Positions 1 through 64,000 of a DNA stretch of 64,000 nucleotides are shown one piece after another. The notes below the pieces were generated by a model. The model was not told the DNA's origin, did no database searches, and saw only the letters and a list, made by a program, of their open reading frames with translations. Each line of letters begins with the position of its first letter. Positions within the stretch are counted from its first letter, which is position 1. A program made the position numbers and the translations under genes. The stretch is from Capitulum mitella (taxonomy: Eukaryota; Arthropoda; Thecostraca; Pollicipedomorpha; Pollicipedidae). Location of the stretch: NCBI GenBank assembly GCA_030062745.1, contig CP099844.1, positions 26,474,596-26,538,595 on the forward strand, read 5' to 3'.

Positions 1-133
1 GGAATATTAGCCAGAGGGCCAGATGAGGGACAAGGACTGGTGTTTCTAAAGTCTGAGTATTAAAAACATCCCCACCCTGGGCATCAGCACGAACAGGTCC
101 ACACAAGGTCCCCCCAGCGTCCGCCGCACCGAC

Positions 134-1420
134 CTTCTCCACGAGCGCCTGCCGCTCGGACGGGTTGCCCACGTGACACTTGACGCCGGCCACCTGGAGG
201 CCCTCCTTGCTGAGCTCGCTGACGGTGGCGTCCACGTTTTCCTGGCTGCGGCTGCTGACCACCACGCGGGCGCCGTCGCGGCCCAGCCGGCGCGCGATGG
301 CCAGCCCGATCCTGCCGGCACGGCCGCAGTGCAACGCTCAGTCTCGTGGGCAAGATAAAGCAATGGCCTAGTGCTGGTCAGTAAACATGAGTAAACTGTT
401 TTTGGTGTACGTCTTTTGGCGAGGTGATCTGGGTTTGTCTATCCACATGGCACAGAACAAACTTGTCACAATTTGATGCTGACAAGCATTCTGCTCATTG
501 CTTATAAAGCATGCACACATGTTACACAAGCAATGAACATATATGCTATGTGTGCAATGAACATGCTATATAGCAGAGCAGCAGGCATTTAAAGAACCAG
601 AACATATGTTCCACCAGTAACATATGTTCTAAGCTGAGGTATTTTAGTTTGAACTTGCAGACAAAGAAATCGGTTTATTATTGATTAATGTATGCAATGA
701 ACACTCTACAATGTGAAATTTTCAAGTGATTTCCAGTTTATTTTCCAACACCACATTCATCTGTATCCTATGTTCAGCTGTTGTGTAGAGTTTATATGAG
801 GTGCAGGCTAATGAATGCTAGCAAAAGACCAATACTGCACCATGATAAATATGTAATATGAGAACATACCTTTTGGAAAACTGCATTTTTTTATTTTTTC
901 AGGTATTTCTCAGGCAGCTGAGTGATGACAACATTGCCAGCACATTTTTTGCCCTGACTGAATTTAGTTCTGAGAAGCTGCTTAAGGTGACACATTTTCC
1001 TGTGAAATTCCCATGCAAAATCTGAGCTGAATGAACTTGTTATCATTGTGAAGAAAAGCACTGACACAAAATGTGGAAAACAAAAGGGATGATAAAAGAG
1101 CAATTCCAATTACAACAAGATCCTATGCAATTAGACAAAACAAAACAAACAGGAGACAAAACTACTGGTGCAAATGATAAGATACTACAAAACAGGTTTC
1201 ATCTTGCAAAATTCAGTCATGTTTTCAGCAGTGACAATGCATTAAGAAAATTATGAGCCATCAATACTGCAAATGTAGATCAGAGCTGCCTTTATTAAAT
1301 ATCAGGTTTTATTATTATTATATTATTATATTAAATAATAAATATTAAATATAAATAACAAACATACCCAGCAGTTGCTGCTGTCACCACAGCCACTTTC
1401 CCTGATAGGGCTGCTGCCAT
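134..1420 (-). CDS. DHRS4: DHRS4-like short-chain dehydrogenase/reductase, 5' end (partial)
   Basis: Two coding exons join in phase. Exon 1 is 1420-1368, with the ATG at 1420 and donor GTATGT. Exon 2 is 311-134, with an acceptor ending CCGGCAG and donor AAG|GTCGGT. Exon 1 gives 17 codons plus two bases, ending in the first beta-strand (GKVAVVTAATAG). Exon 2 completes the glycine-rich NAD(P) loop (GIGLAIARRLG), then carries VVVSSR at the end of strand 2, where DHRS4 enzymes bind the NADP phosphate, and KCHVGNP, the adenine-binding stretch. The DHRS4 family reduces carbonyls and retinal with NADPH, usually in peroxisomes or mitochondria. The catalytic Ser-Tyr-Lys exons would lie left of base 1, so activity and the C-terminal targeting signal cannot be checked. 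The family usually has TASTxG where this has TAATAG. An in-frame 5' extension to an acceptor at 1435-1437 is possible. It is transcribed divergently from the plus-strand gene at 8908. Confidence 0.9.
312..1367 (-). other. First intron of the DHRS4-like gene
   Basis: This AT-rich intron joins the two exons. It holds a TAT/TTA-rich low-complexity tract at about 1306-1360 next to the exon 1 donor. I see no further exon in it. Confidence 0.75.
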
Positions 1421-2504
1421 GCCTACTTCTTGCACTGAAAATGAGCAATGTCATTACAGTCCACCACAACAGACAGGAGAAAACATGTGAGTGACTCTCT
1501 TGTGGCTGAATTTCATTATGAAAGGAATGCCACAAGGGCCAACCAGATACCTGGGACAATCTGAATCCCACCCCAATTGGATCAGCAAGCTCCCTCATTT
1601 GGGGCAGAAGACATCATCCTAACTCACCCTTAAATTGTTTTCTTGCCAGATTTAAGCAATAATAGTGTAAACATGTTATCTAAAAAAAGAACATTGAATG
1701 ACTTCTTTACTGTGATTCTTACTGAAGAAAACAGGACATATATGATATGTATGAAATTGAAGTTGAAGTTGCAGGGATTGGAACAAGGCCCTTCTGGACC
1801 TGTTACCACCTAATGACTGAGTATGTGTGAGTTTGAGGGAAGGGGGAGGTAAGGATACAACAATTTCCCTCTGCTTTTATTGCTGCAAAAATTTCAAGTC
1901 TCTCCATTTACATTTGGAAAATTGCAAAGGTTTAGATGGTCTGGAATCTCAGATTTGTCCAATGACCATGTGAGATAAGGCAACTTTAGTGCAGAGGAAA
2001 TGTTACTACTTTCTGAATGATGTTTCTTGAAGAAGACTATCATATGATGCATGCTATGACCAAATCCAATATCTCCTGGGAGCTGTGTTGCCCTAGCTTT
2101 GATAGTTCTGCACCAAAATTTTTGACAGCTTCCCCAAAATCATCAACTACACCTCAATGAGATTTTGTTGCCTAACATGTCTGCAGAATGGGTTGACTTG
2201 TAGTGATAATAGAAAATTATAAAAATACACATGTCAGTGCAATTACTGATTATATTAGGATGGCCACTGCCATCAATACATCTAATGGGCATATTTTTTA
2301 TTTGATTGAGTGCTTTGGTGAGTATGGAACAAAGCCAGTGCTAGGCAGAATTTGTTGCATAGACTATGACCCCTGCACCTGGTCATGCCATCCCAGATTG
2401 CAGCAAAAGGTCCAAAATAGTGGCAAATGTAATGTGCTGACCAAGAGTGTGACATAGCATGATCCTGTGGTAGTCAGCTTGGCCCTATGCTGGCCATTGG
2501 CTAG

Positions 2505-2592
2505 CTGACCCAAGATCAAGTGTTAGGGGAACTCAAACTCATCTTGCCAGGACAGAGAGAGACCAGCACTCTACCAAATGAGGAATGTATCA
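2505..2592 (-). repeat. tRNA-derived SINE head, degraded
   Basis: Read on the minus strand, this carries a tRNA-like A box (CATTTGGTAGAGTGCTGG) followed about 35 bases later by a B-box-like GAGTTTGAGTTCCCC. Spacing and order match the RNA polymerase III promoter of tRNA genes. The stems do not pair as a full cloverleaf, so a SINE head or tRNA pseudogene is more likely than an active tRNA. Confidence 0.5.
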
Positions 2593-2819
2593 TGACAAAT
2601 TTTGCAGTACTTATCACCTAGCCTCTCCTAAAATGTTTCACAGGAGGTGCAGGCAAAACAAATTATTAAATTACACACATTTGTATTACACCATACTCCA
2701 AAAATCATTGTTACACTGCAGTCAAGTCTGGAGCATCTTGTGTAACTCATGGCCTCGGCAACTTTCATCATAGGGTTCCCAGGGTAGACAAATACTACAA
2801 CCCAAAGAACATCTTAATT

Positions 2820-3040
2820 CTTGCAGGAGTCGTCAGCTTCAGATATGTATTCGGTGAAATGCAAACGTTGGTTTGGGTTACCGCTCACAGCCAACTGGGC
2901 TCAGGTGTGCCGTATCTAATGCACACGAAACGTGTCACCAACTGAAAGCTAGCAGGGACAAAATTCAAACTTACAATGTCACCACTGAGCCTGAGGATTT
3001 ATCCACTGAGCCGAGGCCACTGAGCTAACTAAAGTAAATA
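2820..3040 (-). repeat. Probable second tRNA-derived SINE copy
   Basis: On the minus strand, tRNA-like A-box wording (GGCTCAGTGGATAAATCC) is followed by AAGTTTGAATTTTG resembling a B box, then about 120 bp of unrelated body ending near 2825. The head contains GCTCAGTGG three times. It is too diverged to define ends or target-site duplications. Confidence 0.35.
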
Positions 3041-4229
3041 ACGTAGTACAAGATTCCCGGGAATAAAAATGAGCCGATGAATGTCTTAATTGCGTATGTT
3101 TTGTCATAGTTTGGAAGCTATGCGTGCTATGATATGGTAGCTCTCAAACATTTCAAAACATTTATGATATCGCGCAACTTTGATTACTTTACGTCGATAA
3201 TAAACCTAAAAGACTTATTCGACACACGAATATTTTAGTTAAATTAAACAAAAAACAAATGTATCAATGACTAGTTTTCAACACTTCCAATACACTTGAG
3301 GACAACAGACTCACAATATTTCTGATCGGAGACGGAACGTCTGGCCTTAGCAGGTGTAGTTCACTTAAGTAACAACATAGATATAGGAGCTTACTGTATC
3401 TATGGGCAACACCTTTGGTATCAATGGGTAACGTGTTTTGAAACAGTTTTGAACATTTTTTCATCAGTAACTAGGGTTAATGTTAAATTTTACCGTCTCA
3501 GGAGGTGGGGCACAGCGCTCAAGCAGTTCAGTAGTTCCACAACGTCCATGTGTTTCTTCATGATGAGCTAAGACATTTTGGTGTCCAAAAAAGACCCAAT
3601 AATTGCATTTTGTATCTTTATTTTTTGCATGAGTATTTGACCTAGCACTCTGTTGTCAATTCGTCATTGCTTCTATTAATGAACATCTCTCTACGATGGA
3701 CAGAATCCTTTTCAGCCAACCTTGGGCCGTCGTAATCAGCTGTTGTGTGTTGATCCCATTCAACTACGTCGACGGTGCGGCGTGTGCGTTAAGTTTGCGG
3801 TGTTTTGCTAGTGATTGCGGCTGTGAGTAGAAAGGTACGTCTTCATAATCTCGGTTTTTGAAACGTTTTCGTAACGCCACCTTGATAAATGCTAGGAATT
3901 CGTAACCGCAATTTGCTGCTCTGCAAACCAACCAATGTTGGTTTTCTGCCGCCATCGTCTTCGTTTGCAATGTACTGTCCTGAGAATGGTGTGCAGCTTT
4001 GCTTTTCAGAAGTGTTTTCAAGGCACAAGAAAATATCAAAGCATTGTTTAGGTTCTGATTGGGTTTTATTGTGGTTGAAGTGGAAAGATAACTGATTTCA
4101 TAACACACATTGCTTGTAACTTTTTCATTTGTGCTGTAATTGTTTTCCGATTTCTGGACTATTCTTTGTGCATTTTGGATTCATTGGACATTGGTTATTG
4201 TCAGGCATAGAACTATCTATTCTTCTGAT

Positions 4230-4740
4230 GTTGTTCATGCCATACCATTAATCCTAAATGTTAGTGTTCAGAGACATGCCACTAAGCTGGTTCTTGGTAT
4301 TCAACATCTTAGCTATGAAGAGCACCTGAAAAAGTACACCTGCAGAGTTTGTATTGCAGGAGATGCAAGGGCAAAATGATCTAAGTCTGCCAGATAGTGA
4401 CTAAATGTTATTCCAGTAATTTTTCACAGGGGATAGCTCTGGTCAAACTCATGGTCATCCCACAAGATTTCATCAGTCTCATGCTCACAGCTGAGACAGA
4501 ACTCTTCTTGCATCAGAGTGATGTCTACATGGAACAGCCTACCCACTGAAGTTGTTATGGTCCCAAATATGAATGCATTCAAAAGGAAATTGGCAAGGAC
4601 ATCAATACCAGACTAGACCACCAAGATTAACATTCTGAGTGCCTGTTACTAGCTAATGAGTGGGCTTCCTCAGGTCCATTGGACAATCCATGCCTGTATC
4701 CTGACCTAACCTAACCTAATGTAACTTAACCTTGAACATT
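4230..4740 (+). mobile_element. Decayed LINE (non-LTR retrotransposon) 3' end
   Basis: The plus-strand translation near 4266-4350 gives VQRHATKLVLGIQHLSYEEH, matching the conserved C-terminal segment after the reverse transcriptase in many non-LTR elements (VQRRATK...LSYEERL). About 150 bases on, after frameshifts, comes a remnant of the terminal WNSLP...V...FKRKL segment (about 4530-4600). Stops and frame changes show it is dead. It is followed by a CCTAACCTAACCTAA run near 4702-4725 that may be the element's 3' tail. Clade cannot be assigned. Confidence 0.6.
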
Positions 4741-6254
4741 AAACCTATGTATTGTGTGGAAACAATGGACCTGTAATTGCTCTCTCCTAGCAACATCAAT
4801 AGTACAGATGTGGTTTTACCTTTGGTTGTTGAGTAGGTAAGGGCCAGGTGCTGCAATTACCATTGCAAGTTTTTTGGGACAGAGGGTCCTGTTTCATATT
4901 TATGTTTTGGTGCTTCATGGCAGTGCAGTAGTTGGCCAGGGCTTGGAGCTCTTTGATTTGTTATTAGACAAACTTTTGTTTTGACAAGACATACAGAATG
5001 AAAGGAAAATTGAAAGAATGATGTATGCCATTGTTGGTTTGATGACTCAAGCTTCCATTTTAAAGCAGATCTTTCATTTGTTTTTGCCCCTGTTTTCCAC
5101 CCCTAACACAGGCATGCCTTCAAAATATAAATGCATTTTGATAGCATTAAATTAATGCCACAAAAATGTCATACTGGGAGGCATGCTGCACCTCATCTTA
5201 CATTGCTAGTGCCAAAATTTAGAAGGTCTGTCAATGGTCCTGTGCTGCCTATTCTCATTGATACCTCAATAATGTGCTTTCATAATGGTCATCAGGAAAT
5301 ACAAGGATGTCCAAATTTCATTAATGGCAATGACAGTGCATGTGGGTTTGTTTCATGGGTAGGGGACAACAGTGATGTACACTCATTGTGATGCAAGGAA
5401 GCTGTGTCTGGTTTTGTCAAAACAGGCTCTGTTGATCTGAATAAGAAATGCAGTTACACCTTGCTTGTTATTTGTGAGTAGAGATGGGAAATTGCTGAAA
5501 GCTGATGACTGTATCATATATCCATTCATGCATGATGTGAAGAACAACAGCTTCTACAACTGCAAGAAACAAACTTGTGAGATTAGGCTATGAGTTTGCA
5601 GCAGATCAAGATACAACTACAGTAACATTTTTACTGGAGATGGGTTGGAAGAAATTAGTGAATGTGACAGGTAGCCTATGGGTTGGAAAAATCAGTGGCC
5701 ACAGTTAATTTGGTTTCAAACATATTTGAAACAAGGAAGCCACAAGTTTGAACATGTGTTGGAATGGGCTTGTTCTGTGTGAAATGAACTTGATATTTGT
5801 TTTCACATTCTGGAACAAAATCCCTTTGCCATCTGGTTAATACCTTCTGGCAGAGAAAACAATATTTAGGTGTTTTGGGGCAGATGGGAAGGGTTCACAC
5901 AGTAAGTTATATGTAATTTGGGCCATGCCACTTTCAGGGTTTGCTTCAACAGCAGCTCTTTATTGCTCATTTAGCTCAGCAGCTATAGAAATGGCACATT
6001 TATTAACCTCAAGGCTGTGTGATGCATCAGGAAAAATCAGTGATTCTGATGTGGAGCCAGATTTTGATAGAGTCCAATCATGAAGAGCAAAGTGGTCACT
6101 GTATTATAAACAAAGTAGCCCTGATGTGTTGATGCAATGTCTTGAGTCATTATCCAGACAACTTTTTGTAATTTTCAAAAATGGCAGGAGTGAGTAGTCT
6201 GAAATTCACCATAGCTCTTGTTGCATCTTTCTGCATGTTTTGCATGATTTATAA

Positions 6255-7463
6255 AACCCTATTCCTGGAGAGCTAGATGGTATTGCCGATTCCCAACAGG
6301 GGGCATTCAGCCCCCCCCCCCGAGATCTTGGGTAGTATACATTTGATTTCCTTGCAACAAATGGCAATGGATTTTCCATGACATAAACTGCACTTTGAAA
6401 AGAAAAAGTTTTCAAAATTTGGAAAGGGGTGGATACAGGGGACAAAAACATCAAAATGGGGGCATTTTTGGACTTGTAATAACTCTGTTGTTTATGGACG
6501 AATTTTGATGAAATTGGCATGAATCAAGAGGTTATGGATTAGACTTTTGCCTTTGGTGCATATATTTGAAATTTTGAGAAAATCATAGGCATTCACACAG
6601 TTTCAAAAATAGTAGGATTTGTTTTTTTAATAACTGAAGGAACAAAAAACGTAAAAATGTTTTTTTGGCTTCTGCTAGTCATGTTACGCTAAAGAGGTGC
6701 AAATCGTGTTGCACTGTTTGTACAGTGTTAGCATGGGAGATGCCAAGGACATGATAAAGGGGAAACTACCATGGTTATGTGTTCTTCAGATCAGCTTGTG
6801 ACCTTTGGCCTTAAATAACCTCCAGTGACCTTGGAGTCACTTGGAATGATCTTGTGTGCATTTCATGTTATCCAAAAATGTTTTCACTCATTTGAATTCA
6901 TTCTTTTTGAAAAATTCCATGTTACGACTATTGTGATGTGAGGTATGCACACTGACATTTTAGGACGTGACTCCGTGACCCGACCTGATATCAAGCTGAA
7001 ACTGGATACACAAATAGAGGGTACTGTTCTACGTCATTTGTGTTCCGGGTTTGGCATTAAAGAAAATAGTGCCAACATTATTACTAAAAAAACAAAGTTT
7101 GATGTTTGATCTTGACCTGACCTTGTGAAATGACCTCAGATGAACAAAATTGTGTTTGTTTGTTGACTTTCTATTCATCTATACATACATAGAAAGTTTT
7201 AAGTTCTATCTTAAAAATGCTGTTTTTGGCAGTCATTTTCCTTGTACCCTCAACAGGGCCAAAAATGGCCTGAGGTGCCTCCCAAAAACGTTGCCTGGCT
7301 CCACCCTTGAGCAAAGTACAATTCTGAAATTCTGTTACAGTATGTAGAAAGAATAACTAGGAAAAGTCACCAAGTTTTGTGTAGCTGCATCAAAAAACTT
7401 GGAATTGGCAAGCAAAAAACCCAAAGGGGGGCAAATTCAGCTCCCCCTGCTTGGAATAGGGTT
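6255..7463. mobile_element. piggyBac-like non-autonomous DNA transposon, about 1.2 kb
   Basis: The ends form a perfect 11-bp inverted repeat: AACCCTATTCC at 6255-6265 and its complement GGAATAGGGTT at 7453-7463. The right end reads CCCTATTCC against a TTAA, as in piggyBac elements, which duplicate TTAA and begin with CCCT. The left flank is AAAA, so that TTAA would have decayed. Just inside each end lie matching G/C-rich blocks (GGGGGCATTCAGCCCCCC near 6300 and GGGGGGCAAATTCAGCTCCCCC near 7425). No transposase is encoded. Confidence 0.55.
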
Positions 7464-8301
7464 AAGTGCGATGTCAGGCCACTGACTGATGACATCATTC
7501 TCCAGGTTATGTTCAGTTCAGGAAAGACAAATATTTTCTTCCATGATTAGCATCAAAATGATCTCAGATAGGCTATCTTTCTGGAACTAAATACAACTAA
7601 CATTGAATTGATGCAACTTCTGAAACCATTTTAACAGCAAAGAAGGTGGGGCAGTGGTCTGAGGTGCTCTCATTATCTCTGTGACCTGAAGAGCTCACTG
7701 TGTAGAGCAAAGTAAATATCATTCTTGAAAAAAATGAGCCATTCTACTCATGTTTAAACTGCACTGGATGCCATTCTAACTAGAAAATCACTATTCTGTT
7801 CACTGGTTCTGTTATGTTGCTCTATTTTGATTCAGAGGGCAATGAGCTGGGCTGTGGTCAATCCATCATTAATTGCTGCATGGTGGAAAAAATTCCTTTT
7901 GGCATTGCATCGTTGTAAAGAATTAGCATTTCTAGCTAGCTTTGTGTTAATAGAGGCACATTTTTTGCGATAAGATCACTTGAGCTATTATAGTCACAAA
8001 TAAGTGAACGACCATTCCTAATGTTAAATGGGGTCATATATAACTTTCATGTTCTGGAACCAGGCATTCATAGTTTCTTTGATGGCAGTGCTTTTTGAAA
8101 CATATCCCAAGCAGGCTTGTGCCTGATTTGCCTAGAATGAATCAATTCACTTTTAGATTTCTGGAGTGGTCAATGGACTCTGACTCAGATTTGTTACTTT
8201 ATTTTAGCCGAATCAGTTCAATTTGGGTCCTGAGTCATCAGTGAATTGATTCAGTTTTTGTTTGGCTCGGAACTTGTGGATTCCATTTATAGTCCATGAA
8301 A

Positions 8302-8304
<3 letters not shown>

Positions 8305-8356
<52 letters not shown>
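8305..8356. repeat. (AT)26 microsatellite
   Basis: Fifty-two uninterrupted bases of alternating A and T. It lies in AT-rich spacer and is likely to vary in length between individuals. Confidence 0.98.
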
Positions 8357-8359
<3 letters not shown>

Positions 8360-8907
8360 AAAGAATATAATGAACTTCAGTTGTTTAAATTCTGTTTGTG
8401 CTCTTTAAACTTTCTGTGAATGTCCATTTTTTGGACAAGTATGCAAATGAGTTCTTACTGTCATTCACTGCCATTTTCAAATCAATCCATTCAGGTTATA
8501 ATGCATGATGTAATTGCTGAATTCCTGAATCGATTAGGTCTTGATTTGATTGGATTCAGAATTGGGCACAAGCCCTGTCTCAGGTAATGAAAGATAAGTG
8601 TTAAAGCATTAACCATATCTGAATTGATTTGATTGCTGTGGTGATGTCACAGTGGCCTCACATGTAATACATGGTTATTAATTTTTGAAACCAGAATGTA
8701 TCATGGTGATCCCTGGGCAGATCTGATTAGATGCAGGCGCTATAAATTTGAGTCATTGACCTTTGCTTCTCCGAAAGTGTGACGGAAAATCCACACCTGG
8801 ATAAAGAATGCCCCTTCCTCAGCCATGGTTGTCGAGCAGACTTTCGTCATCACAGCTCCATCCTATCGGTCGTCCGGCCATTTCAGGCCCGCAGGAGGGG
8901 AGACGCG

Positions 8908-11900
8908 ATGGCGGGCCGCAAGTCGGAGCCAGCCGTCGTTCACCAGGTGTGGGACGCCATCCAGAGCTGCATGGCGCAGCGGCAGCAGCCCAACTTCGAG
9001 CGCGTCTCCAAGTATATGCTGCGCTGCAGCGCCATCTCGCCCGGTGAGCCGGTCGCTGCCGTTCAAGTGGAAGTTGTTTGCGATGCGGGAGTTTTGCTAC
9101 CTGCTCGCGTTGTCTGCGGCACGGCATTGGCTAGTTGCTGAGAACAACGCGGGGAGGAGGGGAACAACAGTTGGGATCAACTGTTATGTAGAATGCTACA
9201 TCATGCTACATCAACTGTAGCCTTTTCACGGTTTGTCGTCATTTGGATTGTGGCGTTTGAAATCACTGCAGTGCATACTATTGAAGCTGTCCTTGTACCA
9301 CCATACAGTGACAACAGCAGAGCTGCCGAGCATAAAAAGGTCTTATTTTTGCGGTTATCCCAATGCGTTATCGTCTTAAATCATTGTGTTGTTCTTGGTG
9401 AAAAGCAAACGAAACATTTCTCTCCCGGAGAACCGCCGTGTGCGCCTGTGGCATTCCGACAAAGGCAGTCGAAACTTTGTGCATTGTTTTGCCGGTTTGC
9501 AAAGTTAGTTGCTAAGGCGTTTGTTGCGAGGCTTCAGAATCAATGAACTGCCGCGTTCAGCGACTTCCCGACGCACACAACCGCAGCATTTACTGCTTTA
9601 CCTGGCTTTCAGCCTTTCGGCATCCAACTTTAGCTGGGGGTCCCTAAGTCTTGTTTGTCTGCTCCTCTACTTTCACTATGCTGGATGGGTATCGTTTTGC
9701 TGTGGTCTCAAACACTAAAGGGCTCATTCGCTTGAGGGGAAGCTCAGCACGTTTGCATTCTTTTGCTTTCTGGCAAAACCTGTTGAAGACTCTTGGTTTT
9801 CTGCGTAGATGCCATTGAAGAGGAGCTGAACAAGGTTGTAGAAGACGGCCTGGTGCGATTTATGCAGCGATTGGGCGCCAAGGGTTCAAAGAAGGGAGAG
9901 GAACAGGAGCTTTACAAGCTTCCCAAGGGACCCGTGAGTTCAGATTTTGGTAGCAAGGCATTGCAATTAAAGCTCACTAGAAGTTCATTCAGATGCTTGA
10001 TCTTGTTGATTGGTTTTGGAGTTGAAAGGTGCTAAATATTGAAACTGCAAGATAAGCAAGAGTATATGCTTTTGCGACAATCGCTCCACATTCATTTTGT
10101 TTCCTTGTGAATATTGAGTCGGATGGCGAGAGATTAATACGGAGACTTGACTGGAACGGACTGTTCAAAACCACTGTCAGAGTGCCGCGTCCGTTTGACT
10201 GGTGACGAGCATCACAACCTGTGTACGGCTGACGCCTCGGCGTCCGCGCGCCGCCGGTCGGCCCCTAACCAGTGGCCGCCGCTGCCGTCAGCCGCCGGCC
10301 AGCGACCACGACTGGTACTGCGCCACGTGCCACCAGCCGGGCGACCTGCTCTCCTGCACCAGCTGTCCGGCCGTCCACCACAACAGGTGTCTGACCGAGG
10401 CGCAGCGGCAGACGCCATTTACCTGTCCCCAGTGTCAGGTGAGGTCAGACACAGTACACCTGACACCAGGGACAGGTGAGGTCAGGCGCAGTACACCTGA
10501 CATCAGGGACAGGTGAGGTCAGACACAGTACACCTGACGTCAGGGACAGATGAGGTCAGACACAGTACACCTGACACCAGGGACAGGTGAGGTCAGACAC
10601 AGTACACCTGACACCAGGGACAGGTGAGGTCAGATACAGTTCACCCATTCCCATTGTCAGGTGAGGTCAGACACAGTACACCAAACGCCAGTGTCAGGTG
10701 AGGTCAGATACGATACACCCGACACCTTTATCATGTGAGGTCAGATAGTTCACCCATTACCATTGTCAGGTGAGGTGAGATACAGTACACTTAACACCAT
10801 TGTTAGGTGAGGTCAGTTGCAGAACACCTGTACCCAACATCAGAGACAACACGGCACCCCCCTTTCATTTCTGGACTAGCAGAAATATATCCCAGTGGGG
10901 GGAGCATTCCTTGTTGAATTTATGTTTGCAATGACATTCCCTGTTGGTCTGTTAAATGCAGTTATTGGGCTTTGCCACCAGAGGTGATTATGCTGGCAGC
11001 TAATCATAATCAGTACCTACTGGAATCGCGACACGGGAAGCACGTGCCATCTTGACTTGTGCCCACCATAATCAGTTGTGTGTTGTTGTTTTTGTTCGTC
11101 CGTTTAACGCTGTATTGAACGTTGGGGTCAGATGACGCAGCGTCTGTCGCAGCTTGCTTGTTTGGGTCTATTTTGTGTAGTTTATGTGATTTGAATGCAT
11201 TTGTTTTCGTTTCCAGTGTAATTCGAATGACGTGCATTCATGGTTTTTCAACAGATGTCTGCATCAGAAATGTGTGATATCAAGAAGAAAACACTAAACA
11301 CCCTGCTGGGATATACCATTCTCCGCCTGAAAGCAAGGGTGAGTTCATAAAATTTACATTGTGGAACATAATGTACCTTTATTTTGCAAGGTCTATTCGT
11401 TTCTGCTAATGTCCATTATTGCACTTAGTGTCCTTTAGAAGTTTGGGTGTTATCAGACAGGCTTAAGTTTCAGCTTGGCATGATCAAGTTGGAACTTTTA
11501 AAGTTTTGAAACATCGAGTTTCCTTTACGTTTGTTCCATATGAACAGACTGTTTTCCTACTACCGTTGTCATTGTGCGGGAAAGGAATAGATTGCTCCAC
11601 TTTTAATGCCTGCTTTCACCTACAGTGACCAAGCTGTGGTTTGTAGCGTTAGCAATTGATTCTGGGTACTCAGTATTGTATTGCAGTCTTTTATGTAACA
11701 GCCCATCAGATGCTTAGAGTGGATCAAAGGGCAATTCATTCTCTTCTGCTGTCCTCGTACACTGTCCGTCCATTTGTCTGTTGAATGGAGGAGGCTGTTC
11801 TGGTGATGTCTTGTAATCTAACTAGAGTTGTCTGATGTTCTTCCCTGTCCGGTATGCTAACGAAAGTTGTGTGTCGTTTTGATGCCTTCTGATGCTTTGA

Positions 11901-14900
11901 CTGAGTGGGTTCCCGGGGGCCTGCAGATGCTGCCGCTGTCTGGTACACTAACTGGAGATGTGTGTCATCTGATGCTCTGACTGAGTGGGTTCCCGGGGGC
12001 CTGCAGATGCTGCCGCTGTCTGGTACACTAACTGGAGTTATGCGTCATCTGATGCCCTGACTGAGTGGGTTCCCGGCGGCTTGCAGATGCTGCCGCTGTC
12101 GGTGGCGGACGCCGGCGTTCTCTCCCCGAGTTCGGACCCGGACCAGAGGTTCCGCACCGACTACCTGCTCTACAGGCCGCTGGAGATCTACAACATCGAG
12201 GACAAACTGGACAGACAGGTGATACGCCGAGCCCTCCGGTCGGCCGGACAGTGGGACCTCCGCGAATTTTCCGTATCTCTGGTGACATAAAGTCGTGGAA
12301 CCGCCGTGCATTTCAGTGACTTGTGTTCGATCGTCTCACACCGTAAGACTTGATGATGTAGCACGCCGTGTTGATGTTTTGGGATTTCGGTTGTTTCCGT
12401 TTTTGTGACTTGTGTCTCATGGGCGGTTGTCCTCGGACTCAGGTGTACAGCAAGCTTTCCGACTTCGAGGGCGACGTGCGGTTGGTGGTGCACAACATCA
12501 TCGTCATGAACGGAGGTACGCCGCCGGCGCTCCACGCTCTTCTGTCTTGCTTGCCCCAATAGCTGTCTTTTCTCAGATGTCATTTGTCGGCCACACTGCT
12601 CGTCGACCATCGTTTAAACTGGGCCGGAGGGATGGTATTTACCTGTTACGGTGGTGTAGTTACCTTTGCGGATGACCGCCTGTCTGCCGTCCCCTGCACT
12701 GTGCTTGTAACGTGACCCCTCTCCGCCGCCGCCCCCTGAGCTCTGATGAGGCGTCGTCTGCCGGCCGCCAGCCGAGTCGCAGGCAGCCACGGTGGCCAGC
12801 CAGGTGCTACAGGACTGCCTGTACGACATCCAGCAGATCCGCATCTGCCGCGACTGCTACCGCATGTCCAACGAAAAACCCGGCAAGAACTGGTTCTGCC
12901 GGCCCTGCCGGCCGCTGCACGAGCTGGTCTTCGCCAAACAGAAGGGCTTCCCTTTCTGGCCAGCGAAGGTAAGCCACGGGCGGCGGCATCGGGTCTGGTT
13001 CCGCTGCGGTTTAACGATACTGATCTTTAAATATGGCCGTGACAGGCAGCATTGTGCTTTCCCACGGGTGGTATATTGAACCATAATACTTTCGAAAAAT
13101 AAGATTTTAGGCATTGGCGGTTGGCAGCGTGATCCCAGTTGTTTTCTGGCTTGGTTCCTTTGGCCACTCACGTCTTGTAAGCCTCTGAACTGGTCCTTTT
13201 TGATCCAGACGTACCGCAGTGGACAGCCCCACTTGTTCATTGCTGCGTTTGTCTCCTCGTTCATTGGCGGATGCTTGCCCTACACGTTCAGACGGCCGTT
13301 GTGAACGGTGTTTTCACTGCAGGTGATGAAGGTGGAGAACGACATGTTTGACGTACGTTTCTTCGGCGAGCCGCACGAGCGGGCGGTGGTCGCCCGCACT
13401 CACATCCGACCCATCGACACGTCGCTGCAGGCGCTGCAGGTGGGTAGGTCTTGGCGCGGTCTCTTTGTAGAGGGATAGTCGTTAGAACAGTTAGGTTTTT
13501 GACTTTTTTACTAAATATTTTGACACCCGTCTGGTGGGCAGTACATCTTGAGTCAACTGCTTTGAATAAAGTGTTTTCATTGATCTTCAACGCAAATTGT
13601 GTTGGAGACTCATCACTGTGATACGTTCTGTAGCGCCTCTGGTCTGCCAAACGTTCCCTCGCCGCAGATCAAGCGGTCGAACCCGTGGACCCGCGCCCAC
13701 GACGAACTGAAGCGGCACCAGGCGCAGCTGCGGCGGGCGCAGGAGGACCCGTCTGTGCTCAACTCGGACACCGAGTTCGAGTCGGAGCCGACGGAGTCGC
13801 CGACGCCGCCGCCGGCCAAGCGGCGCCGCCGCGCCTTCGACCCGGACGAGGACGGCGTGGTCGAGGTCAAGAACTGCTCCATCGTCGTCCAGAAGGTGGA
13901 TAACGACAAGCAGGTGGGTGCCTGGGAGCCGATGGGCTTATGTTAGGTCTGGCTGTCGCCTTTTCCTGAAGGGGTTAAGAGTACGTGTGATCAGAAGTTA
14001 TAAGGAATTGTCGAGGATCCAAACGTATGCCTGCTTTTTCCGTTTTCGTTGTACACACGTGTGAGTTACCCACCTCTTTTCCTGTTGCTGTTTCTGTCCT
14101 CATCCATTTGGTCTTCCTGCTGCCTGTCCTGTGTCTCGGCGTTGTGATGGTTATCCGCCGTTGGCCACCCGATGAGGTCCTGGACAGTATTAAACGTCGC
14201 GTGATAGTGTCGGCTGCACACTGCACACACGACTGTCTCGTTACGCACCCCGGGCTGTCTCTGCGGCAGTGTTTGCCGTCGCCGGACGACCAGGTGACGT
14301 CGTCGTGCCAGGAGCCGCAGCCGAGGACGGTGGCCACGCAGACGCCGGCCAAGTTTCTGCGCGCCGCCACCGCCGACCACCAGCAGGTGAGTCGCCGCTG
14401 ACATCTCCGCGCCCGTCAGTCTCTGGCTCCCGACACACGGCAGACACAGCGCCAGCTGCCGTGTGACTTGTGACGTGGGACGCGAAGACAGTGCCGTTTC
14501 CCGTCCTACGTGTGTGGTACTTTCCGTGGTGGAGGCCAACATCACCGTCTGTGCCTCAAGCGTGGCCGGAAATCCCGTGGGTACGGCCTAAACCCTCTCC
14601 AGTATTCGGGTATTTCCCATTAGGCTTATGGTAATGACAACAGAAACCGTCCGAAGTCCTATGCCGACGCACCCCCTCCCTCCCCTCTTCCCAGCAATGT
14701 TCGGAAGTCTCCGGCGATGGCCCCGCGCTCTGTCTGTGACCAACCTCTGCCTCGTCCCCAGCCGAGCTCGGCCGGCACTGAGGAGCGGGTCCGGCAGCTG
14801 GAGAAGGAGCTGGAGCGCGCCCGTCAGGCGCACAAACAGGAGCTGGCCAGTCTGGAGACGCAGCATCGCCAGCTCCTGTCCGCCTCCAAACGCAAACAGT

Positions 14901-15289
14901 GGTGCTTCAACTGCGAGCAGGAGGCCATCTACCACTGCTGCTGGAACACCGCCTACTGCAGCACAGAGTGCCAGCAGGTCAGCGCGCCAGCCCGTGACGT
15001 GAACGGATGTTGGCCAGCCATGCTGGCCTGAGGAATCTGGATAATTACCACTATTACCAGAAGGGTATCGAAAGTACTCGATTTTTCATCAATTTGTGGC
15101 ATGTTTGAGAATGAATGGTAGCGTATTTATTTCCTGTGGACGACCTTGTTCGTAAGCATTGTGTGGTTTTCCGTGCTTGTCTGATTGTTCAGACAACGTC
15201 TTCTGACAACTGTCACCGTCCCGGTGTCTCCCCAGGTCCACTGGCACAAGGAACACAAGCGAGTCTGTCGCCGGAAACGTACCCTGTGA
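8908..15289 (+). CDS. ZMYND11: ZMYND11 (BS69) orthologue, chromatin reader; 12 coding exons, 547 aa
   Basis: Coding exons: 8908-9043, 9809-9933, 10292-10438, 11255-11338, 12087-12218, 12443-12515, 12772-12968, 13323-13439, 13668-13913, 14270-14386, 14762-14977, 15236-15289. All have GT donors and AG acceptors, phases agree, and the total is 1,644 nt. The exon 10 start could instead be 14294. In vertebrates ZMYND11 binds H3.3 trimethylated at K36 and restrains transcription elongation; its MYND domain recruits partners with PxLxP motifs. Domains: N-terminal helical region 1-87; PHD about 94-136 (WYCATC to CPQC); bromodomain about 145-250; a zinc ribbon (ICRDC...WFCRPC); PWWP with FPFWPAK (292-298) and VRFFG, holding candidate aromatic-cage residues; a basic KRRRR nuclear signal near 388-392; an acidic Ser/Pro linker; a coiled coil about 463-500; MYND about 505-545. 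Vertebrate proteins are about 600 residues; the coiled coil is shorter here. Two junctions carry tandemly repeated splice sites. Confidence 0.95.
10428..10843 (+). repeat. 37-bp minisatellite reiterating the PHD-exon 5' splice site
   Basis: About 11 units start at the exon 3/intron 3 boundary of ZMYND11. Each repeats CAG|GTGAGGTCAG and then ACACAGTACACCTGACACC-like sequence. GT positions are 10439 (true donor), 10476, 10513, 10587, 10624, 10661, 10698, 10735, 10770 and 10807; the unit at 10550 has GT changed to AT. Spacing is 37 bp throughout except one 35-bp step. Most copies keep a consensus donor (CAG or TAG before GTGAGG). Because 37 is not a multiple of three, later donors shift the frame, and the exon's own frame stops at 10514-10516. 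Confidence 0.95.
11881..12100 (+). repeat. 80-bp triplication of the bromodomain-exon 3' splice site
   Basis: Three near-identical 80-bp units end in (C/T)TGCAG at 11926, 12006 and 12086, the last being the true acceptor of ZMYND11 exon 5. Each copy includes the first 14 bases of the exon (ATGCTGCCGCTGTC). The two upstream copies then run into GGTACACTAACTGGAG, whose ACTAAC resembles a branch point. Weaker copies extend to about 11810 (for example GGTATGCTAACGAAAG). Splicing at either upstream AG reaches an in-frame TGA before the true exon. Confidence 0.93.
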
Positions 15290-15309
15290 GCGGCGCCGCA
15301 AGCCATCTC

Positions 15310-15968
15310 CAGCCGTGTCTGACGCCTGGTGTCGCCACGTCTGACATCTGGTGTCGCCGCGTCTGACATCTAGTGTCGCTACGTCTGACGTCTGGTGTCG
15401 CCGCGTCTGACGTCTGGTGTAGCCGCGTCTGACATCTAGTGTCGCCACGTCTGACGTCTGGTGTCGCCGCCTCTGACGCCTGGTGTCGCTACATCTGACG
15501 TCTGGTGTCGCCGCCTCTGACGCCTGGTGTCGCTACGTCTGACGTCTGGTGTCGCCGCCTCTGACGCCTGGTGTCGCTACATCTGACGTCTGGTTTAGCC
15601 ACGTCTGACGTCCAGCGTAGCCACATCTTACGTCTGGTGTCGCCACGTCTGACGTCTGGTGTCGCCGCGTCTGACGTCTGTTGTAGCCACATCTGACATC
15701 TAGTGTCGCTACGTCTGACGTCTGGTGTCGCCGCCTCTGACGCCTGGTGTCGCCACATCTGACGTCTGGCTTAGCCACGTCTGACGTCCAGCGTAGCCAC
15801 ATCTGACGTCTGGTGTCGCCACGTCTGACGTTTGGTTTAGCCACGTCTGACGTCTGGTGTCGCCACATCTGACGTCTGGCGTGGCCACATCTGACATCTG
15901 GTGTTGCCACGTCTGACGTCTCGTGTCGCCGCCTCTGACGTCTGGTGAAGCCATGTTTGACATCTGCT
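15310..15968 (+). repeat. 22-bp minisatellite downstream of ZMYND11 stop, about 30 copies
   Basis: The unit is close to GTCTGACGTCTGGTGTCGCC plus two variable bases (GC, AC). It begins about 20-30 bases after the ZMYND11 stop, so it probably lies in the 3' UTR. Variants differ at a few positions (GACGTC/GACATC/GACGCC; GTGTCGCC/TTTAGCC). Long reading frames cross the array on the minus strand, but they are by-products of the repeat. Confidence 0.95.
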
Positions 15969-18372
15969 GTCTGGCAAAGGCTATGCGCGGCAGACCAGCT
16001 GTGACAGCCCCCGCGTCCCGGGACAGCCGAACATACGGGCCGGGGCAGTCGGACGGCGGACGGGGTGGTGGCTGCCACCAGGGCTGGCGGACGTTCCAGC
16101 GGTGGCACATCGGTGGCACGGAGGGAGCCCGGCCCCGTGTCGCTCGAACGTCCCCCGGCCGTTTGAATAACGGCAGTCAGAGCGGCGGCGCCGCGAAGGT
16201 GCGGCGGACTGACAGCTACCCAAGCGGACTGCCAGGGTCGGCGCCCGCGCTGTGCGGCTCTCGTGAGACCGCCTCCCTGGAGCCGCGGCGACACGCCGTG
16301 GGTCGGGCCGGGCCGGCCGGACGCGCTCCACGTGTGTCAAAGCCGCCGCCGCCGCCGCCGAGGCCGCGCTGCGATGGTGCCGGACTGCGGCCGCACCGCT
16401 GCCGACGGACGGCGACCGCCTGTACCGAGCTTAGACGTAGTGGGACTCTGTATCGTGTGCTTACCGTGCTGTGTTTATTCGCCGGCTGGCCGCTCCCCGC
16501 GGCGGAGAGTGGGCGCGGCCCGTGCTGGGTTCCGGTGATCTCTTCAGGGTCGGATCGTCTCGGCCGGACGCCGTGGCCCTAAGCTGCTACTGTCCACCTG
16601 CACGGGGGCACGGGGCCTGTGCAAATGGCGCCTCCCGGGCCGGACCCGGCTCAGGACGCCCACCACAGGGAGGCGCCCTGCTGGAGCGCGCTGCACGCCG
16701 GGGAGGCCGCGGCGGCGCGTGCTGTAGCTCAGGGAGAGGCGGCTCCTCTCTGTAAATATCCGAGTGTGGCAGGGCATTGTATCCCGTCTTTCTGCGGGCG
16801 TGCAGGTGCTGGCCGCACGGCGCCCGGGTGTCTCGGCCGGGACCGGGACGCTGTGGTGTGACTAGTCTGTGCGCGGCCCCCATATCAGCGGCCAGGGGAC
16901 TGCCGCGCGGCCGCGCTGGCGTCCACGTTCAAACGGTGCGCGATACGCGGTCATCGTGTGCAAACGCCGTGTTCAGATGATTTGAGCGGACTGGCGTGCG
17001 ACTGAGGTGGCCCGTGATTGGCCATTGGGGTTGTGTGGTATTTTTAGCACCGTTTGCTTGTAGTGTCTGTGTTATGCACCGATGAGAGGTGTCAACGATC
17101 CAAAGGCGTTCGCGATCCGGGGGAAAATTGACACGATGAGAGCTGATCAGCTGACCTCTTTTGACCCATTTCTTGCCTTTTCCACCGTTCTTTGATTGTG
17201 GAGACAACATTGGACATGAGTAGTTTGGAGCCGTTGATGTTCACATTTCCTCCCTTGAATCACGTACGTGTACGCTCCACTCAGGCACGGCGGCCGCTCT
17301 CTCGACTCGACCCGCTCGATCTCGCGGGGTCCCGTTCCGACCGAGCACGACCGTCTTCACGGCGTGCTCGCCCGTGCGACCCGCGGTCTGGACGTGCTCA
17401 GACAGAGGGCCGTCCGGCCCTGGGCGTGATTGTCGCCGGCGGGCGCGCGCTGTTCAGACGCTCGCGGCCCCGGCACCGACGCCTGCGGTCAGTCGCCGGC
17501 ACGGTCAGCCCGCACCGCCGCTGTGTCTTGCCCGGGACGGAGCCGTGTCGTAATATATGTCCACATTGATCATCGGTCTGTGTGGCTGTTGAGAGAGACG
17601 GGCAGTCTGGCTGCCGCCGAGAGGGACAGGCCGGCCGTCCGGCCGACGAACCGTCCGCTCCTCTGTGCGAAAGCTCCGCAACGTTTCCACAGGGCCAGGG
17701 ACAGCAGATGTTGCAGGGGAAGCCGGCCTGCTACTGATCACGAATCGATCGAGGACGTTATCAGTGGGATGAATCACCAATGGAAGCCAGGGCTAATAGA
17801 GGTCTGAGCAATGGCTGCGGGCAGGTCTGAACTCGTCTGGCCTGGGCACATCCTTCGTTAAACGCAAGCAAAATTATGGAGTACCAGCATTTCAGTGACA
17901 CATGGTAAAAGTAACACGTTTGCTGAAGAGACCAACCCATGAAGCCCGAATGCTCTCAGAAGCCCGGAGTGGGTGTGACTACGTTGGCCCGTGCTCTACG
18001 TTGCGCTGTGGCGTAATCGATTACAGTGACCAAAACGTAACAAGACAACCTGCGCTGGGCGTCCCCGGATGCCTGGTCCCTGGCGACTATCTACCGAACA
18101 CGTTGTGCACTACGCCACCGGTGTGCTGTTTAGGTGCGCTGGTCATATCCGAAGCACTGCAGCCACTTTCTAGTCGAGTTTTATGAAACTAAGCGGTACT
18201 TTTTTCACGCATGGCGGTTTAACGGACGTCCGGCTCTCCAGGCAGCGGTAGACAAATACCAAAACCGTCATATGAAAGCCACTGCACAGCCAAGACACGC
18301 CATCCGTCAACTCGGACTGTATTACATAAACAGGTGAAGCGTCACACACAGGCAGCGGCCGCCGCCCTGCCC
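15969..18372. other. GC-rich spacer between convergent genes
   Basis: This interval lies between the 3' ends of ZMYND11 and PSMD1. It is CpG-rich to about 17.7 kb and then closer to average. No exon is supported. On the minus strand an AATAAA (complement of 16474-16479) is a possible but distant polyadenylation signal for PSMD1. I saw no canonical AATAAA for ZMYND11 near the 22-bp repeat. Confidence 0.5.
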
Positions 18373-21300
18373 CTACTCTTCGTAGTCGAACGGCTCGGGC
18401 GGCTCGGGCTCGGCCTCCTCCGGCTCCTTCTGCGGCCCGTGCGCCACCACCCAGTCGACCAGCTGCTGGGCGCCGTCGCCGGTGTCGCGCACCATCAGGA
18501 TGCCGCCCGAGCGCAGGTCCTTGACCGTCTGGTAGCGGCTGCCCTCGGGCGGCTGCACCACGCGCAGCTGGTGGCGCAGCACGCGCGCCGGGTTCGACAG
18601 CATCTCGAACGACGGCTCCTCCTTCTTCTTGGCGTCCGCCTGCGGGCATGCGGGGTCGGTTCGGTCTGAGACACAGACAGGGAGGCAGCGGAAGAGACAG
18701 GGACGGTGTCTCAGGGCGGACAGGCTCCGACCGCCTGGAGGGGACGGAGGAACCCAGACTACAAACGTCCCAACCAGGTGCTTGAGGTGGCCCACACAAC
18801 GCGACGCTCACGTAGTATCATTTATACAAGACGGTTTTCATATCATGGTAAGATAAACGAGTCACATGCTACATTACTTGTATCTTCTTGCAATTTGCTG
18901 GAAAGGGCTAAAGATCCGCTAGGGATACGTCCGAAAGAAGTAGCGGCACCACCGCACCTTCTCCTTCTCATCCTTTTCGGCGTCCTTTTTGTCCTTCTCC
19001 TGACCGGCGTCCTTCTTGGTGTCGTCGTCCACGTCCATCTTCTCCGGCTTGTCGTCCTTCTTCTTCTCGGCCTCCTTCCGTTTGGCCCGCGCGGTGATGG
19101 ACAGGACGGCAGTGGCCACCTGGGGGGCAAAGCACACACGTTAACAGTCGACACTTGCAGCGGGTACGCTGTTACATATTATAGTGTTAAGTATAAAGCT
19201 TCAGGCGTCGACGCTATTTACTGTCGCCTCGAATGCCTTTGTCAAAACAAATTCCCCCCGTTCAGAACAGCTGTTTTTTCTCCAAAACCTCGCATCTTGG
19301 CCAGCTTGGCCAACGCCCACCAAAACGCCTTTCTTCCTACCACAAGGCCACAACCTGTTTCCATTTGACTTACTCCTATCACCTACAGACACGAACACAC
19401 CCTCGCCGCCTCCACGCCCACCTTTTCCCGGTCCTCGCGCTTCCTCTCCTCGATCGGCGGCGGGTAGGCGTACATGCTGGGCCGCGCGTTCGAGCGGAAC
19501 TCCATCTGCGGCATGCGCAGGTCGGCGTTCAGGCCCACCAGGCAGGTGGGCGTGAACGCCAGACAGAGGAAGTGCGCTAGCGGGTACCAGAACCAGTACT
19601 GCGTGAACACCAGCATGCCGACCACGGCCGCCATGTTGTTGTGGCCGGTGCGCGACTGCAGCGCCACCGTCACGTTGCGGCCGCCGGCGTCGATGATGCC
19701 CTTAGCCAGGATGGCGCCCAGCTTGGCCATTACGTCCTCGTGCTTGTCAGACACCACCTTGGTGTAGAGCTGGCGGAAGTCCTTCACCTGCCGACCGGCG
19801 TGGGAGTTTACACGTGGTTGGTAGTTTACACGTGACCATTTAGGCGGTAACGCTTGATTCACATCCCGCAAAACCCAAAGCCCTTTGTGGCTTTGGAATG
19901 CCTCGAGAAGTCGGCACATTCAAGTTCGCTGGAATGAATTATCAGAATGCAAGCATTACAAAACATTCAACCCCTTTGCCTGGACAACGTAAAAGCGTCC
20001 CTCCGACATGAACAACAATGGCGTCCACAGTCCCGCCCACAGCGGAGTCCACAACCACGCCCAGACGCGGTCCACAACAGTCTTCTGCGCAGCTCAGCGG
20101 ACGGCAGTCCACGCGCGGGCCGCCTCACCTTGGGACAGGTCTGCTCCGTCTGCTGGATCAGCACCAGCGCGCTGGCGATCAGCGCTCCTTGGCGCACGTA
20201 GTTCACCAGGTCGTAGCACATGGGCTCCAGCAGGTACAGCGCCTCCTTGGACCCGGTGCCTACGCAGGGCAGACGGGAAGTCACAGGAAGCAGACAGCAT
20301 GGGACTCGTCGCTGATTACCCTTGGGTGGGTTGGAGTGCTCATGTTTCACACACCGCACAAAAGTGCCTCGCAAACAGGAAATGTTCCAAGAAATGACTT
20401 AAACCGATGGTTGCCAACCCAATTCACTTCGTCTGTCTCTTTTAAAACCTGTCATTTAAACGAGGTTTCAACGACAACCTCAGAAACGGAAATAGTATTA
20501 TCACTAAAGACTAGAAGAATTACGCCAAAAAACCGCTGCCAAACATCACCCAACACCGCGTGTAACTAACAACATTCTACGGACCGCCCTGGGTCGGTCG
20601 ACCTAACTGCCCTTCACCCGCTGCATCCAATGTTCAGATGAATCCAGAGTTGCTCCGCGCGATATTCCTCACCTGCGCAGGCCACGCCCAGCGCCATGGC
20701 GGCGCCGTAGCGCACGTGCGGGTTGTACGACTCGGAGAGCAGCGACACCACTGACGGACACTGCTCCGGGTTGTGGAACAGCAGGAAGCCGATGGCGATC
20801 ACGGCCGCCCGACGCACGTCGTCATTTACGTCCGACACCTGGGGACGGGGGACAGCAATAACGTCCGACACCTGGGGACGGGGGACAGCAATAACGTCCG
20901 ACACCTGGGGGCGGGGGACTGCAATAACGTCCGACATGTGGGGACGGGGAGCAATAACGTCCGACACCTGGGGACGGGGGACAGCAATAACGTCCGACAC
21001 CTGGGGGCGGGGGACAGCAATAACGTCCGACATGTGGGGACGGGGAGCAATAACGTCCGACACCTGGGGGGCGGGGGCAACGTCCGGCACCTGGGGATGG
21101 GGAAATAATCAAGTCCGACGCCTAGGGGTGTGTGATTCATAACGCCCTAAGCCTAGTGACGGGGAGCAATCACGTCAGACATCTGGGAACAGGATACCAA
21201 TGACGTACGACGCCTGAGAACCGAGGGCCAACTTAGTCAGTCACCTGGAGATGGGGAATCAATAACGGGCGACACTTGCGGACAGGGGAACAATAGCGTA

Positions 21301-24300
21301 GAACTGGGGTCAGATGCACACGATAATGTCCGTCAACTGGGCTCAAATGCAAACAACGTCCGACGACTACAGACAGGAGAACACTACTTCAACTGAGGAC
21401 AGATTCAAGAGCATTCTGGAGCAGTGGGCGGAAAGCATTGAAGGACACCTAAGACACCTAGGAACAGGGAGCGGAACTTATCGGAAGACACAAAGAACAT
21501 GGTAAATAACAAGGGCATGTGCACAGATACATCAGCCATCTCGCAGTAGTAAAGGAAAAGTGCGAACGTGATGTGAGTCTGTGAAATTCAGTGAAGAGAG
21601 AGTACATGCCCTTGTCATCTATCATGTTTTCTGTGTCTTCTGTAAAGTTAGGTAAAGAGACAGCACACGCCCTTGTTATCTACCATATTCTTTGTGTCTC
21701 CATAAAGTTAAGTGAAGAGAGCACTGTTATCTACCATATTATCTACCATGCCCTTGCTATCTACCATATTCTTTGTGTCTTCTGACAAGATACATGGACA
21801 CACCTGCCCTTTTGCAGGAGCAAATGGAAAATTCAGCAAACGTGAAATGAGAGTCACGTTATGTGGAGACACAGATATTAGTAAGTGCCATGTCTGATTT
21901 ACAGTGTCTATAACACCATGAAAAAGTCGTATGGAAAACAATTCATTTTCCTTCTTTTCCGAAAAAAGTACTGAGAGACAGGGCAATAATCAACTACAAC
22001 TACAATACGATAAAAGGTCAGGGTGTCGCTACAAAACCCTACAGTCTACAACCCCCTTGCAGAGCGCCTTGGCCCTCCGCGACGCCGCCCTTCACTGACC
22101 GCCACGTGCAGGAGCCGGCGGATGGCCTGATTGTTGCCGGTGCCGCAATACGCCATGGCGATGGTGTACATGCCGCTGCGGCGCAGGATCGGGTCCTTGT
22201 CCGAGCACAGGCTGGTGATGAGCGTGTCGGCCTCCTCCAGACGCTCGTACATGGTGAGTGCGATACCTGCCGGACCGCGCGCGCCCGAGCGTCAGACGGC
22301 CCGTCACGGCCGCGGGTCAACCAAACGCCGTGAAGATGGTCGCGCGAGCTCCGGCATGTGCACAGTACAGTAGGGCACCATCAAATCCATACAGGAATAC
22401 CCAAATATGAACGGCTAAAGATGTACTGGAGTGACCAGCACTAAAACCACTAACAAACTGCTGTCAGACCTCACGAAGAAAACAGGACGTGTCCGTCATA
22501 AGGAGTCCCCTCGTTTAACCATGGGTGTCGGCACGAGACGCAAAGATCGCGAAACATACACATATTCCAAAACAAGCTCCCATGAATTTCAGCCAACACA
22601 ATGAGCCACCGCCGCATAAATGACGCCCTGGGCGGAGGCGTCCGTTCTTGCCGGCAGTGTCCATGTCTTTCGAAGGCGGAACACGCGGCTCCCGGGGCCC
22701 CGGCGGCACTCACCGACGGCCAGTCCGCGCAGAATTTTCTCGTGCTGCGTCTCCTGCGAGTAGGCCACCATGTCCTCGATGGCCTGCGCCGACTTGGAGC
22801 CCAGCATCACCAGGCCCATCGATATGCCTGTCCGCCAGGGCACAGGCGGGTCAGCAGGTGATGGAAACAAAACCAGGTTATTGGTGATGCAGGTAGTGTG
22901 TCGATTCCCGTTCTCAAACTTAACAAGCAAAAAACTTCATTACATCCATGAATGGGATATCTGAGATATTTCGTAGTGCTTCAAAACCGAAAGTCATTCC
23001 CTATAAGGCATCCCGCATTGTCCAAAAGTATCTCGGATTCTAAAACAGCAAGTCCCGCACACATTCACGAGGGCACACCGAACATTTTAAAGTCTGTTTC
23101 TTGTCCCGCCCATTTCCGCCGTAAACATCGACAACGCCGTCTCCAAGACCAAAAGGCGGCCGAGGCCGGGGACCGAGCCGTCCGACGCCGCTGGCGGCAC
23201 TGACCGGCCGCCTCGCCGGTGACGGCGTCGTCCTGGTACAGGTTCAGCTTGAGCTGTTCGTAGATGTCGGCCCGGTGCGTGCCCATGGCCGCCAGGCCGA
23301 CGCCCAGGCAGCCGCCGTGCCGCACCACCTGCCGGCGGCGGCGGCCGGCGTCAGCTCTACAGACGGCAATCCGGCCCACCGTCCAACCGCCAAAGGGCGG
23401 GGGACCGGCCAATGGAGTTTCAGGCTGCTGACTACGTGGTCATCAGGGACGCAACCCCGTCGCATAGCTTCATTCGTACCATGGGTGGAAGTCCCACAAT
23501 GGACGCGGAAGGGAAGCTGTAACTATTACTACTCCATTCCCGTGGGACACATTATATGCGTCTGCTGACTTGTAGAAACTGCAAATTCACGCAACACCAA
23601 CAAAACCAAAAACTTCAGTTTTTCTCAATGTCATTTCGGTCCAGCCATCCCAGGCGACATTTCCCATCTCAGCGGCATCCGCATCCGACCGCCGCCCACC
23701 TCGTTGTTAGCCTCCTTGAGCTGCTGCACGAGGTAGTCGATGATGGCGGCGCCGTGGTTGACGTGGATCAGGCCCAGGGCATACAGGGCGCCGCCCTCCG
23801 TGTAGCCCGAGCTGCCGGCCGCGTCCTTGGGTAGGTAGGCCTGCATCAGGCCAAGAGCCTCCTGCGGGGGCGGCCGGAGAGAGATGTGAGACACGCCGGG
23901 GAAGGGGGGGGGGGGCAGATCGGCGGCTAAACAGACCCGCCAACCGGCGCCCCTGAATGCCGGAACGCTGACCCCGCGTCGCAAAACGCAACACACGTCA
24001 GGCAGATAGAATCACGAGCCTGGGAACAGAAGCTCTCCATTTTGCTGCAACGTGCTTGGATCTCTGTCAAAATCGGCGAGATTCCCAATTCTCATATTCC
24101 CAGTCCTCTGTACTATATCAAGTGACGTTTATTATGCAACAGCTGTCAAAGATAGCGACACCAGAACGCCGGTATTGTCGTAGACCGGTACTGGCGTACA
24201 AATTCAGTAGGCTGGACGACCAACACACACACACCTTCTCGTGGCCCTTGTGGATGACGCCCAGTGACGCGGTGGCGGACATTTTGGCCCAGCTGTACGC

Positions 24301-27300
24301 CCGAGACAGCCAGTCCAGGTTATCCCTGCAAACGGACAAACATAATCACATTTCACCGGGACCACATCATCACATTTCACACTAAGACCAGTTACAGACA
24401 GCGCGTTCGGACGCGCCTCCTAATATAGACCATCCAAAAAGGAATTTATTAGCAGTCCGTAAATACAGCATGCTTCATGCTTTCTTTTACGAGGCATCAA
24501 ATCTTTACCTTTTGTGGCCATTTTACACATAAAGCTTTGATCAATCGCAACGAAAACTACGAAAATTAACATCCCAATATATCTACAAACACACGATGAG
24601 CTCACCAACAGCCAACCACGAGCCAAAACACTCCCAGTTCCGCCCAGACTATCACACCGGCTCGGTTCAGCCCCGTCCGCCGGCCGCTCCCGAGAGCCGC
24701 CGCGCGCCACCCACCTGAGGAACTGGTCGCTGGTGGTGCCGCACTGCATGTAGCCGTGCGCCACCACCAGCGCCGTGTGGCAGACGGACGCGCGCACCGT
24801 GTCCTTGACCTGCTTCAGGATCATCAGGTCGGTGTGGTTGCCGCGGATGAGGAACTGCAGGTGCAGCTGGATGGCCACGTCGCCGGCCAGGATGGTGGTC
24901 AGCCGCTCGTAGTGTTTCTGGATCTGCTGGTCTGACTCCGACTGCGGCACAGACGACGACGGAGGAGGTCGCGGCGCTGCGCCGGCACCGACCCGGCCTC
25001 AGTGCCACACGGCCAAGGGACAGACGCCGGCAAAACGTTCGGCTGAACGTCGCTCTGGCGGGTGTTGTCACCAGTCCCAACACCGTAAATCAGACCACGG
25101 CAGAGCGCTGAATGCAGCAACAAATACCCTTGCCGCGCAGCCGACATGCTGAATACTACGCGATCGCATCATTCTTTAGACATTTAACATTTGGCTTGAA
25201 ATGAGGTGCTGAACTGGAACTGCACATGTCATCAAGGGTTTAAAGTTTACGGCACAACGTCTCTGAAATCAAAACATCACCATACACCATAGCAAAACAA
25301 TCGCATCGAAATTGTGAAACCATCGAAAACAATGTTGATACCATCCCTCGTTACACATAAAACATGTCTGGCATCCGCTGCTTGGCTGTTCTCACTGGTT
25401 CCGTCTTTCAACTACTGCAAGGATCCTCCCTGAGGTAGCCTCCTCCCCCTACGTCACCCCGGCCGGGCATCGTCCCCGGGGGGCGGCGGTCGGCTCACCA
25501 GCTGGTCGGCCGTCTGCGGTTGGGTCTGGCCGGGCTGGTCGGGCCGTTCGGCCGGGTGTTCGGCCGGCACCTCGCCCGGCACGGGCACCGTCAGCAGGCC
25601 GGGCAGCGGCGCCGTCACGCGCAGCGCCTGCAGCACGCGGCCCAGGAACTGCTGCGTCGCCGAGTCGTACAGGTCGAACGCGATCTGGTAGCCCATCAGC
25701 GCGCTATCCTGCCGGCGGGAGGGGGGGGGGGGTCAGGCAGGCACTCGCGCAGACCGGGAGAGCAGACCATGACCACACCGCAACAGGACGCACTAGACTG
25801 ACTCAAATGAAAAAGATGATCTCACAGTGACAAAAGATGTGACAAAACCACGAAGTCGCAAGCAAAGAAAACAACGACGGATGAGACTAAATTAAGTCGT
25901 ACAAAACCGGAACACCCAATGGCAGACAGCTACTAGGAACATAACATTACTGTGATCTGTCGTCAATACAAAAACAAGACAATACGTCACGACATTACGT
26001 AAAAATGGACGAAAGCCCAACAGACGACGGAAACGGCTACCGTTTGAGTGACTCAAAACAGTCAAGGAACACTGAAAAATTACCATTAGTTACCCTAATT
26101 ACACCAGGTTTTACTTCAGGCTTGCCAGACTAACGAGGCATCGCGCTGCCACGCAGCACAGCCTACAACAGGACTGTATCACAGCAATCAGACAAAAGCA
26201 CCACGAACAGACACCTGGGAAGGACGAGACGAGGTCAGCCCGCTCCAGCCAGGCCTCCCTCTGTCCAGCACCGCACCCTCTCACAAGGACCGACCTGGGA
26301 GCCACGGATGAGTCGCTCCAGCACCTGGGCCACCGCGCCCGGGTCGTCCAGGAAGATCAGGCACTGGCACATGTTGACGTAGTCGGGCGTGGCCAGGTTG
26401 CGGTACAGGTCGACCAGGGTGCGCAGCACCGCGTTGCGGAACTGCCGGTTCTGGATGAGCGACATCGCCACCGTGAACGCGTACTGCAGCATGCCCGCCA
26501 CGTCGTCCTGCCGGCCACGGGGCCACGGGTCAGATATCAGAGGCCAGAGGAGAGCTCACCAGAGTTATCAGGCTGCCCCCTCGACGCTGCCAGCCACATG
26601 GCTACCCACGTGGAAACAAGCTCACTCTCGGAGCACTACCTACCCACAGCGACCCTCCAGTCACGGCGACGTCTCCCCATACCCGCTGGCCAATGGACGC
26701 CGGACGGGTTGTGATCCCACTGTTCGGCGTCATCCTCCCCCAAAGCTCACTGAGTCCATGATGGCCTTCTGGAAGACGTCCATGCGGCGCGTCTCGAGCG
26801 CGATGCCCAGCGCCTGCCGGTACTGGCCATCCTGGAAGCAGCGGCTCAGCATGCGGTCCACGATGGCCTCCAGCCGGGAGTCGATCACGTGGCCGTCCCC
26901 CTCGCCGGCCTCCTCGGCGTTAGAGACGCGCAGGTGCGTGTAGTGGTCGATACACTTGGCTGGGGGAGATGACAAGCGTCAGATGGCCCGTCGGGGGGGG
27001 GGGGGCTCTTGAGGCCAACTGCAGTGCTAGTGGCAAATGGCTAACCTTTGGGTATGAGGTGATAAAAACAGGCTCCACTCAAGCATCGACAGAAGTATAA
27101 TGCAGCATCTTCAGTGTACCGAAACCGTCTGCCTTGGTGCACAACTTTATTGCCATTGCTAGTCTGTATCATCCAACAACCTATGTCCGCAGGCCCTGCT
27201 GCATCACCACACGCCGTGCAGCTCACCGATGATGGTCTCCACATACTGCGACTTGTCATTGACGTCGAACAGCTCGCCGGCGCCAAGCGCATACGTCAGC

Positions 27301-28234
27301 GAGTCCTCGAATGAGCCCAGGTGGTAGTAGACCTTACTGGCCACCAGCGCGGCCAGGTGGCGCTCCGGGAAACCCTTGTCCTCGTGCAGAATTTCACTGC
27401 GGCGCAATGTACCGTCAGCGCGAAAGAAATAACAACACTAAGACCAAAAATATGGTATTGGAAGTAAAGGTCACAACCTGTTGCATCCAACTGTGGTCAA
27501 GAGCAATATATGTACAGAAGTGTGACATAATTACTCTGAGAGGCCAAAAAAGAATGTATTTTGTAAGCTGCATTGGTATAACTGACTCAAAACAATTTTT
27601 ATATAAAAATCACACATGCTTTAATCAGTTGAATTTTGTTCATGTTTTTCATACCATAACCACATGTAATGAGAAAACAATGCTTATCTTGCTGTCACAA
27701 CATATCAAAGGACTCACATATCCTTTATAATAGGATCAGAAGTCACTGAGATTCCCAAAACTGGAATGTCTATGACAAACAAAAACACAAAGCACAAAAT
27801 GCTGGTCAAAAACTCACATTTTTTCAATGGCCTCTGATATTTCAGCCCAGAATTCATCCACAATGAGGTCCAACTTCTTAAGAGCAAACACCTTAAGCTC
27901 TGGCATGGGCTCCTCTAGGAGAGAGATGATGCCAGCTGGAAGAAAAAACAGTGTGGTCATTTTACCATCTATTTGAAGAACTTGGTCTTTAGGCACTGTT
28001 ACTCTCCATTTTAAATTCCAACACTACTAAAAGACAACAACTATTGAGTAATGTGATACTGCCAAACAGTTTTGACTTGTATGACAAGCCAAAATAAAAA
28101 AAAATGGGCCACCAAAACATATGGCATAACACCTTTTGATAATCAAGACATTTCCAACTGACCAATAAATACAATGTACTGTGGTTCAAAGTCTTATATA
28201 TGCCACATATCTCACCTGATGATGAAATATTCAT
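18373..28234 (-). CDS. PSMD1: PSMD1 / Rpn2, 26S proteasome base scaffold; 17 coding exons, 971 aa
   Basis: Coding exons 5' to 3': 28234-28216, 27935-27818, 27396-27227, 26959-26751, 26507-26295, 25708-25499, 24941-24715, 24325-24235, 23861-23700, 23328-23205, 22827-22714, 22266-22100, 20838-20673, 20259-20129, 19787-19422, 19119-18958, 18639-18373. All junctions keep phase; the total is 2,916 nt. The first coding exon is only 19 nt (MNISSS), and its split codon joins AGIISLL. Rpn2 is the largest 19S base subunit; it holds the ATPase ring and the ubiquitin receptor Rpn13. Regions: helical N-terminal repeats about 1-240; a Pro/Gln/acidic linker (about 280-313, exon 6) where human PSMD1 also has a low-complexity insert; proteasome/cyclosome repeats about 390-700 (e.g. 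[26 protein letters not shown]); a charged KEKE-type stretch 840-883; and the C-terminal tail [11 protein letters not shown], matching the Rpn13-binding tail. Human PSMD1 is 953 residues. The upstream 5' UTR is not defined. Confidence 0.97.
20826..21112 (-). repeat. 33/30-bp minisatellite reiterating the PSMD1 exon 13 3' splice site
   Basis: Read on the minus strand, each unit is a C-rich tract, a CCCCAG acceptor and the first bases of exon 13 (GTGTCGGACGT). The real junction is 20839/20838. Intact copies have the AG complement ending at 20873, 20906, 20969, 21002, 21065 and 21092. Two shorter 30-bp copies (near 20939 and 21032) have CACATG in place of CCCAGGTG and lost the site. Decayed copies continue to about 21300. 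The coding frame is open from about 21090 into exon 13, so each acceptor would add an in-frame [11 protein letters not shown]-like peptide. Confidence 0.95.
21588..21786. repeat. Imperfect ~65-bp tandem repeat in a PSMD1 intron
   Basis: About 2.5-3 units share GTGAAGAGA...CCCTTGT(C/T)ATCTA(C/T)CAT...TTTGTGTCT...TAAAGTTA. The last unit has an extra duplication of the ATCTACCAT segment. It lies inside the intron between PSMD1 exons 12 and 13. Confidence 0.8.
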
Positions 28235-30789
28235 GATGACCTTATCCAATGGCAAACAGTGGTGTGAAAAAAACACCTGACCCCTGCAAAGAGATGCTGC
28301 TGTTATTGTTGTTGTTGATGCACACACATATCCATAAACTTTCATGATATGTTTTTATGCAGTATATCAAGCAGAAACCAAGTAGATATGGAGATGGTCA
28401 CAAAATTACCCATTCTGTTCAAAACTCAGTTCACAGTGCCCAATACAATAAATGCTGTACCACTCACTGTGGCAAACAAATAAATCAAATTTTTCCTTCC
28501 TACATGATGCAACTTCACTTGACTACATGTTTGTGACTCAATATATCATCTTGTACCCTGAGGATAATTCCAATTACAAGTGATACAAACATATGTATAT
28601 GTATGTATATATTTTGGGAATAAACAGACTTTTGTGAATAATGCCACCAATTCTGCAGATTGATAACTAATGAGTTTACCCAAAAAATACAGATCAGAAA
28701 TCATTCCAAGAACTACTAAAATCAGAAAAACACATGAAATGACATGTTTCACAAAAATAGAGGAACTCCAAAATTAGTTCCCATTAATTTCATACCGTCT
28801 TTGTCGGTCTTTGTTTTTTTATTTTGGCCTTGCAGTGTTGGGAAAATCACAATGTCTAACCCAACATTTCCATGTACACATTAAGGAAATCAGAGAAATG
28901 AGGTATGTATTGGCATCTGTGGACTTCTAACCATCCACAATGTCTTTATCCAGACTTTATTAGTTGCAGCCCTTGAGATTCAGGCTGTTTCTCAATCTTA
29001 TGCAGTCAGCTATAAGAAAACATATATTGGGTGGATATGGTTTACATATTATCAAAACTAAAAATGAGACCAGTTTCGAGCTCTACTCGATCATGAGCTT
29101 TCCAGCGAAGGGCTTATTTTTACCATGCAGCCAACTGTTATTGAGTTAGGGGGGCCTGTCAACTGCCCCCCAGTTGAGCATGCATGACAGCAACCCATGG
29201 TGAGGTGCAAGTTAAGGATGTTTGACCAACATATGTGCAAGTTAATAAATATATAAAATTTTATGAAATACACCTTCATTTCCAAAGGCCATATTACTGT
29301 AAAATGTGTACAACTGCAACATTAAACTAGTAGTGCATACATACTCAATGCAGCATCAGTACTACCATATTCCAGCAAGTAGCAACAGTCACTACTAACA
29401 GGATAGATAATCACTTAACCAGTTCAAGAACATGCTTAAAGATATCCTGCAACCAAAAGGCTTGAGTTACAGCAATTGATTCTCCCAAAACCTGTCAAGC
29501 AACAAGCTTGTACTGCACAAAATGACCAACACAACATGCATCCATTTCACAAAATATTTTCTTGACAATGCTTGACAGCAAGACGTAATGGAAACCCCAC
29601 AAAGCTTCTTGATTACTTCCAATAAAACAAAACAAAAACAAGAACTTGTGTTAAATCAAAGTGCTGGAAATGTAAGAGCTCATGTGGTAAATGACATAAG
29701 AGTGCACCTTGTAAATGGTTTCACAAACTGGTTAGGAACACTGCCTGTTCGATTTGTACCAAGAATTGTTTGACAAAGGCTGAAAACAATGTAAAAATCA
29801 CGTTTACCATGAACACATGTAGCTGTTATTACTCAATTTATTCCCATCACAATACAAACAGAATTGCATAACAGCTTAACAATGGTATTACAATTAAGGG
29901 AAAAATAAAACACCTCATACATCATGCTGTGTTTACTCTTCCTGAGGAACAAAGTTCAACATGACCCATTTTGTATCTTTTTGACTGGCCCTTTCACCCT
30001 TCGCCAGCATTCATCAAAAGGCAACATCTCTTTCCAACTTGAATAGGCAAAGACCTACCTTTTCAGGGTCAGCTCTTGTCTACTGTGTTTCAAATATTAG
30101 GTACTGCTTCTTTTAGATAATGCCGGCAGAGAAACCACGAACCGCGCAACTGTTCACTCAGCACACAACAGCATAAAGTACACCCAAATGACTGGTAGCG
30201 GCGAAAATGTAGCTCAATGCGGCGCATACACAATGAGCATTGTCAGGACCCTGCGACTTTAAAAAATACACGATGCTTTTCTCGAAACGCATTTATATGC
30301 TGGTATGAAACAAAATATTCAATTTATGGTATACGAATTATGATATTTTTAATAAAATCACAAACACACACGGTACGAAACTTATTTTGGCGGAATGATA
30401 GTCCGTCACTAAATGTGAGTGTGGCTCAATGTCAGGCCTACAGCAATAAAAACAAAATTATGTCTGGGATGAAGCTGATGATTTCAATCAATACGACACA
30501 AACAAAAAATGAAGTCGCACGGCAATGAGGAGTGCAATTAAGTTTGTTCCTCCCTTTCATGAAAAAGATGAAACAAAAATTAAAGAAAGCAGCATTTGTC
30601 TTCTATAACACTTAGAAACAAATAACAATCATTTCATGTTTGGAGCCTCGATGTAAGTTTGGGATTCAGGTGCATCCCCAAATTCACAAAAAGTTAATAT
30701 TATGCCCATGGCGCTGCATGGAAAGACGAGCTCAGAAATGGGGGGAGGGCAAGTTGGATCAAGAGGGCCCTTGTGACCAATGGTAGTCC
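28235..30789. other. AT-rich region upstream of PSMD1
   Basis: No coding exon or named repeat is evident. The PSMD1 5' UTR and promoter must lie in or beyond this interval on the minus strand. The start codon context is GTCATCATGA. I could not identify a TATA box or a first non-coding exon. Confidence 0.45.
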
Positions 30790-30874
30790 TCGTTAGGGAC
30801 GGATCCAGGTGTCGACAAGCATGGGTGTGGTTTTTGGAAAATTATTATGGGTGCCTAAAAGGCTATGGCACATC

Positions 30875-31108
30875 CAGGCATGTTGCCAGGATTTTTCTCG
30901 GGGGGGGGGGGCAAACGAAATTTGCAAGAAAAGACAACAATTTTAGGCAATTTATTTCATATTTAATGCACAGAAAAACGTATGTTTGTTTTTACAACAT
31001 ATATATGATCACTGTTACGTATTCATGAGAAATCGCCATGGATCTTATGAAGACCGCTTGGCTCGGGGGGGGGGCATGGCCCCGTGGCCCCCCTTGGCTG
31101 CGTCCCTG
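30875..31108 (-). mobile_element. hAT-like MITE, copy A
   Basis: This 234-bp element is in minus orientation. Its minus-strand 5' end reads CAGGGACGCAGCCAAGG, and its plus-strand left end CAGGCATGTTGCC is the counterpart inverted terminus. It is flanked by 8-bp near-duplicates, GGCACATC (30867-30874) and GACACATC (31109-31116), the target-duplication length of hAT elements. The interior has G runs and AT-rich sequence shared with copies B and C, and no coding capacity. Confidence 0.75.
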
Positions 31109-31800
31109 GACACATCCATACCTTGCGTATTGGGGGGGGGGGGTCGTAGGAGGCGTTTATGCCTAGAGTTCAGAGAAATGGATTTAAAAAGGTATTACGG
31201 AGGTAAATTACAGAAGTATGTGTCACATAAGTCATGTTTGGCTATATGGCGGCGACATCCTTAACGGAAATATGTTTGTTTATTCCGGTATCCCAAAAAC
31301 ACACTCCAGGGAATATTTAAGCTTGGTTATGAACTGCCATGTGCATGCATTTTTGGTAATCTTAGACCTGTATGTTGGCCTAATTCTGGTTTCTGGTCAT
31401 CTCAGACCAATATTTCACGCAATGTAGCTATTGTTTTCATTGACAGTGTTATCGATACGCGAAATACAGTAACACAGTACTAAAGGAAGGAACCAATCAG
31501 CGAACAGAAAATACGTAGGTAAACCTTGGACGCACGTAATGCTTACCCAACACTCTGCCTTGCTGTACCAAACGCAGTTATAAACGGCAGCGTCGATCGT
31601 TTTGACAGACAACAGCAGCGTATTTCGACCTATTCATGTAATGCATAGGTCGTTGTATGATTTTGATGGTTCGCGTTCTGCGGGGAAATTCGTGGAACTG
31701 CAGAGGGTACTTGCTTGAATTCATGATGGCCGTCTTCATAATTTTGGTGTTGGCAGGCCACCGTCAGCTTCAACATCGCTGATGCTAACGATAAGATTAC

Positions 31801-32069
31801 GAGGCGCGCAGCCAAGGGGCCAGGGGCATGGGGCCATGCCTCCCCCTTCCACCTTAGCCAAGCAGCCTACACTAGATATTTGTCGATTTCGTAGGAATAC
31901 GGATTAATAATCATATAAATGCTACAAAAGCAAGCATATGTCTTTTCTGTGCGTGAAAATGTGAGGTTAATTGAGTTAAATTTTTGCCTTTTCTACAAAT
32001 TTTGTCATACGCCAGTAGCATATGACAACATTTAATATTTACCCCAGGAAATTCCTGGCTACGTGCATG
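31801..32069 (+). mobile_element. hAT-like MITE, copy B
   Basis: Same family as the copies at 30875 and 33432: GCAGCCAAGGGGCCAGGGGC, then the shared AT-rich core (ATATTTGTCGATTTCGTAGG; TTGTCATACGCCAGTAGCA), ending in GGCTACGTGCATG. The first bases (GAGGCGCGCAGCC) have drifted from the CAGGGACGTAGCC consensus. I could not find a convincing target-site duplication. Confidence 0.65.
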
Positions 32070-32919
32070 ACGCTAGCACGTTTTATCGGTGATCTAAATG
32101 GTGACAAGAAACTGGGGTAAATAGATCAAAATTGGGCTGGCGGTCAGCGTGCTTATCTAACTAAAACATGGGCTAACGAGAGCGAGTTGGCAATAATGAA
32201 TGGTACCTACGCTTCGATTCACGAATATGTCCTCTTCAAACGCACGTGTACAATTAAAATCACGATTTTAGCAGATACACTCCTCTTAATCGAGAACCTT
32301 GCTCCAGGAATCAGTTTGACACAGTTTGATTTGAAGGGTGGGGAGAAAAGCAATTGGTGGGTGACAATGAAGTAAAAAGATTTTAATTATTTCCGATCAA
32401 GCTGATTTTAGGTGGTTAACATCATGGAGCTCAGAATATAACTATATTTTAATAATGAAACCTACTTCAAACTGTGGGTGCCCAAGTCATGTTGTGGGTG
32501 CCGGGGCACCCACAAAAAGAGAGGAAACCACACCCCTGTGGCTGAGCCTGGTTGGGGGGGGGGTGTAATGGTCAGCGTGGCTCCTTCTCCCAGTCGGTTT
32601 CCCCCATTTTCTGCTTTTCAGAGATGAAAAAACGTTGATCCGTGCAAATCCAGGGCAAAACGTTTGATATTATTTTGCATTTTCTGCCATATAAAGTAAC
32701 TGAAAGATTGAAGCGATTCGAAGTGAAGTCTTGATTCAAAAAGTTTTGCATTTTATTTCCTCACAAAGTGGCCGAAGCATCACAAAAACGGCGGGATTTT
32801 AGGCGGCTCCGTCCCTCCCTCCATTTGAAATGTCTTATTTATATCTGGTCCAGGAGCCCGTTCGCCACCCCCCCCCCGTAGTTTCTGGAGACTTTTGCCA
32901 GCTTAGGTTAGGTTCCCTC

Positions 32920-34660
32920 TTGCAGTAACAGGGCACTTTTGGTGGATTCGGGCCGTACGCGTGTCAGGGCTCTGTGGTGGTCTCAGGCTCCTTTTACAGT
33001 CCCTCGGGACGTCTCAGGCGCTCCTCTGACAATTTCAGGGGCACCTCAGACAGTTTCAGGGACCCATCTGATGGTTTCAGGGATGATTAAGGAATCTCGG
33101 TTCCCTCCTGTCGTCCCTGAGACATTTTTGCCGTTTAAGGGGGCCTCAAAGGCCCTCTATAAGTCTCTCTTTCTCTCTCCCGTGATAGAGACGCTTCTGG
33201 TAATCTTCTAAGTTCTTTGGCCGTTTCAGGAGCTTCTGGCCGTGTCAAGGTCTAGTAGTTTCAGGGAACCCCTGATATCCCAGGTGCCTCTCTTGTCGTC
33301 TCTGGGGAACAGTGTTGCCGTTTCAGGGGCCCTGTGGCAGTTACAAAGAAAAACTTTCGACGATTTCAGAACCTCTGTGCAGCATCATGGGACCTCTGAA
33401 CGTCTCCGGTGGTCCCCATGGCTGTATCAGGCAGGGACGTAGCCAAGGGTTCCTGGCCCTCCCTGAGCCGAGCGGTCTACATTAGATATATAACGATTTC
33501 GCACGAATATGGAATAGTGATCATATATATACTGCAAAAACAAACATTATACGTATTCCTGTGGGTTGAATATACGGCGAATTACATGAAGTTGCTGTTT
33601 TTTTCGTATAAACTTCGTCAGATGCCAGCGGCAGATAACGGAATTTGACATTTGCCCCCCCCCCCGAGGGCAATCCGGGCTACGTGCTTGGTATCAGGGA
33701 TCTTCCTCTGTTACATGGGGTGTATTTGACAGTCTTAGGGCCCCTCTAGCCGTAACAGGGGCCTTTTCTGACGCTTCAGGAGCCTCACTGATAGTCTCAG
33801 GGGGGCCTTTCCCGTGCCAGAAGCCCGCCTAACACCCCTAAAGGGCCTTCTGGTCGTCCAGGGTCCCCATACCATCTGTGAGGTCCTCTTATCATCTTTG
33901 CCTCGCAGGGGCCCTCCGAGTTTTTTGGCGGTCTCAGGGGTCATTTGCCGTGTAGGGGCCATCTTGCCATCTCAGGATTAACCGAAATTTCCTGAGGCCC
34001 TCCTTACTGCCATCAAAAACCTCTCATGTTTTCAGAAAGACCAGTGTAGCCCATTGGGACCCCTCTCGAGGTTAAGGTCACCGATGAATCCCCGTTCAGG
34101 GGGCCCCTCTTGCTGGCCAGAATCCCTTTATGCAGTGCTGGGCACCCTCTTAAGTTCTTGCCGTCCCAGGGGCCTCCCTGTCACTTATAGCGGTCTCATG
34201 AACCTTTTGCAGTGTTGTTGGGGCCCCTTCTCGCAGTCTCAGGGGCCCTTGGAGAGTTTCATGTGCCCCTCTATTCATCTTAGGGCCATCTTACCGTACC
34301 AGAGTCCCATTAACCCTGCCGGAAGCCCTCTTACTGCATCAGGAACCGTCAGCTTTTCACACAGGCACGTGAAACTCATTTGGGGCCCCTATGACATTCC
34401 AGGGGCCCCTATGCCGCCCTAGGGACTCAGTCCTTATCTTGGCCGACTCAGGGGCCCTATGACGCTTTTGGTGGTCTCAGGGACACTCTGCCGTGTTGGG
34501 GCGCTGCTGTGATCTCAGGGGTCCTTTGGGAGCTTCAGGGGTCCTTTATGTGTCTCAAGCGGTCATCTAACGCTCCTGGAGGCCCCAAGACTGCATCAGG
34601 AGTCCGTCAGGTTCATGCAAAGACCCCGTGAAGCTGACACGGACCTGTTCGGGCCCCTTT
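32920..34660 (+). repeat. Degenerate GGGGCC/TTTCAGG satellite
   Basis: About 1.7 kb of irregular units of roughly 25-35 bp share the core (T)TTCAGGGGCCCCTCT and variants (GTCTCAGGGGCC, TTCAGGGACC). The array is interrupted by the MITE at 33432-33690. A weaker related patch with CCGACAGGGGCCCTTC wording continues at 34860-35150. Reading frames through it are not genes. Confidence 0.8.
33432..33690 (+). mobile_element. hAT-like MITE, copy C
   Basis: This 259-bp element begins CAGGGACGTAGCC and ends GGCTACGTGCTTG, a 13-bp terminal inverted repeat with two mismatches. Perfect 8-bp direct repeats GTATCAGG lie at 33424-33431 and 33691-33698, the hAT target-duplication length. It sits inside the GGGGCC-rich satellite and so inserted after that array formed. 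It encodes no protein. Confidence 0.82.
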
Positions 34661-35382
34661 TGAGTTTGGGAGAATTCCTGTTCTCAGACATCAGGGAAGG
34701 GGACGATCGCCCCCATCACTCCGTCCCTGGATCGGCGCCTGGCCCTCGTAATCAGTGAGGCCCCATGTGATTAAAATCACGATTGGCTTATAAAGGGGCC
34801 CCGCTGGAGTGTAAAGGGGGTTTCTGCTTGCCTGTTAACCTGGTTCCTGCCAACCTGGTGGATGACCCTTACAGGCCGGCAGAGGCTTCTTTACAGGCAA
34901 GCAGGGGCCCCTGAATGAAAATTTAGGGGTGGCTGAGGGAGAGGGGGACTACAATCTGAAGGGCCCCTCCTAAAAGGGCCTCTTTCGGCCTCCGGAGGCA
35001 CGGTCAGGGGCCTTCTTACAGACCAAAAGGAGGTCCCTCCAGAGGCCGACAGGGGCCCTTCATGGGCCGACAGGAGACCCTCTGCAGACAAGCAGTGAAC
35101 TTCCCTACAAGCTAGAAGGGCCCTAAACACTCATCCAGACCACGGGCCTCTGTTCATAACACACAAAGCCCTCTTTTATATTCGGAAAGCGTTTTTTTAA
35201 GATCGTAAGTCTTCTTAAATGCTTAAAATATTCTTATTTCACTTCAGCTGCCTGTTTCTGACAGCCTAAGGCGATCTGTGGGCACCTAACACTATACAAA
35301 CAATTGGGGCTTTTGGCCCCAGGGTGCCCGCTCGGCCTCCGGGAGGGCCTCTTGGCCTCCAGGGGACCATGAACCCTTTGCC

Positions 35383-35816
35383 CCCCCTGGTTACGCTTCT
35401 GCATCCCCATTGTTTTGGAAGAGTTCCACTCGACGCGAGATACATAATGGTTTTCCCCCTAACAGCATTTTTTTTTACATCGAATTCAGATTTTCCGCGA
35501 TACCGCCATTATGTAATTCCATTCATACTATGCGAGATTATGACACGAGAAACGGGAAGGAAAGAGGTAAAGGAAAGGGGAGGAAAGCTGTCCCCAACTT
35601 TTTTGAAATTCAGCATCGACCCTAAGGGCGTTGAAGGAAAAATGACCCGAAATGCTTCTTTGTCCCCCCCCCCACTGTGAGGGAGTTCCCGCGTCGCTGT
35701 CGAAGACCAATTGCCAAGACCACATGTAGCTACTTTCCCCAAGGCAGGAGCTGGAGTAAACCGGGCATCTCGAATCAGTTCATTCATACCCATGGGTGTA
35801 ACCACCGGGGGATGGG
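35383..35816. mobile_element. Possible short inverted-repeat element
   Basis: The left edge reads CCCCCCCTGGTTACGC. The complement of the right edge (about 35794-35816) reads CCCCCGGTGGTTACAC, a 15-16 bp inverted pair with mismatches. The interior is non-coding. A further GGGACGTGGCTAAACCC at about 35964 suggests another element end. Confidence 0.3.
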
Positions 35817-35959
35817 CTGGGGTATGCTTCCTCTAGTTTTAGCTTGATGTCCCCCTAATTTTGGTCGGAAAGCGAATGTCTTCTGCAATTTCCCGTCGAA
35901 AAACATGATTTCAGGTCAGACTGTCTCCCCAGATTCTGATTAGTTCTCCCACCCCAAAT

Positions 35960-38200
35960 TTCTGGGACGTGGCTAAACCCATGATCATACCTTTACCTAC
36001 CATACCTCCTATGACCAGGAAGTGGCACCATGAGAGATTCTTCGGAAGCGCATGAGGATATGTTTGTCATTATCTTTATCGGAACATGTAGTTATCTTCA
36101 GTTTAAATATCGGCAGGTACGGATCTAAGATATGGTAAAAGGTTTTGGTAAACATTCCTCAAGAAACTGACTGTTGGCTTTGTCATAAATCAGGAAAGAG
36201 AGACTAAGAATTCAAGATTTGAAAAGGGAGTCGGGCAGCAGATGTGAAAAAAAGCACCAACTCGGCAACGTGCAACGGTGGAAATTTACACCCTCTGGCC
36301 ATTTTCCGTTGTGGAAACATCCCTGAGCACTCGGAAGACACTAACTGATCGTTGGGGTCCACTTCGAGTAGGTACAATTCGCGGACTTCCCGAAAAACAG
36401 ATAATGTTTTTCTCCATTCAACGAAATTAGATGCATCGACATCAGATATTTGCAGATTATCCCCATTCATCCCACTTCACCAAGGGATTCCGGAAAGCAT
36501 GGCGTGTTTTCTGCTTACAGATGCGGTCCTTGAATGCCTCTGTAAGCAGAAAACTGAAGCAGAAAACTTTGTAAGCAAAAACCAAAGAAATCTGCCTTTG
36601 AGGAAGTTTTATGGGCTTCGATTTTTCTACGGGGAAAATTTCGTGGCGGAAAATTTCTTTGGTGGAAATTGTTACCATATTCTCACCTCTGGTGGACAGT
36701 CATAGCATCCGGCATCCCGATCACCACCCATGAATGTGATTATGTTTTCTGCAGCAAAATATGGGAGATAAACTCACTCCACCCCGGATCCAGATCCGGA
36801 TCCGATCCTGATCCAGATGTAACAGGTGATCATTCGCACCTTTCAAACAATTCACAGTTGTTACCGGGACCCTCCATGCAGCACCAGGGTAGACTGGCCT
36901 CGCCTTCGGTTCCGAGGGTGCTTCTGAAACGTGGAGATTTCCCAAATTATTTCTGTCGCTAGAAACAGGTTTAGATCCGGTCTTCTCTTCCATGGCTATT
37001 TCGGTATTGTTAGACTTACGCGAATATTGCTGCTGTACTGGGAATACTAAAGGGAGGTTAGCCGCGATATAATTTCAGACATAACCGCAGCAAATCAATC
37101 GGGTCAAATGATATCTAATAATAAAAAATACGACAGCCTGCACTAACGTTTCTGAGCGTTTCCTCCTGTCTTTTCAAAGAAGGCCTGATTCCGTTCAAAG
37201 CTCGCTGGCGCGATGGCTGGCAAAAGACGCAGAGCCGGCAGCGAAACAAGGTGCTTCTAATCACAACCCAGAGCACGGATTTCCACCGGCGGCCTCGGCG
37301 ACTGGCAATAATCACAATATCGGGGACCGTTGTCGCGTGTTATTCGTTTATGAATCCACCAGTAATGTGAGAATATTTGTCCAATGGTGTCACACTGCGC
37401 GCCAAATTGCCATTTGTGTGCGAATGATTCCGAAAAGATATCTCATACCCACGATTTGCGTCAATAAATCATTGACTTCCTACATACAGAACCAGTTGAA
37501 GCTTGTCTCGCTCATCGTGAAACTGGTACATCCGTATTCTAATTTCTCAGGCCGGGTTTCAAAGTCGCCGATTACCGCATGAAAAACTCGCTTGGAAATA
37601 AGTCACCACCTGAACATGCGAAATTTATCCCAGCTCTTCCGTTCGTCAACCAGGACGCAAACATTTAATAACAACGTGTGTCGAGTTCGTTCTGTTGTGT
37701 TGGTCTCGCAACTCGTAAAAGTCAATCGTTCTGTTCAAACTTCCAGGACAGAACTGATCTGTGTTATTTATGCTTTCGGGTTGACACACTCGGGCTATCC
37801 ACTTGAACGAAACGAGGCTAAGTAGCCCTGCATATGTAATTAATGGATAAATAGATAAAGGCAAAAACGGATGATCGAAACAAAACTAAGACAAAATATA
37901 GGTAGCAAACCGATAACAAATATATAAATAGAACACATAAAGGACTCATGGGTTCGTGGACTCAGGGGTCCATGAGTCCACTCATGGCACCTTGCCATTA
38001 CCAGAGGTACTTTTTAAGAGCCTGGAAAAACGCGCTGCCTGCACTTACATATTACCGCAAAGCTTCATGCTGCACGTGCTGACATGTGCGTAACATAAAG
38101 CTATCCGTTTCATCGCTTCCGATGCATGGGTAACGTCACCACGATCACATAAGTGCCGTGTGGGACTGACTTCTCACCCTCTGCAGGGATGTCCGAGATA
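35960..38200. other. Spacer of average composition, no supported gene
   Basis: No exon is supported. A GATCC-rich cluster at 36783-36818 (CCGGATCC/AGATCC/CGATCC) is a small degenerate repeat. A minus-strand frame near 36204-36470 looks vaguely protein-like but has no partner exon or recognisable motif. Confidence 0.4.
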
Positions 38201-38270
38201 TTTTGTTGGATATGCGTAACTTCTTGGGTTCACACACATATAACGAGAGGTTATCGCGCCACGGCCATAC

Positions 38271-38357
38271 CTGGATCAGCTGCTCGGCGCGGTGGGCAGC
38301 GTCACACCACGTCACAGAGCCGGGGTCACCGGAGCCGCCCACCGTCAGCGGACACCG
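38271..38357 (-). CDS. Candidate internal exon of an unrecognised gene
   Basis: On the minus strand a good donor, ATCCAG|GTATGG, ends 29 codons in the only open frame. They end GSVTWCDAAHRAEQLIQ. Third positions are almost all G or C, like the exons of the three identified genes, while the surroundings are less GC-rich. GAGCAG just upstream could be the acceptor, but the polypyrimidine tract is poor and the true start may lie further right. I do not recognise the protein and found no partner exon. Confidence 0.3.
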
Positions 38358-38447
38358 CTGCTCCCGACAGCCGCCGGCGGCGACGTGTCGCATGCGGGTG
38401 TGCGGCCACCAGTGCGGTCAGATGACGCGACCCTTTACAGCGCAATG

Positions 38448-39017
38448 TTAATCACGCGCTGTTATTTGGTCACTCGATAGGATCAGCGCGCCGCGGAGGT
38501 ACTTCCGGTCTGAGGAAGCCACGGTGTAGCTACGGCGTCGAAAAGAGGGCGTGGTGCATAGAACTACCATACATTGAAGCTGTTGACGGTAAATCAGGCT
38601 TGTGATGCAAAGCCAGGGAAAGCATGGGAGCGATATGAAGAATGCGATTACGGAGTCAGCCGTCATAGACTGACACGATACTTTGGTGCCGCTGAAGCGA
38701 AGAAGTATTGTGAAGGAGTTGCTCAATGATATCGACGATTGGCACGTTTTGCAAAACACGTTTTGTAAACATAGACAAGCTGCAGGATGACGACACCGGC
38801 ACAGAGTCAAGTTTCTCCAGTCCAAAGTTTTACTGAGACCTCCTGTGATAACGTATGACCCCAGAAATTTTGTGACTGTGGTCATCGGAACAAAGCTTAA
38901 TGTACATTGAGAAAAGAATGGAAACTCTTTGTTTACCATCTTCTCCAACGGGCAGATATTGACCGCAAAGCATGGGATTTCCAACTTATTATTTAACAAG
39001 GAAAGCCCATGAGACAT
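38448..39017 (-). other. Open frame of 189 codons, not recognised
   Basis: This is the longest frame in the 28-41 kb region, with composition near average. It shows no domain, Cys pattern or transposase motif that I recognise, and neither strand gives a clear family match. It may be chance or an old transposon remnant. Confidence 0.15.
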
Positions 39018-41199
39018 TGACGCAGAAAAAAAACTTGGTGCTGTGATGTGCCTGGGATAACTCCGTTATATATCAAGATCCATCATTGTCACTTGATAAC
39101 TCTTCCGTGACAGTAACGTCATGTACAACATCCTCTTCGCATCTGCGACTTGAATCGTGTAGACTGGCTGCCAGTTTTTCCGCACATTAAGATCGTGATC
39201 AACATCAAGCGAACCGTTCAGCAATGGAAAAAAAGTAAATGAAATGAACCTCGAACTAGTTGGCATCATCGACCAGCCTAATCACAAAAAGAAGCAGAAT
39301 CCATCACAGGCAGCTGCGGCAACGGTACCTTCCGACCGCTCCTGGACCTCCCTGGGTCTCGATATCAAATCCAAAATCGGCCCGACGAGCCCATCAATCA
39401 GCTGAACCGCCCCCGGAGTCGACGTTGGCGCCCTTGACGCCGTGTAATTAAGACGACACCCCTCCGACGGTCCCGGTTCAAAGCCGCCGCCGCGGCGCCA
39501 TCAGAGCCGCTGCGGTGACCCCTGTGCTCGGGGTCAGGGCGGGTGCCAGTGATCGGGGTACAGCCGGGACCTGCTGGGGATCGGGGACGATATAAAGGGC
39601 AGGCTCGAGCACCCAGCCAACTTTAACAAAGTTGAAGGAATGATCATATCCAGGTCGCCTTTAACAGAAGTTAGTGTGGCGAGTTGCGACATTTCAGCGG
39701 AGTGGGACGGTCTTGCCACACTGGGCCGTAAAATCAGCATGAAGTCGCGGGCGTGCCTGAAAAATGGACACAACTGCTGAGAGTCGTTAACCCGCCGCAT
39801 TGTACTGCCCACGCAACACCTTTAGTGCCAACATGCCAACAGAGCCTGCATTGTGTCGTGGTGGACGTTTCGGAACATGCATATTTCCGTACGCCGTACA
39901 ATTGCAAGCAGCCCTTGTGATTCTGAACAGAGAAGCGAAGAGCAAGAAACACATTGGCCTCACCACTGGCACGATCCAGCATTGCTCCTTATGCTCTCAG
40001 GGATGTCTCGAGCAAAGTATTTGCATGCGGACGACTTTGCATGCTGAAACTGCATCCGATTGGCCAACAGTCTCCACAAATGACGCATTATTAAGCGCAA
40101 GGCCTCTTCTGTGCAGCCATCAGCCAAACTAAGCATGCAGTGACTAAAATCGTAGTTAAAGGGCAATGTGGCAGTTTAGTGAAGAACGTGCTAACATGCA
40201 TACAGAAGACCGGACCGTTATAGCAAGCGGCTGGTGATTTTGGCAAACAGAAAATCAAAGATCACTCTGAAAATCGCCTCAGATGTTGCGTCGTCTTTTT
40301 GCAGTGAAGTTATTGGATAAAACGTCATTAGTAGGCACGAGTCCTGTTCGGGAAATTGGCAGGACCTCACGCATGTGGTGGAGAGACCAATCATATGTTG
40401 CAGGGATCATATGTACTTCGTGCAATGTGTCCGAAAGCATGGTGAGCTGCAAGTAATGAATGCAGATACAATTAGTCCTTAATGTCAACCTATGGGAGAC
40501 GCTCAAACGTTCAACCAAAGTACGTTTGAGATGTAGTATGCATAGATTTTACATGCGCCGCTTACAGAAGAAGCCCTGGAGATACGATGCCTTTGGAAAG
40601 TACGGGAAACAAACTAAATCTAGTCCAGCGGAAGAGAACAAGGTCATATTTGGCTATTGGAATAGTTGGTTCATAACATCGGTTCATCGCCAGGCGTCTT
40701 TCGGCGCTCCAGCATACCAGACAGGCTGCCGAGGACACTTCTCCACTCTCCTGGTGTCGTTTGCCGCTGATGACTGGCGAACATGAACGGGAACGCCCCC
40801 AGAGCAAGGACGCCTGCATGTGAAACCGACTGATAACTATCGGACGGAACACATTTTCCGCATTAGAACGACCATTACCTTGTCTTTTTCACAACATCCT
40901 TCTCCATGGCCATAGTAGGCCATAGGGCAGATAGAACGTTGGCTACACGAAGCCAAGAGAACTAAACTGAGGCCTACGGCGTTGCACGAAAATGGACTGT
41001 CTCAAAATGGGCCTGCTGGTACAAGCTTCTAAACCATTTCTACGCCCAGCTCTGAGTCTGTTGACTGTCAGGGCCGTCTTACGTCCATCCATTGGAAGAA
41101 GGCTACCGACGCCTAGTCCTGATAAAAAAATACATTAGTAAGAACAGCCGACGCACCACAATCCTTTTCTGGCGTTTCGCTAAAACGCGTTGCCTGTAT
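39018..41199. other. Spacer, no supported gene
   Basis: Composition is near average. Several short frames occur on both strands, but none has coding-like codon use or splice context. The TATA-like site at 39591 is the only regulatory motif I would point to. Confidence 0.4.
39591..39597 (+). promoter_or_regulatory. TATA-box-like TATAAAG
   Basis: The hexamer GATATAAAGG sits between GC-rich flanks (GGGGATCGGGGACGA upstream, GGCAGGCTCGAGCACC downstream), as in a TATA promoter. No coding exon is visible downstream on the plus strand, so a transcript is not demonstrated. Confidence 0.25.
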
Positions 41200-42320
41200 T
41201 TCTGACCACGCACGTTCATCTGGCTGGCCAGCCGTACGTCCCGTCCGCAGACAGCACCGGGGTTTACCCGTTCACGTTTCCCCCTCCGACGATCGGCGTC
41301 ACGTCGCCCGGGCGGCGGCGGCGGCGGCGGCGGCGGCCCGCAGCCAGCGCCACCTGTGCAGCCGCCGCCCGGCCGTCCGCCGCCGGCTGCGCCAGTCTTG
41401 CCCTGCCGCGCAGGGGCAGCAGTACGGTGGGCCACGCCGCCGCTGCGAGTGCAGTCCGCCGCCGCGACAGACGTGATCGGTGACCTGCGGTGACCCGGCG
41501 CCGCCGGCGGCGATGCGCGGCGCGCGCGGCCGCTGTCTCCCCTGAGCAGACCGGACGGCGCCACCATGATGAAGTGGAAGCACCAGAAGAACGACTTCAG
41601 CGGAGAGTGAGTGTCGGCCCGCCGTGGCGCGCGGCAGAGCGGCGGTGCGGCTGTGTCGGCCGCGCTGGAGGCGGCGGCTGGTGTGTCGGTGGCGCAACAG
41701 GTCAGCCGGCAGGGTGCCTCTCCGCTCCTGTTGCGGCTCTTGTCGGACGCGAGGCGTGCCGACCGCCGGGCGGGGCCAGAGGGACAGTCCTGGCGCCGGG
41801 GCTGCCACCATGTGGCACAGCTCGGCGAGGGGGAGGGGCTGAGCAAGGACGTCCGAGCTGGCTTCTGCTTTGCGCGGTCGGAGACCGCGGGAAAACGAAT
41901 CGAAATCTGATCGCCGCCTGCCCTTACTCGGGGACGGTCACGCTCCCAGTCCTCTGCGCTGCCTTACACAGGAGACCCCGATCTACGGCGCCCCGCTGAC
42001 GCCGTCGGTCTCCGTTTGGCGCGGGCTGAGCCGGGACAGCGTTTTCAAGGCTGCGGCGGCCGCCCGGAGGCCGGCGCAGCCCTATCGCCGACCGAATCGT
42101 CGCCGGCCGGAGCAGACGAGCCGCACGCCTGACCGGACCCGGCCTTACCCGGACCCGCCTGTCGCGGCCGGCCGTACTCGGCACGGACCGGTTCCGCCGC
42201 GTTCAGTCGCTCGGCGCCTCGTCCGGGAAACTGGACGGCGGCCTGGCGACGACACGAGGCATTCGGCAAAGCCAAGAACTGGACGGCGTGTTGATTTGCG
42301 GTATTAATCGGATCTTAGCG
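41200..42320. promoter_or_regulatory. CpG-rich promoter-like island
   Basis: Composition rises abruptly to very high GC with frequent CpG. It contains a (CGG) run at about 41308-41337 and surrounds the candidate first exon at 41566. This is the pattern expected of a CpG-rich promoter. The many overlapping open frames on both strands result from low stop-codon frequency. Confidence 0.45.
41566..41606 (+). CDS. Candidate first coding exon of an unrecognised gene
   Basis: An optimal initiation context (GCGCCACCATGATG) opens a short exon encoding MMKWKHQKNDFSG plus two bases of the next codon, ending at a near-perfect donor GGAGA|GTGAGTG. The peptide is Lys-rich and polar, unlike the Arg/Ala/Gly/Pro-rich chance translations around it. 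The next exon, which must start in matching phase, could not be found in the following 22 kb, so a long first intron running past the window is likely. I do not recognise the protein. Confidence 0.45.
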
Positions 42321-43179
42321 CTTTGCCGGCAGAGTTTTTAGATGTGCTTCATTGTCGTTGGCTTTGTGGTATTCGATAGAATCCAACGTTCAGCAGAGCA
42401 GTCCTCAAACAGTTTTTCAGCAATAAAAGCCCTCTTAATGCCCTAAATGCTCCTCTTCTCGTGCAGCTTTACGACGCAAATCAAACTGGTTTGAGTCACA
42501 CGTTTTTGTTGGCGGGGATGCAAGAGAGAGGACGGAAAGGTGGCTTAGGAAACCGATACAAATTTCCGGTCCATGGAGCCAGTCAGCATGTCAATGTTAG
42601 TATATTGTACAGGCCAGTATCAGTATTGTTGGCCGCATGTCAAGCGGAAACTCAGCGAGGTGTCTTTGAGCAAATGCTGATAGGAAGGTAAATTTTAGTG
42701 CGGATGTGAATGTCTTACCCATTAACCCGGCACCGCTTGGGGTGTATATAGGGCACCCCCTCGGTTTTTTGTGAGTAATTTCTGAACCCTTAGAGCCAGC
42801 ACAACCAAACTTTCAGTACCTATTCATCAATCTGTTTTACGTATTTTCACATCAAAATCATTTCCATGCTAGGCCAGGACATGGAGATATAACGTCATAA
42901 ACGAACCCGTGCATCCATGTTCTCGCCTTCTTCGGGCGGTGGCGCGAACATGCTTCTTTTTTGTAATATTCGGGAATATAATGTATGGATTATTTGGATT
43001 TACATAGGCTTCGGTCCCTAAAAGGGTAGACAACCATGTCACGCCAACATTAAAGGTCATTCTAGGTCCAATGCATGATGACAATTGGACTGTTGCATTG
43101 TGGGTGATAAAAGTGGTTTCTGCTAACCTTCCCCATCGTTCAAGCCAGACAAACAACTCCATATGCGCCTCTAAGCAAA

Positions 43180-43660
43180 GCTCACCAAATGCAGCATGAG
43201 GTCATACCAGGTCATATCATATAGGTAGATGTCAAAACGAAATGAAATGCAACATTACCCTTAGAAGATCGTTCAGCAGCAGGAGAGAACAGTTATTGCT
43301 CCTAGTTAGAAATAGAAAAATGATTGTCTGTCCTGACCTGGCTTGGCCTTGACCAGGCAAAGAGCAGACAGAAGAGATTTAATTACCACGTGATGTCATT
43401 TCATTTTCATACTTGACGCAGTTAAAAATCCCAGAGAATAATCATTGCTCTTTGGCAGGAAGAGTAATGCAACCTTATCTGACCTGATCTAAACTGACCT
43501 TGACTGAATGGAAAGCAGGCAATACAAAAATGACCATCGGCAGGTTTCAGTTCAGTCTTTTTTGTGACCCGAATCAAAACGGCTGCAAATATCGATCTTT
43601 GGCTTGTAAAGTAAGACCAGTGTTTCGAATGACCTAGGCTGGCCTTGACCCCACATTTCC
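43180..43660. repeat. Degenerate ~148-bp tandem repeat
   Basis: Three diverged units are recognised by recurring CTGACCTGG...GGCCTTGACC at about 43333, 43480 and 43629, with intervening GAGA(G)AA...ATTGCTC...GAA segments also shared. One unit contains TGACCTTGA (43495-43503), an exact nuclear-receptor extended half-site on the opposite strand. Confidence 0.5.
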
Positions 43661-46396
43661 TACATTTTTGCATGCTTTTGATGCAGAAGATCGCGAACGT
43701 TCGTTAAAGACACAGTTGAAGGCTCTAAAACCAGTATTGCCGATGATATATATGAACCGGCGTCATTTTTTTCCGACGTCGTGTTATGCGTTCCATGCGA
43801 CCTGTGACGTCATTACTTACATAGTATTTTCTGAATTGCAAGACTCGAGGCTATCTTTTGGTGGTAGATCCGTTGAGATCCAACGGTTAGATCCTGAGAT
43901 AATTAGGGGTGCCCTTTTTCACACACCTCCAAGCGGTCGTGGGCACAAAGCACGTCACGCGGTGTCGGGTTTAATCAGGGAATACTGCTTATCGGTGATC
44001 ATTACGGTTCCCTTTCATCACCTTGCGTCAGAATGCAACAAACTGTTCGAATGCAGTCCTAACCGGCTTTTGCCACAGACAAAAGTGGACCGTCTGTTGG
44101 CGTTTCGTAACTAAGTTGTCAACTTGAAATAGTCTTGTTATAGGTTCCCATTTAACAAAAAGCTGCATTTTCTCCATGAACAAATGTTTGTCCGTGCAGC
44201 GTTTCCAAGTCCGTGAATCTCCTTGCTCCGAGCCTTTTTGGCAGCCCGCGCGTGCTTTTGTGGCTGAGCACACCGGGACATCAGCCGTAGGCGCCGACAC
44301 AGAGCGTTCCGCCGTAGATCCACTCAGAGTTCCGCCTGCGCCTCTGCCGCGGCGCAGGCGCACGATCGCACCCGCTCACTGCACGTCTGTGCAGCACACA
44401 CCGTCCGCACAGCGGTGACCGTCCGGCCAATCGGCCGCGCTCTGCGTGGGCTGCGGTCATAAATCGGGTGACGGCCGGGCGAGACGAGGGGACCGGGCGA
44501 GGCACCCGGGCCTGCACCCACGGCCGCCGGAGACACGGTGGCCTGGCGCCGCCGGCGGGCCGTGTCGGCCCCCTCGCTGCCCACCTCCCCTCCCGTCCTC
44601 CCCTCCCGTGCACCTGTGCCAATCATGGACGGGTGTGGCGCAGCAAGTGCGATTACCACCAGGGGCTCTGACCTTGGACTTGAAAAGCGCCTCGCCTTAG
44701 CTCGCCTGGAAACGAAGCGATTTTCAGGTGGTCCTGGCGGCGCGTTATGTAAAAGGTGCGTGTGCGCACGTGTTGCACGTGTGGCTACGCCCGTGCTGGG
44801 CCCGCCTGCGGTGCGGATGGCTCATGGTTTCCGGAAAATGTTACGGCGTTTGATGAGCCGTGGAATTCAACCCCGGTATGACGCTGCGAAGTTCGTGCTG
44901 TTCTGGCCTGGCATCGACAGGCAGTGCTGATTCACGTGCAGTCACGGAAGCCTCTCTGCATTGAGTGCGTTGCGAAAGTATTCGTTTGTTACAGTCAAAG
45001 CCTGCTGAGGCATCTGGCGAAACAAAATCTTCATATCCGAAGGGAACGAGGGTTTCTGTTACCCCTCAGAACACGTGGAGTAGCTGCTTTCGAGAAATAT
45101 TGCCGAGGCAGCTCGTTCAGATGACAACGGAACTGTTTACATCTTCACCGCGGATTCCCGAGTGGAGGCGCTCCGATCGCAGATCTCTTAAGCCAACTTC
45201 TTTTTGCGGACGATCTGGAAATCGCGCCTCTTAGTTTTAGCGTGCCGTTCGTCCGGTTGCAGCGATGTGTGGACGATGCCTTCTGATCGGCTCGGCTCGT
45301 CGCCACAGCCAGCCCGGTTCTCCTCTCAGCCCGGCAGACGTCCGCCGTGGCTGCGGCCGTAGATAGCCCGGGCTGAGGAAGGGCTGATGAACGAGGGTCA
45401 GCGGCTTTAAATAGCCGAGACAGTCAGTTTAAATCCGAATGAAAAATCGCCCGAGATCACTGCACGTGGGAGACGGATATATCAAAACCTATTAAAACCT
45501 CTCCCGACGGTGACAGGGCGACAATGTAACCTTGTTCCAGACAGCTGCAGCCTGACGGCCTTTAACTGGGGCTCGCTGTTGCGACACGCGCCGGGCGCGT
45601 CAACAGCGGCGGTGACCGATCGGCTTCGCTTGTTGTGAACGCGTCAGCGGCCGGCGGCGCCGCCGCTGCAGCCGTGTTGACGCCGGCCGGCACTGTCCGG
45701 CTGTTGTTGTTGGCACGCGGCGCGGCGCGGGCGCTGAGGCGGCGCGTGCGGTCCGGGCGGCGCGCCGCGCGGCCGTCGCCCCCGGCTCGCGGCGCGGCCG
45801 CGCGCCGCCAGCTGAGCGGAACCGCCGGCCTCGGTCGTGACCAGGGCGGTCTGATCGTGCCGCGCTGCGCCGCGCCCGCCGGCGCCGCCGCCGCCGCCAC
45901 AGATGGCCGGCCACCGGGGTCGGGACGCCGCCGGCGACAGGGTGTCGAGAGGTCGCGGCTTCAGTTAGGCCTTGACGTGTTTCACTCGTGGCAGCGGACG
46001 AAAAGATTGCTGATGAATGAGACGTCAGTTGACGAAATGGAGATGCGCTGACGCACGCGTACTAAATTTCTAACGACTTTGCACGATTCGAGTATGGGCT
46101 GACCGAGCCTTGTCGCTGACTTCCGACACATTCCAATAGTCCAAAACAAGACCAGAACACATCGCTACCTGATGACACTGGCACCGGCATGTACCGTCGA
46201 TCCTGAGGCTGTCGGCGGAGTCGCGCCACCCTGCCTCGCTGCTGTTGTCAGTCCGACGTCAGGTGGCTGCCGTGCGATGACGGACGACGTCCTGGCGGTC
46301 GGTACGACCGGCCCGACGACGGCCGCCTCTCACGCTCACTCAGGCAGCTGGCCGGGCGGCGCGCCGGGCCTAACGCCCGGAGCACGGCCGGGAGTC

Positions 46397-46765
46397 ACGG
46401 ACGAGCACAGTTCGGAACACAGACAGGAACAACAGCCGACCGGGAACCACGACCCGGAACTGAGGCCGGGAACCACAGTCGAGTTACGGACTAGTCACGA
46501 ACGACTCACGGACGAATCACGGACGAGCACGGCTCGAAACTCAGGCAGGAACCACAGCCGACCGGAAACCATGGCCTGGAACAGAGGTCCAGAACCACAG
46601 TCGAGTCACGGACTAGTCTCGAACGACTCATAGACCACTCGTGGACGAGGTACGGACGATTCACATACGAGCACAGTCCGAACACAAACAGGATCCACAG
46701 CAAACCGGGATCCAGGGCCGAGAACTAAGGTCCAGAACCACGACAAGGCCGAGAGCAGGCCAGAA
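46397..46765. repeat. Three-unit ~120-145 bp tandem repeat
   Basis: ACGAGCAC recurs at 46401, 46523 and 46667. Each is followed by similar wording (AACAACAGCCGACCGGGAAC; GAGGTCCAGAACCAC; GTCGAGTCACGGACTAGTC). Copies are clearly diverged. Confidence 0.75.
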
Positions 46766-48800
46766 CACCACGACCAGTAACCACGACCAAGCCACGGTCA
46801 GGACTCGAAACCACAGCTAGGCACATGCAGAGGGTGGGTCAGAAGAGCGCGGACCGGAGCCACGACCGAGCCGCAGCGGACACAGGCCTCAGCACTGACA
46901 GGCGCCAGCCCGTTGCACGTGACCGACAGGGCTCCGTGCCTCCGGGCATGCTCTATCTGTATCCCTCTCTCCTCGAGCGGCCCGTGCCGCGGCGGACGGC
47001 GGACAGCAGACGCGGCGCGGCGCGACGCCGTCCGCAGGACAGATGGCCGTGTGACGTCACAGAGGACGCGCGGCCGCCACCGGCCGGCGGGCAGGTGGCG
47101 GCGCGGCAAGGTGCCGGTCCTGCCGCGGTCTGGGAGCCGGGCCGGGGCCGCCGGCGCCGACTCGGCCCGGCGGCGCCCGGCCGCGGCGGTTTCCGCGCAG
47201 GCCGCGGTCACTGGCCGGCTCCGCTGCGCAGCGTCTGCGGCGGCGGCGGGACCACTGCTAATCACGTAACGATGCTGGTTGGACTGTAGCGTCGGCCAGG
47301 TCCGGCCTGCGCCAGGCTCGGGAAACTCGTCCGGGCTCCGGCGCGGCTCCGGCGGCGGCTGCTGGAGCGTTCTTCGCGCCGCGGAGCTCCCGAGGTAGCG
47401 GCGCGCGCAGTGCCGCCACCCGGCCGGCACGGCGCACAGACGGAACGCTTTGTAATTGTCCAGCCATTCGGAAAATCGCCGGCCGGGAAGACGCATTTGG
47501 CGTCCTGCCGGGTGACGCCGCGAATTCCATTGAGCGGCGGCCGGCGCTAAGTGAGTCAGGCTGCGTCGGGATTGCTTAAGTGTGTCTGGAAGTGGTGGAG
47601 CGTGACATGGCGTCACTTGCAGAGATTGGTTGTTTTTTTAAGGCAGCATGCGCGGCTAATGAGTTTGGGTTTTTACGTTACGGATATCGTACTGTTACGC
47701 TCATGGCAAAAACCGGTCTATCTGACAATTCATTTATAGTCTCAGGCGTGGCGTGCTATTTAACGCCTATTAGTTGCAAATTTCCTGGAATGATCATCTC
47801 ATGCCAGGAAACCATCCCATCAAACGAAACGCAACCATCTCTTCCGTGTTACAAAAGGCCCTAAAAGGATGTCGTTTGCGGCGAGAAATGCATCCCTCAC
47901 GCGCGGCGCTATCACTGCAGTCTCCCAACATTGCATCACGTGTTCGGCTCTGCCGGTGTGAAACCGCTGCCGGCGGCCGGTGCAGGCCGGCCTTATCTCG
48001 CTCCGTGCCCCGGCCGTGATTGGCCCCTGCTGGGTCTGGACCGGCGCCGGTCGGCGGTCCGCCGGCGGCTCTCTCCCAGCCTGAGACGGCGGCCGGCTGA
48101 CGGCCGGTCTCCGGCCGGGCCGTCAGCCGGGACCCGTCGGGCGAGGGTGCGCTGTGGGCCCTCACCCGGTCAGGCCGACGGCTCCGGCCGTCTCGCCGCG
48201 TCCTCTGTCCGCTGAGACGGGCCGTCAGCTGCGTGTGGTCTTCGCTCTGTCCCCCGCCGCCTCCGCCCTCTGTCCAGTCATACGGCGGACAGCACGAGGC
48301 GGAGAAAGAGAGAAAGGGGTTGAGCAAGGATTTGCGGAAATGAACCACTGGTGAGGAACTTTTCGATCACTTCACGCATGTCATTCTGTTTCTAAAAGGG
48401 GAGATTTGAGAAGAGGATTGTCTGGCCGGTTTTAACAATTATTCATCACGATTGTTTTGTGCCCCATGCATGCAGACTTGTTTCGTTCGTCGTTTTCTTT
48501 TACAACTTAAAGATTATGTCTAGCACAAACACATCTGTCCATCGCCAACGCAAGGAAGGCATCACATATTCACCCTAAAGATTTCAACTTGGAGCAATCC
48601 CAGAAAAAAATGTTGCGTCTATGGTTTACCTGTGGCTTAAATGCCTGTTTAAATGCTACTCGTATGCATCTTTAACTGTTTGCGGTTTCGCTCCCCATTG
48701 CCAAACGCCTGCATTTCACGCTGCACGGTTCTGCGCTGTTAGAGGATTACTCCGTTCCCATTCACTCTGAGCACGTTGCTCCGTGCCTTAGATCTCGCTG

Positions 48801-51800
48801 CTGCTGCACGGGAAGGGGGGGGGGGGTGAGAGCGGGGCCAACTCACCCTTCTAAAGCGCACGTGCCGTTCCGTCTGACTACCGAATCGGTCCCGGGCGGG
48901 ACGCCGGAGCGGCCGCCAGCCGGCCCACCACCTGTGCCGCCGGCTTTCAGTCCTCCCCACGGCCGGTAACAGGACACGGTGTCCGCCCACTTAGCCATGC
49001 AAAACGCCGCCCGGCCGGACCCGGTTCCACCAGCTGGGGGAGGGGAGGGGGACCAGGGCTGGTCACTGGACCGACGTCGGCGGTGCGCGGCGTACTCCGG
49101 AGCTGAAACCTGACCTGTCGTCACGTCGCAGAGCTGCAGCAGCGCCACTGGGAGCCATACGTTATCTTGGGCGTTGCCGCTGTCGCGCAAAAACAGTACG
49201 GGCTCTGGGATTTTTATTCTGGCCGAAGAGCTTTCAGCAGCAGACACACTCGCCCCAGGCACCGCACTACCTCATTCGTTCGACTTCCTCGAGAGTGCTG
49301 AGGGGAGCTGGCGCGGATCCGTAACTAATGATCATCGAGTGGAGCAAATGGACCCAGCACGACGCACATAACGCCGCTCCCGCGGGGAGCGGCCCTTCTC
49401 ATGGCCGACCGCCCACCCGAACAACAACCCGACGCGCCGCCCGGCCTCGCGGCGCGTGTGCCGGCTCCCAGCGCCGGGCCTGCTCCGCGCGACGAGGTCG
49501 GCGCCGGACGATCCCTCAGCGAGCTCCCACGCCCGTCGGACGGCGCGGAGCCGGGCCGGCCGACGGCGCCGCCGCGCGCACGCCATCCGGACATCGGGCC
49601 GTCCCCCGGCGGCCGGCGCTCCTCTCGCCAGGCCGCCGGGCCGACTCCCACGCATCTGAATACCCGACCGGCGTGCCCCACTTCCGCGCACGTCCGGCCG
49701 GGGGCCGCCGGCGGCGCTGCGGCGACATCTAGCGGCCGCGCCGGACGCGGCCGCCGAGCCGCCGAGGGCCGGCGTTTCTCCCCGCCGGGCGCGTTCCGGC
49801 TTGATTTGCATACGCCGTGCCGGCGCCGGCCGCCGTTCGCGCGCGTTGCGACACGGCGCCGACAGATGCGACGCTTTCCGCGCCGTTCTCGTCGCGTGCT
49901 CCGCTGGCCACATTGTCCGGCGGGCGGGGCTGCCGCCAGCGCGCCAAGGAACGTGACAGCGCCGCGCCGCATTGCGCCACGCCGCCTCCGAATGCTGTGT
50001 AATTGATCGCGGCAAAAACCGCCGGCGATCTGTCGACGCGGCGGGGGGCGTGACGATTATTTCGGGGACGCGGCGAGAACGGTGATTTGGCCCAGCGCTT
50101 CTAATTGCGGGCCGTCGGGGCCCGCACGTGGGCAGGTGTAGACGCCCCTGCTGTTTACAACGTCGGGTAGGTCACGGAAGGCGCCGCGCGTTGGTAGATG
50201 GGGGCGTGCGGGCCCCCGGCAGAGAAACCGGACCGGATAGTTAGGGTTGTCTAAATATGGCCCGGCCTCACGGAAGGCGTTTCACGCGCTGACCGACCTG
50301 CGTTTCCATTCATTTCAGATTCACTGTAATAAGAAAACTGGTCTCTGCTTTCGGGTGTTCCACTTGCTCCTCTCAAGGCTTGCCGGTCGTCAGATGCGCG
50401 CAGTGACGAAATCACTTTGAAACGTGACTCACGCTGACGTGCGGGGCAACTGCGCGGAGCACGTCCTTTGTCCGGTCTCCGCGCCTCGGTGCGGCGAGGC
50501 CTGGTCCGGCCCCGCCGTCTGGCAGAGCCGCCGTCCGCCGGCCGCGGCCGCGCGCGGCGCGGCGGCCCGGAACGGGAGTGTTGCACCGCGCGGCGGCGGC
50601 CGCCCGCCGGCAGGGGCTCGGCTCAGGACGTAACTGGGACAATGGCGGGACCGGTGGCTCCGAGCCGGCCGGAGCAGGTCGGCCCGGCTGCAGCCGGCGA
50701 CCGGGAAACACCGGCCATCTGATAGTCCGGCTTAGGTGGGGCGTTTTCCTGAGCTTGATTCTCCGGGAGCGTTTGAGTCGGGCTGACATTGTGGAGACCG
50801 AGCGATTGGTCCGCCGTTTGTATTGCTAGTCGCGCTCCATTGGTGGACCAGATTCTGACCGGCCGGACGCGCCCCCGGCTGCCGACGCTGGACCGGGACC
50901 GGTCTGCCAGATTTGCCCCCCGGTCAGGCCGCAGTTTTGGTAGCCTCGTGATGTTTGGAGCTGTTGTGATATTTAGTCTGGATTTCTTTACGTTTCAGCT
51001 ATGGTAAGTTTGTTTTCCGGATGCCATTTTCCGTTGGTATTGGGATGTGAGTTATATTGGGAACATGTGCGTGTATGCAATTCCTCCGTACATCCGGCTC
51101 AAATCGTATGATGGTGCTTGTGTCCTCAATCTGAAAGTCAGGTAGAGGCGCGGGCACTATCAGACGCAGCCAGGGCGCGACGTTAATCTTCATCGCATGC
51201 AGGCCCGCGTCGAGGGCGTCGTCCTGACAGACGCTAACGACGCACCTGTTAACGTCCACCGCATCCTTCTGTCTGGTCCGATGAGCTTCCTCTGGCCACC
51301 AGCCGTGAATATGGACAATTGCGGGCGCGACTTTCCCACGTTTTTACCGGGAAACAACACCGCACGGAGGCGGCGCTCACAGGCATTTGGACGCGATCAT
51401 TGAAAAGTGAGCCACGAAAAACAAGCGTCGGAAAGCTGCGCTGAGTGGATGTGAAGTGGTACACCGCGCCGGGAGCTGCCGTCCCCGCCAGGTCCTCCGC
51501 GGCGCCGGGCCGCCACCGCCGCCGTCGCAGCTCGTGTACCATCGCGCCTCCAGCCGACCCCGCGCGGCCTCCTGACGGCCGCTGTTTGCACGTAGCGGTC
51601 CGCAGCCGATGTCAGCCGTCCACCCGCGCAGCGTAGGCGCCGGAGGGGGCCAGGGGCCGCCGCCGCCGTCGTTGCCGCCGGACCAGCGCGCGCCGGCCGC
51701 GCCGCCGACAACAAACGGGTTTTGCGATGGGCCGATTGCAGCTGCCGTCGGACCGTCCTTGCGCGCGCCGCGGCGCTCGAGGTGCCCTTGAAGGCGGCGG

Positions 51801-54800
51801 CGCGCGGCACGCGCGCGGCGCGCTCTGGTCCCCGCCTCCGTCTCAGCTGGTCCGCGGCTCGGCGCCCGCTCGGCACCTGCCGCACGTCTCCGCCGCGCCT
51901 GTCCCACGTCCATTGGGCGCCGTCCCGTGTCCATTGGGCGCCGTCCCACGTCACTCCCGCAGCTGCCGCGACAGGCCCGGTCCTGGGCCGCGAGAGGACG
52001 CCCCGGAAGCAGGGCCGGACCGCGCTGCTTCCGGAGTCAGGTGTCGGCCGGCGCGGCGCCGCCCCTCGCGTGAGGGCGTGTCCGCGACGACGGCTGTGTC
52101 GCCGCCGGCTCAGCTGGAGGACCGGAGGCGTCAGGGGAGGTGTTTCCCGCCGCCGGGGTCCCGGCCGTTTGCCGTCGGACCGGACGTGCGGGGCCGGACC
52201 GGACCGAGGTCCAGCCCCGAGCCAGTCTGACCGCTCTGAGCGGGCGGTACGCAGAGGGGCCGCCTCTATGTGCGGGCAGCAATCCGACCGAGCAGCTTTC
52301 CCGGGCGGCAGCGCCCGGCGCGGGTGCCGTTAGAAGACGGAGCGCTTTGTTTGTCGGATCAGATGAGTCGGACAGGTGGATTTGTTCGAGGTGTGGGACG
52401 GGCGCCGCGCCGCCGGGCGTATCCGGTGAGCTGATTATCTGGCATTGTTTTGTTGCGCGTCTCACAGAGGCCGCGTGAGGTTCTCGCGCTGACGCGCCCG
52501 CCGCCTACCGAGACAATAGCGAGCTGCCCCGAGCCCGCGCCTGGCCGGGGCGGCGCGCAGCCGTGATATCACGATAGTTCGCTGAATTAGGAGCCGCGCC
52601 ATATTTGTAGGATTATTGGGACATTGCGTGACTTGCGCCGATTCCGTGTCCTTTTCGAGTGGAGTCGGTCGTCGTCCTGGCAGGCGGCGCGCGGTGTTCT
52701 TACCTACACGGCCTGAGAGTCAGGTATTGAAGTCAAATGGAAGGTAGCGAGCTGTACTGAATGCTTGGCACACATAGTTTTTTTTAGAACAGACATTCTA
52801 CCAGCGCTAGCCCGCGGCAATGTGTCCTTGTTTTAGGGCGTCACATCAAGTCTGTGGTCATGAAAGCAGTGCCGTTTTTTTGCTGCTAGAAATCAACCTC
52901 ATTTTTTCAACCGTTGTCCATCGTGTTCACATATTGGCAATGTCTCACTGCACACGCGGGTCCATAGCATCATTTTCAGCGGCCAGCTTTTAGCGAAAGA
53001 CAGATGCTTTGTTCCCCTCAGTTCCACCGTCATCTGTTCCGGCTTTACAGCCCTGGCTTTCATTTAATTTTCGCGACTTACATCACATAAAAGGACGGTA
53101 ATGGCATCATCTGGAGGTGGGAATCATCACAAACCTCTGACATAACTTCACGACCGTCTGCTGCCGCGCTGCCCGGCGCACGAATGATGACGGCGGCCAG
53201 TGTGCCGTGTCAGAGGTTGTATGTAGTGGAGGCACGCGCGGAACAAAAACCGAACACGAGAAGTAAGACGCTACGGATTGGCACAGTTGAATGACCGCAG
53301 AGGGTCTTTGAACGCCCTGTTCGGTTTCTAGTAAGCCGACCAAGCTTAAATGGTCAGCGAACGCCCCAACAGACTACCGGGTGTCCAAGCCAGGGTTTCA
53401 TCGGACCCGCGGATCACGCGACTACAAGCCTCTCCCCTCAAATTCCTGGCCTCCACTTCCGGCACGGTGATCGGGTTCACCGTTGCCCTTGGTGTCTCCG
53501 TCAAAGTGTGAATAACTTCCTCAGAGGTCTGCCTTCAGTGATGGAGCCGCAACTCGGGCCCACGCACCTGGCGGTGGGAGGGGAGGGCCGACGCGGGGCG
53601 CCGGCCGCCGCCCAGTCTCGGTTTCCCCGCGCCTGTCCCCGCGTCGGCGCGCCGCGCCGCGCCGCGCGACAGCTGGCGACTCGGTTTTTCTGCGCCGCCG
53701 CCGCCGGACGGCCGGCCGCAGAGAAAGTGGCCATATGGCGACGGCCGTCTGTCAGCTCGGCGGGCGTTTACCTCTCCGGCGACGCCGGCCGACGGCCGCC
53801 GCCGCCGCCGGCGCCGGGCAGGTCTCGCGCTCCGCTGACCTTCCGTCGCCGCCGGCGCTCGGCCCGACCTGGCCGGCCCGCGGCGGTCGCGCGGTGCGGT
53901 TCTGTTGCGTGTCGGGCGGCCGTTGCACGCGGCAGGCGTCACACAGGCGGGCGTCGCGTCATTGGGCGGGTGACACCGGGCGCGGGCCGACGTCGAAACG
54001 AGCTCCATTGTTTCCGGGGCAACCCGGGCTCGAGCGCCGGGAGAATGGAGAAACTCGCATCGCAGCATTCAGGGCCATTGAGGCATCGGGCCAAAACTGT
54101 TTCCAGTCGGTGAAGCAGGGCTGTGTGTGTGGAGAACAATTCACAGTTCTCGGGCCGCTCGCCCGTGGCATTTGTTTGCTGTTACGTGCCTATACGGCCG
54201 TAAAAGTCTCCCGGATACTGCCTGTGATGCATCGCAGTCGCCGTCTGTGCCAGTTTCTCAAGTGCTGTAAAGTTGTCAAGAGCTTCCGCCGCCGGCGATC
54301 TCCAGCTCGGCTACCGTCCATCTGGTCCGCTGATTTATCGTCCCAAATTAGTGCTGCCATTCAGATGCCGGTGCATCATCACGGTGAAGAGACAAGTCGG
54401 CCTCTGAGACGGCGGCGGCGGCGGCGGCGGTCCTGTATGTGCGGCCGGCCGCAGGATGGAGGGTGGATGGAGATGTCCGGCGCCGATCCGCCGCCAAGAC
54501 CCGCGATCCGGGCCGAGGGACCGCCGCCGCCGGCCGGCAGACATTCACCGGGACCTTGATGTCGGGGGGCGGGCCGGCACCGCTACGCTATTGATAAAAA
54601 CCGGCGGCCCGAGGTCGGGCGGCGGCCCGCCTCGCCGAGCGAGTCCATCGGCCGGCCGCGCCGCTCGGGCGGAACGGCCGACCCCGGCGCGCGCCGAACG
54701 GGCCGCCCTCGCGCCCGGCGCAGGTCGCCGCTCACTTCCGCCGCGAGGTGCGAGGATTGGCGCCGGTCGGCCGCCGTGGGCCGGTCTCTCACCGCGCTCC

Positions 54801-57800
54801 TGCGACGGCCGCTCAAGGATAGGGAAAATGCGATCGTGCGCGTTAGTTTGTAAAGCGCAGACTCTGATTTTTATCGGAGGAAGGTCGCCAATTTTCGGCG
54901 TGATTATATGTATTTATCTGTCGTGCATGCGTTGTTCATCTCGACGTGACTACGATAAACTTAAATGGACACGAGAATGTGATTTTTGCTTATTCACTGT
55001 GTTGTGTAGCGCTTTTCATGCACGACCCATTTCAGTAACTTCCCCGTCGGAGCGCAGTAGCGGAAAACATGAAAGCAGTCCGAAGTCATAAGCGAATAAC
55101 GGTTGGCTACCGCCGTCCCGCCCACGCCGCCGCTCACAGCCATTTACCTCCCAATATGCCAAACATCCGTAATTGCTGTAGATCGCCGGATCAGCCAGGA
55201 GGCCGAATTCCCCGGCGTCGATTGGCCGTCCACCGGAGCGCGGCGTCGGCGCGCGCTCGGCTGCGAAACTGCGCGGCAGCCGAGCGCACCGCGCGGGCCG
55301 GCCGCCGGAGATGAGCCGTGGCCGGTCGCAGTCGGCCCGGGTAGCGGGCCGGGACTCGGGCCGTGCGGCTGCGATGACTCGCGCGAGAATGCGCGTGTGA
55401 AGCCGCGTCGCGGCCCAGCAGCTGACGGCGGCGGGGACCGGAAGTCCGCGCTGTGGAGCGGGTATCCAGCCGGGTACATGGGGAACCACGCTCAGCCCGT
55501 ATTGATTCCTCCTCGCTGATCCTGCTTTGTATTCAGCTCTTTACGGGGCGGTGAGGGTCAGTCGAGGTCAATCTTTGTTTCCTCGACAGACATCTTCCGG
55601 CTGCCGTGAAGCTTCCGAAGAGGTTCACGGGCCGGACTTAAAACAAAACTACACAGAGTAGATCTGAATAGCTGCAACATGCGACATCGCGTACTCTCGC
55701 CCCACTCGCGCGGTCACCTTGCATGACACTGGTGCCGCCAAGCAAGTTAGTTCGCCGTCACACCCGGTCACGGTGCCGCTGCCCCGGAGCCTTGCCGGCT
55801 TCACGCTCGCCAACCGCCCGGGAATGTCGCCGAGTGACATCTGAGCGGCCCACAAAAGCCGCGCGGCGACGGCGGATAAACCACGGCCGACCCGCCGCGG
55901 TGGCCGCGGCCGGCCGGCCAGCGCCCCGGGGCGGGTGCCGCCGTGTCGGGAGGTCGCGGCCCGCGGCGGGGCGCCCGCGTCCTCTGATTGAATGGAGCAG
56001 CGCGGCGGGAGGCCGGCCGGCCTGCACGGACAATGGCCGGCGCCGCGGCCGGCCGGCCGGTTGGCGTTTTTCCGCGCCGCTCAGGCGGCCGGAATGTTTG
56101 CGCGGCGTGACCGGGACGCGGCGGGCCTCCGGCCGCCGACCGCCCCCGCTCCGGGCGGCACACGGCCGGGCGTGGTCCCGGCGCGCGGCTTTGTGGTCCG
56201 GCCGGCCCCCATCCCCTCCCGCCCGTCATGCTCTCCAGGAGCGGCCCCATTACCAGGTAGGCCAGCCGGTCAGGCGTGACGTCACTCGTTTTGCGGACTG
56301 CGCCGGAATATGGGAACGCTGCGACCCCCTCCTAGTCGAGGGTGACTAGTAGACATTGCGCAGTGTGGTCTGGTCATATCCAGTTCAGATATTTCATCAT
56401 CTAACGGCTAAGTTCAGCGGCGCTGTGCTTAAGCTGTCCGTCCCTTCTCCTGTAATGCTGGGGAAAAAGCCACGCCTCCGACTCAAGGCCTGGACGTCCT
56501 TCAGAGCTCTTCAGCCCCGTCACGTCCGTCTGAGGCCTCTGTTTCCTCCACGCGCTCCCAGGCCGTGCGGCCGCTGCAGGAGGCGGCGGAGCCGGCCATC
56601 CAGCCTCCGCCGCTCAGCTGGTGACCGGTCCGGCCCGGCCTGACCCCGATCCGAGGCCGGTCGGCGGCGGCGGCGGCGGCGGCGGCCGCTGCAAAGCCCC
56701 CGCCCGTCCTCCGCCCAGGCGCTGGAGCCGGCCGGTCGGTGGCACTCCCTGGCGGCCGTGCGGCCACCGGCAGTCCTCCACCCCGTGCTGAAAGGCCGCC
56801 CTCCCGCCTGTTCTCGGTGAGAGATCGGCAGCCGAGAGGTGCACTCTGCATAAACGGCGCACGTGTTGCAAGGCGCTGCGTGGCTATCGCGCTGCAGTAT
56901 CACCCAAAGCAATAAGATTACCGGCAAGAGATATGTATCGATTGTTTTGCGCCATCTATTTCTCAATGCGATACAGGTGTATGGTCACACCTAGATAACG
57001 AACGGAGAAAGGGGAACTGTCAGTTGTGATGTCAGCAAGGACGCAATGGTCGGAAAAACTTCTGATGGTAAAAAGTGGGCACTACAGTGGTTGGTTACGT
57101 GTTTGGCTTTTCGTTTGTGACAATTATCATGCCACGATCTGTAACTTACCACCTCCAAAGACGGCAGAATATTGTGGCGAATCTTTTGTACCAGGAGCTG
57201 GTGGCTTGCGCCCAAGACACACCCATCCATTGTCTGTATCATGTAGTTCCAAAACTCTTAAGAAACCTCACCCCGTCGGAACCTTCATCCGCAGGCCTCG
57301 ACAGTAGGAATCTGCGGCGAAATAACGGAAGGAAAACTATAGGCATTCCACTGTTCAGCCTTTCGATAAACCGCAGCCCAACGCGTCCGTCGGTGCCCTA
57401 AAGGCCCCGACGCGTTTGCCGTCTGTTCGGAGGCCGGCCGTGATGATCCGTCGCCGGCAGCTCCCTGGCGAGGCGGCCATACGGCGAGGCGCCGGCGGCG
57501 AGTCAAAACGCCGCAGCGCCGGCCGCCGGGCGAGCGGCGAGATAACCGCTCTAACGGGGAGATAAGCGGTCCGTCCGAGCACGCCGCCTGTTCCGACTGC
57601 GGGCTCCGACACCGCCTTCTGCCGCCGCGTACCGAGGAGGTGTCGTCACCGCCGCCACGCCCCTAGCGTGCGGGGCTCGAACGGTGGGGAGCAGACCGTC
57701 TCCAGGAACCCGTGGCAACACTGCAGGAAGCAGGGCTCCGTTGTGCATTTGAGCGCCGTTATGTAGCAACTTTGGCCTGCCTAACAATTTTGACGCCTGA

Positions 57801-58400
57801 CACCCTTCAGACCTTCCGCGTCGGCCTCGTTTTGCGGCGGGCCTGCCGTGCTGGGTGCGGAGCTGTGCCCGCTGTCTCAAGGTCTCACGGGCTGTTCCTG
57901 TGGCGTCACGCCGTGACCGAAGCCCCGACTGCACCGATCGGCGGCTGACGAGGGGTTCAGTGCCGGTCTGCTGCCTCTGCGGTCCCCGGTCGCCGTGCCT
58001 TCATGCGGACATTTCGGCGGCGGCCAGTCCACGGGCGCGCGGTGAGGCCGCCGCAGCGTCCTTCTGCAGAGAACACGTTGTCGCTGGCGGGGTTGAGCCA
58101 GCACCCGTGTTACGACCATACGGAGCGTGCGGCCGGACTCTGACGACCCGGAACGGGCGAATGAGCCGCCGCAGCCGTGCCGACTGGGTCGTAAAGAGGT
58201 CCGAGATCGGCGGCGGTGTCGGGTCATGTAACGTTGCGTCAGGATGTGCCATATGCGGCGCGTGGTGCCGCTATTTACACTTTCACGCCCGGTCGGCAAC
58301 TGCGCCGCGTACGCCGCAGCCTATGCGGCGTACGCGGCGCGTGTGTTTACTTTGGCAAACATTGTGTGCAGGGTGTGAAAATGGCATTAGCTTCTTTTGT
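48801..58400. other. Very GC-rich, CpG-rich region without supported genes
   Basis: Composition is extreme, with long overlapping frames in several phases on both strands (for example 49401-50006 and 53735-54559). None shows a domain or a consistent codon pattern. Low-complexity content includes CGG runs near 54412-54430 and 56663-56683 and G runs. The interval 52.7-53.5 kb is closer to average. No RNA gene was recognised. Confidence 0.4.
51898..51958. repeat. Three tandem 21-bp units carrying inverted CCAAT
   Basis: The unit is close to GTCCCACGTCCATTGGGCGCC, three times, the last truncated. Two copies contain ATTGG, the inverted CCAAT box, 21 bp apart. Confidence 0.6.
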
Positions 58401-61400
58401 TGTGTGGAAAGATGACATGCTTCGAAGAGTTAGTTCACTTCTTACTGGCAGAGCAAGTAGACACATTCACGGTCGACTTTTTCAAGTGCGCAGTTCGCCG
58501 CAGTTAGTTGCTGAGCGCTGTCCACAACTGGCCGCAGGTCGCTGCTGTCTCGTAGTTGACCTCAGGTCGCTGCTGGTACACAGTGGGCATCAGGTCGTTG
58601 CCTGTACGCACCTATGACACAAATCGGTCGGAATGACCTGGCACAATCTGGTGGGTGGCCGTCCTCGTCTGCCCTCGATTCCCATGGGCGGAGGACTCCG
58701 CCCGCAGCGCGCGCGTGGCGCGCCATAGCTGCCTCCAACTGTTCCTTCAGTTCGTCATTATCGCATGCGTCAAACAGCTGCACGGACGGAAATCAGAGGA
58801 CAGTCCCTCTGGCCGGACGGTCAGTGGTTTAGGAGCCAGTTTCGCCTCCGATTTCCCGACGTCTTGTTTGATGCTGTGGAAAGCTAGCCGAAAATTCGGG
58901 GCAAGAAAGTGCTAAGAAAGCCACGGTTGGCCCTCAGATGTTCAATTAGTATGCGGAATGTGGCCCCGGTTTCAGCCACGGACTAATTCATGCATGTCTA
59001 TTAAATGCATTAACAGACGAGTGTGTGACGTCCCTGAGAAGCGAACACATTAACTATGATGTATTGCCGTGTTCGGTCAAGCCCGTTATGCATCCTTAAC
59101 CTCGTGTTGTTCACTGATGCTCATACAGACCAAGTTTGGCCACGAAGATCGCGATTAATTTGAATATGTCTCATATGTTAACGTCTTCTCTGGCTGAGCG
59201 TTCTTGGCTGATGCAATGCAGTGATGGAAGTGAGCATCATGCTTGATTCAAGCAGCATGAAAGCCTGCGGTTTCCGAACGAATGAGCGACATTTCAGCCG
59301 TAACTCCACGGACGAAAGGTAATCGATTTTAGCCATCCACTTCGGACCGGTGTCCGCGCTGGAGCCGAGTCGTGGTAAATGCAAGAGAGCATTGCTGAAA
59401 GTCTATTTCTGGAATGGGACAGGCGAGCGGTCGACATGCTGTACGTCGAATGGAAAGGCCTGAGACAGTTTGGTTTTAGCTGGCTGAATATATCCTTCGT
59501 AGCGAATCCGGCCCTCCCTGTTAACATTGGCGTGACATGCGCGGTATTGTAAGGAATGATGACAAACGTGATTGTGGGAAGAAAATTAAAAGCAGATTTG
59601 TAAAATATGGGCAAAATTTAGATATTATCACAGGGCACTATGAAGCAGGTAGCTAACTAAAAGAGCCACCTTCACCGCAGAGAACACTTCCGTAGCTTCT
59701 GGACAGCCCTTTATCTCGCAGGACGAGCGGCGTGCTCGCCGCCGGACGTGGCATTTCCGGTACGGAGTACGGCACCCGGCTTTACGACATTCCACGTGGC
59801 TGCCACCGCGTGCTGGCTCCCCTCTCGGACAGATGTTTGCAGCTCAGAGGGAGCGCGGCGAGCCGCAGCTTCCCGACACGCGTCCCGTGCCCGGGTCCAA
59901 TCTCCATCCCCGGATTACCCACCATTCACGGGTGAGTTATGGCGTGCAACTGCACGGCCCGGCGGCATCGCCAGCATTCTGTCTGTCAGATGGACAAGAT
60001 TGCGCGGCCCCTGGGAGTGCCGATCCTCACACGTGCTGCAATGAGCTGCCAGGCACCGTCCGCCGACCGCCGGCCGCTCGCCGCCCGGCGTGAGATGAAT
60101 GTCCTGCTTTGAGGCTGAGCTCAGTCGGATTCGTGACGTGCGAATTTGAAAAATATCGGTCTGGATCGTTGCCGCTCTGAAAATACCACGGCGCCCAGCT
60201 GAATGCCGTCATTGATTGGCAAGGTTTGCAATGACTCATGCTTTGTGCTGGAACGCGTGAAAGGTGCTCCGGATTGAGAAAAACGATTTGCAGTGAAAAT
60301 ATAGTAAGGCACTTTGTATTTAAGCAATTTTTGGAGGCTTTCAATTCTTGAGAAGCCGGTAGCGCATTTAACACGCCATATTTTACCTTGGAGCCGGGTT
60401 GAAAGGAATTCCGGCGGTATTGTTTTCCGTGCAAGACATGCACGTGACCAGTTCTGCGCCTCGTGTTGTTTTGGATCAGTCATTTTTCTTCGCCGCTGGC
60501 AAGGGAAAACATCGACCCGGCAATTGGGCCCCTGTCCGGCGCATGGCCGGCATGCGGCTTTCCTGCAGGCCTGCCTCGTAGCGCGGCTTTCGCTCGCACC
60601 GCACGCAACCCGCCTCCTGTCGGCCGCACAGTTCAAACACCCTGCCGCCGCCGGCAGGTCACGTGACCAGCCGCGGGCGCCGCGACCCCGGCGACCCGCG
60701 CCCGACGCCGCCGCTCGGCGCGTCCTCTAGAAAGCGCCCGCAGCCGTCGGCGACTGCTGCCTGCTGTTGACCTTTGACCCCGACCGGCCGCCGGCAGACG
60801 CCTGGGAGGGGGGGGGGGGGGTCCTCAGTCGGCGGCCTGTTAGCGGCTGACCCGTTGTGGCTGCCACGTGGCGTCCGGGGGATAGCACTGACAGTCCGTA
60901 TTCGGCAACGGGCCGGAGGTTGACTTGTGACGCCGTGCAGCCGTCGGAAGTCGTCGTGGAGGGGAGGGGACCGTCGGTCGGTCGCCCAGTGGAACAGCGC
61001 CTGCGGGGTGCTGTTCACTCCGCTGCCGTCGCCGAGGGCTGAACGGTACAACCGAGCGGTTTAGCCGCGACCCAACGTACCGCGCCGCCGCGCCGTCGCC
61101 GAAAAATGATTACATTTGCCGGTCGGTGGTCCGGCGCAGCGGACCGGCCCGGCCCGGCCTGGCCGGTCCGGGCGGACGGACCAGACCGCCGCTCCAGCGC
61201 CGTCAGCCGTCGTCAGCCGTCACCAGCCGTCGTCGGCCGTGAGAGCGAGCAGGCGGCGCGTGATTACGGGCGGTGGGGACGCGATCGGCGGCCGGTCACG
61301 CCGCCGCCGATAACGGAGATGTCACGGACGGTACGCGGCGTCACGCCGCCGCAGCCGCCGTGAAACGACGCGCAGTCAGGCGCCGGAGACCGTACCGGCC

Positions 61401-61999
61401 GCCGGCTCCGAAGCGAACGACGTTTTGAGTCGGAGGCTGTGCTGGCTTGTCCGGCGTATGTCGGATGCCGACGATACGCGGTCTCAGTGCATCGAACAGG
61501 GGCAGCGCTGACTCTGTACCCCGTTGTTACGTCTTTCTGGGCGGTCTGGATACTGCGGAAATGACTGCGTTTTACTATGCTGAATGGTCGAGTTGTGTTT
61601 TATGTGATGGTAATGGTTTTCGCGGCACCGCAAGAAAAGCGCAAGCGGCTCAGGATTAGATAAAGAAATGCGTTTTGCAGGAGATACAAGGAAACTCTAT
61701 CAGAAAAATACCTCTCAGCCTGAGTCATACGCAGAGGGTGCGTGACCCTCTCTTTCTGCCTGCCGCGCTGCTGGCGGGCGGGCGGCGTCGGGCCTGTGAT
61801 CACGTTCGGCTTACCGTAGGACCGGCCGACACTGACCCCGGCGACCCTGGCCAGTTCACGCTCACGAGCGCGGCTTTTTGTCGGCGGACGCTAACGTGCC
61901 TGTGATGGTCCGGAACAAAGGCCGCGTCGCCAACAGGGACCGCACGGCTGAGCGGCGGCCACCTGGCGCACTGCCTGTTTGTCCTGCCGGAATCGCTCT
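58401..61999. other. Mixed spacer, no supported gene
   Basis: AT-richer from 58.9 to 59.7 kb and GC-rich after that. It contains a run of 14 G at 60808-60821 and short CAGCCGTCGT repeats at 61200-61240. No exon or RNA gene is supported beyond the weak candidate at 58638. Confidence 0.4.
58638..58777 (-). CDS. Weak candidate exon
   Basis: On the minus strand, after CCGTGCAG, a frame encodes LFDACDNDELKEQLEAAMAR followed by HARAAGG. This is a convincing charged amphipathic helix unlike the chance Arg/Pro/Gly-rich frames nearby. The only donor at the far end is weak (GCCAG|GTCATT), and no partner exon was found. I do not recognise it. Confidence 0.2.
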
Positions 62000-62010
62000 G
62001 CTGTAAGCTA

Positions 62011-62420
62011 TGTCCTGCTCGGCGGCCGATGTCCCTGCGCGGAGACTGGTGTCCCTGCTCGGAGACATGTGTCCTTGCTCGGAGACTTGTGTTCCTTATT
62101 GGCGGGCGGCGTCCCTGTTTGGAGACCGGTGTCCGTGCTCGGCGGCTGGTGTTCCTGCTCGGCGGCTAATGTCCCTGCTCGGCGGCTGGTGCCCCTGCCC
62201 GGCGGCTGGTGTCCGACGCCGGTGGCTGGTGCCTCTGCTCGGCGACTGGTGTCCGAAGCTGGTGGCTGGTGTGTGCCGCCGGCGGCTGGTGTGTGCTGCC
62301 GGCGGCTGGTGTCCGGCGCCGGCGGCTGGTGCCCCTGCTCGGCGGCTAGTGCCCCTGCTCGGCGGCTGGTGTGTGCTACCGGCGGCTGGTGTCCGGCGCC
62401 AGTGGCCGGTGTCCGGCACC
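62011..62420 (+). repeat. 20-bp minisatellite, about 20 copies
   Basis: The unit is close to GGCGGCTGGTGTCCCTGCTC, in exact 20-bp steps (for example GGCGGCT at 62161 and 62181). Copies vary at several positions. As 20 is not a multiple of three, it produces open frames in several phases and on both strands. Confidence 0.95.
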
Positions 62421-63780
62421 GGCGCGTTTCTCTCCAATTTCGCGACATCGATCACGCGCGAGAGCCGGCGGCCGCCGAGGCGTCCGTTTCCGGAAATTAA
62501 TAGCGGTCCGGCAGCGGGCAGGCGGCGTCGCTCGGCGCTGTTATGACGCGAGCCGAGGCCCGCCCCCGAGTGATGTTCTCTGCCCGACATGGGCCCACTC
62601 TCTCTGGCTCGGAGCGGGCGAAAGTCCGAACAGGGCCGGCCGGCCGGCGTCCAGCCCGCGGACGCGGCTGTCCGTCGGCGTCCGGCGCCGTCCGGTGGCG
62701 TCCGGCCGGCGCCGGACGGTCCGGGCCGGCGCAGTCGCCCCTCCGGCGTTGCCGTTTCGGTAGAGGCCCGCCGAGGGGGCGCAGCGGCCGGCGAAAGCGC
62801 TGCTGTTGTGACACGGTGGGACCGCCATCTCAGGACTAATGATGCACGAGTGGAGAGCTGCCTCAAGAACGGTGATGGAATCTGCGGACGGAGAATTGAT
62901 TCACGCCCGGTCCGCCCGGCCGGAGAACATTGCCGCCGTCCCATCATGTGATCCGTTACGACGGTCGTAATTGGTCCCTCGTTAGAAATCGGGACGTGAT
63001 TCATGAGACGCGTGCCACCGACGTCAACTCTTCTCCGCGAGTTTCTCCCAATGAATCCGTTTAGCAACCTGATCGCAGCTGGTTAATGCATGACGAAAGC
63101 CTGGTAGTAGGTGTCTCCGTTACGCAGGATGGCCGCGGAGAAAAGGAAACAAACGATCGTTGTACGGAGTGAAACGAAATGGTTATTCAGGAAGCGACAC
63201 TTTGTAATGGAAACAAAAGTGGCTTCAGCAATAGAAACGCAGCCTGGTGATATTGGAATGTGGCACGCGCAGTAAGCATACTTGTCTATCCAGGGCATTT
63301 TTTACCCCAAGCATGTCAAGGAGCGTGGTTCTGCGTTCCATTTTAATCTATCTGACCATCGGTCAGTAATTCCGAGTGGATGTCGCCGTTGACACCAAGG
63401 TAATCTGATTGGTGTTCTTTTTCTCATGATTTCCAATACTCCATTGATAGCCCTGCCGGGAGCTCGCCATTGAACCGTTCCCATCCTGCCCCATTCAGTT
63501 TCAGAAAAAAAATTAACGGAAAGGGAATTATTTCCAATTTATGGTCGGGGCACTTCAGTTTAACGCTGGCCATTGCGGTGAGTCCAGGACCGTGTAGAGA
63601 CATTGTACAGATAGACTTCCGTTGCTCGTAAGCTGTGAAACACTCTGAATTCATGGTCTGGTGAAAACAACACGATCTAGCGGCAAGAAACGGTGACTGC
63701 CTCCTCAGCTTTAGAACGTCATCAGCTTCCCTACAATGACGCCGTCAACTCTCGTTCCTGCTCAGCGTCTGAATTCAGGC
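62421..63780. other. Spacer, no supported gene
   Basis: GC-rich with GCGTCCGGCGCC-type simple repeats to about 62.8 kb, then near-average composition. Nothing gene-like was found. Confidence 0.4.
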
Positions 63781-63789
63781 ACGCCACCC

Positions 63790-64000
63790 GCCCCCGTCTC
63801 CGGTCTGAGACAGCAGCTTCTCCCGTCTCCGGCCTGAGACAGCCGCTCGGCTCCTGTCTCTTTTCTGAGACAGCAGCTGACCCCTCTCCGGTCTGGTCTG
63901 AGACAGCCGCCGGCCTTTGTCTCCTGTCTGAGACAGCAGCTGATCCCGTCTCCGGTCGTAGATAGCGGCCGGCTCATGTCTCCTTTCTGAGACAGCAGCT
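63790..64000 (+). repeat. ~30-bp minisatellite with hairpin-forming units, cut by window end
   Basis: About seven units contain GTCTCCGGTCTGAGACAGCAGC or variants. CTGAGA recurs at 63805, 63834, 63865, 63898, 63928 and 63987. Each unit carries the inverted pair GTCTC...GAGAC, able to fold into a short hairpin. The array continues past the right edge. Confidence 0.9.

Follow-up and report, generated by a model that had tools for sequence, protein, structure and literature searches.

Why should splice junctions lie inside minisatellites, and why three of them in two neighbouring genes? The window analysed here, a stretch of 64,000 nucleotides from the barnacle Capitulum mitella, holds a ZMYND11-like gene on the plus strand and PSMD1 (Rpn2) on the minus strand. 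The initial annotation saw in it three arrays whose units cross an exon-intron boundary, and proposed either a local duplication process aimed at splice boundaries or selection that tolerates, or makes use of, reserve splice sites.

Three arrays across splice junctions

The three arrays are real, as had been claimed. TRF, run over the 64-kb window, returns 37 bp x 11.1 copies at 10421-10830, 80 bp x 2.7 copies at 11888-12100 and 33 bp x 7.7 copies, with a higher-order period of 96 bp, at 20828-21077, and in all three the repeat unit crosses the boundary, the position of which was set by homology. Fifty junctions were listed for the two genes, and a model-free junction test, in which the 30-mer centred on a junction is sought again within 400 bp and scored out of 30, gives 26, 27 and 28 at the three array junctions and at most 20 at each of the other 47 (shuffled control: median 16, 99.9th percentile 20). 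The three array junctions and the joined stretches are backed by homology, the other junctions being either the output of a hand-made gene finder, used in tightened form, or readings by eye. It is likewise correct, on the evidence of homology, that a donor is copied once and an acceptor twice, with both strands represented: when exons are joined at the exon-proximal copy, the alignments to solved homologues continue through the junctions in both genes. Functional-looking splice signals are present in most copies, many but not all units repeating them, and both kinds of site are affected. We also agree that the outer copies are more degraded, divergence increasing with the distance from the exon (by inspection).

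In the ZMYND11-like gene, the PHD-finger exon (10292-10438, plus strand, its start being a gene-finder prediction) has its authentic donor after 10438, and the 37-bp array that carries this donor on the same strand consists of 11 copies, 10 of them with GT (CAGGTGAG in 8, TAGGTGAG in 1). By inspection, the exon-near copies look alike and those farther off look diverged, while the copy at the exon differs from both. The exon following this array lies at 11255-11340 (plus strand; homology, with ends read by eye). The 80-bp array, also on the plus strand, carries the acceptor CAG/ATGCTGCCG, with decoy acceptors before 11927 and 12007, and its last copy is the authentic acceptor of the exon at 12087-12218 (plus strand; gene finder, homology and 30-mer test). 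The spliced part matches 4n4g_A over residues 55-269, so that the acceptor junction is covered. Going by its residue range, 2-235, the match to 4cos_A (ZMYND8) covers both junctions. The later donors of the first array lead to a frame shift or to a stop after 25 residues, and either decoy acceptor of the second leads to an early stop. A look for introner-like dispersal to many introns, by a search that skips very common words, covered 401 bases beginning at 12000 and reaching past the end of the second array; they match their own locus only. Directly after the stop codon of this gene (15287-15289) comes a further array, 22 bp x 29.8, at 15317-15971 on the plus strand, so that arrays are not restricted to junctions.

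In PSMD1, the authentic acceptor of the exon at 20673-20838 (minus strand) immediately precedes base 20838 on that strand, and the 33/30-bp array, on the same strand, contains this site together with six spare acceptors that are intact (their exon sides lie at 20871, 20904, 20967, 21000, 21063 and 21090, the last just outside the TRF span); AG is lost in 2 of the 9 copies, those at 20937 and 21033. The six intact spares, 33 to 252 nt upstream, are all in frame, and no stop follows before the exon is finished; a generic, self-written matrix gives them 9.3-11.5 bits and the authentic site 11.5 bits. Upstream of the array-bearing intron lies the exon ending in RRLLHVA (22100-22266, minus strand; gene finder and homology), and the spliced part aligns without gaps to 6epc_N across LLHVA/VSDVND. 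The same intron entirely encloses a 61-bp x 2.2 array (21590-21720, minus strand; TRF).

Arrays of the boundary type recur at many unrelated loci on C1, as well as in the unselected samples described below. Splicing at the exon-proximal copy lifts the domain match at a CAP-Gly donor array from 57.8 bits, over positions 1-46 of the profile, to 88.9 bits over the full profile (1-65 of 65), and that at a dynein AAA_8 donor array from 46.3 to 125.5 bits, the acceptors of the following exons having been checked in both cases. Nine of the 12 scored C1 donor-motif arrays follow sequence with a codon score that ranks among the highest 2% when set against 4,000 random positions, and Pfam domains are found in 4 of 9 tested exons preceding such arrays. 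The array at C1:4794690 was left out of the coding score, its upstream side being missing, while 3 of the 13 arrays (L012, L034 and L038), which are without convincing exons, were retained in all array counts.

The rate at unselected junctions

A sample of 30 kinase-exon loci, with 60 junctions, was picked before their sequence was seen, by hand down the match list, taking matches whose open frame does not exceed 150 codons; five qualifying matches (C3:31159061, C13:8860108, C1:3882697, C5:22245670 and C5:4406394) were left out, also before their sequence was seen, two of them being second exons of genes already included. Two of the 60 junctions are duplicated (scores 30 and 26) and none of the remaining 58 scores above 20, with the predicted donors of L068, L073, L077 and L079 doubtful and the acceptor of L063 off by one or two bases; at these five loci no repeat was flagged at the exon or past it, apart from a short run of tandem copies found by TRF in the L063 intron. 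A six-exon gene, from a block at a pre-set position, has 1 of its 11 predicted junctions duplicated. Pooled, 3 of 71 unselected junctions, about 4%, carry boundary-spanning arrays, which is the first such rate, and the units range from 28 to 80 bp when the window is included. Three among the 50 junctions of the window genes are therefore what is expected (P = 0.35 for at least three), and the improbability claimed for three such arrays arising independently inside 11 kb does not hold.

Duplicated sequence covers 1011 of 27270 positions (3.7%) in the flanks of the kinase loci, a few of these positions lying in neighbouring exons, and 13 of 5373 (0.24%) in the exon interiors; arrays are scarce in exons, and junctions are hit at about the rate of intron positions. 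Counted by starting events, junction arrays are 3.1 times too frequent relative to intronic ones in the unselected sample (3 vs 10, P = 0.10), a factor that becomes 4.0 (6 vs 13, P = 0.01) once the window, which was selected for its arrays, is included; both figures rest on our own counts and estimates of space.

Tolerance, boundary preference and use

We consider it probable that these are ordinary repeats at intron edges, mirage-type minisatellites (see below) that genes tolerate. A short tandem duplication would start by chance on a unit crossing an exon-intron boundary, and slippage or unequal exchange would then lengthen the array on the intron side. Because the exon-adjacent copy retains an intact splice site, the duplication would act like intron sequence and arrays would persist, donors using the first copy and acceptors the last, whilst the spares stay intronic. 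The mRNA would thus probably use the exon-proximal copy, which is consistent with the homology. Since minisatellites abound in the genome, with many GC-rich ones among them, and exon-flanking DNA is GC-rich too (62-65% in the 40 bp adjoining the exon match, about 50% beyond 100 bp), some junctions would be hit, GC presumably playing its part. Tolerance, one of the proposals made initially, is the best reading of the scarcity of arrays inside exons and of the homology-consistent exon-proximal copy, and together with GC content it explains the arrays better than targeting.

Such targeting, that is, a local process favouring splice boundaries as duplication starts (e.g., AGGT-type slippage, or breaks linked to transcription or splicing), is unlikely and not needed, even though a boundary preference of up to threefold may be compatible with the data. 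It draws on the three- to fourfold event-based excess of junction arrays, which speaks against tolerance, and on the coding sequence and Pfam domains preceding the C1 donor-motif arrays. Counted by positions, however, junctions show no excess, the choice of arrays by donor motif favours donors by construction, and the change of GC content around exon ends confounds the comparison. The motifs themselves point both ways. The donor CAGGTGAG exceeds its reversal in arrays 2.8-fold (P = 0.006; 13 among the C1 matches listed vs 21 genome-wide), and its triple matches per single occurrence (1171/22952, 5.1%) exceed those of its one-base non-donor neighbour CAGCTGAG (481/27227, 1.8%) 2.9-fold, one long array making up 46 of the listed CAGGTGAG rows; both excesses again speak against tolerance. 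Yet CAGCTGAG is nearly as array-prone per occurrence (0.39% vs 0.62%; 1.6-fold, P = 0.19). It also lies far above its own reversal (481 for 27,227 vs 26 for 10,200), which makes reversal a weak control; the reversed motif GAGTGGAC, which had at first pointed to a strong donor effect, was therefore rejected as the only control. The AT-richer donor AGGTAAGT exceeds its own reversal in triples as well (8 for 9,343 vs 4 for 21,008), but it rarely forms arrays (4 vs at most 4 for the reversal, P = 0.26). Array formation follows composition.

The acceptor motif CCCTGCAG gave 339 triple matches vs 186 reversed, not normalised for single occurrences, and is too degenerate for this excess to be interpreted. 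As for a core shared between minisatellites, GACACC occurs in 7 of 51 units vs 1.3 expected and, being the best of about 2,000 words, was judged not significant.

That the spare junctions are selected for use, as reserve sites or as a source of isoforms, is very improbable. The PSMD1 inner acceptors, intact, in frame and close to the authentic site in score, would add units of 10 or 11 residues; however, one in-frame array is unremarkable by chance (about 1 in 5 by our estimate, for a stop-free unit whose length is a multiple of 3), the two remaining arrays are out of frame or meet stops, and the insert would land in a region that aligns gaplessly to human-type PSMD1. Selection for use would also fit the conservation of the splice core above the rest of the unit among copies (0.97 vs 0.82 in ZMYND11, 0.94 vs 0.87 in PSMD1, and likewise in two further arrays, whose copies were picked by the signal itself), a difference that pure neglect does not predict and that counts against tolerance. 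An assembly artefact has a next to negligible probability: assemblies are error-prone at short tandem repeats, and one amphioxus mirage is reported to have been misassembled in the draft genome, but the barnacle copies are not identical to one another, become more divergent with distance from the exon and have counterparts at many unrelated C1 loci and in the unselected samples.

Mirages, intron gain and the barnacle arrays

No named class was known to the initial annotation, but one exists, the amphioxus 'mirages' (PMC3087553, PMC3902484), and the arrays are probably of this kind. Mirages are described there gene by gene in lancelets (globins BflGb6 and BflGb9, Adh3, troponin C and PGBD5), with an inner cluster that is homogenised and edges that are excluded from this, with splicing undisturbed (Adh3, globin) and length unstable, and they are offered as a route to intron gain. 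In both systems the unit crosses the intron-exon boundary at a donor or an acceptor, with AG or GT in many but not all units. Unlike those mirages, the present arrays have an arthropod host and sit at about 4% of sampled junctions, and are known here from the DNA of one assembly. Literature searches brought up no pertinent paper on barnacles. Relative to the papers found, mirages outside cephalochordates are new, and their presence at a few percent of arthropod junctions suggests that they are more than a lancelet oddity.

Minisatellite variation at exon-intron boundaries is shared with human segmental duplications, in which internal tandem repeats at these boundaries are reported to alter splicing and form new introns (PMC2812944); those are recent paralogues with RNA evidence, whereas the barnacle arrays lie in conserved genes and are seen in DNA alone. 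Known intron gain by tandem duplication has in common with them the duplication across an intron-exon boundary, but there a single duplication yields a new intron, whereas here multi-copy arrays stand at the intron edge. It is a rather improbable extension that, throughout the genome of this barnacle lineage, boundary minisatellites constantly supply splice sites able to move, moderately favouring GC-rich donor junctions, and thereby feed the sliding and gain of introns and the in-frame growth of proteins (e.g., by 11-residue units at an Rpn2 junction). The barnacle genome is a natural test bed for the intron-gain model and for splice-site choice among near-identical sites. Also new is the PSMD1 array itself, with all six of its intact spare acceptors in frame.

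Junction arrays and the copy probably spliced

The window (C6:26474596-26538595) was taken from a genome searched here over 477,042,490 bases in 16 contigs, and the three splice-junction arrays that the initial annotation described in it do exist, since TRF delimits spans at all three and homology places a PSMD1 junction at the edge of the third. Two are in the plus-strand gene, which matches ZMYND11 and ZMYND8 structures: array 1, with 37 bp units, at 10421-10830, and array 2, with 80 bp units, at 11888-12100. Array 3 (33/96 bp by TRF; 20828-21077) is in the minus-strand gene, of which 248 residues align without a gap to PSMD1 (Rpn2; E 8.4e-139), the junction between LLHVA and VSDVND falling at the array's edge.

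The authentic donor of array 1 (after 10438) is the furthest-upstream copy, and is followed by 10 further copies spaced by 37 or 35 bp, seven of which share a donor score of 10.9 bits on a generic matrix, two being weaker and one having no GT. Translation continued from the exon reaches a stop once 25 residues have been added, and both copies ahead of that stop are frame-shifting. Array 2 has three acceptors, the authentic one furthest downstream, and both decoys lead to early stops. The authentic acceptor of array 3 is likewise the copy adjoining the exon; AG is gone in two of its nine copies, and six intact spare acceptors, all in frame and stop-free, lie 33, 66, 129, 162, 225 and 252 nt upstream. 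As the authentic copy is exon-adjacent in all three arrays, the exon is therefore in its shortest form and the expansion is toward the intron. The reading frame of the PSMD1 exon is open across every copy at 20828-21077, despite a unit alternating between 33 and 30 bp.

Arrays of a donor motif on contig C1 (13 among the matches listed) bear on which copy is used. Pfam, applied to nine upstream exons, gave a domain in four (ALMS motif, F-box, CAP-Gly and dynein AAA_8). The CAP-Gly score rises from 57.8 to 88.9 bits, covering the full profile (1-65), and that of AAA_8 from 46.3 to 125.5 bits, when the copy nearest the exon is used for joining; this extension test was limited to these two, where the next exon was read, and a right-phase AG stands ahead of each next exon. 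Under a codon model trained on window exons, the sequence upstream of 9 of the 12 arrays scored looks coding, ranking in the top 2% against 4,000 positions taken at random from the C2 and C3 blocks without excluding genes; that of the other three does not. One donor-like array with 45 bp units, at C1:4794690-4796793 (L020-L033), has more than 40 copies, and a second with 40 bp units, also bearing CAGGTGAG, lies about 0.9 kb beyond it (L026).

Minisatellites also occur past stop codons: one of 22 bp x 29.8 (window 15317-15971) begins about 28 bases past that of ZMYND11, and likewise a 29-bp array directly follows the stop of an Exo_endo_phos gene (C2 block 11285-11531). A minus-strand exon at window 134-311 resembles that of a short-chain dehydrogenase. 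The cuticle family Chitin_bind_4, a marker of arthropods, has 150 scored matches in the genome, all above the family cut-off, which makes the host an arthropod.

Frequency of junction arrays and the known class

Three such arrays had been thought unlikely by chance, a view that the background rate does not sustain. By the duplication test (a junction-centred 30-mer repeated within 400 bp, scored out of 30), 3 of the 50 junctions listed in the ZMYND11-like and PSMD1 genes are flagged. The comparison consisted of 30 protein-kinase exons out of 138 matches, with 500 bp either side (20 + 10; five qualifying matches skipped), and a 50 kb block of C2 whose position was set in advance. Arrays were found at 2 of the 60 kinase junctions: a 60 bp acceptor array (L058), in a gene that we take to be GSK3-like, and a 28 bp donor array (L070), in one presumably myosin-light-chain-kinase-like; Pfam confirms a kinase domain in both and nothing more specific. 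The remaining 58 score at most 20/30 at the junction, the highest (20) being the acceptor of L078, which reaches 21 when shifted by 2-3 bases. Two kinase exons (L062, L071) have apparent GC donor ends (GCAAGT). In the C2 block, 1 of 11 predicted junctions of the gene with the Exo_endo_phos domain (Pfam) bears an array; it is the donor at block position 8100, accompanied by seven further copies, diverged and spaced mostly by multiples of 36 bp. Pooled, 3 of 71 junctions have arrays (4.2%; 95% interval 0.9-11.9%). This count omits the remaining exons predicted in the C2 and C3 blocks (few or weak); in one of these, a C3 exon whose donor lies near block position 3326, sequence directly beside the donor is matched 23/30 at a distance of 113 bp. 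At this rate, the probability of at least three arrays in 50 junctions is 0.35.

Nor do these arrays lack a named class. According to PMC3087553, intron-exon boundaries in amphioxus globins carry minisatellite-like duplications, which were named mirages following earlier Adh3 work; they apparently leave regular splicing undisturbed, are unstable in length, and were proposed as able to create introns. Other reports add PGBD5 and troponin C as mirage genes (PMC3902484), human paralogues with tandem repeats where exon meets intron (PMC2812944), and a boundary-crossing duplication that gave rise to an intron in potato (PMC4974935). A literature search with most subscription journals outside its reach found no barnacle report and, under the name mirages, none beyond lancelets. 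What is new here is that mirage-type arrays occur in an arthropod, the rate at which they do so, and how exon interior, junction and intron differ.

Targeting of junctions and base composition

The measures of targeting differ from one another in size. Counted by position at the kinase loci, duplications affect 1011/27270 positions in the flanks, 2/60 junctions and 13/5373 positions in exon interiors; junctions are not in excess, and this contrast means that they are about as tolerant of arrays as introns. Counted by starting events, with an assumed 40-bp unit and intron sizes chosen by the analyst, junction arrays are 3.1 times too frequent in the unselected sample (3 vs 10, P = 0.10); adding the window makes this 4.0 times (6 vs 13, P = 0.01).

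A genome-wide motif scan, in which a triple match is a word occurring three times at 15-45 bp spacing and the control is the reversed word, gave 1171 triple matches in 22,952 single occurrences of the donor word CAGGTGAG, against 86 in 9,377 for its reversal. By hand count, these are 13 arrays among the matches listed (first 43.7 Mb of C1) versus 21 genome-wide for the control, a ratio per occurrence of 2.8 (P = 0.006, from the matches listed). The non-donor near neighbour CAGCTGAG gave 481 triple matches in 27,227 occurrences (reversal 26 in 10,200), with 33 arrays, also counted by hand, among matches listed that span 147.5 Mb. The advantage of CAGGTGAG over CAGCTGAG is 1.6-fold in arrays (P = 0.19, from the matches listed) and 2.9-fold in triple matches, the latter inflated by a single long array that makes up 46 of the listed CAGGTGAG rows. 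Another donor word, AGGTAAGT, gave only 8 triple matches in 9,343 occurrences (reversal 4 in 21,008). Because CAGCTGAG nearly matches CAGGTGAG in arrays, and the donor AGGTAAGT seldom forms them, composition seems to outweigh donor identity in array formation.

GC content outside the exon match falls from 62-65% over the nearest 40 bp to about 50% past 100 bp, a gradient that alone could render junctions more array-prone. A modest preference for junctions, of about threefold at most, is possible. The hexamer GACACC/GGTGTC occurs, probably without significance after multiple testing, in 7 of 51 array units (window, C2, C3 and kinase loci) against 1.3 expected.
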